Source: Spartobacteria bacterium | GTDB taxonomy: Bacteria; Verrucomicrobiota; Verrucomicrobiia; Chthoniobacterales; UBA10450 | Assembly: GCA_003134785.1 (NCBI GenBank) | Contig: PLCN01000021.1 | Coordinates: 131,784 to 195,783 of the forward strand | DNA length: 64,000 nt | Direction of reading: 5' to 3' | Part shown: in pieces, positions 1-64,000 of the stretch | Layout: each line of letters begins with the position of its first letter | How positions within the stretch are numbered: position 1 is the first letter of the stretch | The notes under the pieces: generated by a model | Database searches by the model: none | What the model saw: the letters and a program-made list of their open reading frames with translations, nothing else | What the model was told of the DNA's origin: nothing | Position numbers and translations under genes: made by a program

Positions 1-1
1 C

Positions 2-124
2 CACAATGCCGATTTGGAGACGCAGATAGCCGAACGGACCAATTGGGCACAGGCAGCGGACCGCGAAACGGAAAAAGCCCGTGCCGCTTTTGCCGAATTG
101 AAGGCAAAGCTGCGACCGGTTTAG
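2..124 (+). CDS. C-terminal tail of a truncated protein with a helical end
   Basis: Frame 2 is open from the window edge to a TAG at 122-124 and gives 40 residues (begins HNADLETQIAERTNWAQAAD, ends KLRPV). The charged, Glu/Arg/Lys/Ala-rich pattern is that of a coiled coil. Similar 'ERTxWAxxxDxE' helices occur at the ends of some methyltransferases, glycosyltransferases and spermidine-synthase-like proteins, so it may be one of these, but this is inference from a short fragment. The gene starts outside the window. Confidence 0.5.
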   Translation, partial: HNADLETQIAERTNWAQAADRETEKARAAFAELKAKLRPV

Positions 125-166
125 TCCAACCCGATCTACCAAGAGGGCCTCAGTTATCCGTCCAGT

Positions 167-1135
167 TCAGAGAGCGATCAGCTCGCAGAACTTTTTCAAA
201 TCGAGATTACCGCCGGAAACGATGCAGACGATCGGGCCGTTCCCAGCTCTTCCGGTCAACGCGGCCGCGAGCGGCAATGCGCCGGCCCCTTCGGAAATGA
301 TTCGCGTTTTCTCGGCCATCAATCGCATCGCTTTCCTGGTCTCCTCCAGAGTAACAACGATGGCTCCGTCTACTACCGGTTTCATTCGGTCCCACATCCG
401 CGGAAAGACGCTTCGCCCTCCGGCGCCATCCACGAAGGAGGTTTTCCATTCCTTGAATTCGCGTGGACCCTGCTCGGCGAAGGAGAGCGCGAAAGGAGCG
501 GCTGTCTCCGGTTCCGCGCCCCAAACCTTTATCTCCGGTCTAAGCGCTTTGATGGCGCTGCCGACGCCCGCGATGAGTCCGCCGCCACCAATGCTCGCGA
601 TAACGGCAACTGTTTCGGGCGCATCTTCAAGAATTTCGAGACCCATGGTGGCGTGCCCCGCGATGAAGTTGTCGTCATCGAAAGGGTGAACAAAAGCCCC
701 TTCGACGCCGGGGAAGGAACGGTCTTCGAGAGCTTTCCAGGCTACTTCGTGCGGCACCGGAATGAGCTTCGCTCCCAACGCGCGCATGCGTTCGATCTTC
801 GACGCGGGCGCAGTCTCGATCACGACCACTGTGCACGGCACGCCCGCTTGTCTTGCGGCATAAGCGACTCCTTGCCCGGCGTTTCCCGCGCTGATGGTCC
901 ACACGCCGCGCTTGCGCTCGGACTCGGGTAACAACGCCACGGCGTTGGCGGCGCCGCGCAGTTTGTAGGCGTTGATCGGCTGTAAATTCTCGAGCTTCAA
1001 CCGAACGTCGGGAAATCCCGGCCCTGACTCAAGACGGACTAACGGGGTCCGGACGATAGTTGGCGCGATGCGCTTCCGTGCTTCCTGGATCTCGGTTAGT
1101 GTTATCGGACGGACAGCAGGTAGAGTCGTGGACAT
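167..1135 (-). CDS. PLP-dependent threonine/serine dehydratase
   Basis: Fold-type II PLP enzyme of the IlvA/TdcB/serine racemase family, which deaminates threonine or serine to a 2-oxo acid and ammonia in the cytoplasm. Seen: the PLP lysine in NAYKLRGA (about residue 58), the phosphate-binding loop IGGGGLIAG near mid-protein and the terminal SGGN. At 322 aa it has only the catalytic domain and no ACT regulatory domain, so it looks like the catabolic, not the isoleucine-feedback, type. I chose the ATG at 1135; an in-frame TTG at 1159 directly after the upstream stop would add 8 residues. It follows the amine oxidase without a gap and is probably co-transcribed. Exact substrate is uncertain. 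Confidence 0.88.
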   Translation of the reverse strand: MSTTLPAVRPITLTEIQEARKRIAPTIVRTPLVRLESGPGFPDVRLKLENLQPINAYKLRGAANAVALLPESERKRGVWTISAGNAGQGVAYAARQAGVPCTVVVIETAPASKIERMRALGAKLIPVPHEVAWKALEDRSFPGVEGAFVHPFDDDNFIAGHATMGLEILEDAPETVAVIASIGGGGLIAGVGSAIKALRPEIKVWGAEPETAAPFALSFAEQGPREFKEWKTSFVDGAGGRSVFPRMWDRMKPVVDGAIVVTLEETRKAMRLMAEKTRIISEGAGALPLAAALTGRAGNGPIVCIVSGGNLDLKKFCELIAL

Positions 1136-1159
1136 GGTTGGTGCCGGCAAGGTAACCAA

Positions 1160-2791
1160 TTAGGCTGCCTTGGGTAGTTCGCTTTTTCCTAGGGCGAGGA
1201 TTTCTTTAGCCGCGCGGTTGCCGGACTCAACCGCGCCATTCATAAAACCGGCAAATTCGCCGCTGGTATGCTCGCCCGCAAAAATAAGGCGGCCTTCCAG
1301 TTCCGGTAGCGGCGCCGCTTTGAGCAAGGTGGTATACTGGCCTGCCAAAGGACAGGAGTAACTGCCGCGGGTAAACTTGTATCCGGGCCAGTTCATCAAG
1401 GCTCGCTTACTATCGAACTTATCGGTGATGCCTGGAAAGACGCCTCCGAGCTCTTCGCGGAATTTGTCGAAATGTTCCTGGCTTAGCTCTTTCACCGCCG
1501 CAGCGCCGCCCAGGTAGTTGGTCAGGATTCCGCTCTCGCCCGTTTGGCCGCGACTGCTTTCCCAAGTGCATTGGAGAGACAAATCGGTGAAGATGCTGCC
1601 ATTGCTGGTGGCCGGTAACCCGGCGGCCGGATTCCGCCACCAGCGCTCGGTAAAGCCATACATGACCTTGGAGTTGTTGCCGTAGCCCAGCCGGGCAATC
1701 GCATCTTGCTTTATCTTGCTTAAAGCAAGCGCTTTCACCCCATCCACCAGCCGTAGCATGGTAAACGGAAGCGCGCAGATGACTCGCGCGAACTTAACCT
1801 CCTTGCTCCTGCCCTTGGAGGTGAAAGTCAGAGTCAGGTCTGAGTTATTCTGAGCGATCCTGGCCAGGGTATGGCTTTGATGGATCTCGACCTTGCCTTC
1901 GAGCGCTTTCACCAGTTCATTCGGCAACGAGCTGCTGCCGCCTTTGATGCGCTTCGACTCGTCGCTGTCTCCAAAGATCTTGAACCCGGCGCTGGGATTG
2001 GGCTTTAAGTAGATGATGAGATTAAGGGCCGACTGCTCCTCGGCATCGCGCCCATACTCGATGGTGTAAGCCACCCGCAACAGGTCGACGACCCATTTTT
2101 CTACCCCCTTGCCAGTTTCAGCGAGGTATTGAGCCAGACTAAGCTGGTCGAGTTTTCGTGCCTTGACCGTGAAGTTGTTTTCCTTGTCGTAGAGTCCTTC
2201 CAAATCAGCGGCAAGCTTTCGCGCAAACGGTTTGAAGAGCGGGATGAGTTGCTCGTCGGTGTAATGTTTGCCACCGAAGAAGTAAAGGTCTACGCCTTTG
2301 TCGCCGCCTTTCAGCTCCTGGATCTCCAGTCCTAGTTCCTCCGCCAGGGCAATCAAGTCCCGATGATTCGTGTCTACCAACTCGCCGCCTAGCTCACAGA
2401 ACATCGAGTCCTTGTTGAAGTCATATTTCGTCAGAACGCGGCCGCCGGTGCGTTCGCTGCCTTCAAAGACCTTGCAAGGAATACCGGCTTGATGCAAACG
2501 GTAAGCCGCAGTCAGTCCCGCCAGTCCCGCGCCGATGATTGCCACCGGATCGCGGCTGCTTGCGCGCGATGAGTTAGCCTCTCGCGCACGCGCTGGCAAC
2601 GGGGCTAATCCTCCGGCCGCAGTGACAAAGCCCGCGGCGCCCAGCATGCGCACGAAATCGCGCCGGGAAACACGCGACGCTTCCCGTGCTTCAAAGAACA
2701 GGGCTCGCTTATCTGGATTTAGGTTCAGCCAGTGCGCCCGTCGCACCGTCTGCATCAGTTTGCGAAAGAGGGGAGTTCGTCCGGATGACAT
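1160..2791 (-). CDS. flavin-dependent amine oxidase with Tat signal
   Basis: FAD-dependent monoamine/polyamine oxidase family, 543 aa, oxidising an amine to an aldehyde or imine with release of peroxide. Seen: a twin-arginine signal SRRDFVRMLGAAG at about residues 42-54, after an unusually long N-terminal lead; the Rossmann GAGLAGL at about 86-92; and the C-terminal FAD motif GRLIFAGEHTSGEFAGFMNG with the trailing ESGNRAA. The Tat signal implies folded export with bound FAD. It sits between a secreted unknown (8 nt upstream) and the dehydratase (immediately downstream), which looks like one operon. Substrate (aromatic amine, L-amino acid or polyamine) cannot be told from sequence. Confidence 0.88.
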   Translation of the reverse strand: MSSGRTPLFRKLMQTVRRAHWLNLNPDKRALFFEAREASRVSRRDFVRMLGAAGFVTAAGGLAPLPARAREANSSRASSRDPVAIIGAGLAGLTAAYRLHQAGIPCKVFEGSERTGGRVLTKYDFNKDSMFCELGGELVDTNHRDLIALAEELGLEIQELKGGDKGVDLYFFGGKHYTDEQLIPLFKPFARKLAADLEGLYDKENNFTVKARKLDQLSLAQYLAETGKGVEKWVVDLLRVAYTIEYGRDAEEQSALNLIIYLKPNPSAGFKIFGDSDESKRIKGGSSSLPNELVKALEGKVEIHQSHTLARIAQNNSDLTLTFTSKGRSKEVKFARVICALPFTMLRLVDGVKALALSKIKQDAIARLGYGNNSKVMYGFTERWWRNPAAGLPATSNGSIFTDLSLQCTWESSRGQTGESGILTNYLGGAAAVKELSQEHFDKFREELGGVFPGITDKFDSKRALMNWPGYKFTRGSYSCPLAGQYTTLLKAAPLPELEGRLIFAGEHTSGEFAGFMNGAVESGNRAAKEILALGKSELPKAA

Positions 2792-2799
2792 TCGTTAGG

Positions 2800-3999
2800 T
2801 TAGTTACTCCAAATGGCGAACTGGAAAAAGCCCGGGCCGAAAGGACCCGTTAACTTGCGCCAGGTTTCCGCGTCGCTTATGGGACCTTCTTCCAAGTAAG
2901 GCAGAAACGCCGACCCCTGGATCCAAAGGACCAGGTCCAGCTTCGGCGGCGCGGCGACCAGCCGGTCGACGTTAATGCCGGAGGGAGACTTGATGCGCCA
3001 GTGCGGAAGGAGCTTCTTTCCGCGGGCGACCGCTTCCAGTTCGTCCAGCACTTTGAACCAGCCATCGATTTGGTCGCGCGTCACGGTCAATCCGCGCGGG
3101 CCTTTCTGGTTCGGGTTGGGAAGCCATTCGTTCACGTCATCCTTTTCCTCCAGGGCTCGCTGCCAGCAGATCCGGCTTTCGGCGATCATCATCAGGAAGG
3201 AATCACGAAAGCGTTTCGGCCCGTCCCGGTCGACCAACTCCAGGCGCATATCGTGGACGGCCGCGATCAAGTCCGGCCACATATCCCAGGATGCGTGAAG
3301 GTCCACCACCTTCGCGATCCCCGGGACCGGCTCCGGGTTTAGGAAGATGATATGCGCGCACTGGTTCCAGACCGGCGCCCAATCATAAGACGAGAGCAGG
3401 TCGATAATCCCAATGAGGAAGTGGGTGTAACCCTTGAGCCAGGCCGCGTCCGCGCGATCGAACCGAATGATCATCGGTTCCGCTGACGGAGCGCCAATCC
3501 CGAGAATACGGCCGAAGGCGGCTTGCAGCGTCTCGGTTTCCGGATCGATTGTCCCGTCGCCGCTAAAATCCGCGCGCGCCTCGCTCAAGGTAATCTGGAC
3601 TCCAAAGTCTTCCTTGCCCGCGATCTGGCTTAAGGTCGTGTTGGCGCGCTGCAACCCTGCCTTGAGTTCCCGGAAAAGCGCGGCCACGGCCTGGGGTGTC
3701 GCGATATTTGCTTTCCCCGCCGAGACGTCTTGCACCACGGCGCGGAGAAAGGGCAATCCGGAGCTGCGCAGATTCGGATGGAGCGAGAGCCGATTGAAGC
3801 CCGCGCTGAAATCTCGCGCCGAAGCCAGCACTTGGGTTGCCGCGAGAGAAAAACGCTCGGCATCCGTCCTAGGCTGGGCATAGGCCGCGAGCGCCGCATC
3901 AAGCTGACCGCGTTTCAAGAACTCATCGAGGGTAGGCTCCGCCCCGGCCAGATTCGTTATCGCTATCAAACCGAGACCCAGCAGGAGCAATGGTTTCAT
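2800..3999 (-). CDS. secreted protein of unknown function
   Basis: 399 aa starting with ATG and a Sec signal peptide (MKPLLLLGLGLIAITNLAGA, likely cut after AGA). The mature part is helical and rich in Trp and Pro with no motif I recognise; a short acidic stretch DFSGDGTIDPET (about residue 149) looks like an EF-hand/dockerin-type calcium loop. It is the first gene of the run that continues with the amine oxidase and dehydratase, only 8 nt before the former, so a role beside the exported oxidase is plausible but is inference. Confidence 0.7.
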   Translation of the reverse strand: MKPLLLLGLGLIAITNLAGAEPTLDEFLKRGQLDAALAAYAQPRTDAERFSLAATQVLASARDFSAGFNRLSLHPNLRSSGLPFLRAVVQDVSAGKANIATPQAVAALFRELKAGLQRANTTLSQIAGKEDFGVQITLSEARADFSGDGTIDPETETLQAAFGRILGIGAPSAEPMIIRFDRADAAWLKGYTHFLIGIIDLLSSYDWAPVWNQCAHIIFLNPEPVPGIAKVVDLHASWDMWPDLIAAVHDMRLELVDRDGPKRFRDSFLMMIAESRICWQRALEEKDDVNEWLPNPNQKGPRGLTVTRDQIDGWFKVLDELEAVARGKKLLPHWRIKSPSGINVDRLVAAPPKLDLVLWIQGSAFLPYLEEGPISDAETWRKLTGPFGPGFFQFAIWSN

Positions 4000-4171
4000 G
4001 GCTCCGATTGTTCGGAGTCCCCCGGTATTCAGTCAAGATCAACCCGCCTTCGCCAAGGCTCCTCCGAAAGCGTTCGCGACCAGGCGGCGTGGCCAGCCCG
4101 GGAGTGGCGTGGCGATCGGGGGAAGGAAAGGAAGTTGCGACGGGAAGAACAGGCACGCTCCCAAGAGCAAT

Positions 4172-4567
4172 TTACTTCTTTCCGTTTTGGACGCTGAGTT
4201 CCCAGCGGTAGCCGTCGAGATCGTGAAACCAGAGGCCCATATGCGGCGAGCCGTCCGCTTCCGGACCGATCTCATCGCCTGGATCTTCCAGCTTCACCTC
4301 GTGCTTCTTGAGATGCGCGAGCGCCTTTCGCAGCGCGGTCATATTCGGCAAGTGAAACGACATGTGACCCAAGGTCTTCGGCGACGGCTTCCCCTTGTGC
4401 AGCGCGATGGTCAGGTTGTCGTTTCCAACCGCGATGCCACCTTCAAAGGCGAATTGCTTTTTCAATCCCAGCGCGCGCTCGAACCATTTCGCGCTTTTCT
4501 TCGGTTTGCGCACGGCTAATCCAAAATGACCAACAGGGCCGACGGTGAACGGAATCTTCATCGCCAT
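4172..4567 (-). CDS. VOC (glyoxalase/bleomycin-resistance fold) protein
   Basis: 131-aa vicinal oxygen chelate protein. Seen: the first beta strand with a putative metal His (VGPVGHFGLAVRKP), the centre repeat start LGHMSFHLPN, and the closing strand LWFHDLDGYRWELSV with a Glu where glyoxalase-like enzymes place the last metal ligand. Size fits a two-module VOC subunit. Such proteins may be lyases, dioxygenases or resistance proteins; the function is not decided. ATG at 4567, with a second ATG two codons later. Transcribed away from the decarboxylase gene. Confidence 0.8.
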   Translation of the reverse strand: MAMKIPFTVGPVGHFGLAVRKPKKSAKWFERALGLKKQFAFEGGIAVGNDNLTIALHKGKPSPKTLGHMSFHLPNMTALRKALAHLKKHEVKLEDPGDEIGPEADGSPHMGLWFHDLDGYRWELSVQNGKK

Positions 4568-4660
4568 TACCTTAGTCGATCGTCAAAGATGAACAACGTC
4601 GAAGCCGGCAAGAGGTTGTGCTGGTTTCGGCTCTGGTTTCGCGCAGATTCTTGAAGCTCA

Positions 4661-6190
4661 ATGATGGATAAGACAAAAATCGATAATGAGAGACCTTCGG
4701 CGCTCGATCCTTCTTCGGAAGAGATCCGTGGATGGGGCAGCGCCGCCATCGAGGTGGTCGCAGCATATCTCGATTCGATCCGCGATCGGCGCGTTTACCC
4801 CGAGACCAGCTCGAAGCAGATTCGGGAAAAGTTGGACAGGGCTTTGCCGGGTGAAGGTATCGGCTTCGAACGGCTCCTTGAGACCTTTAGCGATGTCCTC
4901 GTGCCGATGAGCCGGCATAACGGTCATCCGCGCATGTTTGGTTATGTGCAGGCGCCCGGCACTGCTATCGCCGCCATCGCTGATCTGCTGGCCTCGGCGT
5001 TAAATGCGAACCTGACGGCGTGGCGCTCGGCGCCGGCGGCGGTCGAAGTCGAACGGCTGACTATTGATTGGATTAAGGAGATCATCGGAGTGGATGCGGG
5101 CGCAACCGGGTTGTTTGTCAGCGGCGGTTCGATGGCCAACCTGGCGGCGCTGGCGACCGCGCGGCGCGCAAAAGCACCGGCAGACCTAACGAGTAGAGGC
5201 GCGCAGTTTTTTCCGCGAGCCATGCGCGTTTATGTATCCGAAGAGACCCATCATTCGGTCGCCAAGGCCGCGGCGCTACTAGGCATCGGGCGCGACAATG
5301 TGCGCGTGGTCGGCGTGGATGAGTGCTTCAAGATCCGCATCGGCGAGCTTGTGGCGAAGATTGAAGAAGACCTCGAGGCGGGGCATCTTCCGTTTTTCGT
5401 GGTGGCGAGCGCCGGCACGGTGAACACCGGCGCGTTTGACCCTCTGGCTGAAGTCAGCGAAGTGGCGCGGCGATTCAACCTTTGGATGCACGTCGATGCC
5501 AGCTACGGCGGCTTCGCGGCGCTGGCGCCGTCGGCGAAAAGTCTGTTTGATGCGATGCGCGAAGCCGATTCGGTTGCGCTCGATCCGCACAAGTGGCTTT
5601 ACCTGCCGGTCGATTGCGGATGCGTCCTGTATCGCGATGCGGAAGCTGCTCGCGCTACCTTCGCGCATGACGCCGAGTATACGCGGGTGCTGGAGCAACA
5701 GCCCGACGAAGCTTTCGCCTTCTGGGATTACGGACCGGAGTTGTCCCGCCGTTTCCGCGCGTTGAAGGTCTGGATGATGTTGAAAGGTGTGGGCCTGCGC
5801 GTGCTCGGCGAAATGATCGAGAAAGACCTGGCTTGCGCCAGACATCTCGAACGCCTGGTGCGGGCGAGTGAAGACTTCGAGATGCTCGCGCCGGTCGAGC
5901 TATCGATCTTTTGTTTCCGTCACGTCCCTTCAGGGCTCAAGCTCGCGCTCGCCCGCGCGAATGAAGCGGAGCGTGCCAGGCTTAACCAGAAACTCGACAG
6001 GCTCAACGAGCGCTTGCTCATCGCCCTGCAGCAGGATGGCAGCTCTTACCTATCGAACGCGCTCCTCGGCGGGCGCTTCTGTTTGCGCGGATGCGTCATG
6101 AACTACCGCACCACTCTGCGTGACATGGAGATACTGCTCGACGATCTGCGCCGGCTAGCTCCTGTTGCTAGCCGGCGCGATGCTACTTAA
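4661..6190 (+). CDS. group II pyridoxal-dependent decarboxylase (aromatic amino-acid type)
   Basis: 509 aa, PLP-dependent decarboxylase related to aromatic-L-amino-acid/tyrosine/tryptophan/glutamate decarboxylases. Seen: cofactor Lys311 in LDPHKWLYLP, the pyridine-ring Asp279 in HVDASYGG, the stacking His region ETHHSV (about 195-200), the phosphate loop SGGSMAN (154-160) and FGYVQAPG near the N terminus. Length and order match the family. Product would be an aromatic amine; an amine oxidase gene lies 2 kb away on the other strand, so a decarboxylation-oxidation route is possible. Starts MMDKT. Its stop is only 26 nt from the stop of the convergent secreted-protein gene. Confidence 0.9.
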   Translation: MMDKTKIDNERPSALDPSSEEIRGWGSAAIEVVAAYLDSIRDRRVYPETSSKQIREKLDRALPGEGIGFERLLETFSDVLVPMSRHNGHPRMFGYVQAPGTAIAAIADLLASALNANLTAWRSAPAAVEVERLTIDWIKEIIGVDAGATGLFVSGGSMANLAALATARRAKAPADLTSRGAQFFPRAMRVYVSEETHHSVAKAAALLGIGRDNVRVVGVDECFKIRIGELVAKIEEDLEAGHLPFFVVASAGTVNTGAFDPLAEVSEVARRFNLWMHVDASYGGFAALAPSAKSLFDAMREADSVALDPHKWLYLPVDCGCVLYRDAEAARATFAHDAEYTRVLEQQPDEAFAFWDYGPELSRRFRALKVWMMLKGVGLRVLGEMIEKDLACARHLERLVRASEDFEMLAPVELSIFCFRHVPSGLKLALARANEAERARLNQKLDRLNERLLIALQQDGSSYLSNALLGGRFCLRGCVMNYRTTLRDMEILLDDLRRLAPVASRRDAT

Positions 6191-6216
6191 AGCTACCCTC
6201 TTGGCAGGTAGGCTCC

Positions 6217-8382
6217 CTACCTTCGTTTTCTGACTGATGCAGTCGCGGTGTGCGTTAAGAGCGGAGAGCCGCCTTTGCCGGTGACCGTGAACGGATAGGT
6301 CCCCCGCGCCACGGAAGACTTGACCACTACCTTCAAGGTCGAGGTATTCCCAGTTGCCGGATTGGGAGTAAACGTCCCGGTTGCTCCCGACGGAAGGCCG
6401 CTAATCGTAAATGTAACTGCCGCATTGAAGCCTCCGGTGCGCGTGATCGTCACCGTATAGGTGGCCGTTCCACCGGTGTTCGGCAGAATCACCTGTGCAG
6501 GACTGATCGAGAGCGAAAAGTTGCCTTGAGGTGTGGGAGTAGGTGTCGCCGTTGGGGTGGGAGTTGCCGTTGGTTGAGGCGTCGGTGTAGGTGTCGGCGT
6601 CGGAGCTGGTGTTGCCGTCGGGACTGGCGTAGGTGTCGCGGTCGGAGCCGGTGTAGGCGTCGCCGTCGGAGCTGGGGTAGGCGTCGGCGTGGGAGACGCA
6701 GATGCCAACTTGAAACTCCCGATGCGCGTGCGCCAGTTGAAGGTGGCCGTGGTGGAATAGTATTCGTTTGTGTACCAGAAGGTCTTGTCGTCCACCGGAT
6801 CTATGCTCAACGAACTGTAATCGCCCCAGCGATTGCCGGTGCCGCTCTGACTGCCGGTGCCATCAAAAAGATGAGCTTCGCCCTGGGCCAGAGTGTTGAT
6901 TGGATCCGTCGCCAGCCGCGCCGCGTAGCGGATCTGGGGATTGATGGTGGCGCTCGAAGCGCTAAAGCCGATGGCGAGATTTCCTTGTCCGTCCATAGCC
7001 GCGCTGCCCATCCAACGCCAGGTCGTATCTGGCTGGTAGGTGCTCTCCTGAAAGACGGTGACTGGACCGGAGGTGACGTTGCGCAGCTCGAACCAGCGCA
7101 CGCCTGCCACGTTGTTAGCCTTTACTGTGTAGTTCCCGACCACTGACTCGTGGTTGCCAAAATTTCGGTAGGCGAGGCGGAACATCAGGCGATCGCCAAT
7201 GCCATCGAGGTTACTGGAAGCAGCTACCCCCTTTTGCGGCACGCACGCGCGAGTAGTAGGACAAAGCGCGGTGTAACTCGCGGCTGGTGGAGTAGCAAAT
7301 GTGGTAAAGGTGGAGTTCGCGGGCGTGGCAAAGTCCACGTGAAAGTGATAGGTGGTGTAGTTCTGGTTAGTGGCCTGGCCGGGGAATCCCACGAAGGTGT
7401 TCGGCGCGCCGGTCGGCGGCAAGGTCGGGCCATCGAGATCAGCGGGCAGAAACGGGTCGACCGAGCCGCCGAGAGGCCCGACCGGGCTGATGAAGGTAGC
7501 TGACAAGCCGGCCAGCATTCTGGTGCGGTCGAAAGCAAAGGGCTGGGGACCCAGATAAGCGGTGCCGGTAGCGTCGAACACGTTCATGCTCATGTAGTAG
7601 GCGTCAGGCCAGACACTGATATGTGGGTAATCGAAAAAGTTAGTGCCGAGGTGGAAGCCGTAGCGGTTGTAAGTACCGGTAGCGTCAGCCGTGGTGGAGA
7701 TAGCTACACACTCGTCGGTTACGGGGCCACCGGTCAGACCAGCGAACTGGCTGATCAACCAACGGTCGGCCAGGTGGTCATAGAGCATCACCGGATCGCC
7801 GTGCCCGCTGGTTTCGCAGACACCGCCAAAGCCAGTCCACACGGAAGAAATGCTCTTAGGTCCCAGAACAGAGGCGCCCGTGCTCTTGTCAAAGACCTGG
7901 TAGCCTTCGTTAACTATCTGGACGTACTGGGTCTTTCCCACTGCTCCGTTGGGATCGGGCGGCGCGCAACTGCAACCCACACCCGGGAAAGGGACGCCAT
8001 CGAAGTTAAGGATGGCGGCAGGAATGTTAGGCGCGATCATCTGCAAGGTGGAAGGAGCATGGCTGCTTTGCACGACCGGATCGGCGCCATCGCGGTGGCG
8101 GTAGGGCACCTTCGGATTTTCGTTAGCTTCATGCTCACCCTGCGGCCTTACATCGGCCTTGGTTATGTCCGGCAGGTCGCGCATCATTGGTGAAACGTCG
8201 TTGTGATAGGAGGCGCCCACTTGAAGGCCGCGATCCTGTTTGGATACCTGGGCCTGGGCGGGCGCGCCGGAGAAGACGCCAAAGGCGAGCAACGCGAATG
8301 AGATGCCGGCCAAACAAAGAACGAAGCCGAGGAGGAGGCGTAAGTTGACGTGGCCGGAGTGACGGGTGGATTTTCTTTTCAT
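6217..8382 (-). CDS. large secreted protein with TP-rich linker and C-terminal Ig-like domain
   Basis: 721 aa. N-terminal basic stretch plus hydrophobic segment (about residues 13-35, ending GAPAQAQ) is a long signal peptide. The central part of about 480 residues is rich in Gly, Trp and aromatic residues and contains GCSCAPPDPNGAVG and WRWMGSAAMDGQGN, similar to beta-propeller-like surface proteins of soil bacteria. About 60 residues of PTPTPAPTATPTP linker follow, then an Ig-like domain of about 100 residues (FSLSISPAQVILPNTGGTAT onward) and a basic tail SVRKRR. Likely exported and extracellular; no catalytic motif is visible. Convergent with the decarboxylase gene. Confidence 0.8.
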   Translation of the reverse strand: MKRKSTRHSGHVNLRLLLGFVLCLAGISFALLAFGVFSGAPAQAQVSKQDRGLQVGASYHNDVSPMMRDLPDITKADVRPQGEHEANENPKVPYRHRDGADPVVQSSHAPSTLQMIAPNIPAAILNFDGVPFPGVGCSCAPPDPNGAVGKTQYVQIVNEGYQVFDKSTGASVLGPKSISSVWTGFGGVCETSGHGDPVMLYDHLADRWLISQFAGLTGGPVTDECVAISTTADATGTYNRYGFHLGTNFFDYPHISVWPDAYYMSMNVFDATGTAYLGPQPFAFDRTRMLAGLSATFISPVGPLGGSVDPFLPADLDGPTLPPTGAPNTFVGFPGQATNQNYTTYHFHVDFATPANSTFTTFATPPAASYTALCPTTRACVPQKGVAASSNLDGIGDRLMFRLAYRNFGNHESVVGNYTVKANNVAGVRWFELRNVTSGPVTVFQESTYQPDTTWRWMGSAAMDGQGNLAIGFSASSATINPQIRYAARLATDPINTLAQGEAHLFDGTGSQSGTGNRWGDYSSLSIDPVDDKTFWYTNEYYSTTATFNWRTRIGSFKLASASPTPTPTPAPTATPTPAPTATPTPVPTATPAPTPTPTPTPQPTATPTPTATPTPTPQGNFSLSISPAQVILPNTGGTATYTVTITRTGGFNAAVTFTISGLPSGATGTFTPNPATGNTSTLKVVVKSSVARGTYPFTVTGKGGSPLLTHTATASVRKRR
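6535..6695. repeat. tandem DNA repeat encoding a TP/AP linker
   Basis: Inside the secreted-protein gene the DNA is built of degenerate units of about 24 bp (for example gtcggagctggggtaggcgt and close variants), coding for PTPTPAPTATP on the minus strand. Such tracts change length by slippage and typically link exported domains. Confidence 0.8.
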
Positions 8383-8920
8383 AGGGACGTTTCCTTTCGA
8401 AGCTGAGGGTTAAACTGGACTCGGCACGCTACCACTGCCAAAATGGTTGTCACGTTTTGTAGTATTACAAAACGGTAAGGTTACTTATCCGCTGTAATAC
8501 CATGAGCTCAGAGCGGGAGAACGAATTGGCCGCTGCGTGGCAGGGAGTACAAGCTACCTCATAAATGCGGTTTCATGCTGTAGCCACGGGCTCGGCCATC
8601 GTGTTGCGGGACAGGGTCGCTCCGACGGAGCGAGGCGGCTACAGCGTCCAGGTCTGTGAGATGGCTTGTAGATTCAATACTCGCTCGCGCGTCCGTTTGG
8701 ACCCGCTATTGGAGACTTAGTGGTCCGATAGGCAAAGTTCCATAGAGGGCGGAGGGGAGATCAGCGGTCAGAAGACAGAAGTCAGAAAAAAACAAGGAGG
8801 GCGTTGCCGAGAGCGGTTAGCTCGACCATAGTCCACTTCACAAGTCTTCTGCCCGGCGGCCGAGCGGACGGAAAGGCTAACTCTGATATCCCAGGCACAC
8901 ACAAATAGAAAACCAACAAC
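8383..8920. other. 538-bp intergenic region between divergent genes
   Basis: No open frame here reads like a protein. It holds the 5' regions of the secreted-protein gene (minus) and yceI (plus) and one copy of the CATCTCA-ended inverted-repeat element at 8548-8671. I see no convincing promoter, riboswitch or RNA gene. Confidence 0.6.
8548..8671. repeat. inverted-repeat element, CATCTCA family, core type 1 (copy A)
   Basis: Left end tacaagctacctcataaatg pairs with the reverse complement of the right end tctgtgagatggcttgtag. The core carries a second inverted pair, gctgtagccac and ggctacagc. Same ends and core type as 21672-21793; same ends, different core, in the copies at 23182 and 45684. 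Confidence 0.75.
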
Positions 8921-9484
8921 ATGAAATCATTCAAACTCATCCTGATAGTCGCCCTCTCTTCCATTGGCCTCACCGCTTATGGCGCTGATTCGTACAAGGT
9001 CGATCCAGTCCAGTCCTCCGTCATCTTCAGCATAAAACATTTCGGCGTCACCGATTTCTATGGGAACTTCAAGCAAATCTCCGGCACGATAACTTTCGAC
9101 AGCGCCGATCCATCGAAAAGCTCAGTCGAGCTGACCGTGCCGGTCGAAAGCTTGGATACGCGAAACGACAAGCGCGACCAACACCTCAAGAGCCCGGACT
9201 TTTTTAATGCGCAGCAATTCCCGGCGATCACCTTCAAGAGCAACAAGATCGAAGGCAGCGGCGATAGCTATAAAATCAGCGGCGACCTTACCATCCATGG
9301 CGTGACCAAACCGATCACGGTTGATTTTAAGAAAGGCGGCGAAAACAAGGGACAGAAGGAGACCAGAAGCGGAGGCGAATCGCGGTTCACGATCAAGCGA
9401 AGCGATTATGACATGAAGTTTATGGCAGGCCCAGTGGGAGACGACGTGAATATCATCCTAAGCCTGGAAGGTATTAAGCAATAA
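8921..9484 (+). CDS. yceI: YceI family periplasmic protein
   Basis: 187 aa with a Sec signal peptide (about residues 1-22, ending LTAYGA). Mature start YKVDPVQSSVIFSIKHFGVT and the later SGDLTIHGVTKPITVDF are hallmarks of the YceI lipocalin-like beta-barrel, which binds isoprenoid-type lipids in the periplasm. Full family length. Downstream gene (38 nt gap, same strand) is an unknown polytopic membrane protein. The physiological ligand is unknown. Confidence 0.9.
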   Translation: MKSFKLILIVALSSIGLTAYGADSYKVDPVQSSVIFSIKHFGVTDFYGNFKQISGTITFDSADPSKSSVELTVPVESLDTRNDKRDQHLKSPDFFNAQQFPAITFKSNKIEGSGDSYKISGDLTIHGVTKPITVDFKKGGENKGQKETRSGGESRFTIKRSDYDMKFMAGPVGDDVNIILSLEGIKQ

Positions 9485-9521
9485 CGAGCAGTTATTAGTT
9501 CACGCTGAGCGCCTAGGCCGG

Positions 9522-10361
9522 ATGTTTCTGCTCAAGCAGATTTTGCCCGCAGCTATCATCGCAATGATGGTGGCTGTGGGTGTTTGCGGCCTGGCGCTCC
9601 TCTGGGGAAAAGAACGAGCGCGAAGTGGGCTTGCGGCCGTTGCCCTTGGTGTTGCTTATATTGCCGGAAACTTCTTTATTACAGGTCGGGTGTCGTTCCC
9701 GCCGAGGGATACGACCAACTGGTTACCTTACTTCGCGCTGGTAGCGGCGGTGTTGGGAGCTTTCTGCGCGATCTTGACTATAAAGGGCTGGGCGCGCGTC
9801 CTCATTTTCGCTTTCGTTTCCGGCGCAGCGCTAAGGCTATTACTCAAACCAAAATTCCAATACACCTGGTCGCTGAGTCAGGGCTGGATCTGGGTCGCGG
9901 GCCTGGCAGGCGCGATGGTGTTGCTGGCTGTTACTCTCGATGCGCTGGCGCGGCGGCCGGAGACAGCCGTCGAAATGCCTGGCTTTCTCCTGATTACCTG
10001 CGCGGGAACCTTTGGCGCGTTGATGCTATCGGGCAGCATATTACTAGGCCAGTTCGCGGCCGTACTGGCGGCGGCTCTATTCGGCAGCCTGCTTTTCACC
10101 GTGCGGAAGGTTACTTTGGGCCGGGGGATCGTGCCGGTGTTTTCGTTACTCTTGAGCGCATTGCTAGTTAGCGGCTACTTCTTTGCTGAGCTTCCCGTTG
10201 CCAGTGCAGTGATGCTGGGGTTTTCGCCCGTTCTTGCCTTAGTCCCCGTCGGCCGGCCGACCAAGCTGCTGGCATTTGGGATGCGAGCGGCGTTAGTGTT
10301 GATTCCAGTTATTGTCGCGCTGGTCCTGACCTTTCGCTCATCGCCACCTTTAGATTATTAA
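9522..10361 (+). CDS. polytopic membrane protein of unknown function
   Basis: 279 aa, almost entirely hydrophobic with about nine predicted membrane spans (first about residues 5-27, last about 252-272) separated by very short basic or proline loops. No transporter signature is recognisable. ATG start at 9522. It lies between yceI and the PD-(D/E)XK-like gene, spaced 38 and 10 nt, so the three may be co-transcribed. Confidence 0.7.
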   Translation: MFLLKQILPAAIIAMMVAVGVCGLALLWGKERARSGLAAVALGVAYIAGNFFITGRVSFPPRDTTNWLPYFALVAAVLGAFCAILTIKGWARVLIFAFVSGAALRLLLKPKFQYTWSLSQGWIWVAGLAGAMVLLAVTLDALARRPETAVEMPGFLLITCAGTFGALMLSGSILLGQFAAVLAAALFGSLLFTVRKVTLGRGIVPVFSLLLSALLVSGYFFAELPVASAVMLGFSPVLALVPVGRPTKLLAFGMRAALVLIPVIVALVLTFRSSPPLDY

Positions 10362-10371
10362 GATAGCAGCC

Positions 10372-11103
10372 GTGACAAGTGACGAGCGAGCAATGGAGAG
10401 AGACTGGGCTGGGGAACTGGAGAGATACTTACGGGACAGGTTTGCCGAACTGTGCGCGACCATGGGGCAGCCGGTCCCGTTCTCGGGCCTGCGGATTAGT
10501 CCGCTTTTGGGTCTCGAAGAAGCGAAATATTTCCTGTTAGGCTTGGAAGCGGGGTTATTTCGACTCGATGAGTTAAGCTACGTCCGAAGCGAGCTACTTC
10601 CTCCTCCGAGCGAGGGAGAGACGGGGCCGACGGCCTGTCAGCTCTTTGGGCATGATTCACCGCCGCGCCTTTCTCGCGAACACGTTTGCCAGCTCTCGAC
10701 CGCTTCTTTGCTGATCCTGAATCGCGGATGGTTGAGGAGTCAGACTTTTGTGGAGCCTACCATCACAGGCGATAGCTCCCTGGATCATCGAGTTGATCTG
10801 CTGGTCAGATCATCCCAGGGCGAAATTCTAGTCTGCGTCGAAGTAAAGCGCAGTGTGGCAGAGCTTCAGAAGCTGATCACCGATCTCGGAGCGTGCTGCA
10901 AGCGTGGACCACACGGGCAGGACGATTGCGGTTTTCCCCAGAACCATCCGATCTACGAATTCTGTGCCTTCGCCAAACCACCTTACTTCTGGGCGGTCGC
11001 GCCCGATGCCGATATTTGTTTAAGGATGAAATATGGCAGCGGCTCGATTGAACTGGAGCAACTGCCATCGCTGCCGCCTCGCAGCCTGCTCGAATCCAAC
11101 TAA
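10372..11103 (+). CDS. uncharacterised protein with PD-(D/E)XK nuclease-like motif
   Basis: 243 aa. I do not recognise a named family. The segment DHRVDLLVRSSQGEILVCVE then VKRS (about residues 138-161) reads as beta-D-beta-ExK: Asp142 followed by Glu157-x-Lys159, the active-site pattern of restriction-endonuclease-like folds. The C-terminal half has a cluster of cysteines (GACCK, DDCGF, EFCAF) and ends with SLPPRSLLESN. Start is GTG at 10372, with an ATG at 10393 as alternative. No methyltransferase, helicase or toxin partner lies next to it. The nuclease assignment is inference from the motif alone. Confidence 0.6.
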   Translation: MTSDERAMERDWAGELERYLRDRFAELCATMGQPVPFSGLRISPLLGLEEAKYFLLGLEAGLFRLDELSYVRSELLPPPSEGETGPTACQLFGHDSPPRLSREHVCQLSTASLLILNRGWLRSQTFVEPTITGDSSLDHRVDLLVRSSQGEILVCVEVKRSVAELQKLITDLGACCKRGPHGQDDCGFPQNHPIYEFCAFAKPPYFWAVAPDADICLRMKYGSGSIELEQLPSLPPRSLLESN

Positions 11104-11223
11104 TCACGGCGATCGCCCTAATTTCGACGCGCGATGGCCCTCAGGGGACGAGAGAGTCTCTACCAAGGATGAGGATGCCGAGAGCGGGAGCTTCCAAGCG
11201 ACGCGAATCAACTGCCTCGCACA

Positions 11224-11272
11224 ACAAAAAAGGTGTCGATCAGGCCCCCTTCGCGAGGGGGCCTGAAGACAC
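11224..11272 (-). terminator. rho-independent terminator of the small lipoprotein gene
   Basis: A GC-rich hairpin, aggccccctt cgcg agggggcct, flanked by the further complementary pair ggtgtc/gacacc, is followed on the minus strand by TTTTTTGTTGT. It lies 64 bp beyond the stop of the gene at 11336. It could also stop reading from the plus-strand gene ending at 11103, but the T-run faces minus. Confidence 0.75.
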
Positions 11273-11335
11273 CAATCATTTGCCGCCAAGGTTGGCGGAA
11301 CTACAGAAGCTAAAGGCCTGTGGCCCGAAATCGGA

Positions 11336-11587
11336 CTAGGCGCTAGGAGAAGCCGAGGGCGAAGGAGAAGCAGCCGGCTCGGTGCTCTTCTTCTTAGTCG
11401 AGGACTTCTTCGTTGTCGTGGTCGACTTCTTCTTCGAGGCGTCGTCCTTCTTGGTGGTCGATTTCTTAGTCGCCGCGGTTTCGCTGCTCGACGTGTTGGT
11501 CGTCATCGTTTCTTTCTTGTTGGCGCATGACGTCATCAAGCCAACGGCGGCCAGAACTGCAATGGATGTGATAAGGGATTTTTTCAT
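11336..11587 (-). CDS. small Lys/Thr/Ser-rich lipoprotein
   Basis: 83 aa. Signal peptide of a lipoprotein with lipobox GLMTSC (Cys about residue 21), then a low-complexity tail of KKSTTKKDDASKKK and TTTKKSSTKKK repeats ending in SPSPSASPSA. Resembles the small basic, disordered lipoproteins common in Gram-negative soil bacteria; no domain is visible. It has its own terminator downstream. A role at the outer membrane/cell-wall interface is only a guess. Confidence 0.75.
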   Translation of the reverse strand: MKKSLITSIAVLAAVGLMTSCANKKETMTTNTSSSETAATKKSTTKKDDASKKKSTTTTKKSSTKKKSTEPAASPSPSASPSA

Positions 11588-11709
11588 AAGGTGTGACTAA
11601 CGTGCATTAGAATGTTCAGCCGGTGGGGAGACTGCAAGCAATTAATTTGCGATGGATAAGGCCCTGAAAACGCCGCAGCTTATACCCGGCTGCTCCGGAA
11701 ATAAGAACC

Positions 11710-12102
11710 ATGATCAAAACGAAGTCCGTTCACTCTAAGATCGAGCCGGTGAAGGATGGTTTGCGGATCCTGGCCGCGCGTAGCCGGGGCCGCGGTCTGC
11801 CAAAGGATCGCTATCATATCTGGATGGCGAATCTCGGACCGAGCGAGCAGCTCAGGGACGAAATCCTGGCGGGAAAGATCTCCTGGCCGGAATATAGCGC
11901 ACGTTATCGCAAGGAATTGCTCGAGGACGGGACGATCGATCTGCGCAATAAACGGATCAAGAATCACGGACAGAAATTCACCTTGCGCCTGCTGCGGCAT
12001 CTGGCGCAGAGCCAGACGGTGACGCTGCTCTGCCATTGCGCCGACGATGAGCAACATTGCCATCGGCATTTGTTGAAGGCGCTGCTCGACCGAAAGGTGT
12101 AG
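11710..12102 (+). CDS. DUF488 family protein
   Basis: 130 aa. Fits the DUF488 family: GLRILAARSRGRGLPKDRYH at the start, WMANLGPSEQLRD in the middle, and the closing strand TVTLLCHCADDEQHCHRHLL with clustered His and Cys residues. The biochemical function of DUF488 is not established. Single gene, convergent with the ferredoxin-like gene. Confidence 0.85.
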   Translation: MIKTKSVHSKIEPVKDGLRILAARSRGRGLPKDRYHIWMANLGPSEQLRDEILAGKISWPEYSARYRKELLEDGTIDLRNKRIKNHGQKFTLRLLRHLAQSQTVTLLCHCADDEQHCHRHLLKALLDRKV

Positions 12103-12128
12103 CGAGCGGAAGGGCCAATGAAACTGCG

Positions 12129-12461
12129 TTAACCTGCCGCGAGATCGTCGGCGCTGAGCACAAGCCGCTCGACGCGTTGACCGCTGGCGATTCCGGCCAC
12201 GATTTCCGGCACGTCGGCCGCAGTGACCCGACCGTAAAAGAAATGATCGGGCTCGACCAAAATGCAGACTCCGCTCGAGCATTGGTCGAGACAGCTCGAG
12301 GCGCAAACGCGTGCCTGGAGCTTGGCGAGTCCGCGCGCAGCGAGCTGTTCTTTTAACGCGACGCGCACTTCTTCCGAGCCTCGAGCGGTGCACGAGCCTT
12401 TGGGATGATTGTCCTCGCGCTGGTTAATGCAGACGAAGAGGTAGCGCTGGCGTTGCGGCAC
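12129..12461 (-). CDS. thioredoxin-like [2Fe-2S] ferredoxin
   Basis: 110 aa with GTG start. Begins RYLFVCINQREDNHPKGSC and continues SSCLDQCSSGVCILVEPD, FFYGRV. Cysteines at about 11, 24, 57 and 61 match the C-x12-C...C-x3-C cluster ligands of thioredoxin-like ferredoxins (Azotobacter Shethna-I / NuoE C-terminal fold). Acts as a soluble electron carrier; its partner is not evident from neighbours. Confidence 0.85.
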   Translation of the reverse strand: MPQRQRYLFVCINQREDNHPKGSCTARGSEEVRVALKEQLAARGLAKLQARVCASSCLDQCSSGVCILVEPDHFFYGRVTAADVPEIVAGIASGQRVERLVLSADDLAAG

Positions 12462-12759
12462 GATACAGGCTCGCAGCCGGCGCGCTCGCGGTCAATCCAG
12501 GGAGCGGCGCTTCTCGATTAATTACGAGGACGAGACGGAGTTCGTCCCTGCAAGAGTGGAGGTGGCACCAGTAAATGTGCGTCAAATCCAGCGAGCAGCC
12601 GGACGATTCCGTAAAATTCACCAGCGCGCGACTAACGCCGAACCGTGGAAGAGCGGGGAGAGAAATCCGCCGGCTGCACTCGAATCGCCTTGACGAAACG
12701 TGAGCTGAATGGCGATTTTTACCGGGATGGAACTTCCGCGAAATCCAAAACTCAAAGCT

Positions 12760-13287
12760 ATGAAAAAGATCCTTATCCCAATGTTAGTCACTGCCGTATG
12801 GGCGTTCTCGTCCTTCGCCAATGCGGAAGAGAAAAAGGACAGCTCGAAAAAATCGAGCGACGAAAAATCCAAGGCCCCAGCCGTGGCCGAGCATAAGATG
12901 TTTACGCCCTCAGATATTAAGTGGATGGATGGCCCGCCCTTCTTACCGCCCGGCGTAAAGCTGGCGGTCTTGGAGGGAGATCCCGGCAAACCAGGGCCTT
13001 TCACCATCCGGCTGCAAGCTCCGGATGGTTATAAGATCCCGGCGCATACTCATCCCACCGCGGAACGCGTCACGGTCATTTCCGGAACGTTCCACCTGGG
13101 CATGGGCGATAAGTTCGATGAAGCGGCCGGCCACGAAATGGTCGCGGGCAGTTTTGCGATCATGCCGGCGGGCATGAAGCATTTTGCCTGGGCCACGGGC
13201 GAGGCAGTGGTCCAGGTCCACGGCACGGGACCGTTCGCGATCAAATACGTAAACCCGGCCGACGATCCACGAAACGCGAAGAAGTAA
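12760..13287 (+). CDS. exported cupin-domain protein
   Basis: 175 aa from the ATG at 12760, which places a clean signal peptide (MKKILIPMLVTAVWAFSSFA) at the N terminus; an in-frame ATG at 12709 upstream would bury it. A Lys/Ser-rich spacer leads into a single cupin barrel: IPAHTHPTAERVTVISGTFH gives motif 1 (His-x-His...Glu) and FAIMPAGMKHFAW motif 2 with a His. Metal-binding, possibly an oxygenase or isomerase; substrate unknown. Ends 6 nt before the RraA-like gene. Confidence 0.85.
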   Translation: MKKILIPMLVTAVWAFSSFANAEEKKDSSKKSSDEKSKAPAVAEHKMFTPSDIKWMDGPPFLPPGVKLAVLEGDPGKPGPFTIRLQAPDGYKIPAHTHPTAERVTVISGTFHLGMGDKFDEAAGHEMVAGSFAIMPAGMKHFAWATGEAVVQVHGTGPFAIKYVNPADDPRNAKK

Positions 13288-13293
13288 GACGGG

Positions 13294-14022
13294 GTGCGTC
13301 TTCGAGGGTTCCAGGTGAAGAACCAACAGTTAGCCGACAGCTTTGCCGAACTCTCCACGCCGTTGGTGGCGGACGCGGCCTTGCGCCTGAAGGTGCCGCT
13401 TAGGATGGCGCCTCAAGGTATTTCACCGGTGATTCCCGGCCGGCGACTGGCCGGTCGGGTGCTGGCGGCAAAACATTTCGGCAGTGTCGATGTTTTTCTG
13501 GAAGCGATGGAAACATCGGACGCCGGTGACGTGCTCGTGATCGATAACGGCGGCCGGAGGGATGAAGGATGTATCGGCGATTTAACCGCGCTCGAAGCGC
13601 AAGCATCCGGCCTGGCGGGGATCGTGGTTTGGGGAACGCATCGGGATACGCCGGAGCTAAGGCAAATCGGGTTTCCGATTTTTAGTTACGGCTCCTGCCC
13701 TTCAGGGCCGCAACGGCTCGACCCTCGAGATGAATCGGCACTGCGGTTCGCGCACTTCGGAGATTTCCAGGTGGCAAGGGGCGATGTGGTTTTCGCTGAT
13801 GATGACGGCTCTGTTTTTGTGGCGATAGAGTTCGTGCAAGATCTGCTCACAGCTGCGCGCGCCATCTGGCAAAAGGAACGGGCGCAAGCCGACGAGATCA
13901 AGAAGGGCAATACGCTGAGGCAGCAGTTACACTTTTCCGACTATCTCGCGAAACGTTCTGCCGATCCGAGTCATACCTTTCGCCAGCATCTGCGAAAGAT
14001 GGATGGCGCCATCGAAGAATAG
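13294..14022 (+). CDS. RraA-like / 4-hydroxy-4-methyl-2-oxoglutarate aldolase family protein
   Basis: 242 aa. Matches the RraA/HMG-aldolase fold: TPLVADAALRL near the N terminus, GDVLVIDNGGRRDEGCIGDL, and GLAGIVVWGTHRDT where the Arg-Asp is the usual active-site pair. In this family members act as class II pyruvate aldolases or oxaloacetate decarboxylases; E. coli RraA inhibits RNase E. GTG start at 13294 (a second GTG is 21 nt on). The C-terminal tail of about 40 residues after the fold (LRQQLHFSDYLAKRS...) is longer than in minimal RraA proteins. Probably an operon with the cupin. Confidence 0.82.
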   Translation: MRLRGFQVKNQQLADSFAELSTPLVADAALRLKVPLRMAPQGISPVIPGRRLAGRVLAAKHFGSVDVFLEAMETSDAGDVLVIDNGGRRDEGCIGDLTALEAQASGLAGIVVWGTHRDTPELRQIGFPIFSYGSCPSGPQRLDPRDESALRFAHFGDFQVARGDVVFADDDGSVFVAIEFVQDLLTAARAIWQKERAQADEIKKGNTLRQQLHFSDYLAKRSADPSHTFRQHLRKMDGAIEE

Positions 14023-14031
14023 GCAGGCCCT

Positions 14032-14098
14032 TAGCCGCTTCGCTGTGCGAAACGCCGGCCTCAAACCACCGCGCCGCCCATAGGGCGGCGGCTACAGC
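14032..14098. repeat. palindromic repeat, TAGCCGCTTCGC family (copy 1)
   Basis: Starts ttagccgcttcgctgtgcga and ends gccgcccatagggcggcggc tacag. The outer arms (GTAGCCGC.. / ..GCGGCTAC) pair. A longer copy is at 55432-55543. Lies between the RraA-like gene and an ADOP permease. Confidence 0.7.
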
Positions 14099-14173
14099 CT
14101 CTCGGCGGCAGCCCCGCGCGGATTCCTGAATCCAAATTGTCCACCTTCCGCATCTCAAGGGAAAGGCCACCAC

Positions 14174-16720
14174 ATGATTCAGGATTTCCGATTCGCTTTT
14201 CGACAACTCCTTAAGAGTCCCGGGTTCACTACTATCGCCGTTCTTACTCTCGCGCTCGCCATCGGCGTGAACTCGGCGGTTTTCTCTCTCATCAACGGCG
14301 TCGTGCTCCGTCCCATCGTGCGCCTGCGCCCGGCGGAAGTCGTCGGTGTCTTCACCGCCCGGCAGAATGCAAACCACGATTACCGGCAATTCTCGCACTC
14401 GGAGTATCAGGTCCTGCGTGAAAGCACGGACGTTTTTGCCGATGCCGCGGCGGTGAACTTCGCCCTCGCCGGGATCGGCCGCGACGAAGGGATGCGGCGC
14501 AGTTTCGCTTTTCTCACCTCGGAAAATTTCTTCTCGCTCATGGGTGTCGAGCCCGCGCTGGGCCGCTTTTATAACGCAGCGGAATGCCGGCCGAACGCGA
14601 ACATTCCAGTCGTCGTCGCCAGCCACGGTTTCTGGAAGCGAATGGGCGGACGGCCTGACTTTGTCGGCAGCATCCTCTACGTCAACGGCCAGCCGTTCAC
14701 CGTCCTTGGCGTCAGCCCGGAAGGTTTCAGCGGAATCAGCGCGCTCATCGCGCCCGACATCTGGCTGCCGCTCGGCATTTATTCGCAAATGAATTCCGCC
14801 TTCAGCGACGTGACCGATCTCCAGGACCTGGCCCAGCCGAAGAGTTATGCACTCAATGTCGTGGCGCGATTGCATTCCGGCCTAACGATCGAGTCGGCGA
14901 AATCGCGCCTGCCGGTGATCGCGCAACGTCTCACCGCGATTCAGCCTCCGGATTCCGGAGGCGCGCGTGAGTTGCAGATCCAAACGCCGTCGCGTTTCAG
15001 CATCAGCACCGGCCCGGAAGATGAGGGCCCGGTCACCCTGATCGGCGCGCTGTTGACCGGAATGGCGGGCGCCGTGTTGCTCATCGCGAGTTTGAATCTC
15101 GCGAACATGTTGCTCGCTCGCGGAACCGCGCGGGCCAAGGAGATCGCCCTGCGCCTGGCGTTGGGCGCGAGTCGCTGGCGCATCGTCCGCCAGCTTTTGT
15201 GCGAAGGACTTCTCCTTGCCCTGGTCGGCGGAACTATCGGGCTGCTGCTCAGTGTCTGGAGCAACGGTGCGCTCCTCCGTTCACTCGGCGCGCTCTTCAC
15301 TTCGATGAGCTTCACCCTCGTGGCCGATATGCGGCCGGACGCGAGTGTGCTCGCGATCACGTTCCTCTTCTGTCTCTTCGCCACGATGCTCTTCAGTCTC
15401 GGGCCCGCTTTGAAAGCTTCTAGGGCCGATCTCGTAAATGATTTGAAACAACAGGCCGGCGAGCCGGCGCACATCGGGCGCTTCAACCGTTTCTTCGCGC
15501 CGCGCCATCTTTTGGTGATGGCGCAGATCGCTCTCTCGCTCATGTTGCTCTTCAGCGCCGGACTCTTCTTCCGCGGCGCGATCGCGGCAGCCAACGTCGC
15601 GCTGGGCTTCGAGCCCGCGGGCGGAATTGTGACCGAGATGGACTTCTCGTTAGGCAAGACCGACGTCGCCCAGGCGAAACGTCTCATGTTCGCGGCGATC
15701 GAACGTGCCCGCGGCTTGCCCGGGGTGCGGTCGGCGGCTCTCGGCACGATGGTTCCGTACGGAAATTTCACGAACTCGCGTCGCATCATGCCGGCGAGCG
15801 AGGCGGCGGCGGCGCGGACCGACCCGAATACTCCCGATCCCGGCGCCGGCGCACTCTTCACCGCAATTACGCCCGGATACTTTGACGCCATCGGTGTTCA
15901 TCTCCTGCGCGGCCGCGATTTCACCCTGGCTGAAGCCGATAACAAAGATGCGCCGCGGGTAGCGATCATCGATGAAAAGATGGCGGCGAAATTGTTCCCG
16001 AACGGCGACGCGATCGGCCAGCACATCCGTTATACGAACCCGCCGTCCGATGGCTCGCCCGCGGAAATGGAAGTGGTCGGCATCGTGAACTGGCACCGGC
16101 ATGAAGTGCAAAACCAAGGGCCGCAACGCCGCCTCTTTGTGCCGCTCGCGCAGGCCTACAACGGCAATGTTTACTTCCATGTCCGTCTCGCTGCGACGGA
16201 TCGCAAAGCGGTCGCCGCGATGATTCCGACGCTGCGCCAGGCATTGCGGGAATTGGATCCGAATCTGCCCATTCTGAAGATCACGCCGTTCACCGATCTT
16301 CTCGAAAAAAGTGTCGGGCTCTGGATCGTGCGGCTCGGTGCGGTATTGTTCGGCGTCTTCGGCGGCATCGCGTTGCTGTTGGCGGTCGTCGGAGTTTACG
16401 GAGTGAAATCGTACGCGGTCGCGCGGCGGACGCGCGAGATCGGAATTCGCATGGCGCTCGGCGCGCATCCGCGAGATGTCTTCTCGCTCATCATGAAACA
16501 AGGTGCTCTCCAAACCGGTTTTGCTCTCGGTATTGGTTTGCTCCTCGCGCTGGCCGCGGGCCGGCTGCTCACGCAGATTCTTTATGAAGTCAGTCCTGCC
16601 GATCCAGCCGCGTTGCTCGTTTCAAGCGTTATGCTCTCGGTTGCGGCGCTGCTGGCTTGCTATCTGCCGGCTCGTCGCGCGACGAAGGTGAGTCCGATGA
16701 CCGCGCTTCGAACCGAGTAG
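14174..16720 (+). CDS. ADOP-type ABC permease (MacB/FtsX fold), orphan
   Basis: 848 aa inner-membrane permease. N terminus DFRFAFRQLLKSPGFTTIAV opens with one membrane span (about 20-42), then a periplasmic MacB-like core, a first FtsX block (MAGAVLLIASLNLANMLLAR, about 300-440), a second periplasmic core and a second FtsX block ending GVYGVKSYAVARRTREIGIR and PARRATKVSPMTALRTE. The duplicated FtsX layout and lack of an adjacent ATPase define the 'acidobacterial duplicated orphan permease' group. Substrates unknown; export or lipoprotein/antimicrobial handling is the usual guess. Four paralogues are at 55.5-64 kb. Confidence 0.88.
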   Translation: MIQDFRFAFRQLLKSPGFTTIAVLTLALAIGVNSAVFSLINGVVLRPIVRLRPAEVVGVFTARQNANHDYRQFSHSEYQVLRESTDVFADAAAVNFALAGIGRDEGMRRSFAFLTSENFFSLMGVEPALGRFYNAAECRPNANIPVVVASHGFWKRMGGRPDFVGSILYVNGQPFTVLGVSPEGFSGISALIAPDIWLPLGIYSQMNSAFSDVTDLQDLAQPKSYALNVVARLHSGLTIESAKSRLPVIAQRLTAIQPPDSGGARELQIQTPSRFSISTGPEDEGPVTLIGALLTGMAGAVLLIASLNLANMLLARGTARAKEIALRLALGASRWRIVRQLLCEGLLLALVGGTIGLLLSVWSNGALLRSLGALFTSMSFTLVADMRPDASVLAITFLFCLFATMLFSLGPALKASRADLVNDLKQQAGEPAHIGRFNRFFAPRHLLVMAQIALSLMLLFSAGLFFRGAIAAANVALGFEPAGGIVTEMDFSLGKTDVAQAKRLMFAAIERARGLPGVRSAALGTMVPYGNFTNSRRIMPASEAAAARTDPNTPDPGAGALFTAITPGYFDAIGVHLLRGRDFTLAEADNKDAPRVAIIDEKMAAKLFPNGDAIGQHIRYTNPPSDGSPAEMEVVGIVNWHRHEVQNQGPQRRLFVPLAQAYNGNVYFHVRLAATDRKAVAAMIPTLRQALRELDPNLPILKITPFTDLLEKSVGLWIVRLGAVLFGVFGGIALLLAVVGVYGVKSYAVARRTREIGIRMALGAHPRDVFSLIMKQGALQTGFALGIGLLLALAAGRLLTQILYEVSPADPAALLVSSVMLSVAALLACYLPARRATKVSPMTALRTE

Positions 16721-16762
16721 GTGCTGTCGCGTTCCATTTAGGCGTGGCGACGGATGCCTTTC

Positions 16763-16836
16763 CAAGGAGAGGCGCTTTCCAAACCGCTTGCCTTTTCTGT
16801 CCGCCACGAGGGCGGTTTGGAAAGCGCGCCTCCTTG
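16763..16836. repeat. palindromic repeat, CTTTCCAAACCGC family (copy 1)
   Basis: Left arm caaggagaggcgctttccaa accgc pairs with right arm gcggtttggaaagcgcgcct ccttg. Lies between the ends of the ADOP gene and the convergent zinc-ribbon gene, so it could act as a bidirectional terminator-like hairpin. Related copy at 25503-25554. Confidence 0.75.
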
Positions 16837-16847
16837 ATGCTCCAGAA

Positions 16848-17249
16848 CTACTTGGCGCCTGGGACGCGAATTGCGTCGAGTTCCGTTTGTAATTTCTGTT
16901 GCCGTTCCTTCAAGGTCTGCAAGCGAAGCTGCCAGCGATGAAGCTGGATACTGAGCTGGTTGATATAACCGGTTATCTCAGTGCGCTGCGATTCGTTCTC
17001 CTTCAGTTGATGCTGGAGTTCGGAGATCTTGATGGAGTTTCCTGCGGCGGCTTCGAGCGCCGGATTCGGCACAATCGTCGGCTTGCTGCACTTCTGGCAA
17101 TCCAGCGTCAGGCCTGCTGCGGCGGCATCAACCACGAACGAGGCCGAGCAATGCATGCAGGCGAAGATAATGTCGCTGCTCGCTTGTTGAGATGAAAGGA
17201 TCGAGCCGCCGGTTTGTTGCATCCAATATTTTCTTTGAGCAGGAGACAT
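16848..17249 (-). CDS. zinc-ribbon and coiled-coil protein, unknown
   Basis: 133 aa. Two CxxC pairs, FACMHC (Cys31, Cys34) and LDCQKC (Cys51, Cys54), form a zinc ribbon. From about residue 75 to 125 a Leu/Gln/Glu/Arg-rich helix (ISELQHQLKENESQ ... LKERQQKLQTELDAI) makes a coiled coil. No signal peptide. No named family recognised. ATG at 17249. Divergent from dnaK with 286 bp between the two starts. Confidence 0.7.
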   Translation of the reverse strand: MSPAQRKYWMQQTGGSILSSQQASSDIIFACMHCSASFVVDAAAAGLTLDCQKCSKPTIVPNPALEAAAGNSIKISELQHQLKENESQRTEITGYINQLSIQLHRWQLRLQTLKERQQKLQTELDAIRVPGAK

Positions 17250-17496
17250 ACCGAGAGCAGGCCGAATATTTTTTCGAAATCGCGTCGTGAGATTTCGGAT
17301 TTCCGCTGCAGATGCTTTGATCCCACTGAAGCGTCACGTATTTCCAAGGTGCGACAGCGGGACGCTCAAGCCCTTCGCAAGCCGGGCCACACTGTCGCTA
17401 ATTGCTAGCTTCCTCCATCGCTAGTAAATACATAAGTGTCGAATTATCAGCTACTTAACCAGACAACCGTAGTACGGAATATGGATTGCTAAATAG

Positions 17497-19491
<1,995 letters not shown>

Positions 19492-19580
19492 CCCCTTAAT
19501 CCAAACAATTTGCCGGCTGCAGTTGGGACGACCTAACGACTGCCGGCAGTAAACCCAAACAGTAGAAAGAGTAATTACAC

Positions 19581-19874
19581 ATGGCAATTAACGTAAAACC
19601 TCTCGGAGACCGGGTGCTGGTGCAGCCGATTGAAGAGAAAGAAACTAAAAAGGGCGGCATCATCATCCCCGATACCGCGAAAGAGAAGCCGCAAGAGGGT
19701 AACGTCGTCGCTCTCGGCACCGGCAAAGTGAACGAAGAAGGCAAGAAGGTCGACTTCACGGTGAAAAAAGGCGACAAGGTGCTCATCTCGAAATACGGCG
19801 GCACCGAAATCAAAGTGGACGGCGAGTCCTATTTGATCATGCGCGAGGACGATATCCTCGGCATCATTGGATAA
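19581..19874 (+). CDS. groES: co-chaperonin GroES
   Basis: 97 aa Hsp10. [20 protein letters not shown], the mobile-loop region [22 protein letters not shown]-like [12 protein letters not shown] and [26 protein letters not shown] at the end are diagnostic. Forms the heptameric lid on GroEL. Purine-rich gaaagag precedes the ATG. 41 nt before groEL, with dnaK 89 nt upstream. Confidence 0.98.
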
Positions 19875-19915
19875 TCCTGTCTCTCAACTCTCAACTAGAA
19901 ACTACCAACTAACTT

Positions 19916-21565
19916 ATGGCAGCTAAACAATTACAATTTGATGAAAATGCGCGGCATGCGCTTCTTCGCGGTATCGAGAAACTCTCTCGCGCCGTGAAAG
20001 CGACGCTCGGACCGAGCGGCCGCAACGTCATCCTCGACAAGAAATTCGGCAGCCCGACGATCACCAAAGATGGTGTGACCGTGGCCAAGGAGATCGAGCT
20101 CGAAGATCCTTATGAAAACATGGGCGCCCAGCTCGTGCGCGAAGTCGCCTCCAAGACTTCCGACATCGCTGGTGACGGCACCACGACGGCGACCGTGCTC
20201 GCTGAGTCCATCTACAAAGAAGGTCTCCGCAACGTCACGGCCGGCGCTAACCCGACTTCGCTCCAGCGCGGCATCAACAAGGCTGTGGAAGCCGTTGTGG
20301 CCGAGCTCGCGAAGATCTCGAAGAAGGTCAGCGACCGTACGGAGATCGCGCAGGTCGCGACTGTCTCCGCTAACTGGGACCGCACCATCGGCGAGATCAT
20401 TGCCGATGCGATGGACAAGGTAGGCAAGGACGGAACCATCACGGTGGAAGAAGCCAAGTCGATCGAAACCAGCCTCGACGTGGTCGAAGGCATGCAGTTC
20501 GACAAGGGCTACCTCTCTCCTTACTTCGTCACGAACGCCGAAGCGATGGAAGTGATCCTCGACAACCCTTACATCCTCATTCACGAGAAGAAAATATCGA
20601 GCTTGAAGGACATGCTGCCGCTGCTCGAGAAAGTAGCCAAGGCTGGACGTCCGCTCCTCATCATCGCGGAAGACGTGGAAGGCGAAGCGCTCGCGACCCT
20701 GGTCGTGAACAAGCTCCGCGGCACGTTGCAGGTAGCAGCCGTTAAGGCCCCGGGATTCGGCGATCGTCGCAAGGCGATGCTGGAAGATCTCGCGGTGCTC
20801 ACAGGCGGTCAATGCATCACCGAAGACCTCGGTATCAAACTCGAGAACGTAAAGCTCGAGGAATTAGGGCGTGCAAAACGCGTCACGATTGACAAGGAGA
20901 ACACCACAGTCGTGGAAGGCGAAGGCAAGCAGGACGATATCAAGGGCCGGGTTAACCAGATTCGCCGCCAGATCGAAGAGACGACTTCCGATTACGATCG
21001 GGAGAAGCTCCAGGAACGCCTCGCGAAACTCGCGGGTGGCGTGGCTGTGATCAACGTTGGCGCTGCGACCGAAACCGAGATGAAGGAAAAGAAAGCTCGC
21101 GTCGAGGATGCGTTGCATGCGACCCGCGCGGCCGTGGAAGAAGGCATCGTGCCTGGCGGCGGCGTGGCGTTTATTCGCGCGCAGAAAGCGCTGGATAAGC
21201 TAGAACTCGAAGGCGACGAAAAAGTTGGCGCAGCCATCATTCGCCGCGCGATCGAAGAGCCTCTCCGCACTCTCGCCGATAACGCGGGCCAGGAAGGCGC
21301 GCTCATCGTGCAGGAAGTCAAGGCGCGCAAGGGTAACGAAGGTTACAACGTTGCCACGCAAAAGTATGAGGACCTGGTGAAAGCCGGCGTCGTCGATCCG
21401 ACCAAGGTGACTCGCAGCGCGTTGCAGAACGCGGCTTCGATCTCCGGCCTCTTGCTTACCACCGAAGCTATCATCACCGAACTTCCTGAAAAGGAAAAGG
21501 GCGGTGGCATGCCTCCGGGCATGGGCGGTGGAATGGGTGGCGGCATGGGCGGCATGGATTACTAA
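19916..21565 (+). CDS. groEL: chaperonin GroEL
   Basis: 549 aa Hsp60. ATP-site motif [20 protein letters not shown] then [20 protein letters not shown], apical-domain helix region [20 protein letters not shown], and equatorial [17 protein letters not shown] are all present. Ends in the flexible Gly-Gly-Met tail. Forms the tetradecameric folding chamber with GroES. Followed by a strong terminator. Confidence 0.98.
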
Positions 21566-21611
21566 CCGAATCCAATCCAAGCTAGGCGACTAGCTTAGCT
21601 ACAACAATTAA

Positions 21612-21647
21612 CAACAGCCGGGCTCGCAAGGGCCCGGCTGTTTTGTT
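21612..21647 (+). terminator. rho-independent terminator of the chaperone cluster
   Basis: Hairpin aacagccgggc tcgcaag ggcccggctgtt followed by ttgttt, 47 bp after the groEL stop. Confidence 0.85.
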
Positions 21648-21671
21648 TGTAAGCGAGGATTCAAATCATGA

Positions 21672-21793
21672 TAGAAGCCATCTCATAAATCTTGGCGCTG
21701 TAGCCACCCCGCTCAATCGGACGACCCGGCCTTACGATACAACACCAGAGCCCGTGACTACAGCATGACACCTTATTTGTGAGATGGCTTGTA
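21672..21793. repeat. inverted-repeat element, CATCTCA family, core type 1 (copy B)
   Basis: Left end tagaagccatctcataaat and right end atttgtgagatggcttgta are inverted repeats. Core has gctgtagccac near the left and gactacagc near the right, as in the copy at 8548-8671. Confidence 0.8.
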
Positions 21794-21895
21794 GGCACTT
21801 ATCCCGCTATTTTCTGCCACCGGTAGCCACCCATCCACCAATACTGCCACGAGACAAGAGTTGTGTTCTGAGCTTGGCGGAGCTACGATAACGCA

Positions 21896-22084
21896 ATGGG
21901 AAGCGGGACGTTCGTCGACGATTTCAAACAGGGGTTGGAGTTCACGCCCGTGGAGGGGCGACCAAATCTGGTTGCGATCAGACCTAGACGCAATGGCAGC
22001 GAGACCATCGGCGCGGAAATGACTGCCGAGGAATGGGACAAGTTCGAGAAGGACGTGGCAGACGCCTTTGAACGGGTCCCGTGA
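21896..22084 (+). CDS. small protein, first gene of a broken pair (antitoxin-like)
   Basis: 62 aa, acidic end: MGSGTFVDDFKQGLEFTPVE ... AEEWDKFEKDVADAFERVP. No family recognised. Its TGA overlaps the ATG of the next short ORF (tgatg), the spacing seen in translationally coupled toxin-antitoxin pairs. Because the second gene is cut off by a duplicated segment, the pair can no longer be complete. Antitoxin role is inference from layout only. Confidence 0.45.
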   Translation: MGSGTFVDDFKQGLEFTPVEGRPNLVAIRPRRNGSETIGAEMTAEEWDKFEKDVADAFERVP

Positions 22085-22197
22085 TGCCGGAGCGGATCGA
22101 CTTCATCGCCGACACGAGCGCCATCATCGGAGAAGTGGAGCGGAAGATCAGCGGCAAGAATTTCGCATCAACGTCGCGAACATCTGTAGTTTCCTGA
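22084..22197 (+). pseudogene. truncated second gene of the pair (PIN-like start)
   Basis: ATG at 22084 overlaps the preceding stop. The reading frame gives MPERIDFIADTSAIIGEVER and then KISGKNF, after which the sequence becomes the copied gdhA-tail/kynA segment (from about 22163) and soon stops at 22195-22197. 'DTSAII' near the N terminus resembles the first acidic motif of PIN-domain toxins, but too little remains to be sure. Confidence 0.4.
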
Positions 22198-22247
22198 AGC
22201 TCGCTAATGCGTTGATGGGATCGGAAGCTGGTGTAGTTTAGGCATTC

Positions 22248-22318
22248 CTGTAGCGGCGGTCTATGACCGCCGACCGGGAGCAGGTAAATCGTTCGGCGGT
22301 CATAGACCGCCGCTACAG
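22248..22318. repeat. palindromic repeat, GTAGCGGCGGTCTATGACCGCCG family (copy 1)
   Basis: Left arm ctgtagcggcggtctatgac cgccg and right arm cggcggtcatagaccgccgc tacag are perfect reverse complements around an about 22-bp loop. Part of the duplicated segment. Confidence 0.85.
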
Positions 22319-22515
22319 GGGATTACTCCCGCGCTCAACCAAGCTAGAACGCAAGGCTTGGTGCAGGCGCTTGGGTAGCTGCGAGGGGTTACGGCGCTCG
22401 ATGGGAAGGTTATGACGCCGGCCAGCTCCTTAAAGATGTAGTTCTTATTCACCGCGCCCTGAAGATACTGTTCGCCGCTGCTTCCGCCGGTGCCGATCCT
22501 GGTTCCGATCATTCG
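22319..22515 (-). pseudogene. tryptophan 2,3-dioxygenase C-terminal fragment
   Basis: The minus strand reads MIGTRIGTGGSSGEQYLQGA then VNKNYIFKELAGVITF, identical to the matching stretch of the intact kynA at 25724-26848, then goes out of frame after an indel (intact: LIERRNLPQL; here: PSSAVTPRSY). Only the last about 70 codons were copied, with no start region. A dead duplicate. Confidence 0.85.
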
Positions 22516-22544
22516 TCTTACTATTTGGAGATGGGGGCGTGGCC

Positions 22545-22985
22545 TCAGCTTAATGCATCGAGGTCAGCAAGATCCTGCGGCCGCGCAACGGCGCGCTTGT
22601 TTTGAATGAGCAAATCTTTGCTGAGCATATACACGGGAAGTCCTGCGAGCTCCGTTACTATCTTCTTTTCAAAGGCTTCGTTTGTGACAACTCCAGTAAT
22701 TCCTGTGAGCAGATCGATTCGGTTTGGAACACGACCGAGTTGAATCATTTGATCGGGCTCGGTGAAGTCCGACGGCTCCAAACCGCTTTCAGCGAAACCA
22801 AACTCGGTCAACACGCTTGTGAGTTTTTCAACATTCTCAGGAGAGGGTCTAACCAGGATATCGAGGTCGCCGGTATAGCGGGGCCGGCCGTGAAAGGCCA
22901 GACTGTGGGCGCCGACTATGACGTACTCAACGCCGCGGGAGTTTAATAACTCGATAAACTCTCTCAAGTCGGCGCTCAGGTTCAT
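22545..22985 (-). CDS. nucleotidyltransferase-fold protein (DUF6036 / AbiEii-like)
   Basis: 146 aa. Seen: VEYVIVGAHSLAFHGRPRYT then GDLDILV, the nucleotidyltransferase pattern with Asp40 and Asp42, then DQMIQLGRVPNRIDLLTGI with a third Asp. Such small NTases are annotated as toxins or as substrate-transferring enzymes of the AbiEii/MNT group. The start overlaps the end of the upstream small ORF by 59 nt, indicating a coupled pair. Ends 10 nt from the duplicated segment. Confidence 0.78.
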   Translation of the reverse strand: MNLSADLREFIELLNSRGVEYVIVGAHSLAFHGRPRYTGDLDILVRPSPENVEKLTSVLTEFGFAESGLEPSDFTEPDQMIQLGRVPNRIDLLTGITGVVTNEAFEKKIVTELAGLPVYMLSKDLLIQNKRAVARPQDLADLDALS

Positions 22986-23103
22986 GCTTGCTTAATTCCA
23001 GAAGTATATCCAACCGCTCCCGGCCGGAGAGCTTGCGATAAAATTCGCGGTCGGCCTTTTCGGCTTCGGCGAAATCGCGAAACTTGGCGACCGTTTTCTC
23101 CAT
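22927..23103 (-). CDS. small partner of the nucleotidyltransferase (antitoxin-like)
   Basis: 58 aa from the ATG at 23103 (MEKTVAKFRDFAEAEKADRE). Contains FYRKLSGRERLDILLELSKH then EPERRLERVYRVIKLPRR: a helical, charged protein. Small ORFs of this type with 'ADREYYRxLTPxERLDILLEL' precede DUF6036 nucleotidyltransferases elsewhere; function not established. Overlaps the next gene by 59 nt in another frame. Confidence 0.7.
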   Translation of the reverse strand: MEKTVAKFRDFAEAEKADREFYRKLSGRERLDILLELSKHEPERRLERVYRVIKLPRR

Positions 23104-23459
23104 GCGACACCATATCACTTTCAGTGAATCTTCCGAACGAAAAATCAAAGATGACTTCAAGATTCAGGATCGGGAGGACTAAAGGCCATCTCATATAGAA
23201 TGGGAGTCATCCCGAGGCCGGCGCAGCGCGCCAAGGGACCTCGCACTCGAAGTAGATGCTCCTTGGAACGAGTGTGCCGCAATTTGCAGAGGAGAGGTCT
23301 CCCTCACCGTCTGCGCGGTTTCGGGATGACAGCGGTATTTTTGAGACGGCTTGGCTTCTAAATCTTCTATTCTTTGGCACAACAGCATTCAACCGCGGAT
23401 CGCCGCTCTGAGATTTTCCTTTTCTTCTCGCGAAGGCGCTCTTAGTCTCCCCCTTTTCT
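23104..23459. other. 356-bp intergenic region
   Basis: Between divergent genes. Carries repeat copy C (23182-23353). Otherwise I see no open frame or RNA I can support. Confidence 0.6.
23182..23353. repeat. inverted-repeat element, CATCTCA family, core type 2 (copy C)
   Basis: Ends: aggccatctcatatagaa left and tttttgagacggcttgg right (reverse complementary with mismatches). The core has gggagtcatcccgag / cgggatgac as inner inverted pair and an about 100-bp interior (gggacctcgcactcgaagta ... cttggaacgagtgtgccgca) that is nearly identical, in opposite orientation, to 45684-45858. Confidence 0.85.
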
Positions 23460-23957
23460 ATGAAAACTCTCGCACTTGCGTTGGTTCTCCTTTGCTCGGT
23501 CGTCGCTGCTCGAGGGGGCCCGCCATCGGATGAATCGATCCTCAAGATGATGAATTCGTTTCAGCTTCAAGCCGCGCTTGATCAGACGGTCACGCAGTTG
23601 GATGCCGGAATGAAAAAAGGGCTAAAGCAATTGACCGAGGGAAAGGAGTTATCGCCGTTGCAGACCGCGGAGTTGGGGCAATTGCAAACCAGAATGAGCG
23701 CCACCATCAGGGACGAACTTGCCTTCGCCAAGATGAAGGATATTTATCTTCAGGTCTACCGGGAACTTTTCACCCAGGAGGAGGTAAATGGCATCAACGC
23801 CTTTGTTGCTACGCCGGCCGGCAAAGCCATGATTGAAAAGCTTCCACAGGCCTCGAGTAAGGTCGCCCCTCTCTTGCAGGCACGCATGGCGCCAGTCGCG
23901 CAAAAAGTAAGGGCGATGCAGTTAGAGTTTATGAAGGAGCAAAGCGGGGGAAAGTAA
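23460..23957 (+). CDS. secreted DUF2059-type protein
   Basis: 165 aa with a signal peptide (about residues 1-19). The C-terminal part, YRELFTQEEVNGINAFVATP then AGKAMIEKLPQ, is the DUF2059 signature (YxxxFTxxEl..fy.tPaGkk...k.P). The mature protein is all-helical and likely periplasmic. Function of DUF2059 is unknown. Confidence 0.82.
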   Translation: MKTLALALVLLCSVVAARGGPPSDESILKMMNSFQLQAALDQTVTQLDAGMKKGLKQLTEGKELSPLQTAELGQLQTRMSATIRDELAFAKMKDIYLQVYRELFTQEEVNGINAFVATPAGKAMIEKLPQASSKVAPLLQARMAPVAQKVRAMQLEFMKEQSGGK

Positions 23958-24125
23958 GTGCCTTAACCTTCCCAAGCGAGAAGAGTCCTGGTCGAGCCCA
24001 AGGAAAAGGCAAGACGGAAACCTCCGCATGGATCGAATGAGGAGGCAGCCAAAAAGGTAACTAATGTTACGTAGATAACATCCGGCAGCCGCCATCGGGA
24101 CGCGAATTTAAGAAGAATACCACTT

Positions 24126-25487
24126 ATGAATGATCAAGTCTCAGCGTTGATGGCCGGCGTAAAGGCCAAGAACCCGTCCGAGCCGGAATTCCACCAGGCT
24201 GTCCACGAAGTCGTTGAGTCGCTGGCCATCGTGCTCGACCAACATCCGGAGTATCGCAAGGCAAAGATCATCGAGCGGATCATTGAGCCGGAACGCGTCA
24301 TCATGTTTCGCATCCCCTGGCAGGACGATCAGGGCGAGCTGCATGTCAATCGCGGATTCCGCATTCAGATGAACAGCGCGATCGGACCTTACAAAGGTGG
24401 TCTCCGGTTCCATCCGTCGGTCAACCTCGGAATTCTGAAGTTCCTGGCCTTCGAGCAGGTCTTTAAGAATGCGCTCACCACCTTGCCCATGGGTGGCGGC
24501 AAAGGCGGCGCCGATTTCGATCCGAAAGGTAAAAGCGATAGCGAAGTGATGCGTTTCTGCCAGGCGTTCATGTGCGAATTGTTCCGGCACATCGGCCCGG
24601 ATACGGACGTGCCCGCGGGAGATATCGGAGTTGGCGCGCGTGAGATCGGGTTTCTTTTCGGAATGTATAAGAGACTTAAGAACGAGTTCACCGGCGTGAT
24701 GACCGGCAAAGGTCTGACCTGGGGTGGCTCCGTTATTCGGCCGGAGGCGACGGGGTATGGCGCTGTCTATTTCGCCAGCGAGATGCTCAAGACCCGGAAA
24801 GAAGAGCTAAAGGGCAAGACCTGCCTTGTCTCTGGCAGCGGCAACGTTGCGCAGTATACGGTAGATAAGCTTCTCTCGTTAGGTGCAAAAGCGGTCACGC
24901 TCTCGGATTCGACTGGTTACATCTACGATGAAGCTGGCATCGACCGGGAGAAGCTCGCCTTTGTCATGGACTTGAAGAACATCCGTCGCGGCCGGATAGG
25001 CGAATACGCGGACAAGTTCAAGGGCACGATCTTTACGGCCGCGGACCCGGCCCTGGATCATAACCCGCTTTGGGATCACAAGGCCGAGTGCGCCTTTCCG
25101 AGCGCGACCCAGAACGAAATCAACGCCAAGGACGCAGCGAATCTCCTGAGGAATGGCGTTTACGTTGTCTCAGAAGGCGCGAACATGCCGACCACGATCG
25201 ACGGCGTGAATCAATTCCTCGAAGCGAAGATCCTTTTCGGTCCTGGGAAAGCTGCTAACGCCGGCGGAGTAGCTACCTCCGGTCTGGAGATGGCGCAGAA
25301 CAGCATGCGCATTTCGTGGACGCGGGAAGAAGTGGACACGCGTCTCTTCAACATCATGCGGACAATTCACGAGGTTTGCCATCGAACGGCTGAGAAATAC
25401 GGCACGCCAGGCAACTACGTTAATGGCGCGAACATCGCCGGCTTCCTGAAGGTCGCGAACGCCATGATGGATCAGGGGCTGGTGTAG
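24126..25487 (+). CDS. gdhA: glutamate dehydrogenase (NADP type, GdhA)
   Basis: 453 aa hexameric-type glutamate dehydrogenase, reducing 2-oxoglutarate plus ammonia to glutamate. Seen: HVNRGFRIQMNSAIGPYKGG then LRFHPSVNLGILKFLAFEQV, the catalytic-lysine region MGGGKGGADFDPKGKSD, PAGDIGVGAREIGFLFG and the dinucleotide fold CLVSGSGNVAQYTVDKLL. The 450-residue length fits the small anabolic type. ATG at 24126. A decayed extra copy of its last codons lies 90 nt downstream. Confidence 0.96.
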   Translation: MNDQVSALMAGVKAKNPSEPEFHQAVHEVVESLAIVLDQHPEYRKAKIIERIIEPERVIMFRIPWQDDQGELHVNRGFRIQMNSAIGPYKGGLRFHPSVNLGILKFLAFEQVFKNALTTLPMGGGKGGADFDPKGKSDSEVMRFCQAFMCELFRHIGPDTDVPAGDIGVGAREIGFLFGMYKRLKNEFTGVMTGKGLTWGGSVIRPEATGYGAVYFASEMLKTRKEELKGKTCLVSGSGNVAQYTVDKLLSLGAKAVTLSDSTGYIYDEAGIDREKLAFVMDLKNIRRGRIGEYADKFKGTIFTAADPALDHNPLWDHKAECAFPSATQNEINAKDAANLLRNGVYVVSEGANMPTTIDGVNQFLEAKILFGPGKAANAGGVATSGLEMAQNSMRISWTREEVDTRLFNIMRTIHEVCHRTAEKYGTPGNYVNGANIAGFLKVANAMMDQGLV

Positions 25488-25502
25488 ATGTTTCGTGCTT
25501 TA

Positions 25503-25554
25503 CAAGGAGCGGACCGCCGTATTTTGGCTGGCGGTTTGGAAAGCGCCCTCCTTG
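25503..25554. repeat. palindromic repeat, CTTTCCAAACCGC family (copy 2, short)
   Basis: Right arm ggcggtttggaaagcgccct ccttg matches 16812-16836; left arm caaggagcggaccgcc pairs only partly with it. Just downstream of gdhA. Confidence 0.65.
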
Positions 25555-25573
25555 GTTAGCCGCAGCGGTCAAC

Positions 25574-25648
25574 TCGCATCAAGGTCGCGAACATCTGTAG
25601 TTTCCTGAAGGTCGCTAATGCGTTGATGGGATCAGAAGCTGGTGTAGT
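25574..25648 (+). pseudogene. vestigial second copy of the gdhA 3' end
   Basis: gtcgcgaacatctgtagttt cctgaaggtcgctaatgcgt tgatgggatca...ctggtgtag parallels the true gdhA end (gcgaacatcgccggcttcct gaaggtcgcgaacgccatga tggatcaggggctggtgtag) with substitutions, an in-frame TAG and one indel. So the tail of gdhA has been duplicated in tandem and has decayed. Confidence 0.7.
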
Positions 25649-25658
25649 TGAGGCATTC

Positions 25659-25729
25659 CTGTAGCGGCGGTCTATGACCGCCGACCGCGAGTAGGCAACC
25701 CGTTCGGCGGTCATAGACCGCCGCTACAG
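25659..25729. repeat. palindromic repeat, GTAGCGGCGGTCTATGACCGCCG family (copy 2)
   Basis: Same arms as the copy at 22248-22318. The right arm overlaps the kynA stop codon: the TAG at 25726-25724 (minus) is part of the repeat's CTGTAG end. Confidence 0.85.
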
Positions 25730-26848
25730 GGGATTAGTCCCGCGCTCAACCAAGCTAAAGCGCAAGGCTTGGTGCAGGCGCTTGGGTAGCTGCGGGAGGT
25801 TACGGCGCTCGATCAGGAAGGTTATGACGCCGGCCAGTTCCTTGAAGATGTAATTCTTGTTCACGGCGCCCTGGAGATACTGTTCGCCGCTGCTGCCGCC
25901 GGTGCCGATCCTGGTACCGATCATTCGCCGCACCATTTGGAGATGGCGATAGCGAAAGTTTCCCAGTTGCTCGTCGATCTCGATCAAGGTGTTGAGAAGG
26001 GCGAAGGGCAGGCGGAAGAGCGGTTCGTCGCGGTAAAGCATGATGAACAATGCAGCCCGGAGCGAGGTGGGCGAGAAATCGCCAGCGCCGGTCTTGAAGA
26101 AGGTTTCGTTGAACTTGCCGAGCAGGTCTTGTTTTTCATCGCGATCGGAGAGACTCGCTTCATAGAGCTTCCGGTATTGATTCCAGAACTTTAATTCCCT
26201 GGTGTCCGCCGCTCCATCGGCCTGTTGTTCACCCCAGTCGTCCCAGAACGATTCCTCGAAGAAAGGCATCCGAGCCAGCCATTGGTCGACGAGTTTTAAC
26301 AGAGTAGTAGTCTTCTCGGCTTCAACGATGACGCTGTAGTCGGCGGGACTAAAACCTCCCACCTCGGTATGCTTGTAGTAATCGGGGCGGAAACGGTTTT
26401 CCATCCGCAAACCCAGGGTCGCCTCGATTTTGCGGAACTGGGTGCTTTGAAAGCCCGAGGCGCCCTCGAGCGAAGAGCGAAAGTCGAGAAAATCAAGTGG
26501 CGTCATGGTTTCGAGCACGTCCACCTGGTGGTTGAGCAGCTTCCAGATCTCGACGATACGCCTGAGGCGATGAACCACCACGTTCATATCCGGGCCGTTG
26601 TCGTCCGCGGAAGGTTGCTGCAAGACTTCGCAACAGGCCTGGAGTTCGTGAAGGATTTGTTTGAACCAAAGCTCATAGGTTTGGTGGATGATGATGAATA
26701 GCATCTCATCGTGCGCATGGAGCTTGCCTTCGATCAGGCTGAGCGGCGTCTGCAAATCCAGAAGCTTATCGACCGCCAGATAGCTTCCGTAATAAGCCGG
26801 CATCTTGGAACTGTTAAACGGACACTCCATCGCGGAATAGTCGCGCAT
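25724..26848 (-). CDS. kynA: tryptophan 2,3-dioxygenase
   Basis: 374 aa heme dioxygenase that opens the indole ring of L-tryptophan to N-formylkynurenine. Seen: YGSYLAVDKLLDLQTPLSLI, HDEMLFIIIHQTYELWFKQI with the distal/substrate His and Tyr, ASGFQSTQFRKIEATLG, and the C-terminal IGTRIGTGGSSGEQYLQGAV. No other kynurenine-pathway gene is near. ATG at 26848 (a second at 26830 is also plausible). The final codons and stop come from a palindromic repeat, so the natural C terminus may have been altered. Confidence 0.95.
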   Translation of the reverse strand: MRDYSAMECPFNSSKMPAYYGSYLAVDKLLDLQTPLSLIEGKLHAHDEMLFIIIHQTYELWFKQILHELQACCEVLQQPSADDNGPDMNVVVHRLRRIVEIWKLLNHQVDVLETMTPLDFLDFRSSLEGASGFQSTQFRKIEATLGLRMENRFRPDYYKHTEVGGFSPADYSVIVEAEKTTTLLKLVDQWLARMPFFEESFWDDWGEQQADGAADTRELKFWNQYRKLYEASLSDRDEKQDLLGKFNETFFKTGAGDFSPTSLRAALFIMLYRDEPLFRLPFALLNTLIEIDEQLGNFRYRHLQMVRRMIGTRIGTGGSSGEQYLQGAVNKNYIFKELAGVITFLIERRNLPQLPKRLHQALRFSLVERGTNPL

Positions 26849-26978
26849 CAGTCAGGGGGAAGTCAATGGAGCGAGTGACGAGCCGGAGCAGGCTCCTTCG
26901 CCAAAGTGGCTACGGTGGCCTGGTGGATACGAAGAGAAGTTTGCCACGAAGGAGGAAGTGGGATTACGTTTCAAGACA

Positions 26979-27401
26979 ATGAGTGCTTACCCGAAAAGTC
27001 CGAAGGAGATGACGGGCGGGATGATGTATTTCCCGCGGATGCTGGACAAGATTCGGCTGCACGGACGCGGCGAGCTGGGAGATGATTACCACGCCAATCT
27101 CGGCCAGGCGAGAGCGGCCGACGGCGCGTGCGCCAATTTTCTTCGAGTGAAGTACGAGGAGTTGCGTGATCGGGTTCTGGCGGGCGGCAGCGATGAAGAG
27201 ATACTCGATTGGTGTTACGAAAACGGTCGCCGGCTGAATCGGGGCGACCTGGTAGTTTGGAATGGATTCATCTCGAAGTTGGGCTGGAATGATTTTGCCA
27301 CGCCCAGGCTTGAGGAGCAGAAGGAAAAGATTGGCATCCATCGGTCCGATATCGCTACTGTTTCGGAGTTGATCGACCTGGAAGAAGGACGGAGAAGCTG
27401 A
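26979..27401 (+). CDS. DUF5069 domain protein
   Basis: 140 aa from ATG 26979 (a GTG at 26958 would add seven residues). Opens YPKSPKEMTGGMMYFPRMLD then KIRLHGRGELGDDYHANLG and has FLRVKYEELRDRVLAGGSDE EILDWC, the pattern of DUF5069 proteins found in Verrucomicrobiota, Planctomycetota and relatives. Soluble; function unknown. Divergent from kynA. Confidence 0.83.
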   Translation: MSAYPKSPKEMTGGMMYFPRMLDKIRLHGRGELGDDYHANLGQARAADGACANFLRVKYEELRDRVLAGGSDEEILDWCYENGRRLNRGDLVVWNGFISKLGWNDFATPRLEEQKEKIGIHRSDIATVSELIDLEEGRRS

Positions 27402-27503
27402 ATGGTTAAGAAGACATTGGAGCTAGTCCTGAAGCGGTTCGGCGGTCGTCCTCCTTCGCCTGGCTACGGCGGAGAAACTAGGCCGCAGCTACAGAGGATC
27501 ATC

Positions 27504-28295
27504 ATGAAACGAGTGCTTTTTCCTTTAATCGTCCTGGCGGTGTCGCTCCAATCTTTATCGGCGCGGACCTATCGAGAGGCCCCGGAGTTGGCGAAGATCT
27601 TCCAAGAGCAGGGCGTCTCTGGTACCTTTGTGCTCTTCGACGTGGCGGCCGACACGATGCTTATCTGGGATGAAGCGCGGGCGAAGAAGCGGTTCACGCC
27701 GGCCTCTACCTTTAAGATCGCGAATTCACTCATCGGCCTGGATGTGGGCGCGGTGAAAAGCGTGGATGAAGTGTTGCCTTATGGCGGCAAGCCGCAACCC
27801 AGAAAGGAATGGGAACACGATATGGGTCTGCGCGAAGCGATCAAGATCTCGAACCTGCCCATCTACCAGGAGCTGGCCCGGCGGATTGGATTGGAGCGAA
27901 TGCGCGAAGGCGTAAAGAAGCTTGGTTACGGGAACATGGAGATCGGCAGCGTGGTCGATCGCTTTTGGCTGGAAGGTCCGCTTGCCATCTCGGCGGTCGA
28001 ACAGACTGAGTTTCTTCATCGTCTGGTGCAAGGGTCGCTCCCGATCGATCGCAAGGCCGTGCAGGCGGTAAGAGAGATCACACTTCTGGAGAAAACCGAC
28101 ACCTATGAGCTGCATGGCAAGGCCGGCTGGTTTGTTGGTCCGGTGCCGCCGCAGATCGGCTGGTGGGTCGGCTGGATCGAACGCGAGAACAAGGTCTATC
28201 CATTCGCGTTGAACATCGATATGGCGAACGACGCGGACGCCAACAAACGCATCCCGATCGGGCGCGAGTGTCTGAAAGCCTTGGGCAAGTTGTAG
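27504..28295 (+). CDS. class D (OXA-like) beta-lactamase
   Basis: 263 aa from ATG 27504, which gives a signal peptide (MKRVLFPLIVLAVSLQSLSA). Serine beta-lactamase motifs: STFK (Ser68-Lys71, nucleophile and carbamylated lysine), SNL at 116-118 where OXA enzymes have SxV, YGN at 142-144, the omega-loop FWLEGPL with Trp155, and KAG at 206-208 where KTG/KSG is usual. Overall OXA length. Periplasmic hydrolysis of penicillin-type drugs is the family activity, but the two altered motifs make activity uncertain; BlaR-like sensors share the fold but are longer. No regulator is adjacent. Confidence 0.87.
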   Translation: MKRVLFPLIVLAVSLQSLSARTYREAPELAKIFQEQGVSGTFVLFDVAADTMLIWDEARAKKRFTPASTFKIANSLIGLDVGAVKSVDEVLPYGGKPQPRKEWEHDMGLREAIKISNLPIYQELARRIGLERMREGVKKLGYGNMEIGSVVDRFWLEGPLAISAVEQTEFLHRLVQGSLPIDRKAVQAVREITLLEKTDTYELHGKAGWFVGPVPPQIGWWVGWIERENKVYPFALNIDMANDADANKRIPIGRECLKALGKL

Positions 28296-28301
28296 ACTTC
28301 A

Positions 28302-28326
28302 CTGTAGCGGCGCTCTATGAGCGCCG
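28302..28326. repeat. half-copy of the GTAGCGGCGGTCTATGACCGCCG palindrome
   Basis: ctgtagcggcgctctatgag cgccg: same outer sequence with the inner stem changed (gcgctc/gagcgc instead of gcggtc/gaccgc), keeping the base pairing. Compensatory changes of this kind suggest that the hairpin is the conserved entity. Confidence 0.7.
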
Positions 28327-28400
28327 TCCCCGATTGCTCGACTGAGCAGTTCGTTCAAAAAAGACCGATAGCTGATCAAGCATTCGTTTGATAAGAGAGA

Positions 28401-28946
28401 ATGTTGGATAACCGGGATTTTAAATATTGGGCCTTCATTAGCTATAGCCACGCCGACGCGAAATGGGGCGATTGGCTTCATGCGGCCTTGGAGACTTATC
28501 GCGTCCCGTCGCGGCTCGTGCGCAACGCCAAGCCAGAAGGCGCTGTGCCGAAACGGATCTTCCCGGTCTTTCGCGATCGTGAGGAGCTAGCCAGCTCGTC
28601 GAGCCTGGGCGACAACATCCAAGGTGCCTTGCGCCTCTCGCGGGCGCTGGTGGTAATCTGCTCGCCACGGTCAGCGGCTTCGCGCTGGGTGAACGAAGAG
28701 GTAAAGCTCTATAAGAGCATAGCTCGCGAGGACCGCGTCTTCTGCCTGATTGTCGATGGCGAACCACATGCGCCAACGGATTCCGGCCTTCTCGAATGTT
28801 TCCCTAAAGCAGTCCGTTTCCAGTTGGATCGCGCCGGCGAAATTTCCAACGATCCAGCCGAACCGATCGCGGCCGATGCACGCGAGGGAAAGGATGGCAA
28901 GCGCAATGCCCTGTTGAAGATCATTGCTGGAATCATCGGTGCGTAG
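28401..28946 (+). CDS. TIR-domain protein, apparently C-terminally truncated
   Basis: 181 aa. TIR fold: YWAFISYSHADAKWGDWLHA (box 1), RIFPVFRDREELASSSSLGD then NIQGALRLSRALVVICSPRS (box 2 region) and ASRWVNEEVKLYKSI with the Glu that acts as NADase residue in bacterial TIRs. The sequence ends KRNALLKIIAGIIGA at a TAG directly followed by the ATG of a methyltransferase. Related proteins normally continue (GFDxLxxRExRRR, then a membrane span and WD40 or TPR repeats), so the effector part is missing. It could be a free-standing NAD-cleaving domain or a relic. Confidence 0.78.
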   Translation: MLDNRDFKYWAFISYSHADAKWGDWLHAALETYRVPSRLVRNAKPEGAVPKRIFPVFRDREELASSSSLGDNIQGALRLSRALVVICSPRSAASRWVNEEVKLYKSIAREDRVFCLIVDGEPHAPTDSGLLECFPKAVRFQLDRAGEISNDPAEPIAADAREGKDGKRNALLKIIAGIIGA

Positions 28947-29591
28947 ATGAAACGTAGCACATGGAAACAATTTACCGATTTCGTTACGTTTCCGTTGCGA
29001 GCCTTTATTCTTTTTCACGAGGACAGGTGGGGACTCTCATCCCTGGCTTCAGAACGGTTCGACTATGTGTCTCGCGAGGTTATGGGATATTGTCTCGACA
29101 TCGGATGCGGGAGACATAACCGACTCATTAACGAGTTCATGGCCGGACGTGGGAAAGGAATTGACGTCTTTCCGTACGAGGGATTAACGGAGGAAAATCT
29201 TGTACCGGACCTCTTCACCTTTCCGTTTGAGGAGTCGACGTTTGACTCGGTTACCTTCATTGCAAATATCAATCATGTACCCCGATCTCAGCGAGACAAA
29301 GAGCTAAGCGAGGCGTATCGAGTACTGCGGTCCAATGGTAACATTATCGTAACCATGGGAAATCCATTGGCGGAGCTTGTCGTTCACAAAGTGGTCTGGC
29401 TTTACGACAAGCTTCTGGGGACGACCTACGATATGGACTCTGAGCGAGTCATGGGAGAAGAGGAAGAATACTATTTGATCGACCGCGAGATTGTTGAGAG
29501 ACTGTCCCGGGCCGGCTTCCAACGAATCGAGAAAAAATACTTTTTCACACAGTGGGGGCTGAACCATCTGTTCTCGGGATGCAAGACCTAA
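28947..29591 (+). CDS. class I SAM-dependent methyltransferase
   Basis: 214 aa. Rossmann methyltransferase: CLDIGCGRHNRLINEF (motif I), GIDVFPYEGL (motif II), PFEESTFDSVTFIANINHVP (motif IV) and EAYRVLRSNGNIIVTMGNP. Starts at the base after the TIR stop. Its base composition looks less GC-rich than its left neighbours, which together with the following genes hints at acquired glycan-modification DNA. Substrate unknown. Confidence 0.82.
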   Translation: MKRSTWKQFTDFVTFPLRAFILFHEDRWGLSSLASERFDYVSREVMGYCLDIGCGRHNRLINEFMAGRGKGIDVFPYEGLTEENLVPDLFTFPFEESTFDSVTFIANINHVPRSQRDKELSEAYRVLRSNGNIIVTMGNPLAELVVHKVVWLYDKLLGTTYDMDSERVMGEEEEYYLIDREIVERLSRAGFQRIEKKYFFTQWGLNHLFSGCKT

Positions 29592-29612
29592 CTGCAGGGA
29601 CGAAGTCACCGA

Positions 29613-31502
29613 TTAACGGGACTGCTTATCCAGGATTGGAAGCGGCGTCGCACTGGGGTTGCTCGCAGGGGGATCAGCCGATTGCATTGTCACGGCCAGC
29701 TGCGCGAGAAGCGTGTGGTCGAAGTGGCTGTACAGTCTAAATTCGGTAAGGCCCGGTTTGATCCAACGCGCATCCTGGGAGCCTTTAGGCCCACTGGCGA
29801 AAAGCCTCTCGCTCCCGGCGTTGCCCGCATAGACATCGCCTACCGCGTCGCGCCCGGCATCCCAGGTGATTGTCGTTTTGCCCGTAACCGTCCCGCCCGG
29901 GACCGGATTCGGATCGGCGCGAAGGACTACTCCGGCGGAGGTTGCTTCAGTCCGAGCGGCCGCGACGGAGATCGCTTTATCACGTCCTTGGAGCGCCGGG
30001 AATTGGGTGAAGCCGCCCCTCTCGAATATGGCTTTTGCGTCCTGCCTCGAATAAGAACCAACCAGTTTGGCATCCGGCGAGAAAACAAAAATATGATCGT
30101 AGGCAAGTGAGGTTACGTCTGAGGCGTGGATCACTTGCGTCGTCAGGATGTTTCTTTTCTGAAATGTGTCGGGCAGAACTGCCGTCCACCGCGTATCGGC
30201 TCCGAGCGACTTCCGAATGTAGCCCGGAACCGCAAACGGCTCGTGGGGCATGGCGGGACCAACCACCAGTTCATGCTCACCTGGTTTGCTGACACTTTTC
30301 ATGATGGGCCACGAGTTCAAGAAAACGCGTTGATGCCCCTCCTGCTTCCGGAGCCACCCCGCCATACCCTTCGAGATTGACGATGTGTATTCCATCATCG
30401 TCGCGGTGCACACGGCCATGGCTCCAATTGCAATGATCACAAGCGGCAGGCCGCGCTTCGGAATGACTGCATCGGCCAGCAGAACCGGCGTGAAAAGAAA
30501 AAACGCTCCCAGCCAGGCATAGAAATCTTCCAGGTGGTTTGGCAGCAGCGTATGCGGAAACAAAGTGGTTGCGACAAACAGCAGTGAAACAAGGCCGACC
30601 CAGAGCGCTCTACGGTTGTTAAGCCCAACTACGACAAGAACGGCGATCACGAGGAAGGCGGGCACCGGAAAGATGAGGAACTTCAACAGACGGTCATAGC
30701 CAGACCAGATCGAAACGAGGGACCAGTTCTGAAAATAGATTTCAGTCGAAGTATGCGTCGTGTTGGTAAACGGCGATTTCTCCGCGTTATAAAGCAGGGA
30801 GAGCCCGCCAATGAGGACAATCGCGCCCGCGAGAACACAGGCAGTCTTTCTCCGTTGAGGGTAGGCCAATGCCTGGATAAGAAAGAACACGACGAGCGTC
30901 GCGAAGTATGTTTCCTTAACGTAGCTCGACACAAGAGCCAGCGCGATAATGCCGACAATATTCCAACCCCTGCCCGACTCGAGATAGTTCTGCCAGAGGT
31001 GAAAAACAAGCAGGACACAAAACAGGCAGACGATGGCAAGTATGTCCTCTTTAACGCTCCAATAACTCTCTGGATTGGCGAAGACGAGAATGAAAAAGAA
31101 AGCAATGGTGAAAGCGCTGACGAAGCGAGCCGTCAGGCGCTCGACATAGCGGATCAACAAGGCCGCGTTGACCAAAGCAAGCGCAAATACCGGGACGAGC
31201 ATCCCGCGAGTTCCGAGTCGCCCGAGCAGATCCAGGATGACAAAGCCGAGCGGCCTGGGGTAATACCAGATGTAACGCATCAACCCGTATCCGTCCGCGC
31301 TCTCTCCCAAATACGAGAAATGGTCCGTGTGGAACGGCACAAACGGATCAAGATAGCCCGGAAAGAAAAACGTCAGGAGCAGAGTCCAAACGGCCGCGCC
31401 GAGTCCGAGGATCAGCAAAAAATGCTTCCTGGTCGACTGGGCTTCGGGCGCGCACACGGTCGGCGCTATACCACTGGGCTCGGCGCTCATTCCTTCAGGC
31501 AA
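29613..31502 (-). CDS. polytopic membrane protein with C-terminal DPNPVP domain (glycosyltransferase-like)
   Basis: 629 aa. About ten membrane spans occupy residues 28-400, with an early luminal loop FFPGYLDPFVPFHTDHFSYL reminiscent of GT-C-type glycosyltransferases, and SYVKETYFATLVVFF later. After about residue 400 a soluble region follows, ending in a sandwich-like module LRADPNPVPGGTVTGKTTIT WDAGR... ETxRLYSHFDHTLLAQL that is repeated in the lipoprotein at 34319-34711. No catalytic residues can be assigned with certainty. Convergent with the preceding methyltransferase. Confidence 0.65.
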   Translation of the reverse strand: MPEGMSAEPSGIAPTVCAPEAQSTRKHFLLILGLGAAVWTLLLTFFFPGYLDPFVPFHTDHFSYLGESADGYGLMRYIWYYPRPLGFVILDLLGRLGTRGMLVPVFALALVNAALLIRYVERLTARFVSAFTIAFFFILVFANPESYWSVKEDILAIVCLFCVLLVFHLWQNYLESGRGWNIVGIIALALVSSYVKETYFATLVVFFLIQALAYPQRRKTACVLAGAIVLIGGLSLLYNAEKSPFTNTTHTSTEIYFQNWSLVSIWSGYDRLLKFLIFPVPAFLVIAVLVVVGLNNRRALWVGLVSLLFVATTLFPHTLLPNHLEDFYAWLGAFFLFTPVLLADAVIPKRGLPLVIIAIGAMAVCTATMMEYTSSISKGMAGWLRKQEGHQRVFLNSWPIMKSVSKPGEHELVVGPAMPHEPFAVPGYIRKSLGADTRWTAVLPDTFQKRNILTTQVIHASDVTSLAYDHIFVFSPDAKLVGSYSRQDAKAIFERGGFTQFPALQGRDKAISVAAARTEATSAGVVLRADPNPVPGGTVTGKTTITWDAGRDAVGDVYAGNAGSERLFASGPKGSQDARWIKPGLTEFRLYSHFDHTLLAQLAVTMQSADPPASNPSATPLPILDKQSR

Positions 31503-31679
31503 ACCCTCAGTCCACTCGGAAGCAATGAGACATCATCATGATTAAGCCAAGCGCCGGGATTTGCGGGCAAATGCTTTCCAAGCTGGAGCGACTTGTCAAG
31601 CCCTAAACGCCCAAGGTTACCTTGCCAGATGGGCGCGTATCACCTTGCCGGTGCGGGCAACCCTTCTCGCGAAAAACTG

Positions 31680-33223
31680 CTATTCGATTTGAAACGCGCC
31701 GATGAATGCTATGGCAAGACCTTGTGAGTTCAGTTCGCGTTTCCCATTCGGCGCGAGAACTTCGCGAAACAGGTCAAGCACGATGATATCCTTAGCGAGA
31801 GGGAGGAGTGCGACACACAACAGAGACTCCGATTGCCAGATTCGTTGCAGGTAGAGCTGCCGATCCAAATGTTGAATTCGGACGCGCACATCACCGTGCT
31901 CGGGAACGATGCAATAATATCGCAATACGAGTAGCAGCTTGTGTCCGCATCCCGGAATTTGAAATCGGCCTGGTTGCGACTTTAGCCCCAAAGTGATGAT
32001 TGGCTAGCATCCCGAGCGGTGTATTGCCAATAATCTGCCGGAAAGAAATCTGCTATTTCACCTTCACTTGCGACCTGAATATCCGGAAGCAGCGAAGAAT
32101 CATGAAGGAGAATCTTTCTGATGCGGTCGTCGAACGTATAAATGACATCGTCCTTTGTCTCGAAGCGGTCGTTCAAAGTGTGATCCGGCCGATCAAATTG
32201 CCGATGCGGTTTCTCGGCCACGATTTGAACCGCGGCGCCGAAGATCTCCGATAGCGCCGTTCGAAAAGCTTCCTGGTCGGACACAGGTGGAAGGTTGCAG
32301 AGCGCTTGAGCGACCCGTTTAGCAAAGGGTTGCAGTTGTTCCGGTGGCGGCAGATGGAATTGCATGCCTGCGGCCGTCTCATCGAACTGTTTCATGGCCT
32401 GCGCGCGTCGCTCCGTTAAGGCTGACTCAATAATGCGGGATAGATCCTCGAAGCCTTTGGAGCGGTTATCCACCCAGGACTTCTCCAGGTCACCCATGCA
32501 ATCCTCCGGGCTTAACACGAGCTCGATGATCTTTGTGGTCGAATTGAGCAGGTCGAGCAGACGTCGAAGTGGAATCGTCTGGTTTTCTATCATGCCAAAC
32601 AGTGTCTCCGGCCTGCTCCCAAGATAGGGTTCGGCGAAAGTACGGAGAACTCCCAGGTCATTCAACACCCTCTCAAATTTCGTAAAACTGGCAGGCCGGT
32701 TCGTGCGGAATCCATAAAAAGAGCACACGCGATGGCATGGCTCGTTGAGTATTAAGAGTAAGCCGCCAGGCGCCAGGACGCGTTGAAGCTCTGAGATCAC
32801 CATTTCATACTTCCAAGTATGATGAATGGCCGAGCTGATATAGACCAAATCAAAGGAATTGGATTCGAACGGTAAGGCATGAAAATCGACCGCGACGAGT
32901 TGGGGACAGGCTGCAAGGCCCGCGGTCTCAGCCATTCGTTTGCCCAGCTGCAAAGCCTTGGCGGAAATGTCAGACAAGGTGACCTCGCAGCCGAGTTCTT
33001 GTTGCAGACGGTATCCAGTTGTATGCGCATAGCTGGCTACCTCCAGAACTTTCATCCCGCTTGTTCCGGAACGGCGGCCGCGACGCTCCAGGACGGACAA
33101 GACGTAGTCATAATGGGCCGCGCTGACCTGTTCCAAGCTGGGGTCGACCGTCAAAGAGTGCCAGGCACACTCCCCAACCAGGGCTCGGTATTCATCGACT
33201 AAATCTGAGTTGCCGTGGCCCAT
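31680..33223 (-). CDS. SAM methyltransferase with C-terminal beta-sandwich domain, split by a frameshift
   Basis: The first part (33223 to the TAA at 31982, 413 aa) is a class I methyltransferase: KVLEVASYAHTTGYRLQQEL, LSDISAKALQLGKRM, DLVYISSAIHHTWKYEM, LQRVLAPGGLLLILNEP. It then ends ADFFPADYWQYTARDASQSS LWG. The overlapping -1 frame continues LKSQPGRFQIPGCGHKLLLV LRYY ... DLFREVLAPNGKRELNSQGL AIAFIGAFQIE to 31680, the sandwich domain that follows such methyltransferases in glycan loci. One missing G in the run at about 31985-31988 would restore a single protein of about 515 aa. Whether the break is real or a base-calling error is open. Confidence 0.72.
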
Positions 33224-33480
33224 TGTTTGTATCGCCCTCTATGCCTATTCAGCAACGCGCGCTCTGATATCCGTGTCCGATCGGCTTCTTCTGATTTATT
33301 CGCGTTGTGAACCGAATATGTGATAGTTCATGCGGAGTGCAAACAAAGGATCGGATCGAACGTATTGTTGCCGGCGAGACTCGCTCTCACGATTCAAGAT
33401 CCATCCTTTGGACGAGCGTGAACCTGGAGATAGCTTCGCCCTTCTGATCACATGGAGAGCCAAACTGGTTTGCGGCCGGC

Positions 33481-34239
33481 ATGTTCTGTTTTCAATGCAA
33501 TATTTGTAGCGAGCAATGCCTGGTGGACCTTGGAGAGCTTGGCCGCGAGAAGGCATCCTGTCTGACATGCGGTTCCACCCCCAGACTCCGTGCCATCATC
33601 CGGGCCCTGTCGGTTGAGCTTCTGGACCGGAATACCGTGCTGGCTGACTTTCCCACCCGCAAGGACATTGTCGGGTTTGGCATGACCGACTGGGAAGGGT
33701 ATGGGAACCAACTCGCCGAAAAATTCAACTACGAAAACACCTACCTGCACCAGGAGCCCTACTTCGATGCTTCGGCTGACCGTCTCCCCTCGGAGAGAGT
33801 GGGAGCTAACGATTTCATACTCTCATCCGAAGTTTTCGAGCATGTTGTCCCTCCGGTGAGCAAGGCATTTGAGAATGCCTACGACCTGCTCAAACCAGGC
33901 GGAGTATTGATCATGACCGTGCCTTATGGCCTGGGCCCCGCTTCGCTGGAACATTTTCCGGATCTCCACGACTACACGATTATCGAAGAGAAGGGCAATT
34001 ACCACCTCCGGAATGTGACCAAGGATGGAACTGTGCAGGAGTTTCACGATTTGGTCTTTCACGGCGGACCGGGATCGACTTTGGAAATGCGAATCTTTTC
34101 AGAATCTGCCTTATTGCAACATCTGAAAGAAGCGGGTTTTGAGAAGATTACAGTCTATCGAAAACCCGACTTTATCCACGGCGTCTGGTGGCCAGAGCCA
34201 TGGGCCTTTCCAGTCTCGGCCCGGAAGCCCCGACTGTGA
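33481..34239 (+). CDS. SAM-dependent methyltransferase with N-terminal zinc-binding cysteines
   Basis: 252 aa. CNIC (6-9) and CLTC (27-30) pairs form a small zinc site, then GSTPRLRAIIRAL. The methyltransferase core lacks a classic motif I but has DFILSSEVFEHVVPPVSKAF and NAYDLLKPGGVLIMTVPYG, followed by a long insertion with FPDLHDYTIIEE. Such proteins occur in polysaccharide loci. Probably modifies a sugar or lipid-linked intermediate; not proven. The 257 bp upstream contain no recognisable gene. Confidence 0.78.
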   Translation: MFCFQCNICSEQCLVDLGELGREKASCLTCGSTPRLRAIIRALSVELLDRNTVLADFPTRKDIVGFGMTDWEGYGNQLAEKFNYENTYLHQEPYFDASADRLPSERVGANDFILSSEVFEHVVPPVSKAFENAYDLLKPGGVLIMTVPYGLGPASLEHFPDLHDYTIIEEKGNYHLRNVTKDGTVQEFHDLVFHGGPGSTLEMRIFSESALLQHLKEAGFEKITVYRKPDFIHGVWWPEPWAFPVSARKPRL

Positions 34240-34318
34240 AGGGCTGAATAGGCTGCTTGTCGATAGACCATTTCCTTCACCATCCGGGCCATGGTGGGTG
34301 TGCAGGATTAGCTGCAAA

Positions 34319-34711
34319 TCAATTCTGGGCACGAGTGACGGTTACCCGCCGAAGAATCGTCTTGTGATCCTTTCCACTGTAGAGTCGAAATTCAAAAGTG
34401 GAATCAGCCACAATCCACGGGGCTTCGGCTCGACCTTTTGGGCCCTCGGCGAAAAGCGTCTCCGGGTTGCTGTTGGTCACCACGTAAACCTCTCCCATCG
34501 TGCCGTCGCCCGTCTGCCAACTGATCGTTGTCTTGCCGGCATCGTCGCCCGGTGGGACGGGATTTGGATCTGCTGTTAGAGCGGGGTCGAACGGCCCCGT
34601 CGCCACCGGTGCAGACGGGGCAAGCTGCGGAGCTTGGGCGTGTTTGTCACAGCCCGCCAGGGGCAAAGCTGCCGCGAAAAGGATGGCAAGGAAAGTGCCT
34701 GGAGTTTTCAT
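34319..34711 (-). CDS. lipoprotein with DPNPVP sandwich domain
   Basis: 130 aa with lipobox LPLAGC (Cys about residue 21). After a Pro/Ala spacer comes TADPNPVPPGDDAGKTTISW, GEVYVVTNSNPETLFAEGPK and STFEFRLYSGKDHKTILRRV, clearly homologous to the C-terminal module of the membrane protein at 29613-31502 (shared DPNPVP, GKTTI-W, LFA-GPKG, EFRLYS--DH). Likely an all-beta domain exposed at the cell envelope. Function unknown. Confidence 0.78.
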   Translation of the reverse strand: MKTPGTFLAILFAAALPLAGCDKHAQAPQLAPSAPVATGPFDPALTADPNPVPPGDDAGKTTISWQTGDGTMGEVYVVTNSNPETLFAEGPKGRAEAPWIVADSTFEFRLYSGKDHKTILRRVTVTRAQN

Positions 34712-34777
34712 ATTGGCGTTAATTCGCTCGAAAGGGCCCTATCCGCAACCGAGGCCTTGTTTTTAAGACGCAGAGAC

Positions 34778-35079
34778 CTATTTCCTTCCTAACGGGCGCA
34801 GAAGCATTTCCTGATCGCGACTCAATCCGGCCGCCGAGCGAGCTTCCACTGGCCGCTCTTGATCAGAAGTCGCGGGAAGCACTTGGAGTTGCACGAGCAG
34901 CTCTCGAGTATTGCGCTTCGCGGCGGCCATCGAGAAATATTCTTCAATGGTTTTCAGTCCGCTTTGCGAGAGCCGCTGCCACAACGCAGGATCGCGATGG
35001 AGCTGGACTATGTGTTTCGCAAAATCCGCGGGTTGATCAGCCACCAGGACGTTCTTTTCATGCTCGACCAGGTAAAGAT
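34778..35079 (-). pseudogene. C-terminal fragment of a group 1 glycosyltransferase
   Basis: The minus strand reads VEHEKNVLVADQPADFAKHI then VQLHRDPALWQRLSQSGLKT IEEYFS, the typical end of GT-B (family 4-like) glycosyltransferases after the nucleotide-binding motif, and stops at 34778. Upstream of about 35079 the frame stays open but no longer resembles a glycosyltransferase: it runs antisense through the tyrosinase. The N-terminal three quarters are therefore gone. Confidence 0.75.
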
Positions 35080-36250
35080 TCCAAATCCGCTGCGTTCCTT
35101 CGTGTTTCTGCAAACCATCCAGGACAACATCAACGGCGATAACCCGAATTACACTAAGCCGCAGGGTTATGAAACCGTCCGCTATCCTTTGTCGGGCTTG
35201 GTAGGACCTAACGACATTGCAGCTACAAAAGCGCACAACAAGAAGTTTCCCGATTACAAGAAGAATGTTAAGACCCTGAACGAAAATGTCCTCGCCTGGC
35301 TCAATTCCAAGATCGTCGTGCAAGGAAAAACCATCCTTACCCACGTGGCGCAGAAATACCGGGACTGCCTGGACGCGCCCAATTACACGGTGTTTTCGAA
35401 TACTACGTCGGCCGCGGAATGGAATACCAACGTGGTGGACGGCAGCAAGCCGGTGGTGCCGCTCGAATCGCCGCATAACAGCATTCACCTGTCGGTGGGT
35501 GGCTGTGAGGTGCCCGGTTACAACCGTTCCCCGATCGACGGAGCGAATGGCGACATGGGAGAGAACGATACCGCGGGTTTGGACCCGATCTTCTTTTTCC
35601 ACCATTGCCACGTGGATCGCATGTTCTGGTTGTGGCAAAAGAAACACGGGTTCACCGACCACCTGGAAGTAATCCCTGAGTATCCCGGAACCAATTCCGT
35701 GGATAACCAGGGTCCTACTCCGGGTATCGTGCCTAACTCATGGCTTACCCTGGAAACACCGCTGAATCCGTTTAAGAAGATCGAGAAGGGTAACGAGAGG
35801 ACCTATACTTCGCTTGATTGCATTAACATCGAGAACCAGTTCGGGTTTACCTACAGCAAAGGTTCACTGGACGAAGTATTCGCGAAGGGGATGGCGGCAG
35901 CGAGGGAACCAAGCATGCGAATGGTGCGGATCTCGAAGATAAACCGCGCGCCGATCAGGGGCTCCTTCATGGTCTCCGCCTTTGCGAACATAGGCGGAGA
36001 AAGATATCTTCTTGGAATAGAAGCGGTCTTGAGCCGGTGGAGCGTGAAATACTGCGCTAATTGCCAGACACACCTGGAAGTGAAGGCGTATTTTGGCCTG
36101 CATGGATTGTCGGAGATCCATCAGGACGACGTGGAAGTGGCGATACGCACGCGCGATGGAGTGATCACCACTCCAGGCCAGAACGCGGCCAGCGCGATGG
36201 TCGCTGGACTTCAGCCTGGAAAGAAGCTCTTTCATCTCGAAGTGCGTTAG
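35080..36250 (+). pseudogene. tyrosinase/polyphenol oxidase, 5'-truncated (CuA lost)
   Basis: From about 35080 the plus strand encodes NPLRSFVFLQTIQDNINGDN, GYETVRYPLSGLVG and NENVLAWLNSKI, then the CuB half of a tyrosinase: PHNSIHLSVGG (two His) and DPIFFFHHCHVDRMFWLWQ (third His). The CuA half with its three histidines, normally N-terminal to this, is absent; upstream codons down to the ATG at 34859 merely read antisense through the glycosyltransferase fragment. Without CuA the type-3 dicopper centre cannot form, so phenol oxidation is unlikely. The C-terminal 150 residues look intact. Confidence 0.8.
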
Positions 36251-36267
36251 GAGGCATGCCTTGGGCG

Positions 36268-36337
36268 GTAGCGGCGGTCTATGACCGCCGGCTCCTCTTC
36301 TGTTTCGAGCCTCGGCGGTCATAGACCGCCGCTACAG
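36268..36337. repeat. palindromic repeat, GTAGCGGCGGTCTATGACCGCCG family (copy 3)
   Basis: gtagcggcggtctatgaccg ccg ... cggcggtcatagaccgccgc tac, loop about 22 bp. 17 bp downstream of the tyrosinase stop. Confidence 0.85.
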
Positions 36338-36411
36338 AAGAAATCGACAATCTAAAGTTCGACAACAGGCGCACGGGACTGCTAAGGAGATATTGCAGCC
36401 ATCATCTTGCC

Positions 36412-36975
36412 ATGGACGAGTTCAGCTACCTCTCGGTTCTTCTCTCAATCATTCTGGGACTCGGCATTACTCAGATCCTCAAAGGCTTTCGCGGAATCCT
36501 GCAGTCTCGGAAGCGAGTGAAGCTATACTGGCCGGCGCTGGCGTGGGCCGGGCTTCTACTCCTGATCTATGTCCAGACTTGGTGGGCGATGTTTGGCCTT
36601 CGCTTTCATCACGATTGGAGTTTTGGCGCGTTCGCGATCGTGCTCCTGCAAACAATCGTGCTCTATATGATGGCGGGATTGGTTCTTCCGGATTTCTTCG
36701 GTGAGGACATAATTGATCTCCGCGTTAATTACTATGCGCACCATTCCTGGTTTTTCGCTCTGGCCATTCTCGTCTTATGCGTCAGTATCGGAAAAGAGGT
36801 CGTTTTGACTGGCGCTTTACCGGAACGCCGGAATCTCGCTTTCCATGTTGCATTCATCGCCACTGCCGCCATAGCGGCAATAACCGGTCGCGAGTGGTGT
36901 CATAAGGCGACGGTTCTGGTAACGACAGGTCTGTTTTGCTTCTACATCGCGTTTTTGTTTTCCCACTTGCAATGA
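36412..36975 (+). CDS. small polytopic membrane protein
   Basis: 187 aa with about six membrane spans; opens MDEFSYLSVLLSIILGLGIT and ends FYIAFLFSHLQ. A family of soil-bacterial proteins with 'YLSVLLSIILGLGITQIL' exists but has no known function. Its TGA overlaps the ATG of the amino-acid permease (atga at 36972), so the two are translationally coupled. Confidence 0.75.
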   Translation: MDEFSYLSVLLSIILGLGITQILKGFRGILQSRKRVKLYWPALAWAGLLLLIYVQTWWAMFGLRFHHDWSFGAFAIVLLQTIVLYMMAGLVLPDFFGEDIIDLRVNYYAHHSWFFALAILVLCVSIGKEVVLTGALPERRNLAFHVAFIATAAIAAITGREWCHKATVLVTTGLFCFYIAFLFSHLQ

Positions 36976-38336
36976 ACGCCGCGAAGGACGCGACTCCCGA
37001 GCCATCCCTCGCGCGCCGGCTGGGTCCGTTCGATGCGACCATGATCGTAATGGGCGGAATCATCGGCGCGGGGATCTTCGTTAATCCGTCCGTCGTAGCC
37101 CGGCAGGTGCATACGCCGATGCTGGTGCTGGGCGCCTGGTTGATCGGCGGTGTGATCGCACTCATCGGCGCGTTCGTCTACGCGGAGCTGGCTGTGCTCC
37201 GTCCTCGAGTAGGCGGCCAGTATGCTTACTTGCGCGACGCTTATCATCCGATTGTGGCGTTCTTGTATGGCTGGACTTTGCTGCTCGTTGTCCAAACCGG
37301 CGGGATGGCCGGCGCCGCAATCATCTTCGGTCGCTACTTTCGCGAGTTATCGGGGCTGGCTATTCCGGAGCAGGTCGTTGCGGCCCTAACCTTGGGAATT
37401 CTAACTGTAGTTAATTGCCTGGGTATCCGCGCAGGGAGCAACGTTCAAAGCGCTTTGATGCTGACCAAGCTGGGCGCCATTGCCTTGCTAATTGGCGTTG
37501 GTTGGATACTGGTCGCACCAGCGGCAGACCTAACGACCAGCGTTCTCGCAAACGGAAACGGGTCGGATGGCACGTGGAAAGGTCTGGCGGCAGCAATGGT
37601 TCCGGTGCTCTTCGCTTACGGTGGCTGGCAGACGGCTACCTTTGTCAGTGGCGAGATGCGGAACCCGAAACGCGACCTGCCGCGTGGACTGTTCATCGGA
37701 GTCGCGGGTGTTATCGCGGTTTACCTGCTGGTTACCTATGTCTGTTTGCGCGCGCTGGGTGTAGCCGGGCTCGCGAACACCACCACGCCCGCGTCCGAGG
37801 TGATGCGGCAGGCATTGGGTTCCCGCGGCGCAAAGATCATCGCTTGTGGGGTCGCGGTTTCCACAATGGGCTTTCTGAGCCAAAGCATTCTCACTGCTCC
37901 AAGGGTTTACTATGCGATGGCGCGCGACGGCGTCTTCTTCAAAGCGGTAGGACAGCTAAATCCGCGAACAAGAGTTCCAGTTGTCGCGATCGTGCTGCAA
38001 GGTATTTGGGCTGCCATCGTCGCGATGACCGGAAGGTATGAGCAGATCCTTAACTACGTCGTGACTATTGACGTGCTCTTCTTTGGATTGACGGGCGCAT
38101 CGCTGCTGGTCTTCCGAGCCAGGGCCCGAAGGGGCGGAACGGAAGAGGCGGCGGGCGAATTGGTTCGGGTGCCATGGCATCCCTTTACGACGTGGCTATT
38201 CGTGCTGGCTTGTTGGAGCGTAGCTATTAGCACGCTGGTGCGGTTCCCGCAAAACGCAGGCGTTGGAGTGGTTATTCTTGGAATCGGCGCGCTGGTGTAT
38301 CGCTTCTGGACGGCGCCGCGAGCGGTATCCGACTGA
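36972..38336 (+). CDS. APC-family amino-acid permease
   Basis: 454 aa, twelve membrane spans, cytoplasmic membrane. LGPFDATMIVMGGIIGAGIF near the N terminus is the APC span-1 signature (GxIIGxGIF), followed by GGVIALIGAFVYAELAVLRP and GGQYAYLRDAY. Start chosen at 36972 because it overlaps the upstream stop; an earlier in-frame ATG at 36936 would lie inside the upstream gene. Transports an amino acid or polyamine with protons; specificity unknown. Confidence 0.9.
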   Translation: MNAAKDATPEPSLARRLGPFDATMIVMGGIIGAGIFVNPSVVARQVHTPMLVLGAWLIGGVIALIGAFVYAELAVLRPRVGGQYAYLRDAYHPIVAFLYGWTLLLVVQTGGMAGAAIIFGRYFRELSGLAIPEQVVAALTLGILTVVNCLGIRAGSNVQSALMLTKLGAIALLIGVGWILVAPAADLTTSVLANGNGSDGTWKGLAAAMVPVLFAYGGWQTATFVSGEMRNPKRDLPRGLFIGVAGVIAVYLLVTYVCLRALGVAGLANTTTPASEVMRQALGSRGAKIIACGVAVSTMGFLSQSILTAPRVYYAMARDGVFFKAVGQLNPRTRVPVVAIVLQGIWAAIVAMTGRYEQILNYVVTIDVLFFGLTGASLLVFRARARRGGTEEAAGELVRVPWHPFTTWLFVLACWSVAISTLVRFPQNAGVGVVILGIGALVYRFWTAPRAVSD

Positions 38337-38347
38337 GTTTGGATCTG

Positions 38348-38755
38348 ATGAAGGCTCTTTCCTTTACCGCCAGGATCTACAAATCAGGAATCAATCCTTG
38401 CGTGGACGCGCCTCCTGAGGCTGGACAGATTTTCCAAAAGCGCGGGTTCATCCCCATCGCCGGTTTGATCAACGGCGAAAGCTATCGCGCGACCTTGGTG
38501 CCTCGGGGAGGCGGCCGCCATCGACTTTATCTCAACGGAGAAATCCGGAAGGCAACGCCTTCGCGCCGCAGAGAGATCCTGCGCTGGATATTTAGACGCG
38601 AAGCAACCGAAGACGCGTCAGTCTCGGATCCAGCGCACTGTCGCGCGGCTTTCAAATTCGCCTTCCAAGTCATCGAGTCGTTAGTCTGCGGCTATGAACA
38701 TCAAACGATTAATCTTCGCCATCCTCGCGGGCTGGGTGGTGATTTTCGCGACTGA
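38348..38755 (+). CDS. DUF1905 domain protein
   Basis: 135 aa from ATG 38348 (a TTG at 38339 is possible). FTARIYKSGINPCVDAPPEA, RGFIPIAGLINGESYRATLV and GRHRLYLNGEIRKAT are the DUF1905 beta-barrel pattern. After about residue 110 it no longer fits (GYEHQTINLRHPRGLGGDFR) and overlaps the next gene by 62 nt, so the natural C terminus may be shorter or the 3' end changed. Function unknown. Confidence 0.75.
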   Translation: MKALSFTARIYKSGINPCVDAPPEAGQIFQKRGFIPIAGLINGESYRATLVPRGGGRHRLYLNGEIRKATPSRRREILRWIFRREATEDASVSDPAHCRAAFKFAFQVIESLVCGYEHQTINLRHPRGLGGDFRD

Positions 38756-39113
38756 CTTTCTCATTCATAATCTCTGGCTCGGGCCGCTCTATCAAGCGAC
38801 CAAACCTCTCTGGCGACCGGAAACGGAAATGTACACGCACATCTGCTGGATGTTTTTGGCGCAATTTCTGATTGTCTCCACTTTCGTGCTCGTTTGGGCC
38901 AAAGGCTTTGCCGGCCGGAGCGTCGGCGCAGGTGTTAACTTCGGTCTGCTCATGGGTTTGTTTCAGCAAACGTGGGCCATTATACTGTTCGTGGTTATGC
39001 CGTTGCCAGCAGAGCTCGCGGTGAAATGGTTCTTCGGCGGATTAGTGCAAGCAGTGCTCCTCGGCATCGTGACATCGCTCGTCTACAAGCCGGCGCCAAC
39101 GCCCGCTCCTTGA
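38694..39113 (+). CDS. small membrane protein, four spans
   Basis: 139 aa. Spans at about 5-25, 50-68, 78-100 and 105-128; ends KPAPTPAP. Opens MNIKRLIFAILAGWVVIFAT DFLIHNLWL, a pattern seen in DUF1761-like small membrane proteins. No function assignable. Confidence 0.7.
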   Translation: MNIKRLIFAILAGWVVIFATDFLIHNLWLGPLYQATKPLWRPETEMYTHICWMFLAQFLIVSTFVLVWAKGFAGRSVGAGVNFGLLMGLFQQTWAIILFVVMPLPAELAVKWFFGGLVQAVLLGIVTSLVYKPAPTPAP

Positions 39114-39249
39114 ATCGAATTAGGACGCCGCGCTGCACTCCGGTCGGCGCAGCGCGCCGACCCTACCAAAAAAGCGCCAACACTACCAAAGGAGAAGCGG
39201 CGGCAACCCTTTCGAATCGCCGCCGCCCGTTTCCCCTAATCGAACTCAG

Positions 39250-39657
39250 TTATGATTTCTTGGCGTCGTGCATTTCCTGCATCGACTTGCGCATGTCTTC
39301 GTGCGCCTTTTTCATCGCATCGAATTTTTGCTGTTGGTCCGGCGTGAGCAACGGCCGGATCTGCGCGCCGGTGCTTTCCATGAGCGCCTGCATCTTTTGC
39401 ATCGCTTCCTGATGGATGGCTGCGAGCTGCGGTTTGGTTTGATCGATGATCGGCTGCACCTTCGCCTTTTGGTCATCGGTCAGGTTCAGATCCTTGCTCA
39501 AATGGTCGAACGGATTCTCCATGTGATGCATCGGTCCCGGTCCGTGTTCATGCTTGGGTCCGGGGCCAGGTGCGCTGGGACCTTGAGCGTGAAGATAGGT
39601 CAGACCCCCAAGCGCGAGCGCGCCGGCGGCCATGAGAGTGATAAGTTTTCGTGTCAT
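39250..39657 (-). CDS. periplasmic LTxxQ-motif protein (Spy/CpxP-like)
   Basis: 135 aa with signal peptide (about residues 1-24). His/Pro/Gly-rich N-terminal linker (GPKHEHGPGPMHH) then two LTxxQ motifs, LNLTDDQKAKVQPII and LLTPDQQQKFDAM, and a Lys/Met/Glu-rich helix end. Spy/CpxP-type proteins are helical periplasmic chaperones or stress sensors. Divergent (188 bp) from an ECF sigma operon that encodes a second LTxxQ protein, so they likely belong together. Confidence 0.8.
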   Translation of the reverse strand: MTRKLITLMAAGALALGGLTYLHAQGPSAPGPGPKHEHGPGPMHHMENPFDHLSKDLNLTDDQKAKVQPIIDQTKPQLAAIHQEAMQKMQALMESTGAQIRPLLTPDQQQKFDAMKKAHEDMRKSMQEMHDAKKS

Positions 39658-39845
39658 TGTAGTTTGTTTCTTGTGTTTCAGCGCAATCAGAGCGCCTCTT
39701 TCAGGAATGGATGACCGGAAGGCAAACCTCGCGGTTACAAATTTGTTGCGAAATTTTTCCCGCGCAGGAAGAAGCCGCGATTATTTTGTAACCTGCGGAG
39801 CCGCGCTCCTGTCTTCTTCAGCAGTGTGGACTGGCTTCGCTTTAC

Positions 39846-40430
39846 ATGGCTGATGATGGAGTCTCACGGGAGTTGGTGGCTGCGGCGCTGCGGCATGATG
39901 ATGATGCGGCGCGCGAATTGGTTCGCCTCCTCTACCCGTTGGTGGCGAAACTGGTGCGCGCCCATCGGCCGGCGAGAAGCGCCGAAGAGGACCTTTGCCA
40001 GATGATATTTATCAAGGTAATGCAGAAGCTATCTCAGTTTTCCGGAAAGGCGCCGATCGAGCACTGGGTCTCGCGCATCGCCATCAATACCTGCATCAAC
40101 CAGATCCAGGCGGAGAAAGCGCGGCCGGAATTGCGCGAAGCCGATCTGAGCGAAGAACAGGTCGCCGTGATCCAGAACCTGGCCGCGACGAGCGATGAGC
40201 TGGCGCCCGACCAGAGTTTTGTTTCGCGCCAGTTAGTCGAGCATCTGATGAAAGCGCTCAAACCAGCCGAGCGGCTCGTGATAGATCTGCTTTATTTGCA
40301 GCAGCGCTCCGTGGCGGAAATCCAGAAGATCACCGGCTGGAGCACCGCGCTGGTGAAGGTGCGCGCATTCCGCGCCCGGCAAAAAATGAAGAAGCAAATG
40401 GCAAACATCTCGGCGAAGGAGAACGCATGA
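39846..40430 (+). CDS. ECF-type RNA polymerase sigma factor
   Basis: 194 aa. Region 2: LVRLLYPLVAKLVRAHRPAR, EEDLCQMIFIKVMQKLSQF and HWVSRIAINTCINQI; region 4: LKPAERLVIDLLYLQQRSVA EIQKITGWSTALVKVRAFRA R, a helix-turn-helix for -35 recognition. Its last codons overlap the next gene (atga at 40427), which encodes a one-span protein, the usual place for an anti-sigma factor. Confidence 0.88.
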   Translation: MADDGVSRELVAAALRHDDDAARELVRLLYPLVAKLVRAHRPARSAEEDLCQMIFIKVMQKLSQFSGKAPIEHWVSRIAINTCINQIQAEKARPELREADLSEEQVAVIQNLAATSDELAPDQSFVSRQLVEHLMKALKPAERLVIDLLYLQQRSVAEIQKITGWSTALVKVRAFRARQKMKKQMANISAKENA

Positions 40431-40741
40431 AAGGCCGCAACGCGGATTTGGATCGCCTCTTGCGTTCGGCGTCGCACTCATCCGAGGAATCGGCGCCGGA
40501 AGCGCCTTTCGGTTTCGAGACTCGCGTGGTTTCGTTATGGCGCGCGGGAAATGGAAGAGCGAGCGAGGCCGCGGATCTGACCCGCTTTCTCCAGCGAATC
40601 GGTGTGGGCGCCCTCGTCGTGCTGGCTCTCGCGAGCGCCGGCGCCTATCAGCAATTCAACGACAACGAGGAGCGAATCGCACCGCAAAGCAACGAATACG
40701 CGATCGCCGATTCGGCCATCCAGACGGAATTTTCACAATGA
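40427..40741 (+). CDS. one-span membrane protein, likely anti-sigma partner
   Basis: 104 aa. Cytoplasmic N-terminal about 60 residues (LDRLLRSASHSSEESAPEAP FGFETRVVSLWRAG), one membrane helix (GVGALVVLALASAGAYQ, about 68-84) and a short periplasmic tail. No zinc-binding HxxxCxxC motif is present, so it is not a classic ZAS anti-sigma factor; the role is inferred from the ATGA overlaps with the sigma gene on one side and the LTxxQ gene on the other. Confidence 0.7.
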   Translation: MKGRNADLDRLLRSASHSSEESAPEAPFGFETRVVSLWRAGNGRASEAADLTRFLQRIGVGALVVLALASAGAYQQFNDNEERIAPQSNEYAIADSAIQTEFSQ

Positions 40742-41166
40742 ACAGCGCGTTGAAATGGAAACTGGCGTTCGCCCTCCTTCTCGTCTTCGCGGCGGGGATC
40801 ACGACCGGCGGATTGTTCAGCGCACTGCATGTGCGGCGTCACTTCCTCGGGCCGCCAGAGTCCGGCGAGGTGAGCAATCGGATGCGAGAACATTTGCGGC
40901 GTGTCTTGGATCTGACGCCTGAACAAACGGCGAAAATTTCGCCGATCGTCGATGCCACTTCCGCGAAGCTCGAAGCGATCCGGGTGGAGACCGCTCAGCG
41001 AGTTCGCGCGGTGATGGAGGAGTCTGAGAAACAAATTTCGCCAGAGCTCTCGCTTGAGCAGCAAAAGAAAATGCAGGCGCTGAAACTGGAGCACCACAAG
41101 ATCATGCAGCATCACGGTTTTCTGCCTCCCCCTCCGCCGGACCAGCCAGCGCCACCGCCGCCCTAA
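40738..41166 (+). CDS. membrane-anchored LTxxQ protein (heavy-metal/stress sensor-like)
   Basis: 142 aa from ATG 40738, which overlaps the previous stop. One N-terminal anchor (LAFALLLVFAAGITTGGLF), then periplasmic helices with LDLTPEQTAKISPIVDATSA KLEAIR and LSLEQQKKMQALKLEHHKIM QHHGF and a Pro-rich end. The layout matches CnrX/ZraP/Spy-type sensors that hold an anti-sigma factor. The His/Met-rich C terminus could bind metal; not tested. Confidence 0.78.
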   Translation: MNSALKWKLAFALLLVFAAGITTGGLFSALHVRRHFLGPPESGEVSNRMREHLRRVLDLTPEQTAKISPIVDATSAKLEAIRVETAQRVRAVMEESEKQISPELSLEQQKKMQALKLEHHKIMQHHGFLPPPPPDQPAPPPP

Positions 41167-41422
41167 CTTTTGCTCCTCAACACTCTTGCTCCTGATCTTG
41201 ATCGTGCTCCTGATTCTTTCTTCAGGTCGATCGACAACCATTGCGAGCAAGAGCAGGAGCAGGATTAAGAGAGGAGGAGCCCGAAACCGGCGGTCCCCGA
41301 CCGCCGAAGAACCCACGGTGGTTTGTAAACCGACGCCGCTCCTTGTTTAGAGAACAGGAAGCGCTCTGGCAGGCGACCTGCTTAATAGCACGCCTGTGGA
41401 ATCAACTTCGACATGGGAAACC

Positions 41423-42190
41423 ATGGGCTTAGGCCGATTGCGGCTTCTCCTTTTTTGCCTAACGACCATCGCCCTTTCGCCGGTCGCCTCCGGCAATTTG
41501 ATCGTCAACGGCGACTTCGAGCTCGTTGGACCTGCGCCGGGCAGCCCGGCCTCCACCTTCACCACCGACTATGCCCCGATCGGCGCTAACACCCTTACCG
41601 GCTGGACGAGCGCGATCAGCGCGGAGCCAGGCGCCGCCAATTATCTTTCGACGGCAAATTCGACCGCGGACTGGATCCCGAATCCGTTCACCGGCGGCTA
41701 CTCGATGCAGCTGGACAGCTCGACCACAACCAACGCCTACGCCGGCGGCAACTCTCTTTCCCAAACGCTTTCATTGACGAGCGGCGTGCAATATCATCTC
41801 ACCTTTTACATGAGCGCCGAAGCCGCCCGCGGAGTAACGACCACCTCGACGCTGAATGTGATCCTGAACGGCGGCGGCTTTAGTAATTTCACGACCTCGT
41901 TCAGCGCCAGCAATCCTGGCACCGACACCAAAGCAACGACGGGCGACTGGGTGCTGCAAACACTCGATTTCACGGTCACTGTCACCGGCAATCTGACGCT
42001 GACCTTCCAAGACATCTACACGCCTAACGGCACCAGCTCGAACGCGTCGCTGGATAATATCGATCTCACGGCCGTCCCGGAAATTCCAAATGGCGTTGCG
42101 GTCGGAGCTTTCTGTCTTGCGCTGGTGCTGACGCGGAAACTCGGGCGATCCCGACTTATCTCGGCTCGCCTGCGCGCGCGATCGCGTTAA
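41423..42190 (+). CDS. exported surface protein with CTERM-like sorting tail
   Basis: 255 aa from ATG 41423. Signal peptide (LLLFCLTTIALSPVASG) leads to NLIVNGDFELVGPAPGSP and a jelly-roll-like domain rich in Ser/Thr/Asn (WTSAISAEPGAANYLSTANS, LTFYMSAEAARGVTTTSTLN), as in DUF642-type proteins. Ends AVPEIPNGVAVGAFCLALVL TRKLGRSR: short Pro motif, membrane helix, basic cluster, the three parts of a PEP-CTERM/VPDSG-type anchor though the motif itself is degenerate. Probably exported and processed by an exosortase; none is in the window. Confidence 0.72.
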   Translation: MGLGRLRLLLFCLTTIALSPVASGNLIVNGDFELVGPAPGSPASTFTTDYAPIGANTLTGWTSAISAEPGAANYLSTANSTADWIPNPFTGGYSMQLDSSTTTNAYAGGNSLSQTLSLTSGVQYHLTFYMSAEAARGVTTTSTLNVILNGGGFSNFTTSFSASNPGTDTKATTGDWVLQTLDFTVTVTGNLTLTFQDIYTPNGTSSNASLDNIDLTAVPEIPNGVAVGAFCLALVLTRKLGRSRLISARLRARSR

Positions 42191-42292
42191 CATTTCCGTC
42201 GCACGATCCACTGGATCGGTCCGCGCAAACAAGCATCGCATTCTCGTCTGCGTTGCTGTTAAGCTTCGCGCGCAAGGCTTCCGCGCGAAGTA

Positions 42293-42691
42293 ATGAAGAA
42301 CCCGAACAAAGCTCACCGAATTCTATGGTACGAATGCGTCGGGTTCCTCGTCATCATTCTACTGTCGTGGGGGGATGAGTTGCTGCGGCTGCCCCAACGC
42401 ATTTTTGGCGGAGCGCAAAACCCGAATTGGCGCGAGGGGGCGATCGAGACGCTGGTCATTCTTTTCGTCTGGCTGGTCGTGTTTGTTCTGACGAAGCGGA
42501 TCGTCGCGCGGCTGCATTACCTCGAAGGAATGGTCAAGATGTGTGCCTGGTGCCGAAGGCTGGATCAAAACGGAAGGTGGGTCGCATTCGAGGAGTATAT
42601 CGTCCGGGACATGCACACGACGACCTCTCACGGCATGTGCCCGGAATGCGAAGCGCGGATGTTGGGCGAATTTTCCGAGAAGCTGACATAA
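42293..42691 (+). CDS. membrane protein with CxWC/CPEC zinc-binding tail
   Basis: 132 aa. Two membrane spans (about 12-27 and 50-68) and a cytosolic tail with CAWCRRL (84, 87), WVAFEEYI, THGM-like SHGMCPEC (116, 119). This CxWC..EEYI..THGICPxC element also ends many histidine kinases and response regulators, where it is thought to bind metal. Here it stands without any signalling domain. Function unknown. Confidence 0.75.
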   Translation: MKNPNKAHRILWYECVGFLVIILLSWGDELLRLPQRIFGGAQNPNWREGAIETLVILFVWLVVFVLTKRIVARLHYLEGMVKMCAWCRRLDQNGRWVAFEEYIVRDMHTTTSHGMCPECEARMLGEFSEKLT

Positions 42692-42695
42692 GAGA

Positions 42696-43073
42696 ATGAT
42701 TCCAAACTACGACGATTTCCTGATCAAACGCTTCGAACAGCCGGATGAAGTGCGGCGGTTTGAAAAGGGATATTTCGAATTGGCGAAGATCGGTTCGATG
42801 ACGATCGGCCGCGCGAGTTACGAGCCGGGTTGGAGATGGTCGAAGCATGTCGGCCCCACGACCGGCGCTACCTCATTCGAAGTGGAACACATCGGCCTCG
42901 TCATTTCCGGCACGGCTGCGTGCCAGATGAATGATGGGCGTTATTATGAGATGAAGGCTGGCGATTTGTTTTACATTGGGCCGGGCCACGATAGCTGGGT
43001 CGTGGGCGACCAGCCCTACATCTCGCTTCATTTCCTTGGGGCCGAGCATTACGCTGGCGCCGCTGCTAGCTAA
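42696..43073 (+). CDS. small cupin-domain protein
   Basis: 125 aa single cupin: GRASYEPGWRWSKHVGPTTG, FEVEHIGLVISGTAACQMND, GDLFYIGPGHDSWVVGDQPY. His residues in the motif-1 and motif-2 positions suggest metal binding. Only 4 nt after the preceding gene, so co-transcribed. Substrate unknown. Confidence 0.82.
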   Translation: MIPNYDDFLIKRFEQPDEVRRFEKGYFELAKIGSMTIGRASYEPGWRWSKHVGPTTGATSFEVEHIGLVISGTAACQMNDGRYYEMKAGDLFYIGPGHDSWVVGDQPYISLHFLGAEHYAGAAAS

Positions 43074-43146
43074 GCGCGCTTTTTCGCTTCACGGAAACTA
43101 ATCTGGAAACCGCGGATGACGTGGTGTTATACCTTGCTGCCGCATT

Positions 43147-43887
43147 TTGAAAAACTTTCTCCGGCTTAACGCTAGCCTGTTTTACTGGGTCCTGGTCGCG
43201 CCGTTCAAGGGGCAGATGTTCAAGTTTTCGCCGATCTTCCGGCAGATGGTTTTCATCGGCGTCCGCGCCACGCCGATGGTGGCGCTCACCGCGTTCAGCG
43301 TCGGCGTCACGCTCGCGATGCAGGCCGCGCATTCGCTCCAGCAACTCGGCGCGGAAATTTACGTGCCCGACCTGGTCATGGTCACATTGCTGCGGGAGAT
43401 GGGTCCGGTCTTGATCGCGGTGATCGTGATCGGGCGCAGCGGCTCTGCCGTGGCCGCGGAGTTGGGCACCATGAAAGTGTCTGAGGAAATCGAAGCGCTC
43501 GAAGTGATGGCGATCAATCCCATCAGCTACCTCATCGTCCCCCGCTTCCTCGCCATGCTCGTGATGCTGCCGGCTCTCACGATCCTGGGAAATTACATTG
43601 GTGTTTTCGGTGGCTGGGCCGTCTGCCGTTTCGCGCTCAATTTCAATACCGCCGGCTATGTGCTCCGCGCGCTCGAGAGTGCTGAGACCTGGGACTTGTA
43701 TTCGGGCATGATCAAAAGCGCGGTCTTCGCCTGGATCATCATCACCATCGCCTGCAATGCCGGTCTCCACGTAGAAGGCGGCGCGGAAGGTGTCGGCCAG
43801 GCCACGACATCATCCGTCGTGCAAGCGCTCCTTGCCATGCTCGTGACTAACGCCATCCTCACCGCGGTCTTTTTCTTCGGCGCATGA
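43147..43887 (+). CDS. mlaE: MlaE family phospholipid ABC transporter permease
   Basis: 246 aa. ABC permease of the Mla/Ttg2/MCE system moving phospholipids between outer and inner membrane. Seen: FIGVRATPMVALTAFSVGVT LAMQ, LVMVTLLREMGPVLIAVIVI GRSGSAVAAELGTMKVSEEI EALEVM (the MlaE core) and LIVPRFLAMLVMLPALT. The start is a TTG at 43147 without a visible Shine-Dalgarno. Overlaps mlaF by 4 nt (atga). Confidence 0.9.
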   Translation: MKNFLRLNASLFYWVLVAPFKGQMFKFSPIFRQMVFIGVRATPMVALTAFSVGVTLAMQAAHSLQQLGAEIYVPDLVMVTLLREMGPVLIAVIVIGRSGSAVAAELGTMKVSEEIEALEVMAINPISYLIVPRFLAMLVMLPALTILGNYIGVFGGWAVCRFALNFNTAGYVLRALESAETWDLYSGMIKSAVFAWIIITIACNAGLHVEGGAEGVGQATTSSVVQALLAMLVTNAILTAVFFFGA

Positions 43888-44738
43888 TTCCTGAAACCGA
43901 GCCTGTCGTGGAAGTCGTGGATCTGTTCCGAAAATTCGGAAATCGTAGCGTAATCGACGGCATCTCGCTCAAGGTCCAGCGCGGCGAGACGCTCGTGATC
44001 ATGGGTGGGAGCGGTTGCGGCAAGAGCACCTTGCTGCGCCATATCATCGGCGTGATGAAGCCGACTGCCGGTTCGGTCAAAATTTTCGGCAACGAAATTA
44101 CCACCATGAACGATCGCGAAATCGACGAGATCCGGCGGCGCTTCGGGATGTTGTTTCAATCAGGCGCGCTCCTCGCGTCGCTCACCGTTGGCGAGAATGT
44201 GGCGTTGCCGCTTTTGCAGCACACCGACCTCTCCGCCGAGGAAATCCAGGAGATCGTGGCTCAGAAACTTCAGACAGTCGGCTTAAACGGATTCGAAAAT
44301 CTCAAGCCGGCGGAAATCAGCGGCGGGATGAGAAAACGCGTCGGTCTGGCGCGAGCGTTGGCGCTCGATCCCGAGTTGCTCTTCAGCGACGAGCCGACTT
44401 CGGGACTCGATCCCATCATGACCGCGGTCGTGGATAGGCTCACTCTCGAGCTCACTCAAGGAGCGGGCATGACGGCCGTGGTCGTGACCCACGATATGAC
44501 CAGCGCATTTCGCATCGCCACGCGAATGATTATGCTCGGACGCGGCAAGATTATCGCGCAAGGTACTCCGGACGAAATTCGCACGAGCCCGGATCCAGAA
44601 GTGCAACAATTCATCAATGGCGAAGCCGACGGACCCATGCCTTTGAATCTTTCGCAGGACGATCACGAGCACCATCCCCATGTCAAAGCGCGTCCGCTGG
44701 TTTCCGCCCGCCGCCGCTTTCACCACAAGATTCCATGA
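43884..44738 (+). CDS. mlaF: MlaF family ABC transporter ATP-binding protein
   Basis: 284 aa ATPase. Walker A GGSGCGKST (41-49), signature ISGGMRKRVGLARA, Walker B LLFSDEPTSGLDP, and switch His in VVVTHDM. Ends in an Arg/His-rich tail (HHPHVKARPLVSARRRFHHK). Overlaps genes on both sides by 4 nt. Powers the MlaE permease. Confidence 0.93.
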   Translation: MIPETEPVVEVVDLFRKFGNRSVIDGISLKVQRGETLVIMGGSGCGKSTLLRHIIGVMKPTAGSVKIFGNEITTMNDREIDEIRRRFGMLFQSGALLASLTVGENVALPLLQHTDLSAEEIQEIVAQKLQTVGLNGFENLKPAEISGGMRKRVGLARALALDPELLFSDEPTSGLDPIMTAVVDRLTLELTQGAGMTAVVVTHDMTSAFRIATRMIMLGRGKIIAQGTPDEIRTSPDPEVQQFINGEADGPMPLNLSQDDHEHHPHVKARPLVSARRRFHHKIP

Positions 44739-45640
44739 AACGAAATTTCTCCGATTACATCGTTGCCCTCTCCGTCATCGTCTGCAGCGCGATCCTGCTC
44801 GCGGCCTTGACCATGGCGCTTTCCGGTTACCGCTTGAAGAAGCCCTCGCGGACTTTGCAGATCGACTACGAAGACGTCACGGGGATCAAGCTGCATTCGG
44901 AAGTTCGTTATGCGGGCGCGCCGGCGGGGCGGGTAATTGCGATGCGCCACTTGAGCGGAGGGCAACGCCAATCCTCGGCGAACCAGAGGAACGCCGTGCG
45001 CGTCACCATCAACCTCGATGACAATATTCCGCCCCTGCCCGCCGATGTTACTGCGACGCTTAGCTCGGATACGTTGCTAGCGCCAAAGTTTGTCGCGCTT
45101 TCCGCAGGCACGCCTGGAGGGGAGACACTGGCCAATAACGCCATCATCGAAGGCCACCCCGCCTACGGACTCGAGCAGATCACTGCGGCTGCCGGTCCGC
45201 TCTTCGAGAACGCGAACAAGCTGATCGATAATCTGAATGGGACAGTCACGAATCTGGATGGCACCGTGACCACCGTGAGAAAGGAACTGACAGATTTCCT
45301 CCCGAAGTTTTCGCCACTGCTCGATACCGTAAAAATGGATCTGGAGGAATTGCAGCGCATTATCAAAGGCCTCGATGGCATCGAGCAAAATGCGAACAAC
45401 GTTTTTCAAACAGCGGGCAAATTTATCGGCACGACGGACAAGCAACTGCAAGATCAGATGAAGGAGTTGCACGTGATCTTGCTGAACTTGAAGGTGGTCA
45501 GCACGCACGCGAAAGCGATCACGGAGGCGTTGGGTGAAAAGCCGAACCGCATCATCTTCAGCGGCAAGACCAAGAAGCTCACGCCCGAGGCGGAGATCCT
45601 CAAGAGCAAGGAACCATTACCCGCGCAGCAGAAGCCCTAG
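44735..45640 (+). CDS. mlaD: MlaD/MCE-domain protein
   Basis: 301 aa. One N-terminal membrane anchor (about 9-30) and an MCE beta-barrel: GIKLHSEVRYAGAPAGRVIA M, VRVTINLDDNIPPLPADVTA TLSSDTLLAPKFVALSAGT. C-terminal half is a long helix (LIDNLNGTVTNLDGTVTTVR KELTDFL), as in MlaD-like proteins that form a periplasmic ring or tube. Completes the mlaEFD operon; no MlaB or MlaC is nearby. Confidence 0.9.
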   Translation: MKRNFSDYIVALSVIVCSAILLAALTMALSGYRLKKPSRTLQIDYEDVTGIKLHSEVRYAGAPAGRVIAMRHLSGGQRQSSANQRNAVRVTINLDDNIPPLPADVTATLSSDTLLAPKFVALSAGTPGGETLANNAIIEGHPAYGLEQITAAAGPLFENANKLIDNLNGTVTNLDGTVTTVRKELTDFLPKFSPLLDTVKMDLEELQRIIKGLDGIEQNANNVFQTAGKFIGTTDKQLQDQMKELHVILLNLKVVSTHAKAITEALGEKPNRIIFSGKTKKLTPEAEILKSKEPLPAQQKP

Positions 45641-46016
45641 TCTCACGGCTGCTCCTTGTGCAGTGATCTTGCGCAACCTTGGTTAGAAACCATCTCATAA
45701 ATAGCGTTGTCATCCCGAACCGCGCAGACGGCGAGGGACCTCTCCTCTGCAAATTGCGGCACACTCGTTCCAAGGAAGCATTTACTTCGAGTGCGAGGTC
45801 CCTCGGCGCGCTGCGCCAGCCTCGGGATGACTCCCGTTCTATTTATGAGATGGTTATAGTCTATAGCCGCTTCATGGGATAGATGCCACCCCTGACCACG
45901 AAGCTGACGATCGCGCGCTGGATTTCCCCTGGGTTGGGGTCTTGCTGGTGGTCCCTTTCGTGGCCTGGTCCCGGCTTGTCCTCACACGACATACCTGGAA
46001 CGAAGTTCCTCTCGAA
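45641..46016. other. intergenic region after mlaD
   Basis: Contains repeat copy D (45684-45858) and about 150 bp with no gene or signal I can support. Confidence 0.6.
45684..45858. repeat. inverted-repeat element, CATCTCA family, core type 2 (copy D)
   Basis: Ends tagaaaccatctcataaata and atttatgagatggttata are inverted repeats. The core is nearly identical in inverse orientation to 23182-23353, including the inner gtcatcccga.. / ..cgggatgac pair. Confidence 0.9.
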
Positions 46017-46689
46017 ATGAAACAAAAGACGCAGACTCCATCAGGCGCTAGTAGCTGCCGGCGAAAGTTCCTTCGCTTTCTCCCCAAGGGGATTTCGAGA
46101 CGAGACCTATCTGGCTTGGGAACGGGACTACAAATGGAACGCACACCAGCAATGGGAGGAGGCTCTCAAACGGGGAACGTTTCGCTCGCTCTTGCGCCGC
46201 AAGGAGTTTGCTGAAATCGCCGCGCGCGCCGTGCGGATCAAGTCGCGAACGAACCTCTTGTTTTCTTTCGAGAAAATGGCGCTGCGCGATGCCGTGAAAT
46301 CTTCCGCGGGAGCGCGCGCCTTCTCCGACGGGCTTTACGATTTTCTCCACGGCGCGGAAAGCAGTGAAGCGAAGTTCCATCGCTGGTGCGACACGATCGC
46401 GGCGTTGCCCAGAAAACAAACCCGAGTGCTGACCTGGCCACTCGTGACCATCTTTGGATTCATCGCGCAACCGGAGACGCATATCTTTATAAAACCAAAC
46501 GTTACCCGAATTGCCGCCCGCAAGTATGGCTTCGAGTTTCAATATCAATCCAAGCCGAACTGGGACACCTACGCCAGCCTGCTTGAGTTTGCCGCAACCA
46601 TAAGGCGCGATTTGCGCGACCTGCGCCCGCGCGACATGATCGATCTGCAATCGTTCATCTGGGTCCATGGCTCTGACGAATACATGTAG
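46017..46689 (+). pseudogene. conserved hypothetical gene with a frameshift near its 5' end
   Basis: The 46021-46689 frame encodes FRDETYLAWERDYKWNAHQQ W ... AARAVRIKSRTNLLFSFEKM ALRDAVKSS and ends IWVHGSDEYM, resembling a conserved cytosolic family, but it has no start codon before the TTG at 46192. An ATG at 46017 in another frame gives MKQKTQTPSGASSCRRKFLR FLPKG, which joins smoothly to FRDETY if one G of the gggg at 46088-46091 is removed. So one gene of about 223 codons, broken by a single base. Function unknown. Confidence 0.6.
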
Positions 46690-46700
46690 CATTAACACTC

Positions 46701-47609
46701 ATGCTTTCTAAGAAGACCGTTGTCTTTCTCGCGCTGGCTTATGCGCTGGCCTGGATGATCGGGTTTGGCTTCTTCGCTCTGGGTGGCCGGGTCGATTCGG
46801 GCGCCTTTGTCGCGATGGCGATCCCTTACATGTTCGCACCGGCGGCGGCGGCCGTCATTACCCAGAAATTGATCTGGAAAGAACCGTTGCGTGATCTGGG
46901 TCTCCAGGTTCCTCGGCTGCCCTGGTTGCTTATCGCCGTGTTACTGCCCGTGTTTCTTGTTGTGGCAGCGCTCGCCCTCAGCCTTGCTCTCCCAGGTGTC
47001 TCCTTGGTGACGGGGCTGGACGCGCTCACTGGCGCATTAGCGAGAAAGTTGCCGGCCCAACAAATAACAGATCTGCATAGCCAGCTCGAACAGACGTTCC
47101 TCGCGAAACCGGGAGTGCTCCTTTTGGTCTCCTTCATGCAGGTCTTGATTGCGGGTCCCTCCATTAATGCAGTCGCCGGGTTGGGCGAAGAACTCGGTTG
47201 GCGGGGGCTATTGCTGCGCGAATTGGAGTCGCTGGGTTTTTGGCGGTCGTCGCTGGTGATTGGTTTCTTCTGGGGTCTCTGGCATCTCCCCTTGATCGCG
47301 GCCGGTTACAATTATCCCGGCCACTCCGTCGCAGGTCCGATCGTGATGATTGTTCTTACGATCCTTCTCTCGCCCTTGAGCGGTTACGTGCGTTTGCGCG
47401 CGCAATCCGTCTTTGCCGCGGCCGTCTTCCACGGCACATTCAACGCCGCCGCCACGCTGGTGATCTTCACTAAAGGAGGAACCGCCTTTACTGTCGGCGT
47501 AACCGGAGTGGCCGGGCTGATAACTCTCCTCCTGGCGGATGCCGCTCTCTGGCTTTATCTGCAACGCCACAGCGCTGATGGCGGAGATGCGACAACGCAA
47601 CTTCCCTAG
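46701..47609 (+). CDS. CPBP-family intramembrane protease (Abi/CAAX type)
   Basis: 302 aa, about eight spans. Catalytic motifs: EELGWRG (Glu163-Glu164, Arg169), FFWGLWHLPL (His197) and VFHGTFNAA (His244). Such glutamic intramembrane proteases cut membrane substrates; bacterial members have roles in bacteriocin immunity or envelope stress. Its stop shares the ctag with the convergent FKBP gene. Confidence 0.88.
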   Translation: MLSKKTVVFLALAYALAWMIGFGFFALGGRVDSGAFVAMAIPYMFAPAAAAVITQKLIWKEPLRDLGLQVPRLPWLLIAVLLPVFLVVAALALSLALPGVSLVTGLDALTGALARKLPAQQITDLHSQLEQTFLAKPGVLLLVSFMQVLIAGPSINAVAGLGEELGWRGLLLRELESLGFWRSSLVIGFFWGLWHLPLIAAGYNYPGHSVAGPIVMIVLTILLSPLSGYVRLRAQSVFAAAVFHGTFNAAATLVIFTKGGTAFTVGVTGVAGLITLLLADAALWLYLQRHSADGGDATTQLP

Positions 47610-48403
47610 TTGATCTTGATCAGCTCGATATCGAAAACCAGGTCGCCGTAGACCGGTCCTTGTCCCTTGTAGGCGAGTGACTCAGGTATCCAGAATCGCA
47701 CCCTCTCTCCTTCCACCATCAGCTGGACGCCTTCAGTCCAACCAGCTATGACCCGGCCGAGCGAGAAGGTAGCAGGCTTGCCGGTCGCGAGCGAGCTATC
47801 GAACAACTTACCGTCGGTCGTCCAGCCTGAGTACTGCACCGTTACGTTGCTAAGCTCCGTCGGATGACGCTTGCCACTTCCCGGTCGCAAAACCTGATAA
47901 CTAAGGCCGCTTGGCGTGCGCCTGGCGGATGAAGGAGGGTTCCTGAAATCTGTCGGAGTCTGCGACGGCGTCTCGTTGAACGAGATCAGCTTCACATCGA
48001 ACACTAGCGTGCCTTGGGGCCGTCCTTCCTTTCCCTTATAGGCGAGCGACTCGGGTATCCAGAACCGCCGTGTCTCGCCCGCCACCATCAATTGCACGCC
48101 TTCCGTCCAGCCCGCGATCACCTTATCGAGCGGGAACGTCACCGCCTTGCCGGTGGTCAGTGAGCTGTCGAACATCTTGCCATCGGTCGTCCATCCCGTG
48201 TACTCGACCGTGACCCCATCCGTCCTGGCCGGATGCGTCTTGCCGGTCCCAGGTTCGATCACCTTCGAAGCAAGGCCCGAGGCCGTCTTCGTCGCATCGG
48301 CCGGCGCCTCGGCCACGTCCGCCGGCGTCGGAATAATTTTCGTCTTTTGCGCCGGCGCGAGGGCCGCGCTAAATAGGAAAGCCAGGGCGATAATCTTTGC
48401 CAT
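47606..48403 (-). CDS. secreted double FKBP-type peptidyl-prolyl isomerase
   Basis: 265 aa from ATG 48403, which places a signal peptide (MAKIIALAFLFSAALAPAQ) first. Two FKBP domains: the first VIEPGTGKTHPARTDGVTVE YTGWTTDGKMFDSS ... VIAGWTEGVQLMVAGETRRF WIP, the second VLRPGSGKRHPTELSNVTVQ YSGWTTDGKLFDSS ... RVRFWIPESLAYKGQGPVYG D. Periplasmic foldase. Divergent from the racemase with only 25 bp between starts. Confidence 0.9.
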   Translation of the reverse strand: MAKIIALAFLFSAALAPAQKTKIIPTPADVAEAPADATKTASGLASKVIEPGTGKTHPARTDGVTVEYTGWTTDGKMFDSSLTTGKAVTFPLDKVIAGWTEGVQLMVAGETRRFWIPESLAYKGKEGRPQGTLVFDVKLISFNETPSQTPTDFRNPPSSARRTPSGLSYQVLRPGSGKRHPTELSNVTVQYSGWTTDGKLFDSSLATGKPATFSLGRVIAGWTEGVQLMVEGERVRFWIPESLAYKGQGPVYGDLVFDIELIKIN

Positions 48404-48428
48404 CATCAGAGTCTTCCTGAACCAATAA

Positions 48429-49121
48429 ATGAAAACAGTCGGAATCATAGGCGGAATTGGCCCCGAATCGACCATCGAGTATTACCGCCGCATTCACGCC
48501 CTGTATCGCGAGTGCATTCCCGATGGGAGGGCGCCCTCGATCCTCATCAACAGCATCGATAACAAAAAGCTGCTCGCGTTCGTTGAAGCAAACGAGCTGA
48601 GCGAACTGGCGCAGTATCTCACCGCCGAAGTAGAAAAACTCGCGCGCGGCGGCGCGACGTTTGCCCTGCTGGCCGCAAACACGCCGCATCTTGTTTTCGA
48701 TTCCGTTGCGCAGCATTCCACCATCTCACTGATCAGCATCGTTGAAGCAACCTGCGCCGCTGCGAAAGCCCGCGGTCTAAGCCGTCTTGGATTGCTCGGG
48801 ACTCGCTTCACCATGCAGTCATCCTTTTACCCCGACGCATTGTCCCGCCGACAAATCGAACTGGTCGTGCCGAATAAAGAGGAGCAAGGCTGGGTTCACG
48901 AGAAGTACATGCAGGAGCTATTGAAAGGAATTATTCTGCCCGAAACGCGCGAACGATTGATGGCGATGATCAAGGCCTTGAAGGAACGCTCTCAAATCGA
49001 TGGAATAATTCTGGGTGGGACAGAGCTATCTCTCATCCTGCGGGACGAGACCGTGTTTGGCGTCCAAGTCCTCGACACCACCCAGATCCACGTCGAAGCA
49101 GCGGTAGCGGAGCTGCTTTAG
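48429..49121 (+). CDS. aspartate/glutamate racemase family protein lacking both Cys
   Basis: 230 aa. Fold signature KTVGIIGGIGPESTIEYYRR and GIDEIL-like IDGIILGGTELSLIL. The two catalytic cysteines of the family are replaced: Ala83 in AANTPH (usual CNT) and Gly197 in LGGTE (usual LGCTE). Racemisation by the two-base Cys mechanism is therefore not expected; a decarboxylase, other lyase or binding role is possible. Full length, so selection has kept the fold. Confidence 0.82.
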   Translation: MKTVGIIGGIGPESTIEYYRRIHALYRECIPDGRAPSILINSIDNKKLLAFVEANELSELAQYLTAEVEKLARGGATFALLAANTPHLVFDSVAQHSTISLISIVEATCAAAKARGLSRLGLLGTRFTMQSSFYPDALSRRQIELVVPNKEEQGWVHEKYMQELLKGIILPETRERLMAMIKALKERSQIDGIILGGTELSLILRDETVFGVQVLDTTQIHVEAAVAELL

Positions 49122-49183
49122 AGAAGGCATTGGCCTGACACGGAAGCTCGGCGACCGAGCTTGCCAGACCTTGTCATGCTGAC

Positions 49184-49543
49184 TCATGGAATTTGTGGCT
49201 GCCCGAGTTTGACCAGTAATTTGTTGATGGCATTGCGTGCGATACTGCGCGGCGCTACGAGCCTGAAACCTCCTGACTCTATGCTCATCTCTGACGAGAT
49301 GATAAATAGCGCCATCAAACGGACCAGGACATTTACTCGTACCCATGCGTCAAGCGTGCATTGCTCTCCGTTGCAGCTTGCTTGCAGCATCATGGGCGCA
49401 ACCAGAAAGCCGATGCCCTTCTGGTAGAGCCTGTTTGTGGGCGAGGTTTCTTTCAGGTTGAAACTGTTCTCTCTGCCCCACCCTTCCACGATGGGCCAAA
49501 TGTCCCCGGTGTGCTTGAATGATATTGTCGTTCTATTGCTCAT
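49184..49543 (-). CDS. conserved protein with one hydrophobic segment, unknown
   Basis: 119 aa. NRTTISFKHTGDIWPIVEGW, RLYQKGIGFLVAPMMLQASC, AWVRVNVLVRLMALFIISSE MSIESGGFRLVAPRSIARNA. The RVNVLVRLMALFIISSE stretch could be membrane-associated. Looks like a conserved family but I have no function for it. Confidence 0.7.
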   Translation of the reverse strand: MSNRTTISFKHTGDIWPIVEGWGRENSFNLKETSPTNRLYQKGIGFLVAPMMLQASCNGEQCTLDAWVRVNVLVRLMALFIISSEMSIESGGFRLVAPRSIARNAINKLLVKLGQPQIP

Positions 49544-49575
49544 GATGCTTCCTGTGGTTTTGCTAACGCTCTGGT

Positions 49576-49968
49576 TTAGCGGTGGCGCCTGGTGCCGCCC
49601 GCTGCAGCCCGTTGTTTGGCGGCTTGCTCCGCAATTCGAGTCTTTACCAGCTTCCGCACCAGCGTGGCCGGTAAGGGACTGTCCGCTGGAAAGCGGATGG
49701 TGCCCTTGTCAGTGTTGTAGGCCTTGAGCTCGTCCTTGTGGGCTTTCACGGGGAAAGCACCGGGGTAGAAGGCGCAGTGTCTCACAGCCGCGGCAAAGGC
49801 TACGAGCAGTCTTCCGTCCAGACGGAAGGCTGGGATATCGTAGCTGATGCACTCTTCCGCCTTGGGCGCCGCCGACTTGATGGCCCTTCGAAGTGTCTCC
49901 AGTGCGGCTTTTTTCTCGATACTCAACGGCGCAAGGTACTCGTCGATAGTTTCTGGTTTACCTGACAT
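49576..49968 (-). CDS. DUF1801 / YdhG-like protein
   Basis: 130 aa from ATG 49968 (the frame is open further upstream to 50025). KPETIDEYLAPLSIEKKAAL ETLRRAI, AEECISYDIPAFRLDGRLLV AFAAAVRHCAFYPG and GTIRFPADSPLPATLVRKLV are DUF1801. Related YdhG/Fra-type proteins are discussed as iron chaperones. Single domain, cytosolic. Confidence 0.88.
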   Translation of the reverse strand: MSGKPETIDEYLAPLSIEKKAALETLRRAIKSAAPKAEECISYDIPAFRLDGRLLVAFAAAVRHCAFYPGAFPVKAHKDELKAYNTDKGTIRFPADSPLPATLVRKLVKTRIAEQAAKQRAAAGGTRRHR

Positions 49969-50069
49969 GGCTTGTGCTCCTGCAAATAACGCCGTGGTGA
50001 TACCTTCACGATGCCTAGATGACATGTAGGGAGTTGCCGGGTGCGGGTTTGGGACCTACACCCGACAAT

Positions 50070-50995
50070 ATGAATAAGTGTTTACACACTGAGTTGTCCT
50101 CACACGAGGGAACCCGCTCGGAGTTTAATCCGGGCAAAACGGTGATCAAGCTTGGAATTGATGTGCACCAGGAGTGTTACGTGGTGGTTTGCCAGGAGGG
50201 AGGGGGTAATCCCAAGCCGGCGCAGCGGTTCAAAAAAGCAGCGTTTCTGAGCTGGGCGGTCAGGCTCAAGCAGAAGAGCGGAGCGGAGATGCACGCCGTC
50301 TACGAAGCGTGCGGGTTTGGGTTTGGATTGCAAAGGCAATTGGCGGCGCTGGGGATCGCGTGTCACGTGGTTTGTCCGCAGAAGCTGGACGAGGCGCAAC
50401 AAAAGGGTAAAGACTGATGGGCTCGACGCCCAAGGCGCTGTGTTTGAAACTGGATCGTTTTGTGGAAGGCAACCAGGAAGCGCTGGCTTTGGTGCGGGTG
50501 CCGAGCGAGGAGGAGGAACAACTCCGAGCGATTCACCGGCAGCGAGAGCAGTTAGTGAAAACGCGCAAGCGACTTGAGGCGCAGGGGCGCAGTTTGATGG
50601 TCAATCACGGGATCGAGCCGGTGCAACGCTGGTGGAAGCCTCGCACCTTTGCGGCGCTGGCGGTGCCGGCGTGGATGAAAGAACTGCTCAATAATAGCCA
50701 GCCGATCCTGTTGGCGCTCGAAGAGAAGATCCGCGCGCTCACGGTCAAACTCCAGGCCGCGGCCTCTCCGGGCCAACCACGCGGACTGGGGCTGATGACC
50801 AGTGTGGTGATGGTCCGTTTCCAGCCTGAATACAAACCGGTGATCAAATGGCGGCGTGTGCTCGCCAAGGGAGCATTGGCCACCGGAGCCGCACGCAAGA
50901 AAGCCATCGTGGCCGTCGCCCGCCAGCTCGCGGTTGATCTCTGGCGGATCAGAACCGGCCGGCTCAATCCAGAGCAGCTCGGACTAAGTATTTAA
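50070..50995 (+). mobile_element. decayed IS110-family transposase
   Basis: Starts MNKCLHTELSSHEGTRSEFN then KLGIDVHQECYVVV, the DEDD-type RuvC-like start of IS110 transposases, with YEACGFGFGLQRQLAALGIA. One extra base near 50402-50405 (aaaa) and one near 50433 (gg) put RVKTDGLDAQ and ALCLKLDRFVEGNQEALALV in other frames. The C-terminal part jumps from RGLGLMTS to VVMVRFQPEYKPVIKWRRVL, skipping the about 70 residues that carry the catalytic Ser-Gly region. No inverted ends, as usual for IS110. Inactive. Confidence 0.82.
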
Positions 50996-51380
50996 CAAAT
51001 GAATTCGAGGGGAACAGAAAGGAACCAACGAACAACTCACCGCTAATTTCCCATTAACAATCACGCTTTGGAACGTGAGGCGAGCCCGGTGTCTAACCTG
51101 ATCAGGTTAACGTCCTTGTTCGACGCTTAGATTGGGCCGCCTCAAGTTCCTCTTCCACCGATCGCATTGATCATATGGTGCTGTCGCCACGGTGACACGC
51201 ACGGATAGGAGTACGAGCCGCTGGAAACAAACCCAACGAGTAATCGGAAGAGGAAGCGTTCCAGATCACACCTTAATCCCTGACTCTTTACCGCATGAAC
51301 TAATCAAACCTCACCACACCCGCAGCCACGCTTGACAACCTACATAGGGGTTAGACCTCGTTGGTCTCGCGCGTGGCATA
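50996..51380. other. 385-bp intergenic region after the IS110 remnant
   Basis: Possibly includes the right end of the element. No open frame or RNA structure I can support. Confidence 0.5.
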
Positions 51381-51764
51381 TCATCTCGCACGCTCATTCA
51401 GCTGCCGGAGGTATATAGCGAGGACCTCGTGATCACGCATGAGATCGGCTCGGTAATCCTTGGCGAGTTTGCTGTCGCTGAGATCGTGCGCTTGCAGCAT
51501 GCGATCCACCAAGAGGTGCATGGCGTAGCAGACCCTGATTTCCTCCGGCAAAGAGTCGCCAAGGAGAAACTTGTGAAGCTGTGCTGCGGCGTTGAAATGA
51601 GAAGCCTTGGTTCGTTCCTCGTCCGTGGTGTCTTTTGGCTGGTATATAGGTGCTGGTGCAGACGAAATAATCCGCACCGCGATCTCGTGAGGAGACTCTG
51701 CGAAAACGGCGTTGGCGGAGCAAGCGAGAAGAAGCAAGACCGTCCTGAAGTACCGCGCACGCAT
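51381..51764 (-). CDS. small secreted protein, unknown
   Basis: 127 aa with a signal peptide (MRARYFRTVLLLLACSANAV FA). Mature region is helical (HFNAAAQLHKFLLGDSLPEE IRVCYAMHLLVDRMLQAHDL). No family recognised. ATG at 51764. Confidence 0.6.
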   Translation of the reverse strand: MRARYFRTVLLLLACSANAVFAESPHEIAVRIISSAPAPIYQPKDTTDEERTKASHFNAAAQLHKFLLGDSLPEEIRVCYAMHLLVDRMLQAHDLSDSKLAKDYRADLMRDHEVLAIYLRQLNERAR

Positions 51765-52214
51765 GAGGTCTAACTACAATTAGACGAAAGTAAGTTTCGC
51801 CTATTTCTGCTTTTATCCACACAGTGGCCTGGGCAAAGCGAAAGCGTGGGTTTGCGCTTAGATCGGGGAGGAGGCCGCACAATTGGAAGTCTATGACTGA
51901 CACAGAAGGAGGCAATATAAAAAAACGGAAGGGGACTTGAACATCCATCCATTACAGCCGGTTTAGCGAGTTGAGGCGACGTACCGCTGACTGGATCGCT
52001 CGGGGTGCTTTTGCCGCCTTTGGAATTGCGCGAGGTGACGGTGACGTTGAACTGGGTGCCGGACTGGATCGTGGTCAAGGTGGTTTCGCTCTCGCCGCGG
52101 CTTCGCTCTCGCACGATCCGCTCGCTGAGGCACGGCAATTGTCCCTTGGTGTCGCCTTCACGATGGATGTTCGACCGCAGAGAAAGTGAACGAGGGGAGT
52201 CCAAGTCACAACAG
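51765..52214. other. 450-bp region with an FN3-like remnant
   Basis: The minus strand near 52010-52130 reads ETTLTTIQSGTQFNVTVTSR NSKGGKSTPSDPVSGTSP, the last strands of a fibronectin type III domain, but no complete gene surrounds it. Probably a relic of a surface protein. The rest is without a feature I can name. Confidence 0.4.
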
Positions 52215-54365
52215 CTACTGAAGGTTATAAACCTCGACTAAACCAACGCCGTTGCTGTTGTTCTTTCCGCGCACGATGGCGGTGTAGTTACCGGGCGGGA
52301 GGGTTTGCACGATGGCCGACTCCAAATCATTTGTTGGTGGAATGGTGGTGGCTTCGATTTCTGCTTGCTGGCTGACACCATCAGAGCGCGTCTTCCAGTT
52401 ATCGTTGGTCGCAATCGTCGTTCCACTTCCGTCGTGCAATTCCAGTGTTGGATCGCCCAATGCGCCTGCTACCGGAACCGAAGGTCCAAGTGCCCGCACC
52501 AACACTCTTGCACTGTCCCCGCTTCCTCCGCCTACGATAAATCCACCGATCATGACGTTATCGCCCGTGTCCACGAATCCACGCGAGCTAATGTTCCCCA
52601 GCCTGGAGTTCGCGCCTTGGGCCAGATCGTAGACCTCAACCAAGCCGACGCCCGTTCCTCCATTCTTACCCGCGAGGATTGCGGTATAGGACCCCGGACT
52701 AAGGGTCGTCAATATGGCTGATTCCAAATTGTTCGTGGGCTGAATTGTGGTGGCGCGGATGTCAGCTTCCTGCGACTGCCCGGTCTGATCGTTGATCTTC
52801 CAGTTGTCGTTGGTGACTAGCGTCGTGCCGCCTTGATGCAACTCCAGAGTGGGATCAGCCAATGCCCCGCCCACTGGGAGCGAAGGCCCGATTCCCCGCA
52901 CAATGATCCGCTTCGGATCAGTCCCCGTTACAATGAATCCGCCGATCAATACCTGGTCGCCATTTAGCACTTCCATTCGAGTGGAAATGTTGAGCAGTTG
53001 ACCAGTGGGCGGTGGGACCGGGTCGTAACCAATCACGTCGAGGTTGATACCTTCCGGCGATGACGCGGCAACGTCTGACGCCTGGCCGTGGCAACCGAAA
53101 GCATTCTGCACATATGGATTCGCCTGTGGGCAAGGATCACTTAGCCAGTCGCCGAAATCGAAGTTCGGGATCTGACTGAAATTTACGATGTTGGTGTTTC
53201 CGCCATCGATCGAAAGATAGCGCGTGCCGGATGTGCTGATACTTCTGACTCCAGGAGAGGACCAGCTAAATAAATCCTGGGGCCGAAGATCGGTGCCTGG
53301 ATTGTTCAGGCGGGAGCCAAGGCCAAGAATCTCATCGATCTCATGCTCGACAGCGGTTTGGGCGTCATAGTTATTGCTGTTAGGCGGGCGGACGAACTGG
53401 TACGGCGCCGCGGAATTGAGCGTGACGATTCCATCATAAGGTCCGCCGACGGCGACACTGGAATCCGCAAACATCGCCGGCGGCGTGTCTCCGCCAAGCG
53501 CCCGGCCATTTGCGCTCGAGGGGATGATATTGGCGGACAAAGCATTTGGCGGAAGGCTGGCATTGGCCGTGGCGTCGTTGGCCGTCTTCGCGTCGGCTTG
53601 CAAGGCGCTGATGTAAGTGTTCCACGAGGGCGAATAGACCACGTAATTGCTCTGCGCGATTTGGGATGGGGATCCGAACGGCATGCCGTTGGGTTGTTTA
53701 GTCGAATAACGAAAGAAAATCGAAACCGTAATCGGATCGGAGAACAACGATTCATAAATGGCGACCGCGCCATTGATCATCGCTTCGATCGCCGCCGCGT
53801 TTGGGTTATTCGTGATCGAGCTATCAAAGGTCGGGCTAATAACAAAGCCGGAGCCGGCGGCAGTCTGGCCGGTCATCACGTCTGAGTTAGTAGCAAACCC
53901 AGCTTCAGTAAGACCGGTTACTCGATAATAGTAGGTCGTGCCCGGGCTTAACCCGGTCACTACCCGCCAGGTTGCTGCTCCCATCTCCAAACCCTGATAA
54001 CCAGTCACGTAACCGTCAAACGAACTGGAGGTTGAGACATCGAGCCGATAACTCGTCGCGCTGCTGATGGGACTCCACCGTGCGGCAAAACTGCTTCGGG
54101 TCGAAACGATTGCTCCCGGCGAGGCGGAAACTACGCTTGCCTTGGCCTCTTGGTCCGAATTGTGAACGTCTGTTGTGTCGTCGGCCACCCGCGACAAATG
54201 CTCGAAGCCATGGGGAGTTAAGGGCGGGGATATGCTAACGCTTTTCCGACCGCGCGGCGATGCTTGTTCCGCCGCACAAGCGGCCGGCGGTTCAGCGGAT
54301 AACAACCGAATCGTGAGATGAACTGCGGCACAACAGCACAAAAGTCGGATGAGGGTGGTGCTCAT
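52215..54365 (-). CDS. secreted zincin-like protein with FN3 domain and two C-terminal repeats
   Basis: 716 aa from ATG 54365, which follows a spacer and gives a signal peptide (MSTTLIRLLCCCAAVHLTIR LLSA); the frame extends upstream without similarity. Order: FN3-like domain (about 70-170, ATSYRLDVSTSSSFDGYVTG ... PGTTYYYRVTGL), then a region with AVEHEIDEILGLGSRLNN resembling the HExxH zinc motif of secreted metalloproteases but with Glu in place of the second His, then two repeats of about 115 aa beginning NISTRMEVLNGDQVLIGGFI and NISSRGFVDTGDNVMIGGFI and ending ...GVGLVEVYxL. Exported; protease activity uncertain. Confidence 0.75.
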   Translation of the reverse strand: MSTTLIRLLCCCAAVHLTIRLLSAEPPAACAAEQASPRGRKSVSISPPLTPHGFEHLSRVADDTTDVHNSDQEAKASVVSASPGAIVSTRSSFAARWSPISSATSYRLDVSTSSSFDGYVTGYQGLEMGAATWRVVTGLSPGTTYYYRVTGLTEAGFATNSDVMTGQTAAGSGFVISPTFDSSITNNPNAAAIEAMINGAVAIYESLFSDPITVSIFFRYSTKQPNGMPFGSPSQIAQSNYVVYSPSWNTYISALQADAKTANDATANASLPPNALSANIIPSSANGRALGGDTPPAMFADSSVAVGGPYDGIVTLNSAAPYQFVRPPNSNNYDAQTAVEHEIDEILGLGSRLNNPGTDLRPQDLFSWSSPGVRSISTSGTRYLSIDGGNTNIVNFSQIPNFDFGDWLSDPCPQANPYVQNAFGCHGQASDVAASSPEGINLDVIGYDPVPPPTGQLLNISTRMEVLNGDQVLIGGFIVTGTDPKRIIVRGIGPSLPVGGALADPTLELHQGGTTLVTNDNWKINDQTGQSQEADIRATTIQPTNNLESAILTTLSPGSYTAILAGKNGGTGVGLVEVYDLAQGANSRLGNISSRGFVDTGDNVMIGGFIVGGGSGDSARVLVRALGPSVPVAGALGDPTLELHDGSGTTIATNDNWKTRSDGVSQQAEIEATTIPPTNDLESAIVQTLPPGNYTAIVRGKNNSNGVGLVEVYNLQ

Positions 54366-54678
54366 AGGGGGTGTTTCGGGATCAATGTTCCCAAATTTTG
54401 ATACAATGCAATAGTTTCTCGGGGGTCGCGAGCGCGGCAGTATAGTAAGATCGCTGGTCGACCAAGGCATCAACCAATAATTCGGCCATGTGCTTGGGGC
54501 GAACGGTGCGCCGATCTGCGGCACGAGCGGCGGAGCGACTTTGAGCGATAACTCGTACTTGGACTCGAGTGCTTCGGAATGCGGCTATTTCCGGAGTAGT
54601 GCGACATGCACAAGCTCTGTCCCACCGAAATACAACGGTTGATCTAGCTCACGCCCATGGAACTTTCCTAGCGAATTG
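54366..54678. other. 313-bp intergenic region
   Basis: Between divergent genes. A minus frame at 54382-54644 is open and ends TPEKLLHCIKIWEH, but has no start and no family I recognise. No promoter or RNA can be supported. Confidence 0.45.
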
Positions 54679-55437
54679 ATGAAAACGGAAAGCAGATTCC
54701 CGGAAGAGCTTTTATGGGACGAACCCGAGCGGAGAGCGGGGCTGATCCGTGGGTTCTACGAACAGTATAACGAAAAGAAACCGAGCTACGGCGGTTGGGG
54801 CCATCAGCACGAGGAAATCAAAGCGCCATTTTATCGGAGGTGCCTGGAAGCGAATGGCCATGATGAAAGGAGTACCGGGGTGGACGTGGGTTGCCAGGGG
54901 GGAGTTCTGATTAACTTCGTGAACCTCATTTCATGGGTGGGGGTGGATATCGATAAGCGCGCTCTTAAAGTCGCGCGGGAGGCGGGCGTGGCCTGTCGCG
55001 AGATGGACTTCACGACGGCCATCGGTTTCCGCGACGAGTGCGTCGACGCGCTGATGATGACCGAAGTGCTGGAGCATCTGCCCTATCCTTCGATCACGGT
55101 GCGGGAAGTGCATCGGATTTTGAAGAAGAACCCGCGCAGTACCTATGTCGGGTCGGTTCCGCTGGACTACCATTTGCATCGGCGCTGGAAGGTAATGCGG
55201 GGCAAGCGGCTCTCGGGCGAGCAAACGCACGTGCATCACTTTTCTTTTCGCGAGCTGAATCGGCTGTTGCGTTTTTATTTCGAGAAGGTGGAATACTTGC
55301 CGCTCAGCGGCACGGCCGCGCGCCATCCGAAATTGAATCTGCCCTACAATTTGTTTGTGCGGGATATTGCCTGGGCGGCGTCGGGACCGAGGCCAAGTGT
55401 AGGGCAATGGGCATTGGTGGGGAAGGATTTACTGTAG
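54679..55437 (+). CDS. SAM-dependent methyltransferase
   Basis: 252 aa from ATG 54679 (a TTG lies one codon earlier). STGVDVGCQGGVLINFVN (motif I variant), WVGVDIDKRALKVAREAGV, CVDALMMTEVLEHLPYPSIT and VREVHRILKKN are class I methyltransferase motifs. Sugar or lipid substrate possible. The stop TAG at 55435-55437 belongs to the palindromic repeat at 55432-55543. Confidence 0.82.
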   Translation: MKTESRFPEELLWDEPERRAGLIRGFYEQYNEKKPSYGGWGHQHEEIKAPFYRRCLEANGHDERSTGVDVGCQGGVLINFVNLISWVGVDIDKRALKVAREAGVACREMDFTTAIGFRDECVDALMMTEVLEHLPYPSITVREVHRILKKNPRSTYVGSVPLDYHLHRRWKVMRGKRLSGEQTHVHHFSFRELNRLLRFYFEKVEYLPLSGTAARHPKLNLPYNLFVRDIAWAASGPRPSVGQWALVGKDLL

Positions 55438-55543
55438 CCGCTTCGCTGTGCGAAGCGCGGGAACAGACGTTGACGACAGATTCGATGTTGTTCTGCCAGC
55501 GTCGCTCTCTCTACCACGCCGCCCACAGGGCGGCGGCTACAGG
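55432..55543. repeat. palindromic repeat, TAGCCGCTTCGC family (copy 2)
   Basis: Starts ctgtagccgcttcgctgtgc gaagcg, ends ccacgccgcccacagggcgg cggctacagg. It supplies the stop of the methyltransferase on the left and abuts the stop of the convergent ADOP gene (55544) on the right. Confidence 0.75.
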
Positions 55544-57997
55544 TTATTCTGTTCGGAGCGCTTCGATGGGGTTGACGAGGCTCGCGCGGCGGGCGGGAAG
55601 ATAGCAGGCGATGAATGCGACGGCTGCGAGCGTAATGAGCGCTCCGATCAGCGCGGCCGCGTCAAGAGAACCGACGCGGTAGAGCAAGCTGTTCAAGGCG
55701 CGACTCGCCGCGAACGCGCCCACCAATCCGGCGACAAGACCAATGGCGATGAGCGAGATTCCCTGACTCAGAACAAGGCGCAGGACGTCGCTGCGGCTGG
55801 CCCCGAGGGCGAAGCGAATTCCCAATTCGCGGGTCCGTTGAGTGGTGCTCAGCGCCATGACGCCGTAGATGCCGACGCTCGAGAGGACCAGAGCGAGACC
55901 CGCGAACGCGCCGAGCAAGCTCATGGTCAGGCGGCGGGCGGCGAGACTCGCCCCAATATTTTTCTCCATGGTGGAAATGGAAGAAACCGGCTGGTCCGGA
56001 TCGATCGCCTGCACTTCGCGTTTCACGGCAGCGGCCAATGCGAGCGGATCGCCCGACGCGACCCGAACGAGAAGAGTAACGCTGTCGTTAGGCCGTTGGG
56101 CGGCGGGAAGGTACATCTGCGGAAAGTTCAGCTTCTCGACATTATCCTCGCCGGGCGCTTCGTTCCTCGTCCGCGCCACGATTCCGACGATGGTCAGCGG
56201 TGGAGGATCTTTTTTGAGCGTCTGGTTGTTGTCCATTTGCCGGCCGATCGGGTCCTGTCCGGGAAAATATCGCGTGGCCAAACTCTCATCGATAATGACC
56301 GAGCCAGGATTCTCCGCTACGTCCTGCGGACCGAACGCGCGCCCGCGAAGAATTGGCATGCCCATGACGCGGAAGTAATCGGGCGAAACCATGTTCATCT
56401 CCGCGGAAGGCTCCTGACCGGGTTGGTAAGCTGGAGTCCCCGTGATGTGGAAAGAGCTGTCCCATTCGTTGTCGTCAAAAGGGATGTTGACGCCGATGGC
56501 GGCGGCGGTGACGGACGGAAGCGCGGACACTTTCGCGAGCAATTGATTGTAGAAGGCCGTCACCTTTTCGTCCTTATCGTAACGCACGGTTGGGAGCGAG
56601 ACGGTCATGGTGAGAATGTTGCGCGGATCGAAGCCGAGCGGCGCTTGCTCGGCGTTCCAGAAACTCTTCAACATGAGTCCGCCCGCGGCGAGCAGGACGA
56701 CCGCGAGCGCAACCTGCGTGACGACGAGCGTCGCGCGCGCGCGCTGGCGCTGAGAACCATCACTGCTGCCACGCGCGCTTTCATGCAGGGCAAGTGCAAG
56801 CGAGCTGGTCCGCGAAATACGCCAGGCTGGCCAGAGCCCGACCAGCACTCCCGAGACCAGCGCCACGGCGACGGTAAATCCAAGCGCGACAAAATCGATG
56901 CGCGTTTCCTGGAAACGCGGAACGGTCGCGGGGCTGAGTGCGAGGATAGCATCGAGACTCCAGATCGCGAGCAGGACTCCGGCGAGTGCGCCGAGTAGCG
57001 CAAGGACGGCGCTTTCGGTGAGGACCTGGCGCGTCAGCCGCCAGCCGCTGGCGCCGAGTGCACTGCGCACGGCGAGTTCTTTTCCGCGCGCCAACATGCG
57101 CGCGAGCTGCAAGTTCGCCACGTTCGCGCAAGCGATGAGCAAGACGCAGGCGACTGCGCCCAGAAGGAGGTAAAGGCTGTGCCGATAGTCGCCCACGGAT
57201 GATTCCAGGAGCAATTCCGTGGTGATGCGGCGGCCGGTGTTGGAGTCGGGATATTTTTTCTCGAGGCCGGCGGCGATTGTCTCCAGATCGGCGCGAGCCT
57301 GGTCGAGCGTGACGCCGGATTTCAATCGCCCTAGCACGGCAAATCCGGGATGATTGTCGCGGCGAAGCACTCCTTCTTCCGTCCTGACATCTTCGAGCGG
57401 CACGTAGATTTCAGCGAGACGCGGAACACGAACGGCCGAGGGCAGAACACCGATGATCTCGCGCGAAATCCCATCGACGATAATGTGCTGGCCGAGAACC
57501 TCGCGGGATTTGCCGAAGCGGCGCCGCCACATGCCATCGGTAATCAGCGCCACTTTGGGGCCGTGCGGCACATCGTCCGCCTCGGTGAAATCGCGGCCGA
57601 GCTGCGGCGGCACACCGAGAATCGTGAGAAAATTCGCCGTGACCCGCGCGCCGCCGACGCGCTCCGGGGCGGTCCCCCCTTTTTCGCTTGAGAGGTTGTA
57701 GGATTCACGGCGGTAGAGCGTGAGGTCGGTGAAGGTTCGTTGCGAGGCGCGCCAATCGAGGAAGTTCGGATAACTGACGGAGCCGAACGGCATGGACGGC
57801 GCGCGTTCGCCGAACTTGATCAACCGCTCCGAATGCGGATAAGGCAGCGGCCGCAACAGGACGGCATTCACCACACTAAAGATTGCGGTGTTCGCGCCGA
57901 TGCCGAGCGCAAAGGCGAGCACGGCGAGAATGGCAAAGGCGGGCGATTTCGCGATCATGCGAAACGCGTAGCGGATGTCTTGAAGCAACGTTGGCAT
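55544..57997 (-). CDS. ADOP-type ABC permease, orphan (paralogue 2)
   Basis: 817 aa. Begins [40 protein letters not shown], then periplasmic core with GRDFTEADDVPHGPKVALIT, first FtsX block (GAVACVLLIACANVANLQLA RMLARGKELAVRSALGASGW), second core with RGRAFGPQDVAENPGSVIID and a final FtsX block (YGVMALSTTQRTRELGIRFA LGASRSDVLRLVLSQG) ending NPIEALRTE. No ATPase gene is adjacent. Less similar to the next two than they are to each other. Confidence 0.88.
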   Translation of the reverse strand: MPTLLQDIRYAFRMIAKSPAFAILAVLAFALGIGANTAIFSVVNAVLLRPLPYPHSERLIKFGERAPSMPFGSVSYPNFLDWRASQRTFTDLTLYRRESYNLSSEKGGTAPERVGGARVTANFLTILGVPPQLGRDFTEADDVPHGPKVALITDGMWRRRFGKSREVLGQHIIVDGISREIIGVLPSAVRVPRLAEIYVPLEDVRTEEGVLRRDNHPGFAVLGRLKSGVTLDQARADLETIAAGLEKKYPDSNTGRRITTELLLESSVGDYRHSLYLLLGAVACVLLIACANVANLQLARMLARGKELAVRSALGASGWRLTRQVLTESAVLALLGALAGVLLAIWSLDAILALSPATVPRFQETRIDFVALGFTVAVALVSGVLVGLWPAWRISRTSSLALALHESARGSSDGSQRQRARATLVVTQVALAVVLLAAGGLMLKSFWNAEQAPLGFDPRNILTMTVSLPTVRYDKDEKVTAFYNQLLAKVSALPSVTAAAIGVNIPFDDNEWDSSFHITGTPAYQPGQEPSAEMNMVSPDYFRVMGMPILRGRAFGPQDVAENPGSVIIDESLATRYFPGQDPIGRQMDNNQTLKKDPPPLTIVGIVARTRNEAPGEDNVEKLNFPQMYLPAAQRPNDSVTLLVRVASGDPLALAAAVKREVQAIDPDQPVSSISTMEKNIGASLAARRLTMSLLGAFAGLALVLSSVGIYGVMALSTTQRTRELGIRFALGASRSDVLRLVLSQGISLIAIGLVAGLVGAFAASRALNSLLYRVGSLDAAALIGALITLAAVAFIACYLPARRASLVNPIEALRTE

Positions 57998-58024
57998 AAG
58001 ATTTGAACTCGTTAGGCTAAATTT

Positions 58025-58101
58025 ATTGTAGGGCGTTTCTGTGAAACGCCGCCTATGAGAGGGATTCGCCGCGGCGGCGTCTTACAGAGACGCCCTACAA
58101 T
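58025..58101. repeat. palindromic repeat, GTAGGGCGTTTCTGTGAAACGCC family
   Basis: attgtagggcgtttctgtga aacgccgcc ... ggcggcgtcttacagagacg ccctacaat. Outer arms are perfect reverse complements. In the 115-bp gap between two ADOP genes. Confidence 0.75.
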
Positions 58102-58112
58102 TCGAAAGGAAT

Positions 58113-60572
58113 TCATTCGGCGCGCAAGGCGATGATTGGATCGACACGCGTCGCGCGTCGCGCTGGCAGCCACGCTGCGATAAAGGCGACGCCGGAAACG
58201 AGAACGACAATGGTAGCGAACGTAATCGGGTCCGACGCGCCGACGCCATAGAGAAGGCTGTTCAATAATCGGGTGGCGGCAAACGCGCCCACGACCCCGA
58301 TGGCTAAACTGATCCCGACGATCGTCATGGCCTGACCGACGACGAGGCGAAAGATTGAGCTTTTGGCCGCGCCCAAGGCGATGCGGAGCCCGATCTCACT
58401 CGTGCGCTGCGAAACGGAATACGCCATCACGCCGTAAATTCCGATCGCCGTCAGCAGCAAGGCGGTGCCGGCAAAAATCGAGAGCAACATGGCGTTGAAG
58501 CGAGGCTGGGCTAGCGCGCGGGCGAGGTATTCGTCAAAAACTCGGACGCGGACCAGCGGAATATTCCGATCGACGGCGGCAAGTTCGGAACGGACCGCGG
58601 AAGTTATGGCGGCGGGATTGGAGATGCTCGTGCGCGCCACGATCGACATCGAATCCATCGGGATTTGCGACGCGGACAAATACACTTCCGGCGTGAACTC
58701 CATGTTGAGCGTGCGGTGTTTCACGTTACCGACAAGGCCGACGATGGTGCGCATCAGCGGTTTCTCGTCGCCAATACCCCAGCTTGGCTTGATGTGTTTG
58801 CCTACGACATTCTGACCGGGAAAAAACTTCTGCACGAACTGCTCGTTCACGATCACAACCGGCGCGGATTTAAACTGGTCGGTTTCCTCGAAGCCACGGC
58901 CTTGCCGGACTGGAATGCCCATGGTTTTGAAATAATCGGAGCCCACGATCCGCATGGGGCTGTCGGGCTGTTGTCCTTCGGGTGCCGGATGTTCTTCGAT
59001 GTCGAAAGAGCTGACGTTGTTGCTTCCGCTAAGAGGAAGAGGCCACACCGCGGTCACGGATTCCACGCCGGGAATCGCCCGGAGCCGCAGCATGAGCTGA
59101 TCGAAAAATGTGATGATCTTTTCCGGGCCAGGATAAGCGGCTTCGGGAAGTCCAATGCGCGCCGTGAAGAGACGATCGGTGCGCATGCCGGTTTGCACCC
59201 GGCCGAGGCGAGCGAAGCTTTGAATCAACAAGCTTGCGCAAATGAGCAGGATCAACGCGAGCGCCACCTCCGTCATGACCAGGGCGTTGCGCACTCGATG
59301 TTTTCCCTCCATGCCGCCCGCGCCGCGGCTCCCTGATTTCAGCGCGGTATTGAGATCGACATGTGATGCCTGCCAGGCGGGAACCAGACCGAAAATGATG
59401 CCGGTCGCGAGCGAAAGCAGAAGAGTAAAACCAAGCACCACTCCATCCAGGCGAATCGTGCTGACACGCGGAATGTTCTGCGGCACCGCCGCGACCAGAG
59501 CTTCGGTTCCCCATTGCGCGATGAGCAAGCCGAGCAACCCGCCGAGTCCGGCGAGAAGCACGCTCTCGGTCAGCAGTTGACGAATGATCCGCCCGCGGCT
59601 CGCACCCAGAGCGGCGCGCAGAGCAATCTCTTTTCCGCGCACCGATGCGCGCGCGAGCATCAGATTGGCGACGTTCACGTTCGCGATGAGCAGCAGGCAA
59701 ACCACCGCGCCAAACAAAACGTAGAGCGCAGTCCGGACATCTCCGACCATTTCGTCCCGGAGCGGCTGCGATCCGGCGGACCAGTTCGTGTTGGTCTCCG
59801 GATACTTTTTTTCCAGCGTCGCGGCAATGGTGCGCAACTCCGCGGTCGCCTGGGCCAAAGGCACCCCGGTTTTTACGCGGGCAATTCCCAGCAGGCTGTG
59901 ACTGCCGCGCTGTTGCGTCATGGGCGTACTCCCATCCGGAGTCGACGCATCGTCGGCGATGGTGGTGTAAAGCTCGATCGAGTCGGTTTGGATGGGGAAT
60001 TGGAAACCCTGCGGCATCACACCAATCACCGTGTGAGGACGGCCATCCAGCATCAGGAGACGGCCGATCACATCATCGGCGCGATTGAAATGGCTCTGCC
60101 AAAATCCGTAACTCAGGACAACTTTGAGGCCGCCGGGTCCGCCCCCCGCTTGCTCATCCGCGCGCGCAAAGCCACGGCCCAGCATCGGCTTGATGCCAAG
60201 AACGTCGAAGAATTCGCTGCTCACTTTTTCTCCGCGCACGCTTTGCGCTTCCTTGTCATCCACTAGCGCGAGAGTGCGGTCGCGATAGACCGCCATGCTT
60301 GAAAAACTGCGGTTCTGTTCGCGGAAATCGAAAAAATCCGGATAGCACATCGAGGAGAGTCTGGGCGGCGACACGGTCTCGGTCAGATCGAAGCCGCCGA
60401 TGGCCACGAGTTGTTCGGGCGCCGCAAATGGCAGCGGCTTCAAGAGCACGGCGTTGACCACGCTGAAGATGGCGGTGTTCGCACCGATCCCGAGCGCGAG
60501 TGTAAGCACGGCGATCAAGGTGAAGCCGGGATGCTTTATCAGTTGGCGCAGTCCGTAGCGGATGTCAGTGAG
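58113..60572 (-). CDS. ADOP-type ABC permease, orphan (paralogue 3)
   Basis: 819 aa from ATG 60572 ([50 protein letters not shown]). Domain order as in the other ADOPs; second FtsX block ends [40 protein letters not shown] and [17 protein letters not shown]. Same length as paralogue 4 and visibly the closest relative to it, pointing to a recent tandem duplication. An in-frame ATG at 60596 would add eight residues. Confidence 0.88.
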   Translation of the reverse strand, partial: LTDIRYGLRQLIKHPGFTLIAVLTLALGIGANTAIFSVVNAVLLKPLPFAAPEQLVAIGGFDLTETVSPPRLSSMCYPDFFDFREQNRSFSSMAVYRDRTLALVDDKEAQSVRGEKVSSEFFDVLGIKPMLGRGFARADEQAGGGPGGLKVVLSYGFWQSHFNRADDVIGRLLMLDGRPHTVIGVMPQGFQFPIQTDSIELYTTIADDASTPDGSTPMTQQRGSHSLLGIARVKTGVPLAQATAELRTIAATLEKKYPETNTNWSAGSQPLRDEMVGDVRTALYVLFGAVVCLLLIANVNVANLMLARASVRGKEIALRAALGASRGRIIRQLLTESVLLAGLGGLLGLLIAQWGTEALVAAVPQNIPRVSTIRLDGVVLGFTLLLSLATGIIFGLVPAWQASHVDLNTALKSGSRGAGGMEGKHRVRNALVMTEVALALILLICASLLIQSFARLGRVQTGMRTDRLFTARIGLPEAAYPGPEKIITFFDQLMLRLRAIPGVESVTAVWPLPLSGSNNVSSFDIEEHPAPEGQQPDSPMRIVGSDYFKTMGIPVRQGRGFEETDQFKSAPVVIVNEQFVQKFFPGQNVVGKHIKPSWGIGDEKPLMRTIVGLVGNVKHRTLNMEFTPEVYLSASQIPMDSMSIVARTSISNPAAITSAVRSELAAVDRNIPLVRVRVFDEYLARALAQPRFNAMLLSIFAGTALLLTAIGIYGVMAYSVSQRTSEIGLRIALGAAKSSIFRLVVGQAMTIVGISLAIGVVGAFAATRLLNSLLYGVGASDPITFATIVVLVSGVAFIAAWLPARRATRVDPIIALRAE

Positions 60573-60621
60573 CATATTAGAAGTCCAGTATTCCAAGGCG
60601 GAGATGGGAAATCAGCTCTGA

Positions 60622-60750
60622 GGAGCGCAGGCTGCTAGCCTGCACCACCCGGCAGCCTGCCGGGTGGATCGTGGTGGTTGGCGTAAGCGTGAAGGCGAGC
60701 GGGTGTTCGCGGCAAGCTGCCGCGAACTGCAGGCTGGCAGCCTGCGCTCC
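60622..60750. repeat. palindromic repeat, GGAGCGCAGGCTGCCAGCCTGC family (copy 1)
   Basis: ggagcgcaggctgctagcct gcaccacccggcagcctgcc gggtgg ... tgttcgcggcaagctgccgc gaactgcaggctggcagcct gcgctcc. Nested palindromes inside an overall inverted repeat. Between two ADOP genes. Confidence 0.8.
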
Positions 60751-60791
60751 CCGAACGCAGACGCACGCGACGATCGCAGCTGATCGCATTT

Positions 60792-63251
60792 TCATTCGGC
60801 GCGAAGAGCGATGATGGGATCCACACGGGTGGCGCGACGTGCGGGCACCCAGGCTGCGATGAACGCGACCGCGGAGACGAGCAGCACGATGCCGATGAAC
60901 GTCACCGGATCGGACGCGCCGACGCCGAAGAGAAGGCTGTTCAACAAGCGAGTGGCGGCAAAGGCGCCGGCGACGCCGATCACCAGACTAATCGCCACCA
61001 GCGACATTGCCTGCCCGACGATGAGACGGAAGATGGATGATTGCGCGGCGCCGAGCGCGATGCGAATTCCGATTTCATTCGTGCGCTGCGCGACGGAGTA
61101 AGCCATCACGCCGTAAATGCCGATGGCCGTTAGCACGAGTGCGGTGCCGGCGAAAATCGAAATCAAGAGCGCGTTGAAACGCGGCCGCGCGAGCGAGCGC
61201 GAAATGTATTCGTCGAAAACCCGCACACTTCGCAGCGGAATTGTGCCGTCAAGCGAAGCCAGTTCTTTGCGCAAAGCATTCGTTAGACCGGCCGGATTCG
61301 CAACATTGGCGCGAACGACGATCGAGGTGATGTCCATCGGAATCTGCGTGCGCGCCAGATACTGCTCGGGTGAATCATCGTTCCTTAGCGAAAGGTGCTT
61401 CACATTTCCGACCACGCCGATGATCTCGCGCATTTTTTCGCCGGTATCATCCGCGCTGAATCCGGGCTTGATGCGTTTGCCGAGGACATTCTGTCCGGGA
61501 AAATATTTGTTCGCGAAACGTTCGTTCACGATCACGACCGGCGCCGAATCAAGACGATCGTCGTCGTTGAAAACGCGTCCCTGCTTCAACGGAATTCCCA
61601 TCGTTTGGAAATAATCAGTCGCGATGATTCGCACGGGCGCCGCAGCGCGCTGCCCTTCGGGCATCGGATGTTCTTCGATATCGAAATCAGTCACCATATT
61701 ACTTCCGCTCAAAGGCAACGGAACAATTGTGCTAGCCGATTCCACTCCGGGAAGCGCGCGGATACGGCTGAGAAATTGATCGTAAAACGCGATGATATTT
61801 TCGTTTTTCGGATACGAGACGCCGGGCAATTGCACGCTCGCGGTCAGCAAATGTTCCGTGTGCACACCCAAGGGCACGCGACCGAGCCGCGAGAAACTTT
61901 GGATGAGCAGCCCAGCGCAGATCAGCAACACAAGCGCGAGCGCGACTTCCGCCACAACGAGTCCGTTGCGCAAGCGGCCTTTGCTTTCCGCGCCGCTGCC
62001 GGTGCGGCTGCCGGATTTGAGCGAAGTGTTTAGATCAACATGCGAGGCCTGCCACGCGGGCACGAGTCCGAAAATAACGCCCGTGCCTAACGAGACCAAA
62101 AGCGTAAAGACGAGCACGACTCCATCGAGCTGAATCGTGCTGATGCGCGGAATGTTTTGCGGCACGGTGCGAATGAGCGCTTCCGTCCCCCATTGCGCGA
62201 TCAGTAATCCGAAGCCGCCGCCGAGCGCCGCGAGCAACAAACTTTCCGTGAGCAGTTGCCGCACGATTCGCGCGCGACTCGCGCCGACCGCGGCGCGTAA
62301 TGCCATTTCTTTTCCGCGCACCGATGCGCGCGCGAGCAGAAGATTTGCGACATTCGCATTAGCAATCAGCAAGACACACAGCACCGCGCCAAAAAGCACA
62401 TAAAGCGCGGTCCGCACGTCGCCGATCAAGTCTTCGCGCAAAGGTTTGGAGGCGACGCCGAAATACGAATTCGTGTCTGGATATTGTTTCTCCAGGTTCG
62501 CCGCGATCGTGGAAAGTTCCGCCTGCGCCTGCTCGATCGTCACACCAGGTTTTAGTCGCGCGATCGATTCGAGACTGTGACTGCCGCGGTTTTCCGTCTG
62601 CGGTTTTGAGCCATCAGCATTCGACGCGTCTTCTGCGATCGTGACGTAGGCATCGACGCCCTCGGACGAAATCGGATATTGAAAACCCGCCGGCATGACA
62701 CCGATGACGGTGAATGCACGGCGACTAAGTTCGACCGTGCGACCGAGCGCACTTGCTTCACCGCCGAAATGTTTTTTCCAAAAATCGTAGCTAATGATGA
62801 CCTTGAATCCGCCCGGCCCGCCGCCGGCCTGTTCATCTTCGCGCGCGAAGGTGCGACCGATGACGGGCTTAATGCCGAGGACATCGAACAAATCGGCGCT
62901 CGATTTCACGCCATGCAAACTGGTCGCACCTTCTTCGCTCTTTAGGGCAAAAGATTGATCCCGAAAAACGGCGATGCTGGAAAGTGTTTGGTTCTGCGCG
63001 CGAAAGTCGAAGAAGTCCGGATAGGAGAGCGAGTTCAACTGCGTCGTCGTCCTCTTCTCGCGCGTGTCTCTCATGCCGACGGCGATGAGTTGCTGTGATT
63101 CCGGAAATGGCAGCGGTTTCAAGAGCAGCGCGTTGACCACGCTGAAGATGGCGGTGTTCGCGCCGATCCCGAGTGCAAGCGTGAGCACGGCGACGATGGT
63201 GAAGGCGGGATGTTTCCAAAGTTGGCGTAAGCCGTAACGGATGTCGTTCAT
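60792..63251 (-). CDS. ADOP-type ABC permease, orphan (paralogue 4)
   Basis: 819 aa from ATG 63251 ([40 protein letters not shown]). The frame is open further to 63407 but that stretch is repeat DNA. Shares long identical runs with paralogue 3 (ASVRGKEIALRAALGASRGR versus [40 protein letters not shown] versus [20 protein letters not shown]). Inner-membrane permease without its own ATPase. Confidence 0.88.
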
Positions 63252-63263
63252 CGTGAAATTTTC

Positions 63264-63288
63264 CTGTAGCGGCGGTCTATGACCGCCG
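63264..63288. repeat. half-copy of the GTAGCGGCGGTCTATGACCGCCG palindrome
   Basis: ctgtagcggcggtctatgac cgccg, left arm only, 13 bp upstream of an ADOP start (minus). Confidence 0.8.
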
Positions 63289-63298
63289 TGTCCCTTTG

Positions 63299-63443
63299 GG
63301 GAGCGCAGGCTGCCAGCCTGCACCGCCCGGCAGCTTGCCGGGCGGAGGTCGCGTTGAGGAAATGTGCGAGCCTGATCCGCAAAGACGCCGTCGGATGTTC
63401 GCGGCAAGCTGCCGCGAACTGCAGGCTGGCAGCCTGCGCTCCC
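63299..63443. repeat. palindromic repeat, GGAGCGCAGGCTGCCAGCCTGC family (copy 2)
   Basis: Same ends and nested arms as 60622-60750 (ggagcgcaggctgccagcct gcaccgcccggcagcttgcc gggcgg ... gcaggctggcagcctgcgct cc) with a different loop. Again between two ADOP genes. Confidence 0.85.
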
Positions 63444-63468
63444 CAGAGATCGGCAATCGTCCTTTTCG

Positions 63469-64000
63469 TCATTCCACGCGGAGCGCTTCGATTGGATTTA
63501 CTTTGGTGGCGCGATTGGCAGGAAGGAGACAGGCGATGAGCGCAACCGCACCAAGCAACAGCGTAATCGTGCCGAGCGTTAGCGGGTCCTGCGCGCTGGT
63601 GTTGAAAAGCATCGACCCCATCGCGCGTGAAGCGGCGAGCGTCGCGGCGAGGCCGATGATCAATCCAAGACCGATGAGCTTCCCACCTTGCGTGAGGACA
63701 AGGCGGAGGACGTCACGCTGTTGCGCGCCAAGCGCCATCCGGATGCCGAATTCGCCGGTGCGTTGCACCACGCTGTAAGCCATCACGCCGTAGATGCCGA
63801 CTGCGGCGATGACAAGCGCGACGAGTGAGAAAACCGTGAGCAGCGTCATCGCGAAACGCTGGCGCGCGATGCTGTCGGCCATGATTTCCTCGAGCGGACG
63901 GATGGTGCCGATGGGTTGGTCTTTGTCCACCGCGTAGACGGTTGGACGGATGGCGCCGAGCAACGCAGCCGGTGGACCGCTCGTGCGAATGACAACGTTG
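63469..64000 (-). CDS. ADOP-type ABC permease, C-terminal part (runs off the window)
   Basis: The frame is open from the window edge ([31 protein letters not shown]) to the stop at 63469 and ends [46 protein letters not shown] ... [17 protein letters not shown]. So a fourth ADOP in the row, 177 codons visible including the last FtsX block. Confidence 0.85.

Follow-up and report, generated by a model that had tools for sequence, protein, structure and literature searches.

How a member of the Verrucomicrobia might pass a signal from its envelope to an ECF sigma factor is the question raised by a locus in which the gene for such a factor is joined to two genes for membrane proteins and stands back to back with a gene for a secreted Spy-like protein. 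The locus lies in a window of 64,000 nucleotides, that is, the whole stretch of DNA analysed here, which corresponds to positions 131784-195783 of contig C4 of the 4.4 Mb genome of a soil bacterium related to the Chthoniobacterales (the home genome hereafter). The genes and their promoters are called here the module, and the module is likely to be a transmembrane sigma/anti-sigma switch for envelope stress, with a metal or a signal of misfolding or envelope damage as its possible ligand. This article discusses the organization and the conservation of the module, the proteins which it encodes, the promoters from which it is presumably read and its relationship to known systems.

Gene organization

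The module comprises genes for an ECF sigma factor (39846..40430, + strand), a one-span protein of 104 aa (40427..40741, +) and a membrane-anchored LTxxQ/Metal_resist protein (40738..41166, +), which are joined by ATGA overlaps at 40427-40430 and 40738-40741, and a divergent gene for a secreted Spy-like LTxxQ protein (39250..39657, -). All four open reading frames and both overlaps had been pointed out in a preliminary description of this DNA and were found again. The one-span protein is proposed to be a class II (CnrY-like) anti-sigma factor, and the membrane-anchored LTxxQ protein, called the sensor hereafter, is proposed to hold it from the periplasmic side. The sigma factor itself is assigned by TIGR02937 (78.3 bits, cut-off 42.9) and by the Pfam families Sigma70_r2 (40.5 bits) and Sigma70_r4_2 (36.4 bits); its relatives in the PDB are sigma-E (1or7) and SigW (5wuq) and, more weakly, CnrH (4cxf), with which it shares 26% identity (138 aa, E 8e-9).

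The next gene downstream, after a gap of about 230 bp, encodes a secreted DUF642-like protein (41396-42190, +; 25.4 bits against a cut-off of 27) with a PEP-CTERM-like end. Further downstream (43147-45640, +), three overlapping genes resemble, by eye, an MlaE/MlaF/MlaD-type lipid-transport ABC system.

Conservation of the module

Of the family's 83 genomes, 60 encode the one-span protein; among the 30 good ones the number is 26. The order sigma factor, one-span protein and LTxxQ protein is seen in about 60 modules of the family, and the overlap is exactly 4 nt at 58 of 61 junctions between the first two genes and at 58 of the 63 measured junctions between the second and the third; because of this common order and these overlaps, the layout cannot be ascribed to chance. 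The divergent gene for the secreted LTxxQ protein accompanies the modules of the main lineage that have enough upstream sequence, and the modules which at first seemed to be without it turned out to lie at contig or locus ends, to be paralogous modules or to have the gene after all. The four-gene order is thus kept among relatives, a point on which the preliminary description had made its reading depend. The genes, their overlaps and their conservation are read directly from the sequence, as are the promoter pairs and the paralogy described below.

Beyond the family, the profile of the one-span protein matches in 33 of 288 genomes of the phylum. Among 27 loci outside the family, the whole trio is found in 26, and the remaining one ends at a contig edge; in all 26 complete loci the one-span gene stays paired with the sigma gene, either overlapping it or directly after it. 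Two of these relatives, one from the same order (L200) and one from another class of the phylum (L187), also have the divergent secreted LTxxQ gene and the divergent pair of promoter motifs. In addition, a related trio occurs in an isolate, Chthoniobacter flavus Ellin428 (L177). Where a carrier of the module's own one-span protein has a name, it is nearly always a Verrucomicrobia MAG (Chthoniobacterales, Spartobacteria and Candidatus Udaeobacter). The home genome contains two further trios, on contigs C25 and C24, whose sigma factors are 54% and 46% identical, respectively, to that of the module. The C25 paralog and its orthologs form the same clade in the trees of the sigma factor, the one-span protein and the LTxxQ protein, and therefore the three genes have been inherited together.

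Several variant loci were noted on the way. In L068 and L069, from two genomes, the C-terminal part of a one-span protein, without its first helix, is joined to a glycosyltransferase-like frame, and an LTxxQ gene follows the fusion through ATGA, with no sigma gene found at these loci; L067, from a third genome, is a shorter version. In L173, with a similar start in L174 and L175, genes of periplasmic adaptor, ABC ATPase and MacB-like permease type (judged by eye) lie 3' of the trio, an efflux-like layout which is closer to cnrYXH-CBA. Near the C25 paralogous trio (L074, 7969-10991, -) there are genes resembling an RND adaptor and permease, and near position 4950 of the same locus a divergent TGTAACC-N16-GTC site, behind which genes for a small secreted and a beta-barrel-like protein are located.

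The membrane-anchored LTxxQ protein and the secreted Spy-like protein

The secreted protein has a signal peptide, a His/Met-rich mature N-terminus and the motifs LTDDQ and LTPDQ. It matches the Pfam families LTXXQ (PF07813, 29.3 bits, cut-off 24.3) and Metal_resist (30.8 bits, cut-off 29.2), and its match to the Spy equivalog PRK10455 (E 3.3e-12, 47 bits) is below the cut-off of 174. The sensor taken alone stays under the same two cut-offs, with 17.5 bits for LTXXQ and 15.5 bits for Metal_resist (PF13801); among its homologs, however, 50 of 51 match LTXXQ and 41 of 51 match PF13801 at E up to 0.1. The AF2 model of the sensor, which is of middling confidence (pLDDT 81, pTM 0.51), shows a membrane helix that leads into a helical hairpin. 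Foldseek and VIA-align searches with this model gave no informative match, a result which speaks neither for nor against kinship, and the sensor-family profile gave weak matches to Spy in the PDB, mixed with unrelated proteins. Comparison of the sensor with the secreted protein by hhalign (E 5.9e-22, 80 columns) shows that the two are paralogs.

As to the nature of the ligand, a narrower version of the envelope-stress reading is that the module is a metal switch of the CnrYXH type, which would sense Ni, Co, Zn or Cu, the Spy-like protein being a His-rich, ZraP-like periplasmic buffer. CnrX matches PF13801 with 91.2 bits, as most sensor homologs do at E up to 0.1. A histidine in the C-terminal helix of the sensor, H119, is found in 42 of 51 homologs, and the secreted protein has conserved histidines at H82 (32 of 36), H119 (29 of 36) and H130 (30 of 36), besides a His-rich mature N-terminus within the genus of the window; the exporter-like genes after the related module L173 also point to metals. 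On the other hand, the sensor family has no invariant His, Cys or Met except the initiator Met, its hairpin cannot be aligned to CnrX (no hhalign match between the sensor family and CnrX), and no metal-efflux gene adjoins this module. The metal switch is a serious possibility, given slightly less than an even chance. Because of the histidine patterns of the sensor and the secreted protein, metal and envelope damage are both possible signals within the broader envelope-stress switch.

The one-span protein as a candidate anti-sigma factor

The one-span protein is without a relative in Pfam, NCBIfam or the PDB, even when searched with a profile of its family. Its AF2 model, again of middling confidence (pLDDT 73, pTM 0.31), consists of a helix (residues 2-16), a loop, a long helix (30-84) which runs into the membrane span (about 57-76) and a periplasmic helix (88-102). 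On the cytosolic side the family conserves LDRLLRSAA and MPFGFDTRVVALWR, and in the periplasm NEYAIADSAIQ. The protein has no cysteine, hence the HxxxCxxC motif of zinc anti-sigma factors (ZAS/ZASD) is absent, as the preliminary description had stated.

The best studied protein for comparison is CnrY, which has a single membrane span. It is a zinc-free class II anti-sigma factor whose two helices clasp CnrH, sigma4 being contacted by the first and sigma2 by the second (PMC4598750, PMC7406223). The corresponding class II feature, a short zinc-free cytosolic two-helix domain, is present in the one-span protein, as judged from the model of middling confidence and the lack of Cys. The preliminary description had set the anti-sigma type apart from that of cnrYXH, and this part is not supported: CnrY follows the same zinc-free two-helix class II plan (PMC4598750, PMC7406223) as is predicted here. 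At the level of sequence, none of 48 one-span members matches the CnrY family PF17524, and hhalign of the one-span family against CnrY gave no match (probability 0.5%). By analogy, the one-span protein probably works like CnrY, as a class II, two-helix, zinc-free anti-sigma factor.

The absence of any family assignment would also suit a merely accessory one-span protein, the sigma factor being controlled by the membrane LTxxQ protein or by an unlinked factor. Such an arrangement is improbable, since the one-span protein is the sole protein of the module besides the sigma factor with a substantial cytosolic domain, its gene is paired with the sigma gene throughout the complete phylum loci described above, and the best conserved motif of its family, MPFGFDTRVVALWR, sits in the cytosolic segment.

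Promoters and leader of the sigma operon

Between the divergent genes the motif TGTAACC-N17-GTC occurs twice, one copy in each direction: a candidate sigma-type promoter of the sigma operon, which would provide autoregulation (39787..39813, +), and one of the Spy-like gene (39713..39739, -). The motif resembles those read by ECF factors of Bacillus, SigX among them. Among 53 intergenic regions, the motif is directed towards the sigma gene in 49, towards the Spy-like gene in 51 and in both directions in 47, while first-order shuffles gave expected counts of 0.05, 0.06 and 0.000, respectively. Because the spacers are merely 36-41% alike, these pairs do not simply reflect recent ancestry. The distance from GTC to the start of the sigma gene is mostly 32 nt, with 23 nt in 11 modules, where the annotated start may be too early; on the side of the Spy-like gene it is mostly 39-67 nt. 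The search for sigma-specific promoters before both genes (starts at 39846 and 39657), which the preliminary description had proposed, thus turned up conserved sigma-type motifs on both sides, and its suggestion that the extra Spy-like protein may be the output gains ground from the motif before that gene. The promoters of the C25 and C24 paralogous sigma factors are similar (TGTAACC-N16/17-GTC), and because of this the pairing of each sigma factor with each promoter remains putative.

Another conserved element follows the promoter of the sigma operon. In most modules GTGTGG is located 10 nt past the GTC, and GTG is the first codon of a short frame in 48 of 56. In the window the element and its frame, VWTGFALHG followed by a stop codon, extend over 39824..39853 (+). 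The frame has 6-12 codons and usually ends 8 nt inside the sigma gene (ATGGATGA/ATGGCTGA); counted from GTGTGG, the sigma start lies at a distance of 1 mod 3 in nearly all cases, and several other families have ATGTGG or TGTGT at this position. The element is possibly a mini-uORF coupled to the translation of the sigma gene, or else an element of the initial transcript, the evidence from frame length being no more than suggestive.

Predicted regulon beyond the module

A loose form of the motif gave 18 sites across the home genome and 14 in the reversed control, which is near chance and defines no regulon, so the loose search was dropped; regulon calls rest on a stricter motif together with conservation among orthologs. 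With the strict motif, the home genome gives 4 sites and the reversed control none. In eight genomes of the genus this motif has 31 sites against 7 in the reversed control, 16 of the 31 being at modules, and the module itself carries it in 8 of 8.

Away from the module, the motif also stands 64-78 bp ahead of the gene for a secreted protein of 158 aa that belongs to no Pfam family (G000:C22). This holds for 4 of 4 close orthologs, which lie in four of the eight genus genomes, but not for more distant relatives of the gene; going by this recurrence, the gene is probably also driven by the sigma factor of the module. Because the promoter pair is kept in 47 of 53 modules and this unlinked gene has the motif as well, the Spy-like gene is very probably a target of the sigma factor. 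A secreted Metal_resist gene (G000:C17) has a variant of the motif (CGTC) in three genomes; it may belong to the C24 paralogous sigma factor, the -10 being more like that of this factor's promoters. The copy in the home genome (G000:C17:133162-133629, L222) has an in-frame TAG, and in another genome (G022:C17, L224-L226) the gene is broken across three frames and the motif has decayed, while two relatives keep intact copies. A response regulator gene (G000:C8) and most single motif sites in the genus were discarded, as they are not recurrent.

That the genes are mere neighbours without a single circuit, a different ECF sigma factor acting on the promoter pair, might be argued from the two close sigma paralogs with their similar promoters and from the near-chance behaviour of the loose motif. 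This reading is improbable in view of the divergent pairs at the module itself, of the joint inheritance of its three genes and of the presence there of the strict motif in every genus genome.

Proposed circuit

Considering these results together, the envelope-stress switch may be pictured as follows, the anti-sigma activity, the sensor role and the feedback being modelled on known systems. In the resting cell the one-span protein would tether the sigma factor to the cytosolic face of the membrane through two short helices, as CnrY does with CnrH, and its conserved periplasmic tail would dock on the membrane-anchored LTxxQ protein. Binding of a ligand, either a metal ion or a signal of misfolding or envelope damage, to the periplasmic LTxxQ hairpin would change the complex and set the sigma factor free, and the RNA polymerase would then read the TGTAACC-N17-GTC promoters. 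Consequently, the sigma operon would activate itself (positive autoregulation), and the divergent secreted Spy-like protein and probably the unlinked secreted protein would be produced. Since the periplasmic domain of the sensor and the Spy-like protein are paralogs, the latter probably binds ligands of the same class, and it would thereby relieve the stress and quench the signal, which suggests a negative feedback through competition for the ligand between the secreted output and the sensor. A fuller version, in which this competition makes the circuit self-limiting and the leader frame couples translation of the sigma gene to a further input, is rather doubtful; if true, such an envelope-stress circuit would be new to Verrucomicrobia.

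The module occurs in many Verrucomicrobia from soil and peat, a Candidatus Udaeobacter among them, and related trios are present elsewhere in the phylum. Moreover, since the promoter is exact, the predicted regulon small and the output named, signal, specificity and feedback can be tested directly, for which Chthoniobacter flavus Ellin428, an isolate with a related three-gene set, is useful.

Comparison with known systems

CnrYXH is, to our knowledge, the sole ECF switch with a PF13801/LTxxQ sensor that has been studied well. In CnrYXH (and NccYXH) of Cupriavidus metallidurans (reference locus L184, from pMOL28), three adjoining small genes likewise encode an ECF sigma factor, a zinc-free anti-sigma factor and a PF13801/LTxxQ periplasmic protein, the last two of which have putative counterparts in the module, and CnrY, with 94 aa, is comparable in size to the one-span protein, with 104 aa. 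However, the gene order is Y-X-H in CnrYXH and H-Y-X in the Verrucomicrobia module, efflux genes of the cnrCBA type are linked to the former but not to the latter, and the putative output of the module differs as well, being a secreted LTxxQ paralog encoded divergently behind a sigma-type promoter. Furthermore, there is no sequence match between the one-span protein and CnrY (PF17524), nor an hhalign match between the sensor and CnrX. The resemblance to cnrYXH noted in the preliminary description therefore stands for the plan, namely a sigma factor, a zinc-free anti-sigma plan and an LTxxQ protein, and fails for gene order, linked genes and sequences; for the same reasons and because of the different output, the module is not filed as a member of CnrYXH.

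The RpoE8 operon of Azospirillum brasilense consists of a sigma factor, a hypothetical protein and a 'periplasmic heavy metal sensor' (AMK58_24940 to 24950) in the same three-gene order, as annotated (PMC12826043). Because of this operon, the core three-gene layout is not unique; the available part of that account gives no function and describes neither a divergent Spy-like gene nor a promoter pair (PMC12826043). The module was not described in the literature searched, and the large ECF re-classification lay outside that search, so an ECF group number may exist.

Spy and CpxP, which belong to the Cpx/Bae regulons, are likewise secreted LTxxQ proteins under an envelope signalling system. They are controlled by a two-component system, whereas the Spy-like protein here is putatively controlled by an ECF sigma factor, and here, unlike in Spy/CpxP, the sensor is a paralog of the output. 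With respect to the literature searched, what appears to be new is the combination of a Spy-like paralog with sigma-type promoters that mirror each other, together with its wide retention in this family of Verrucomicrobia.
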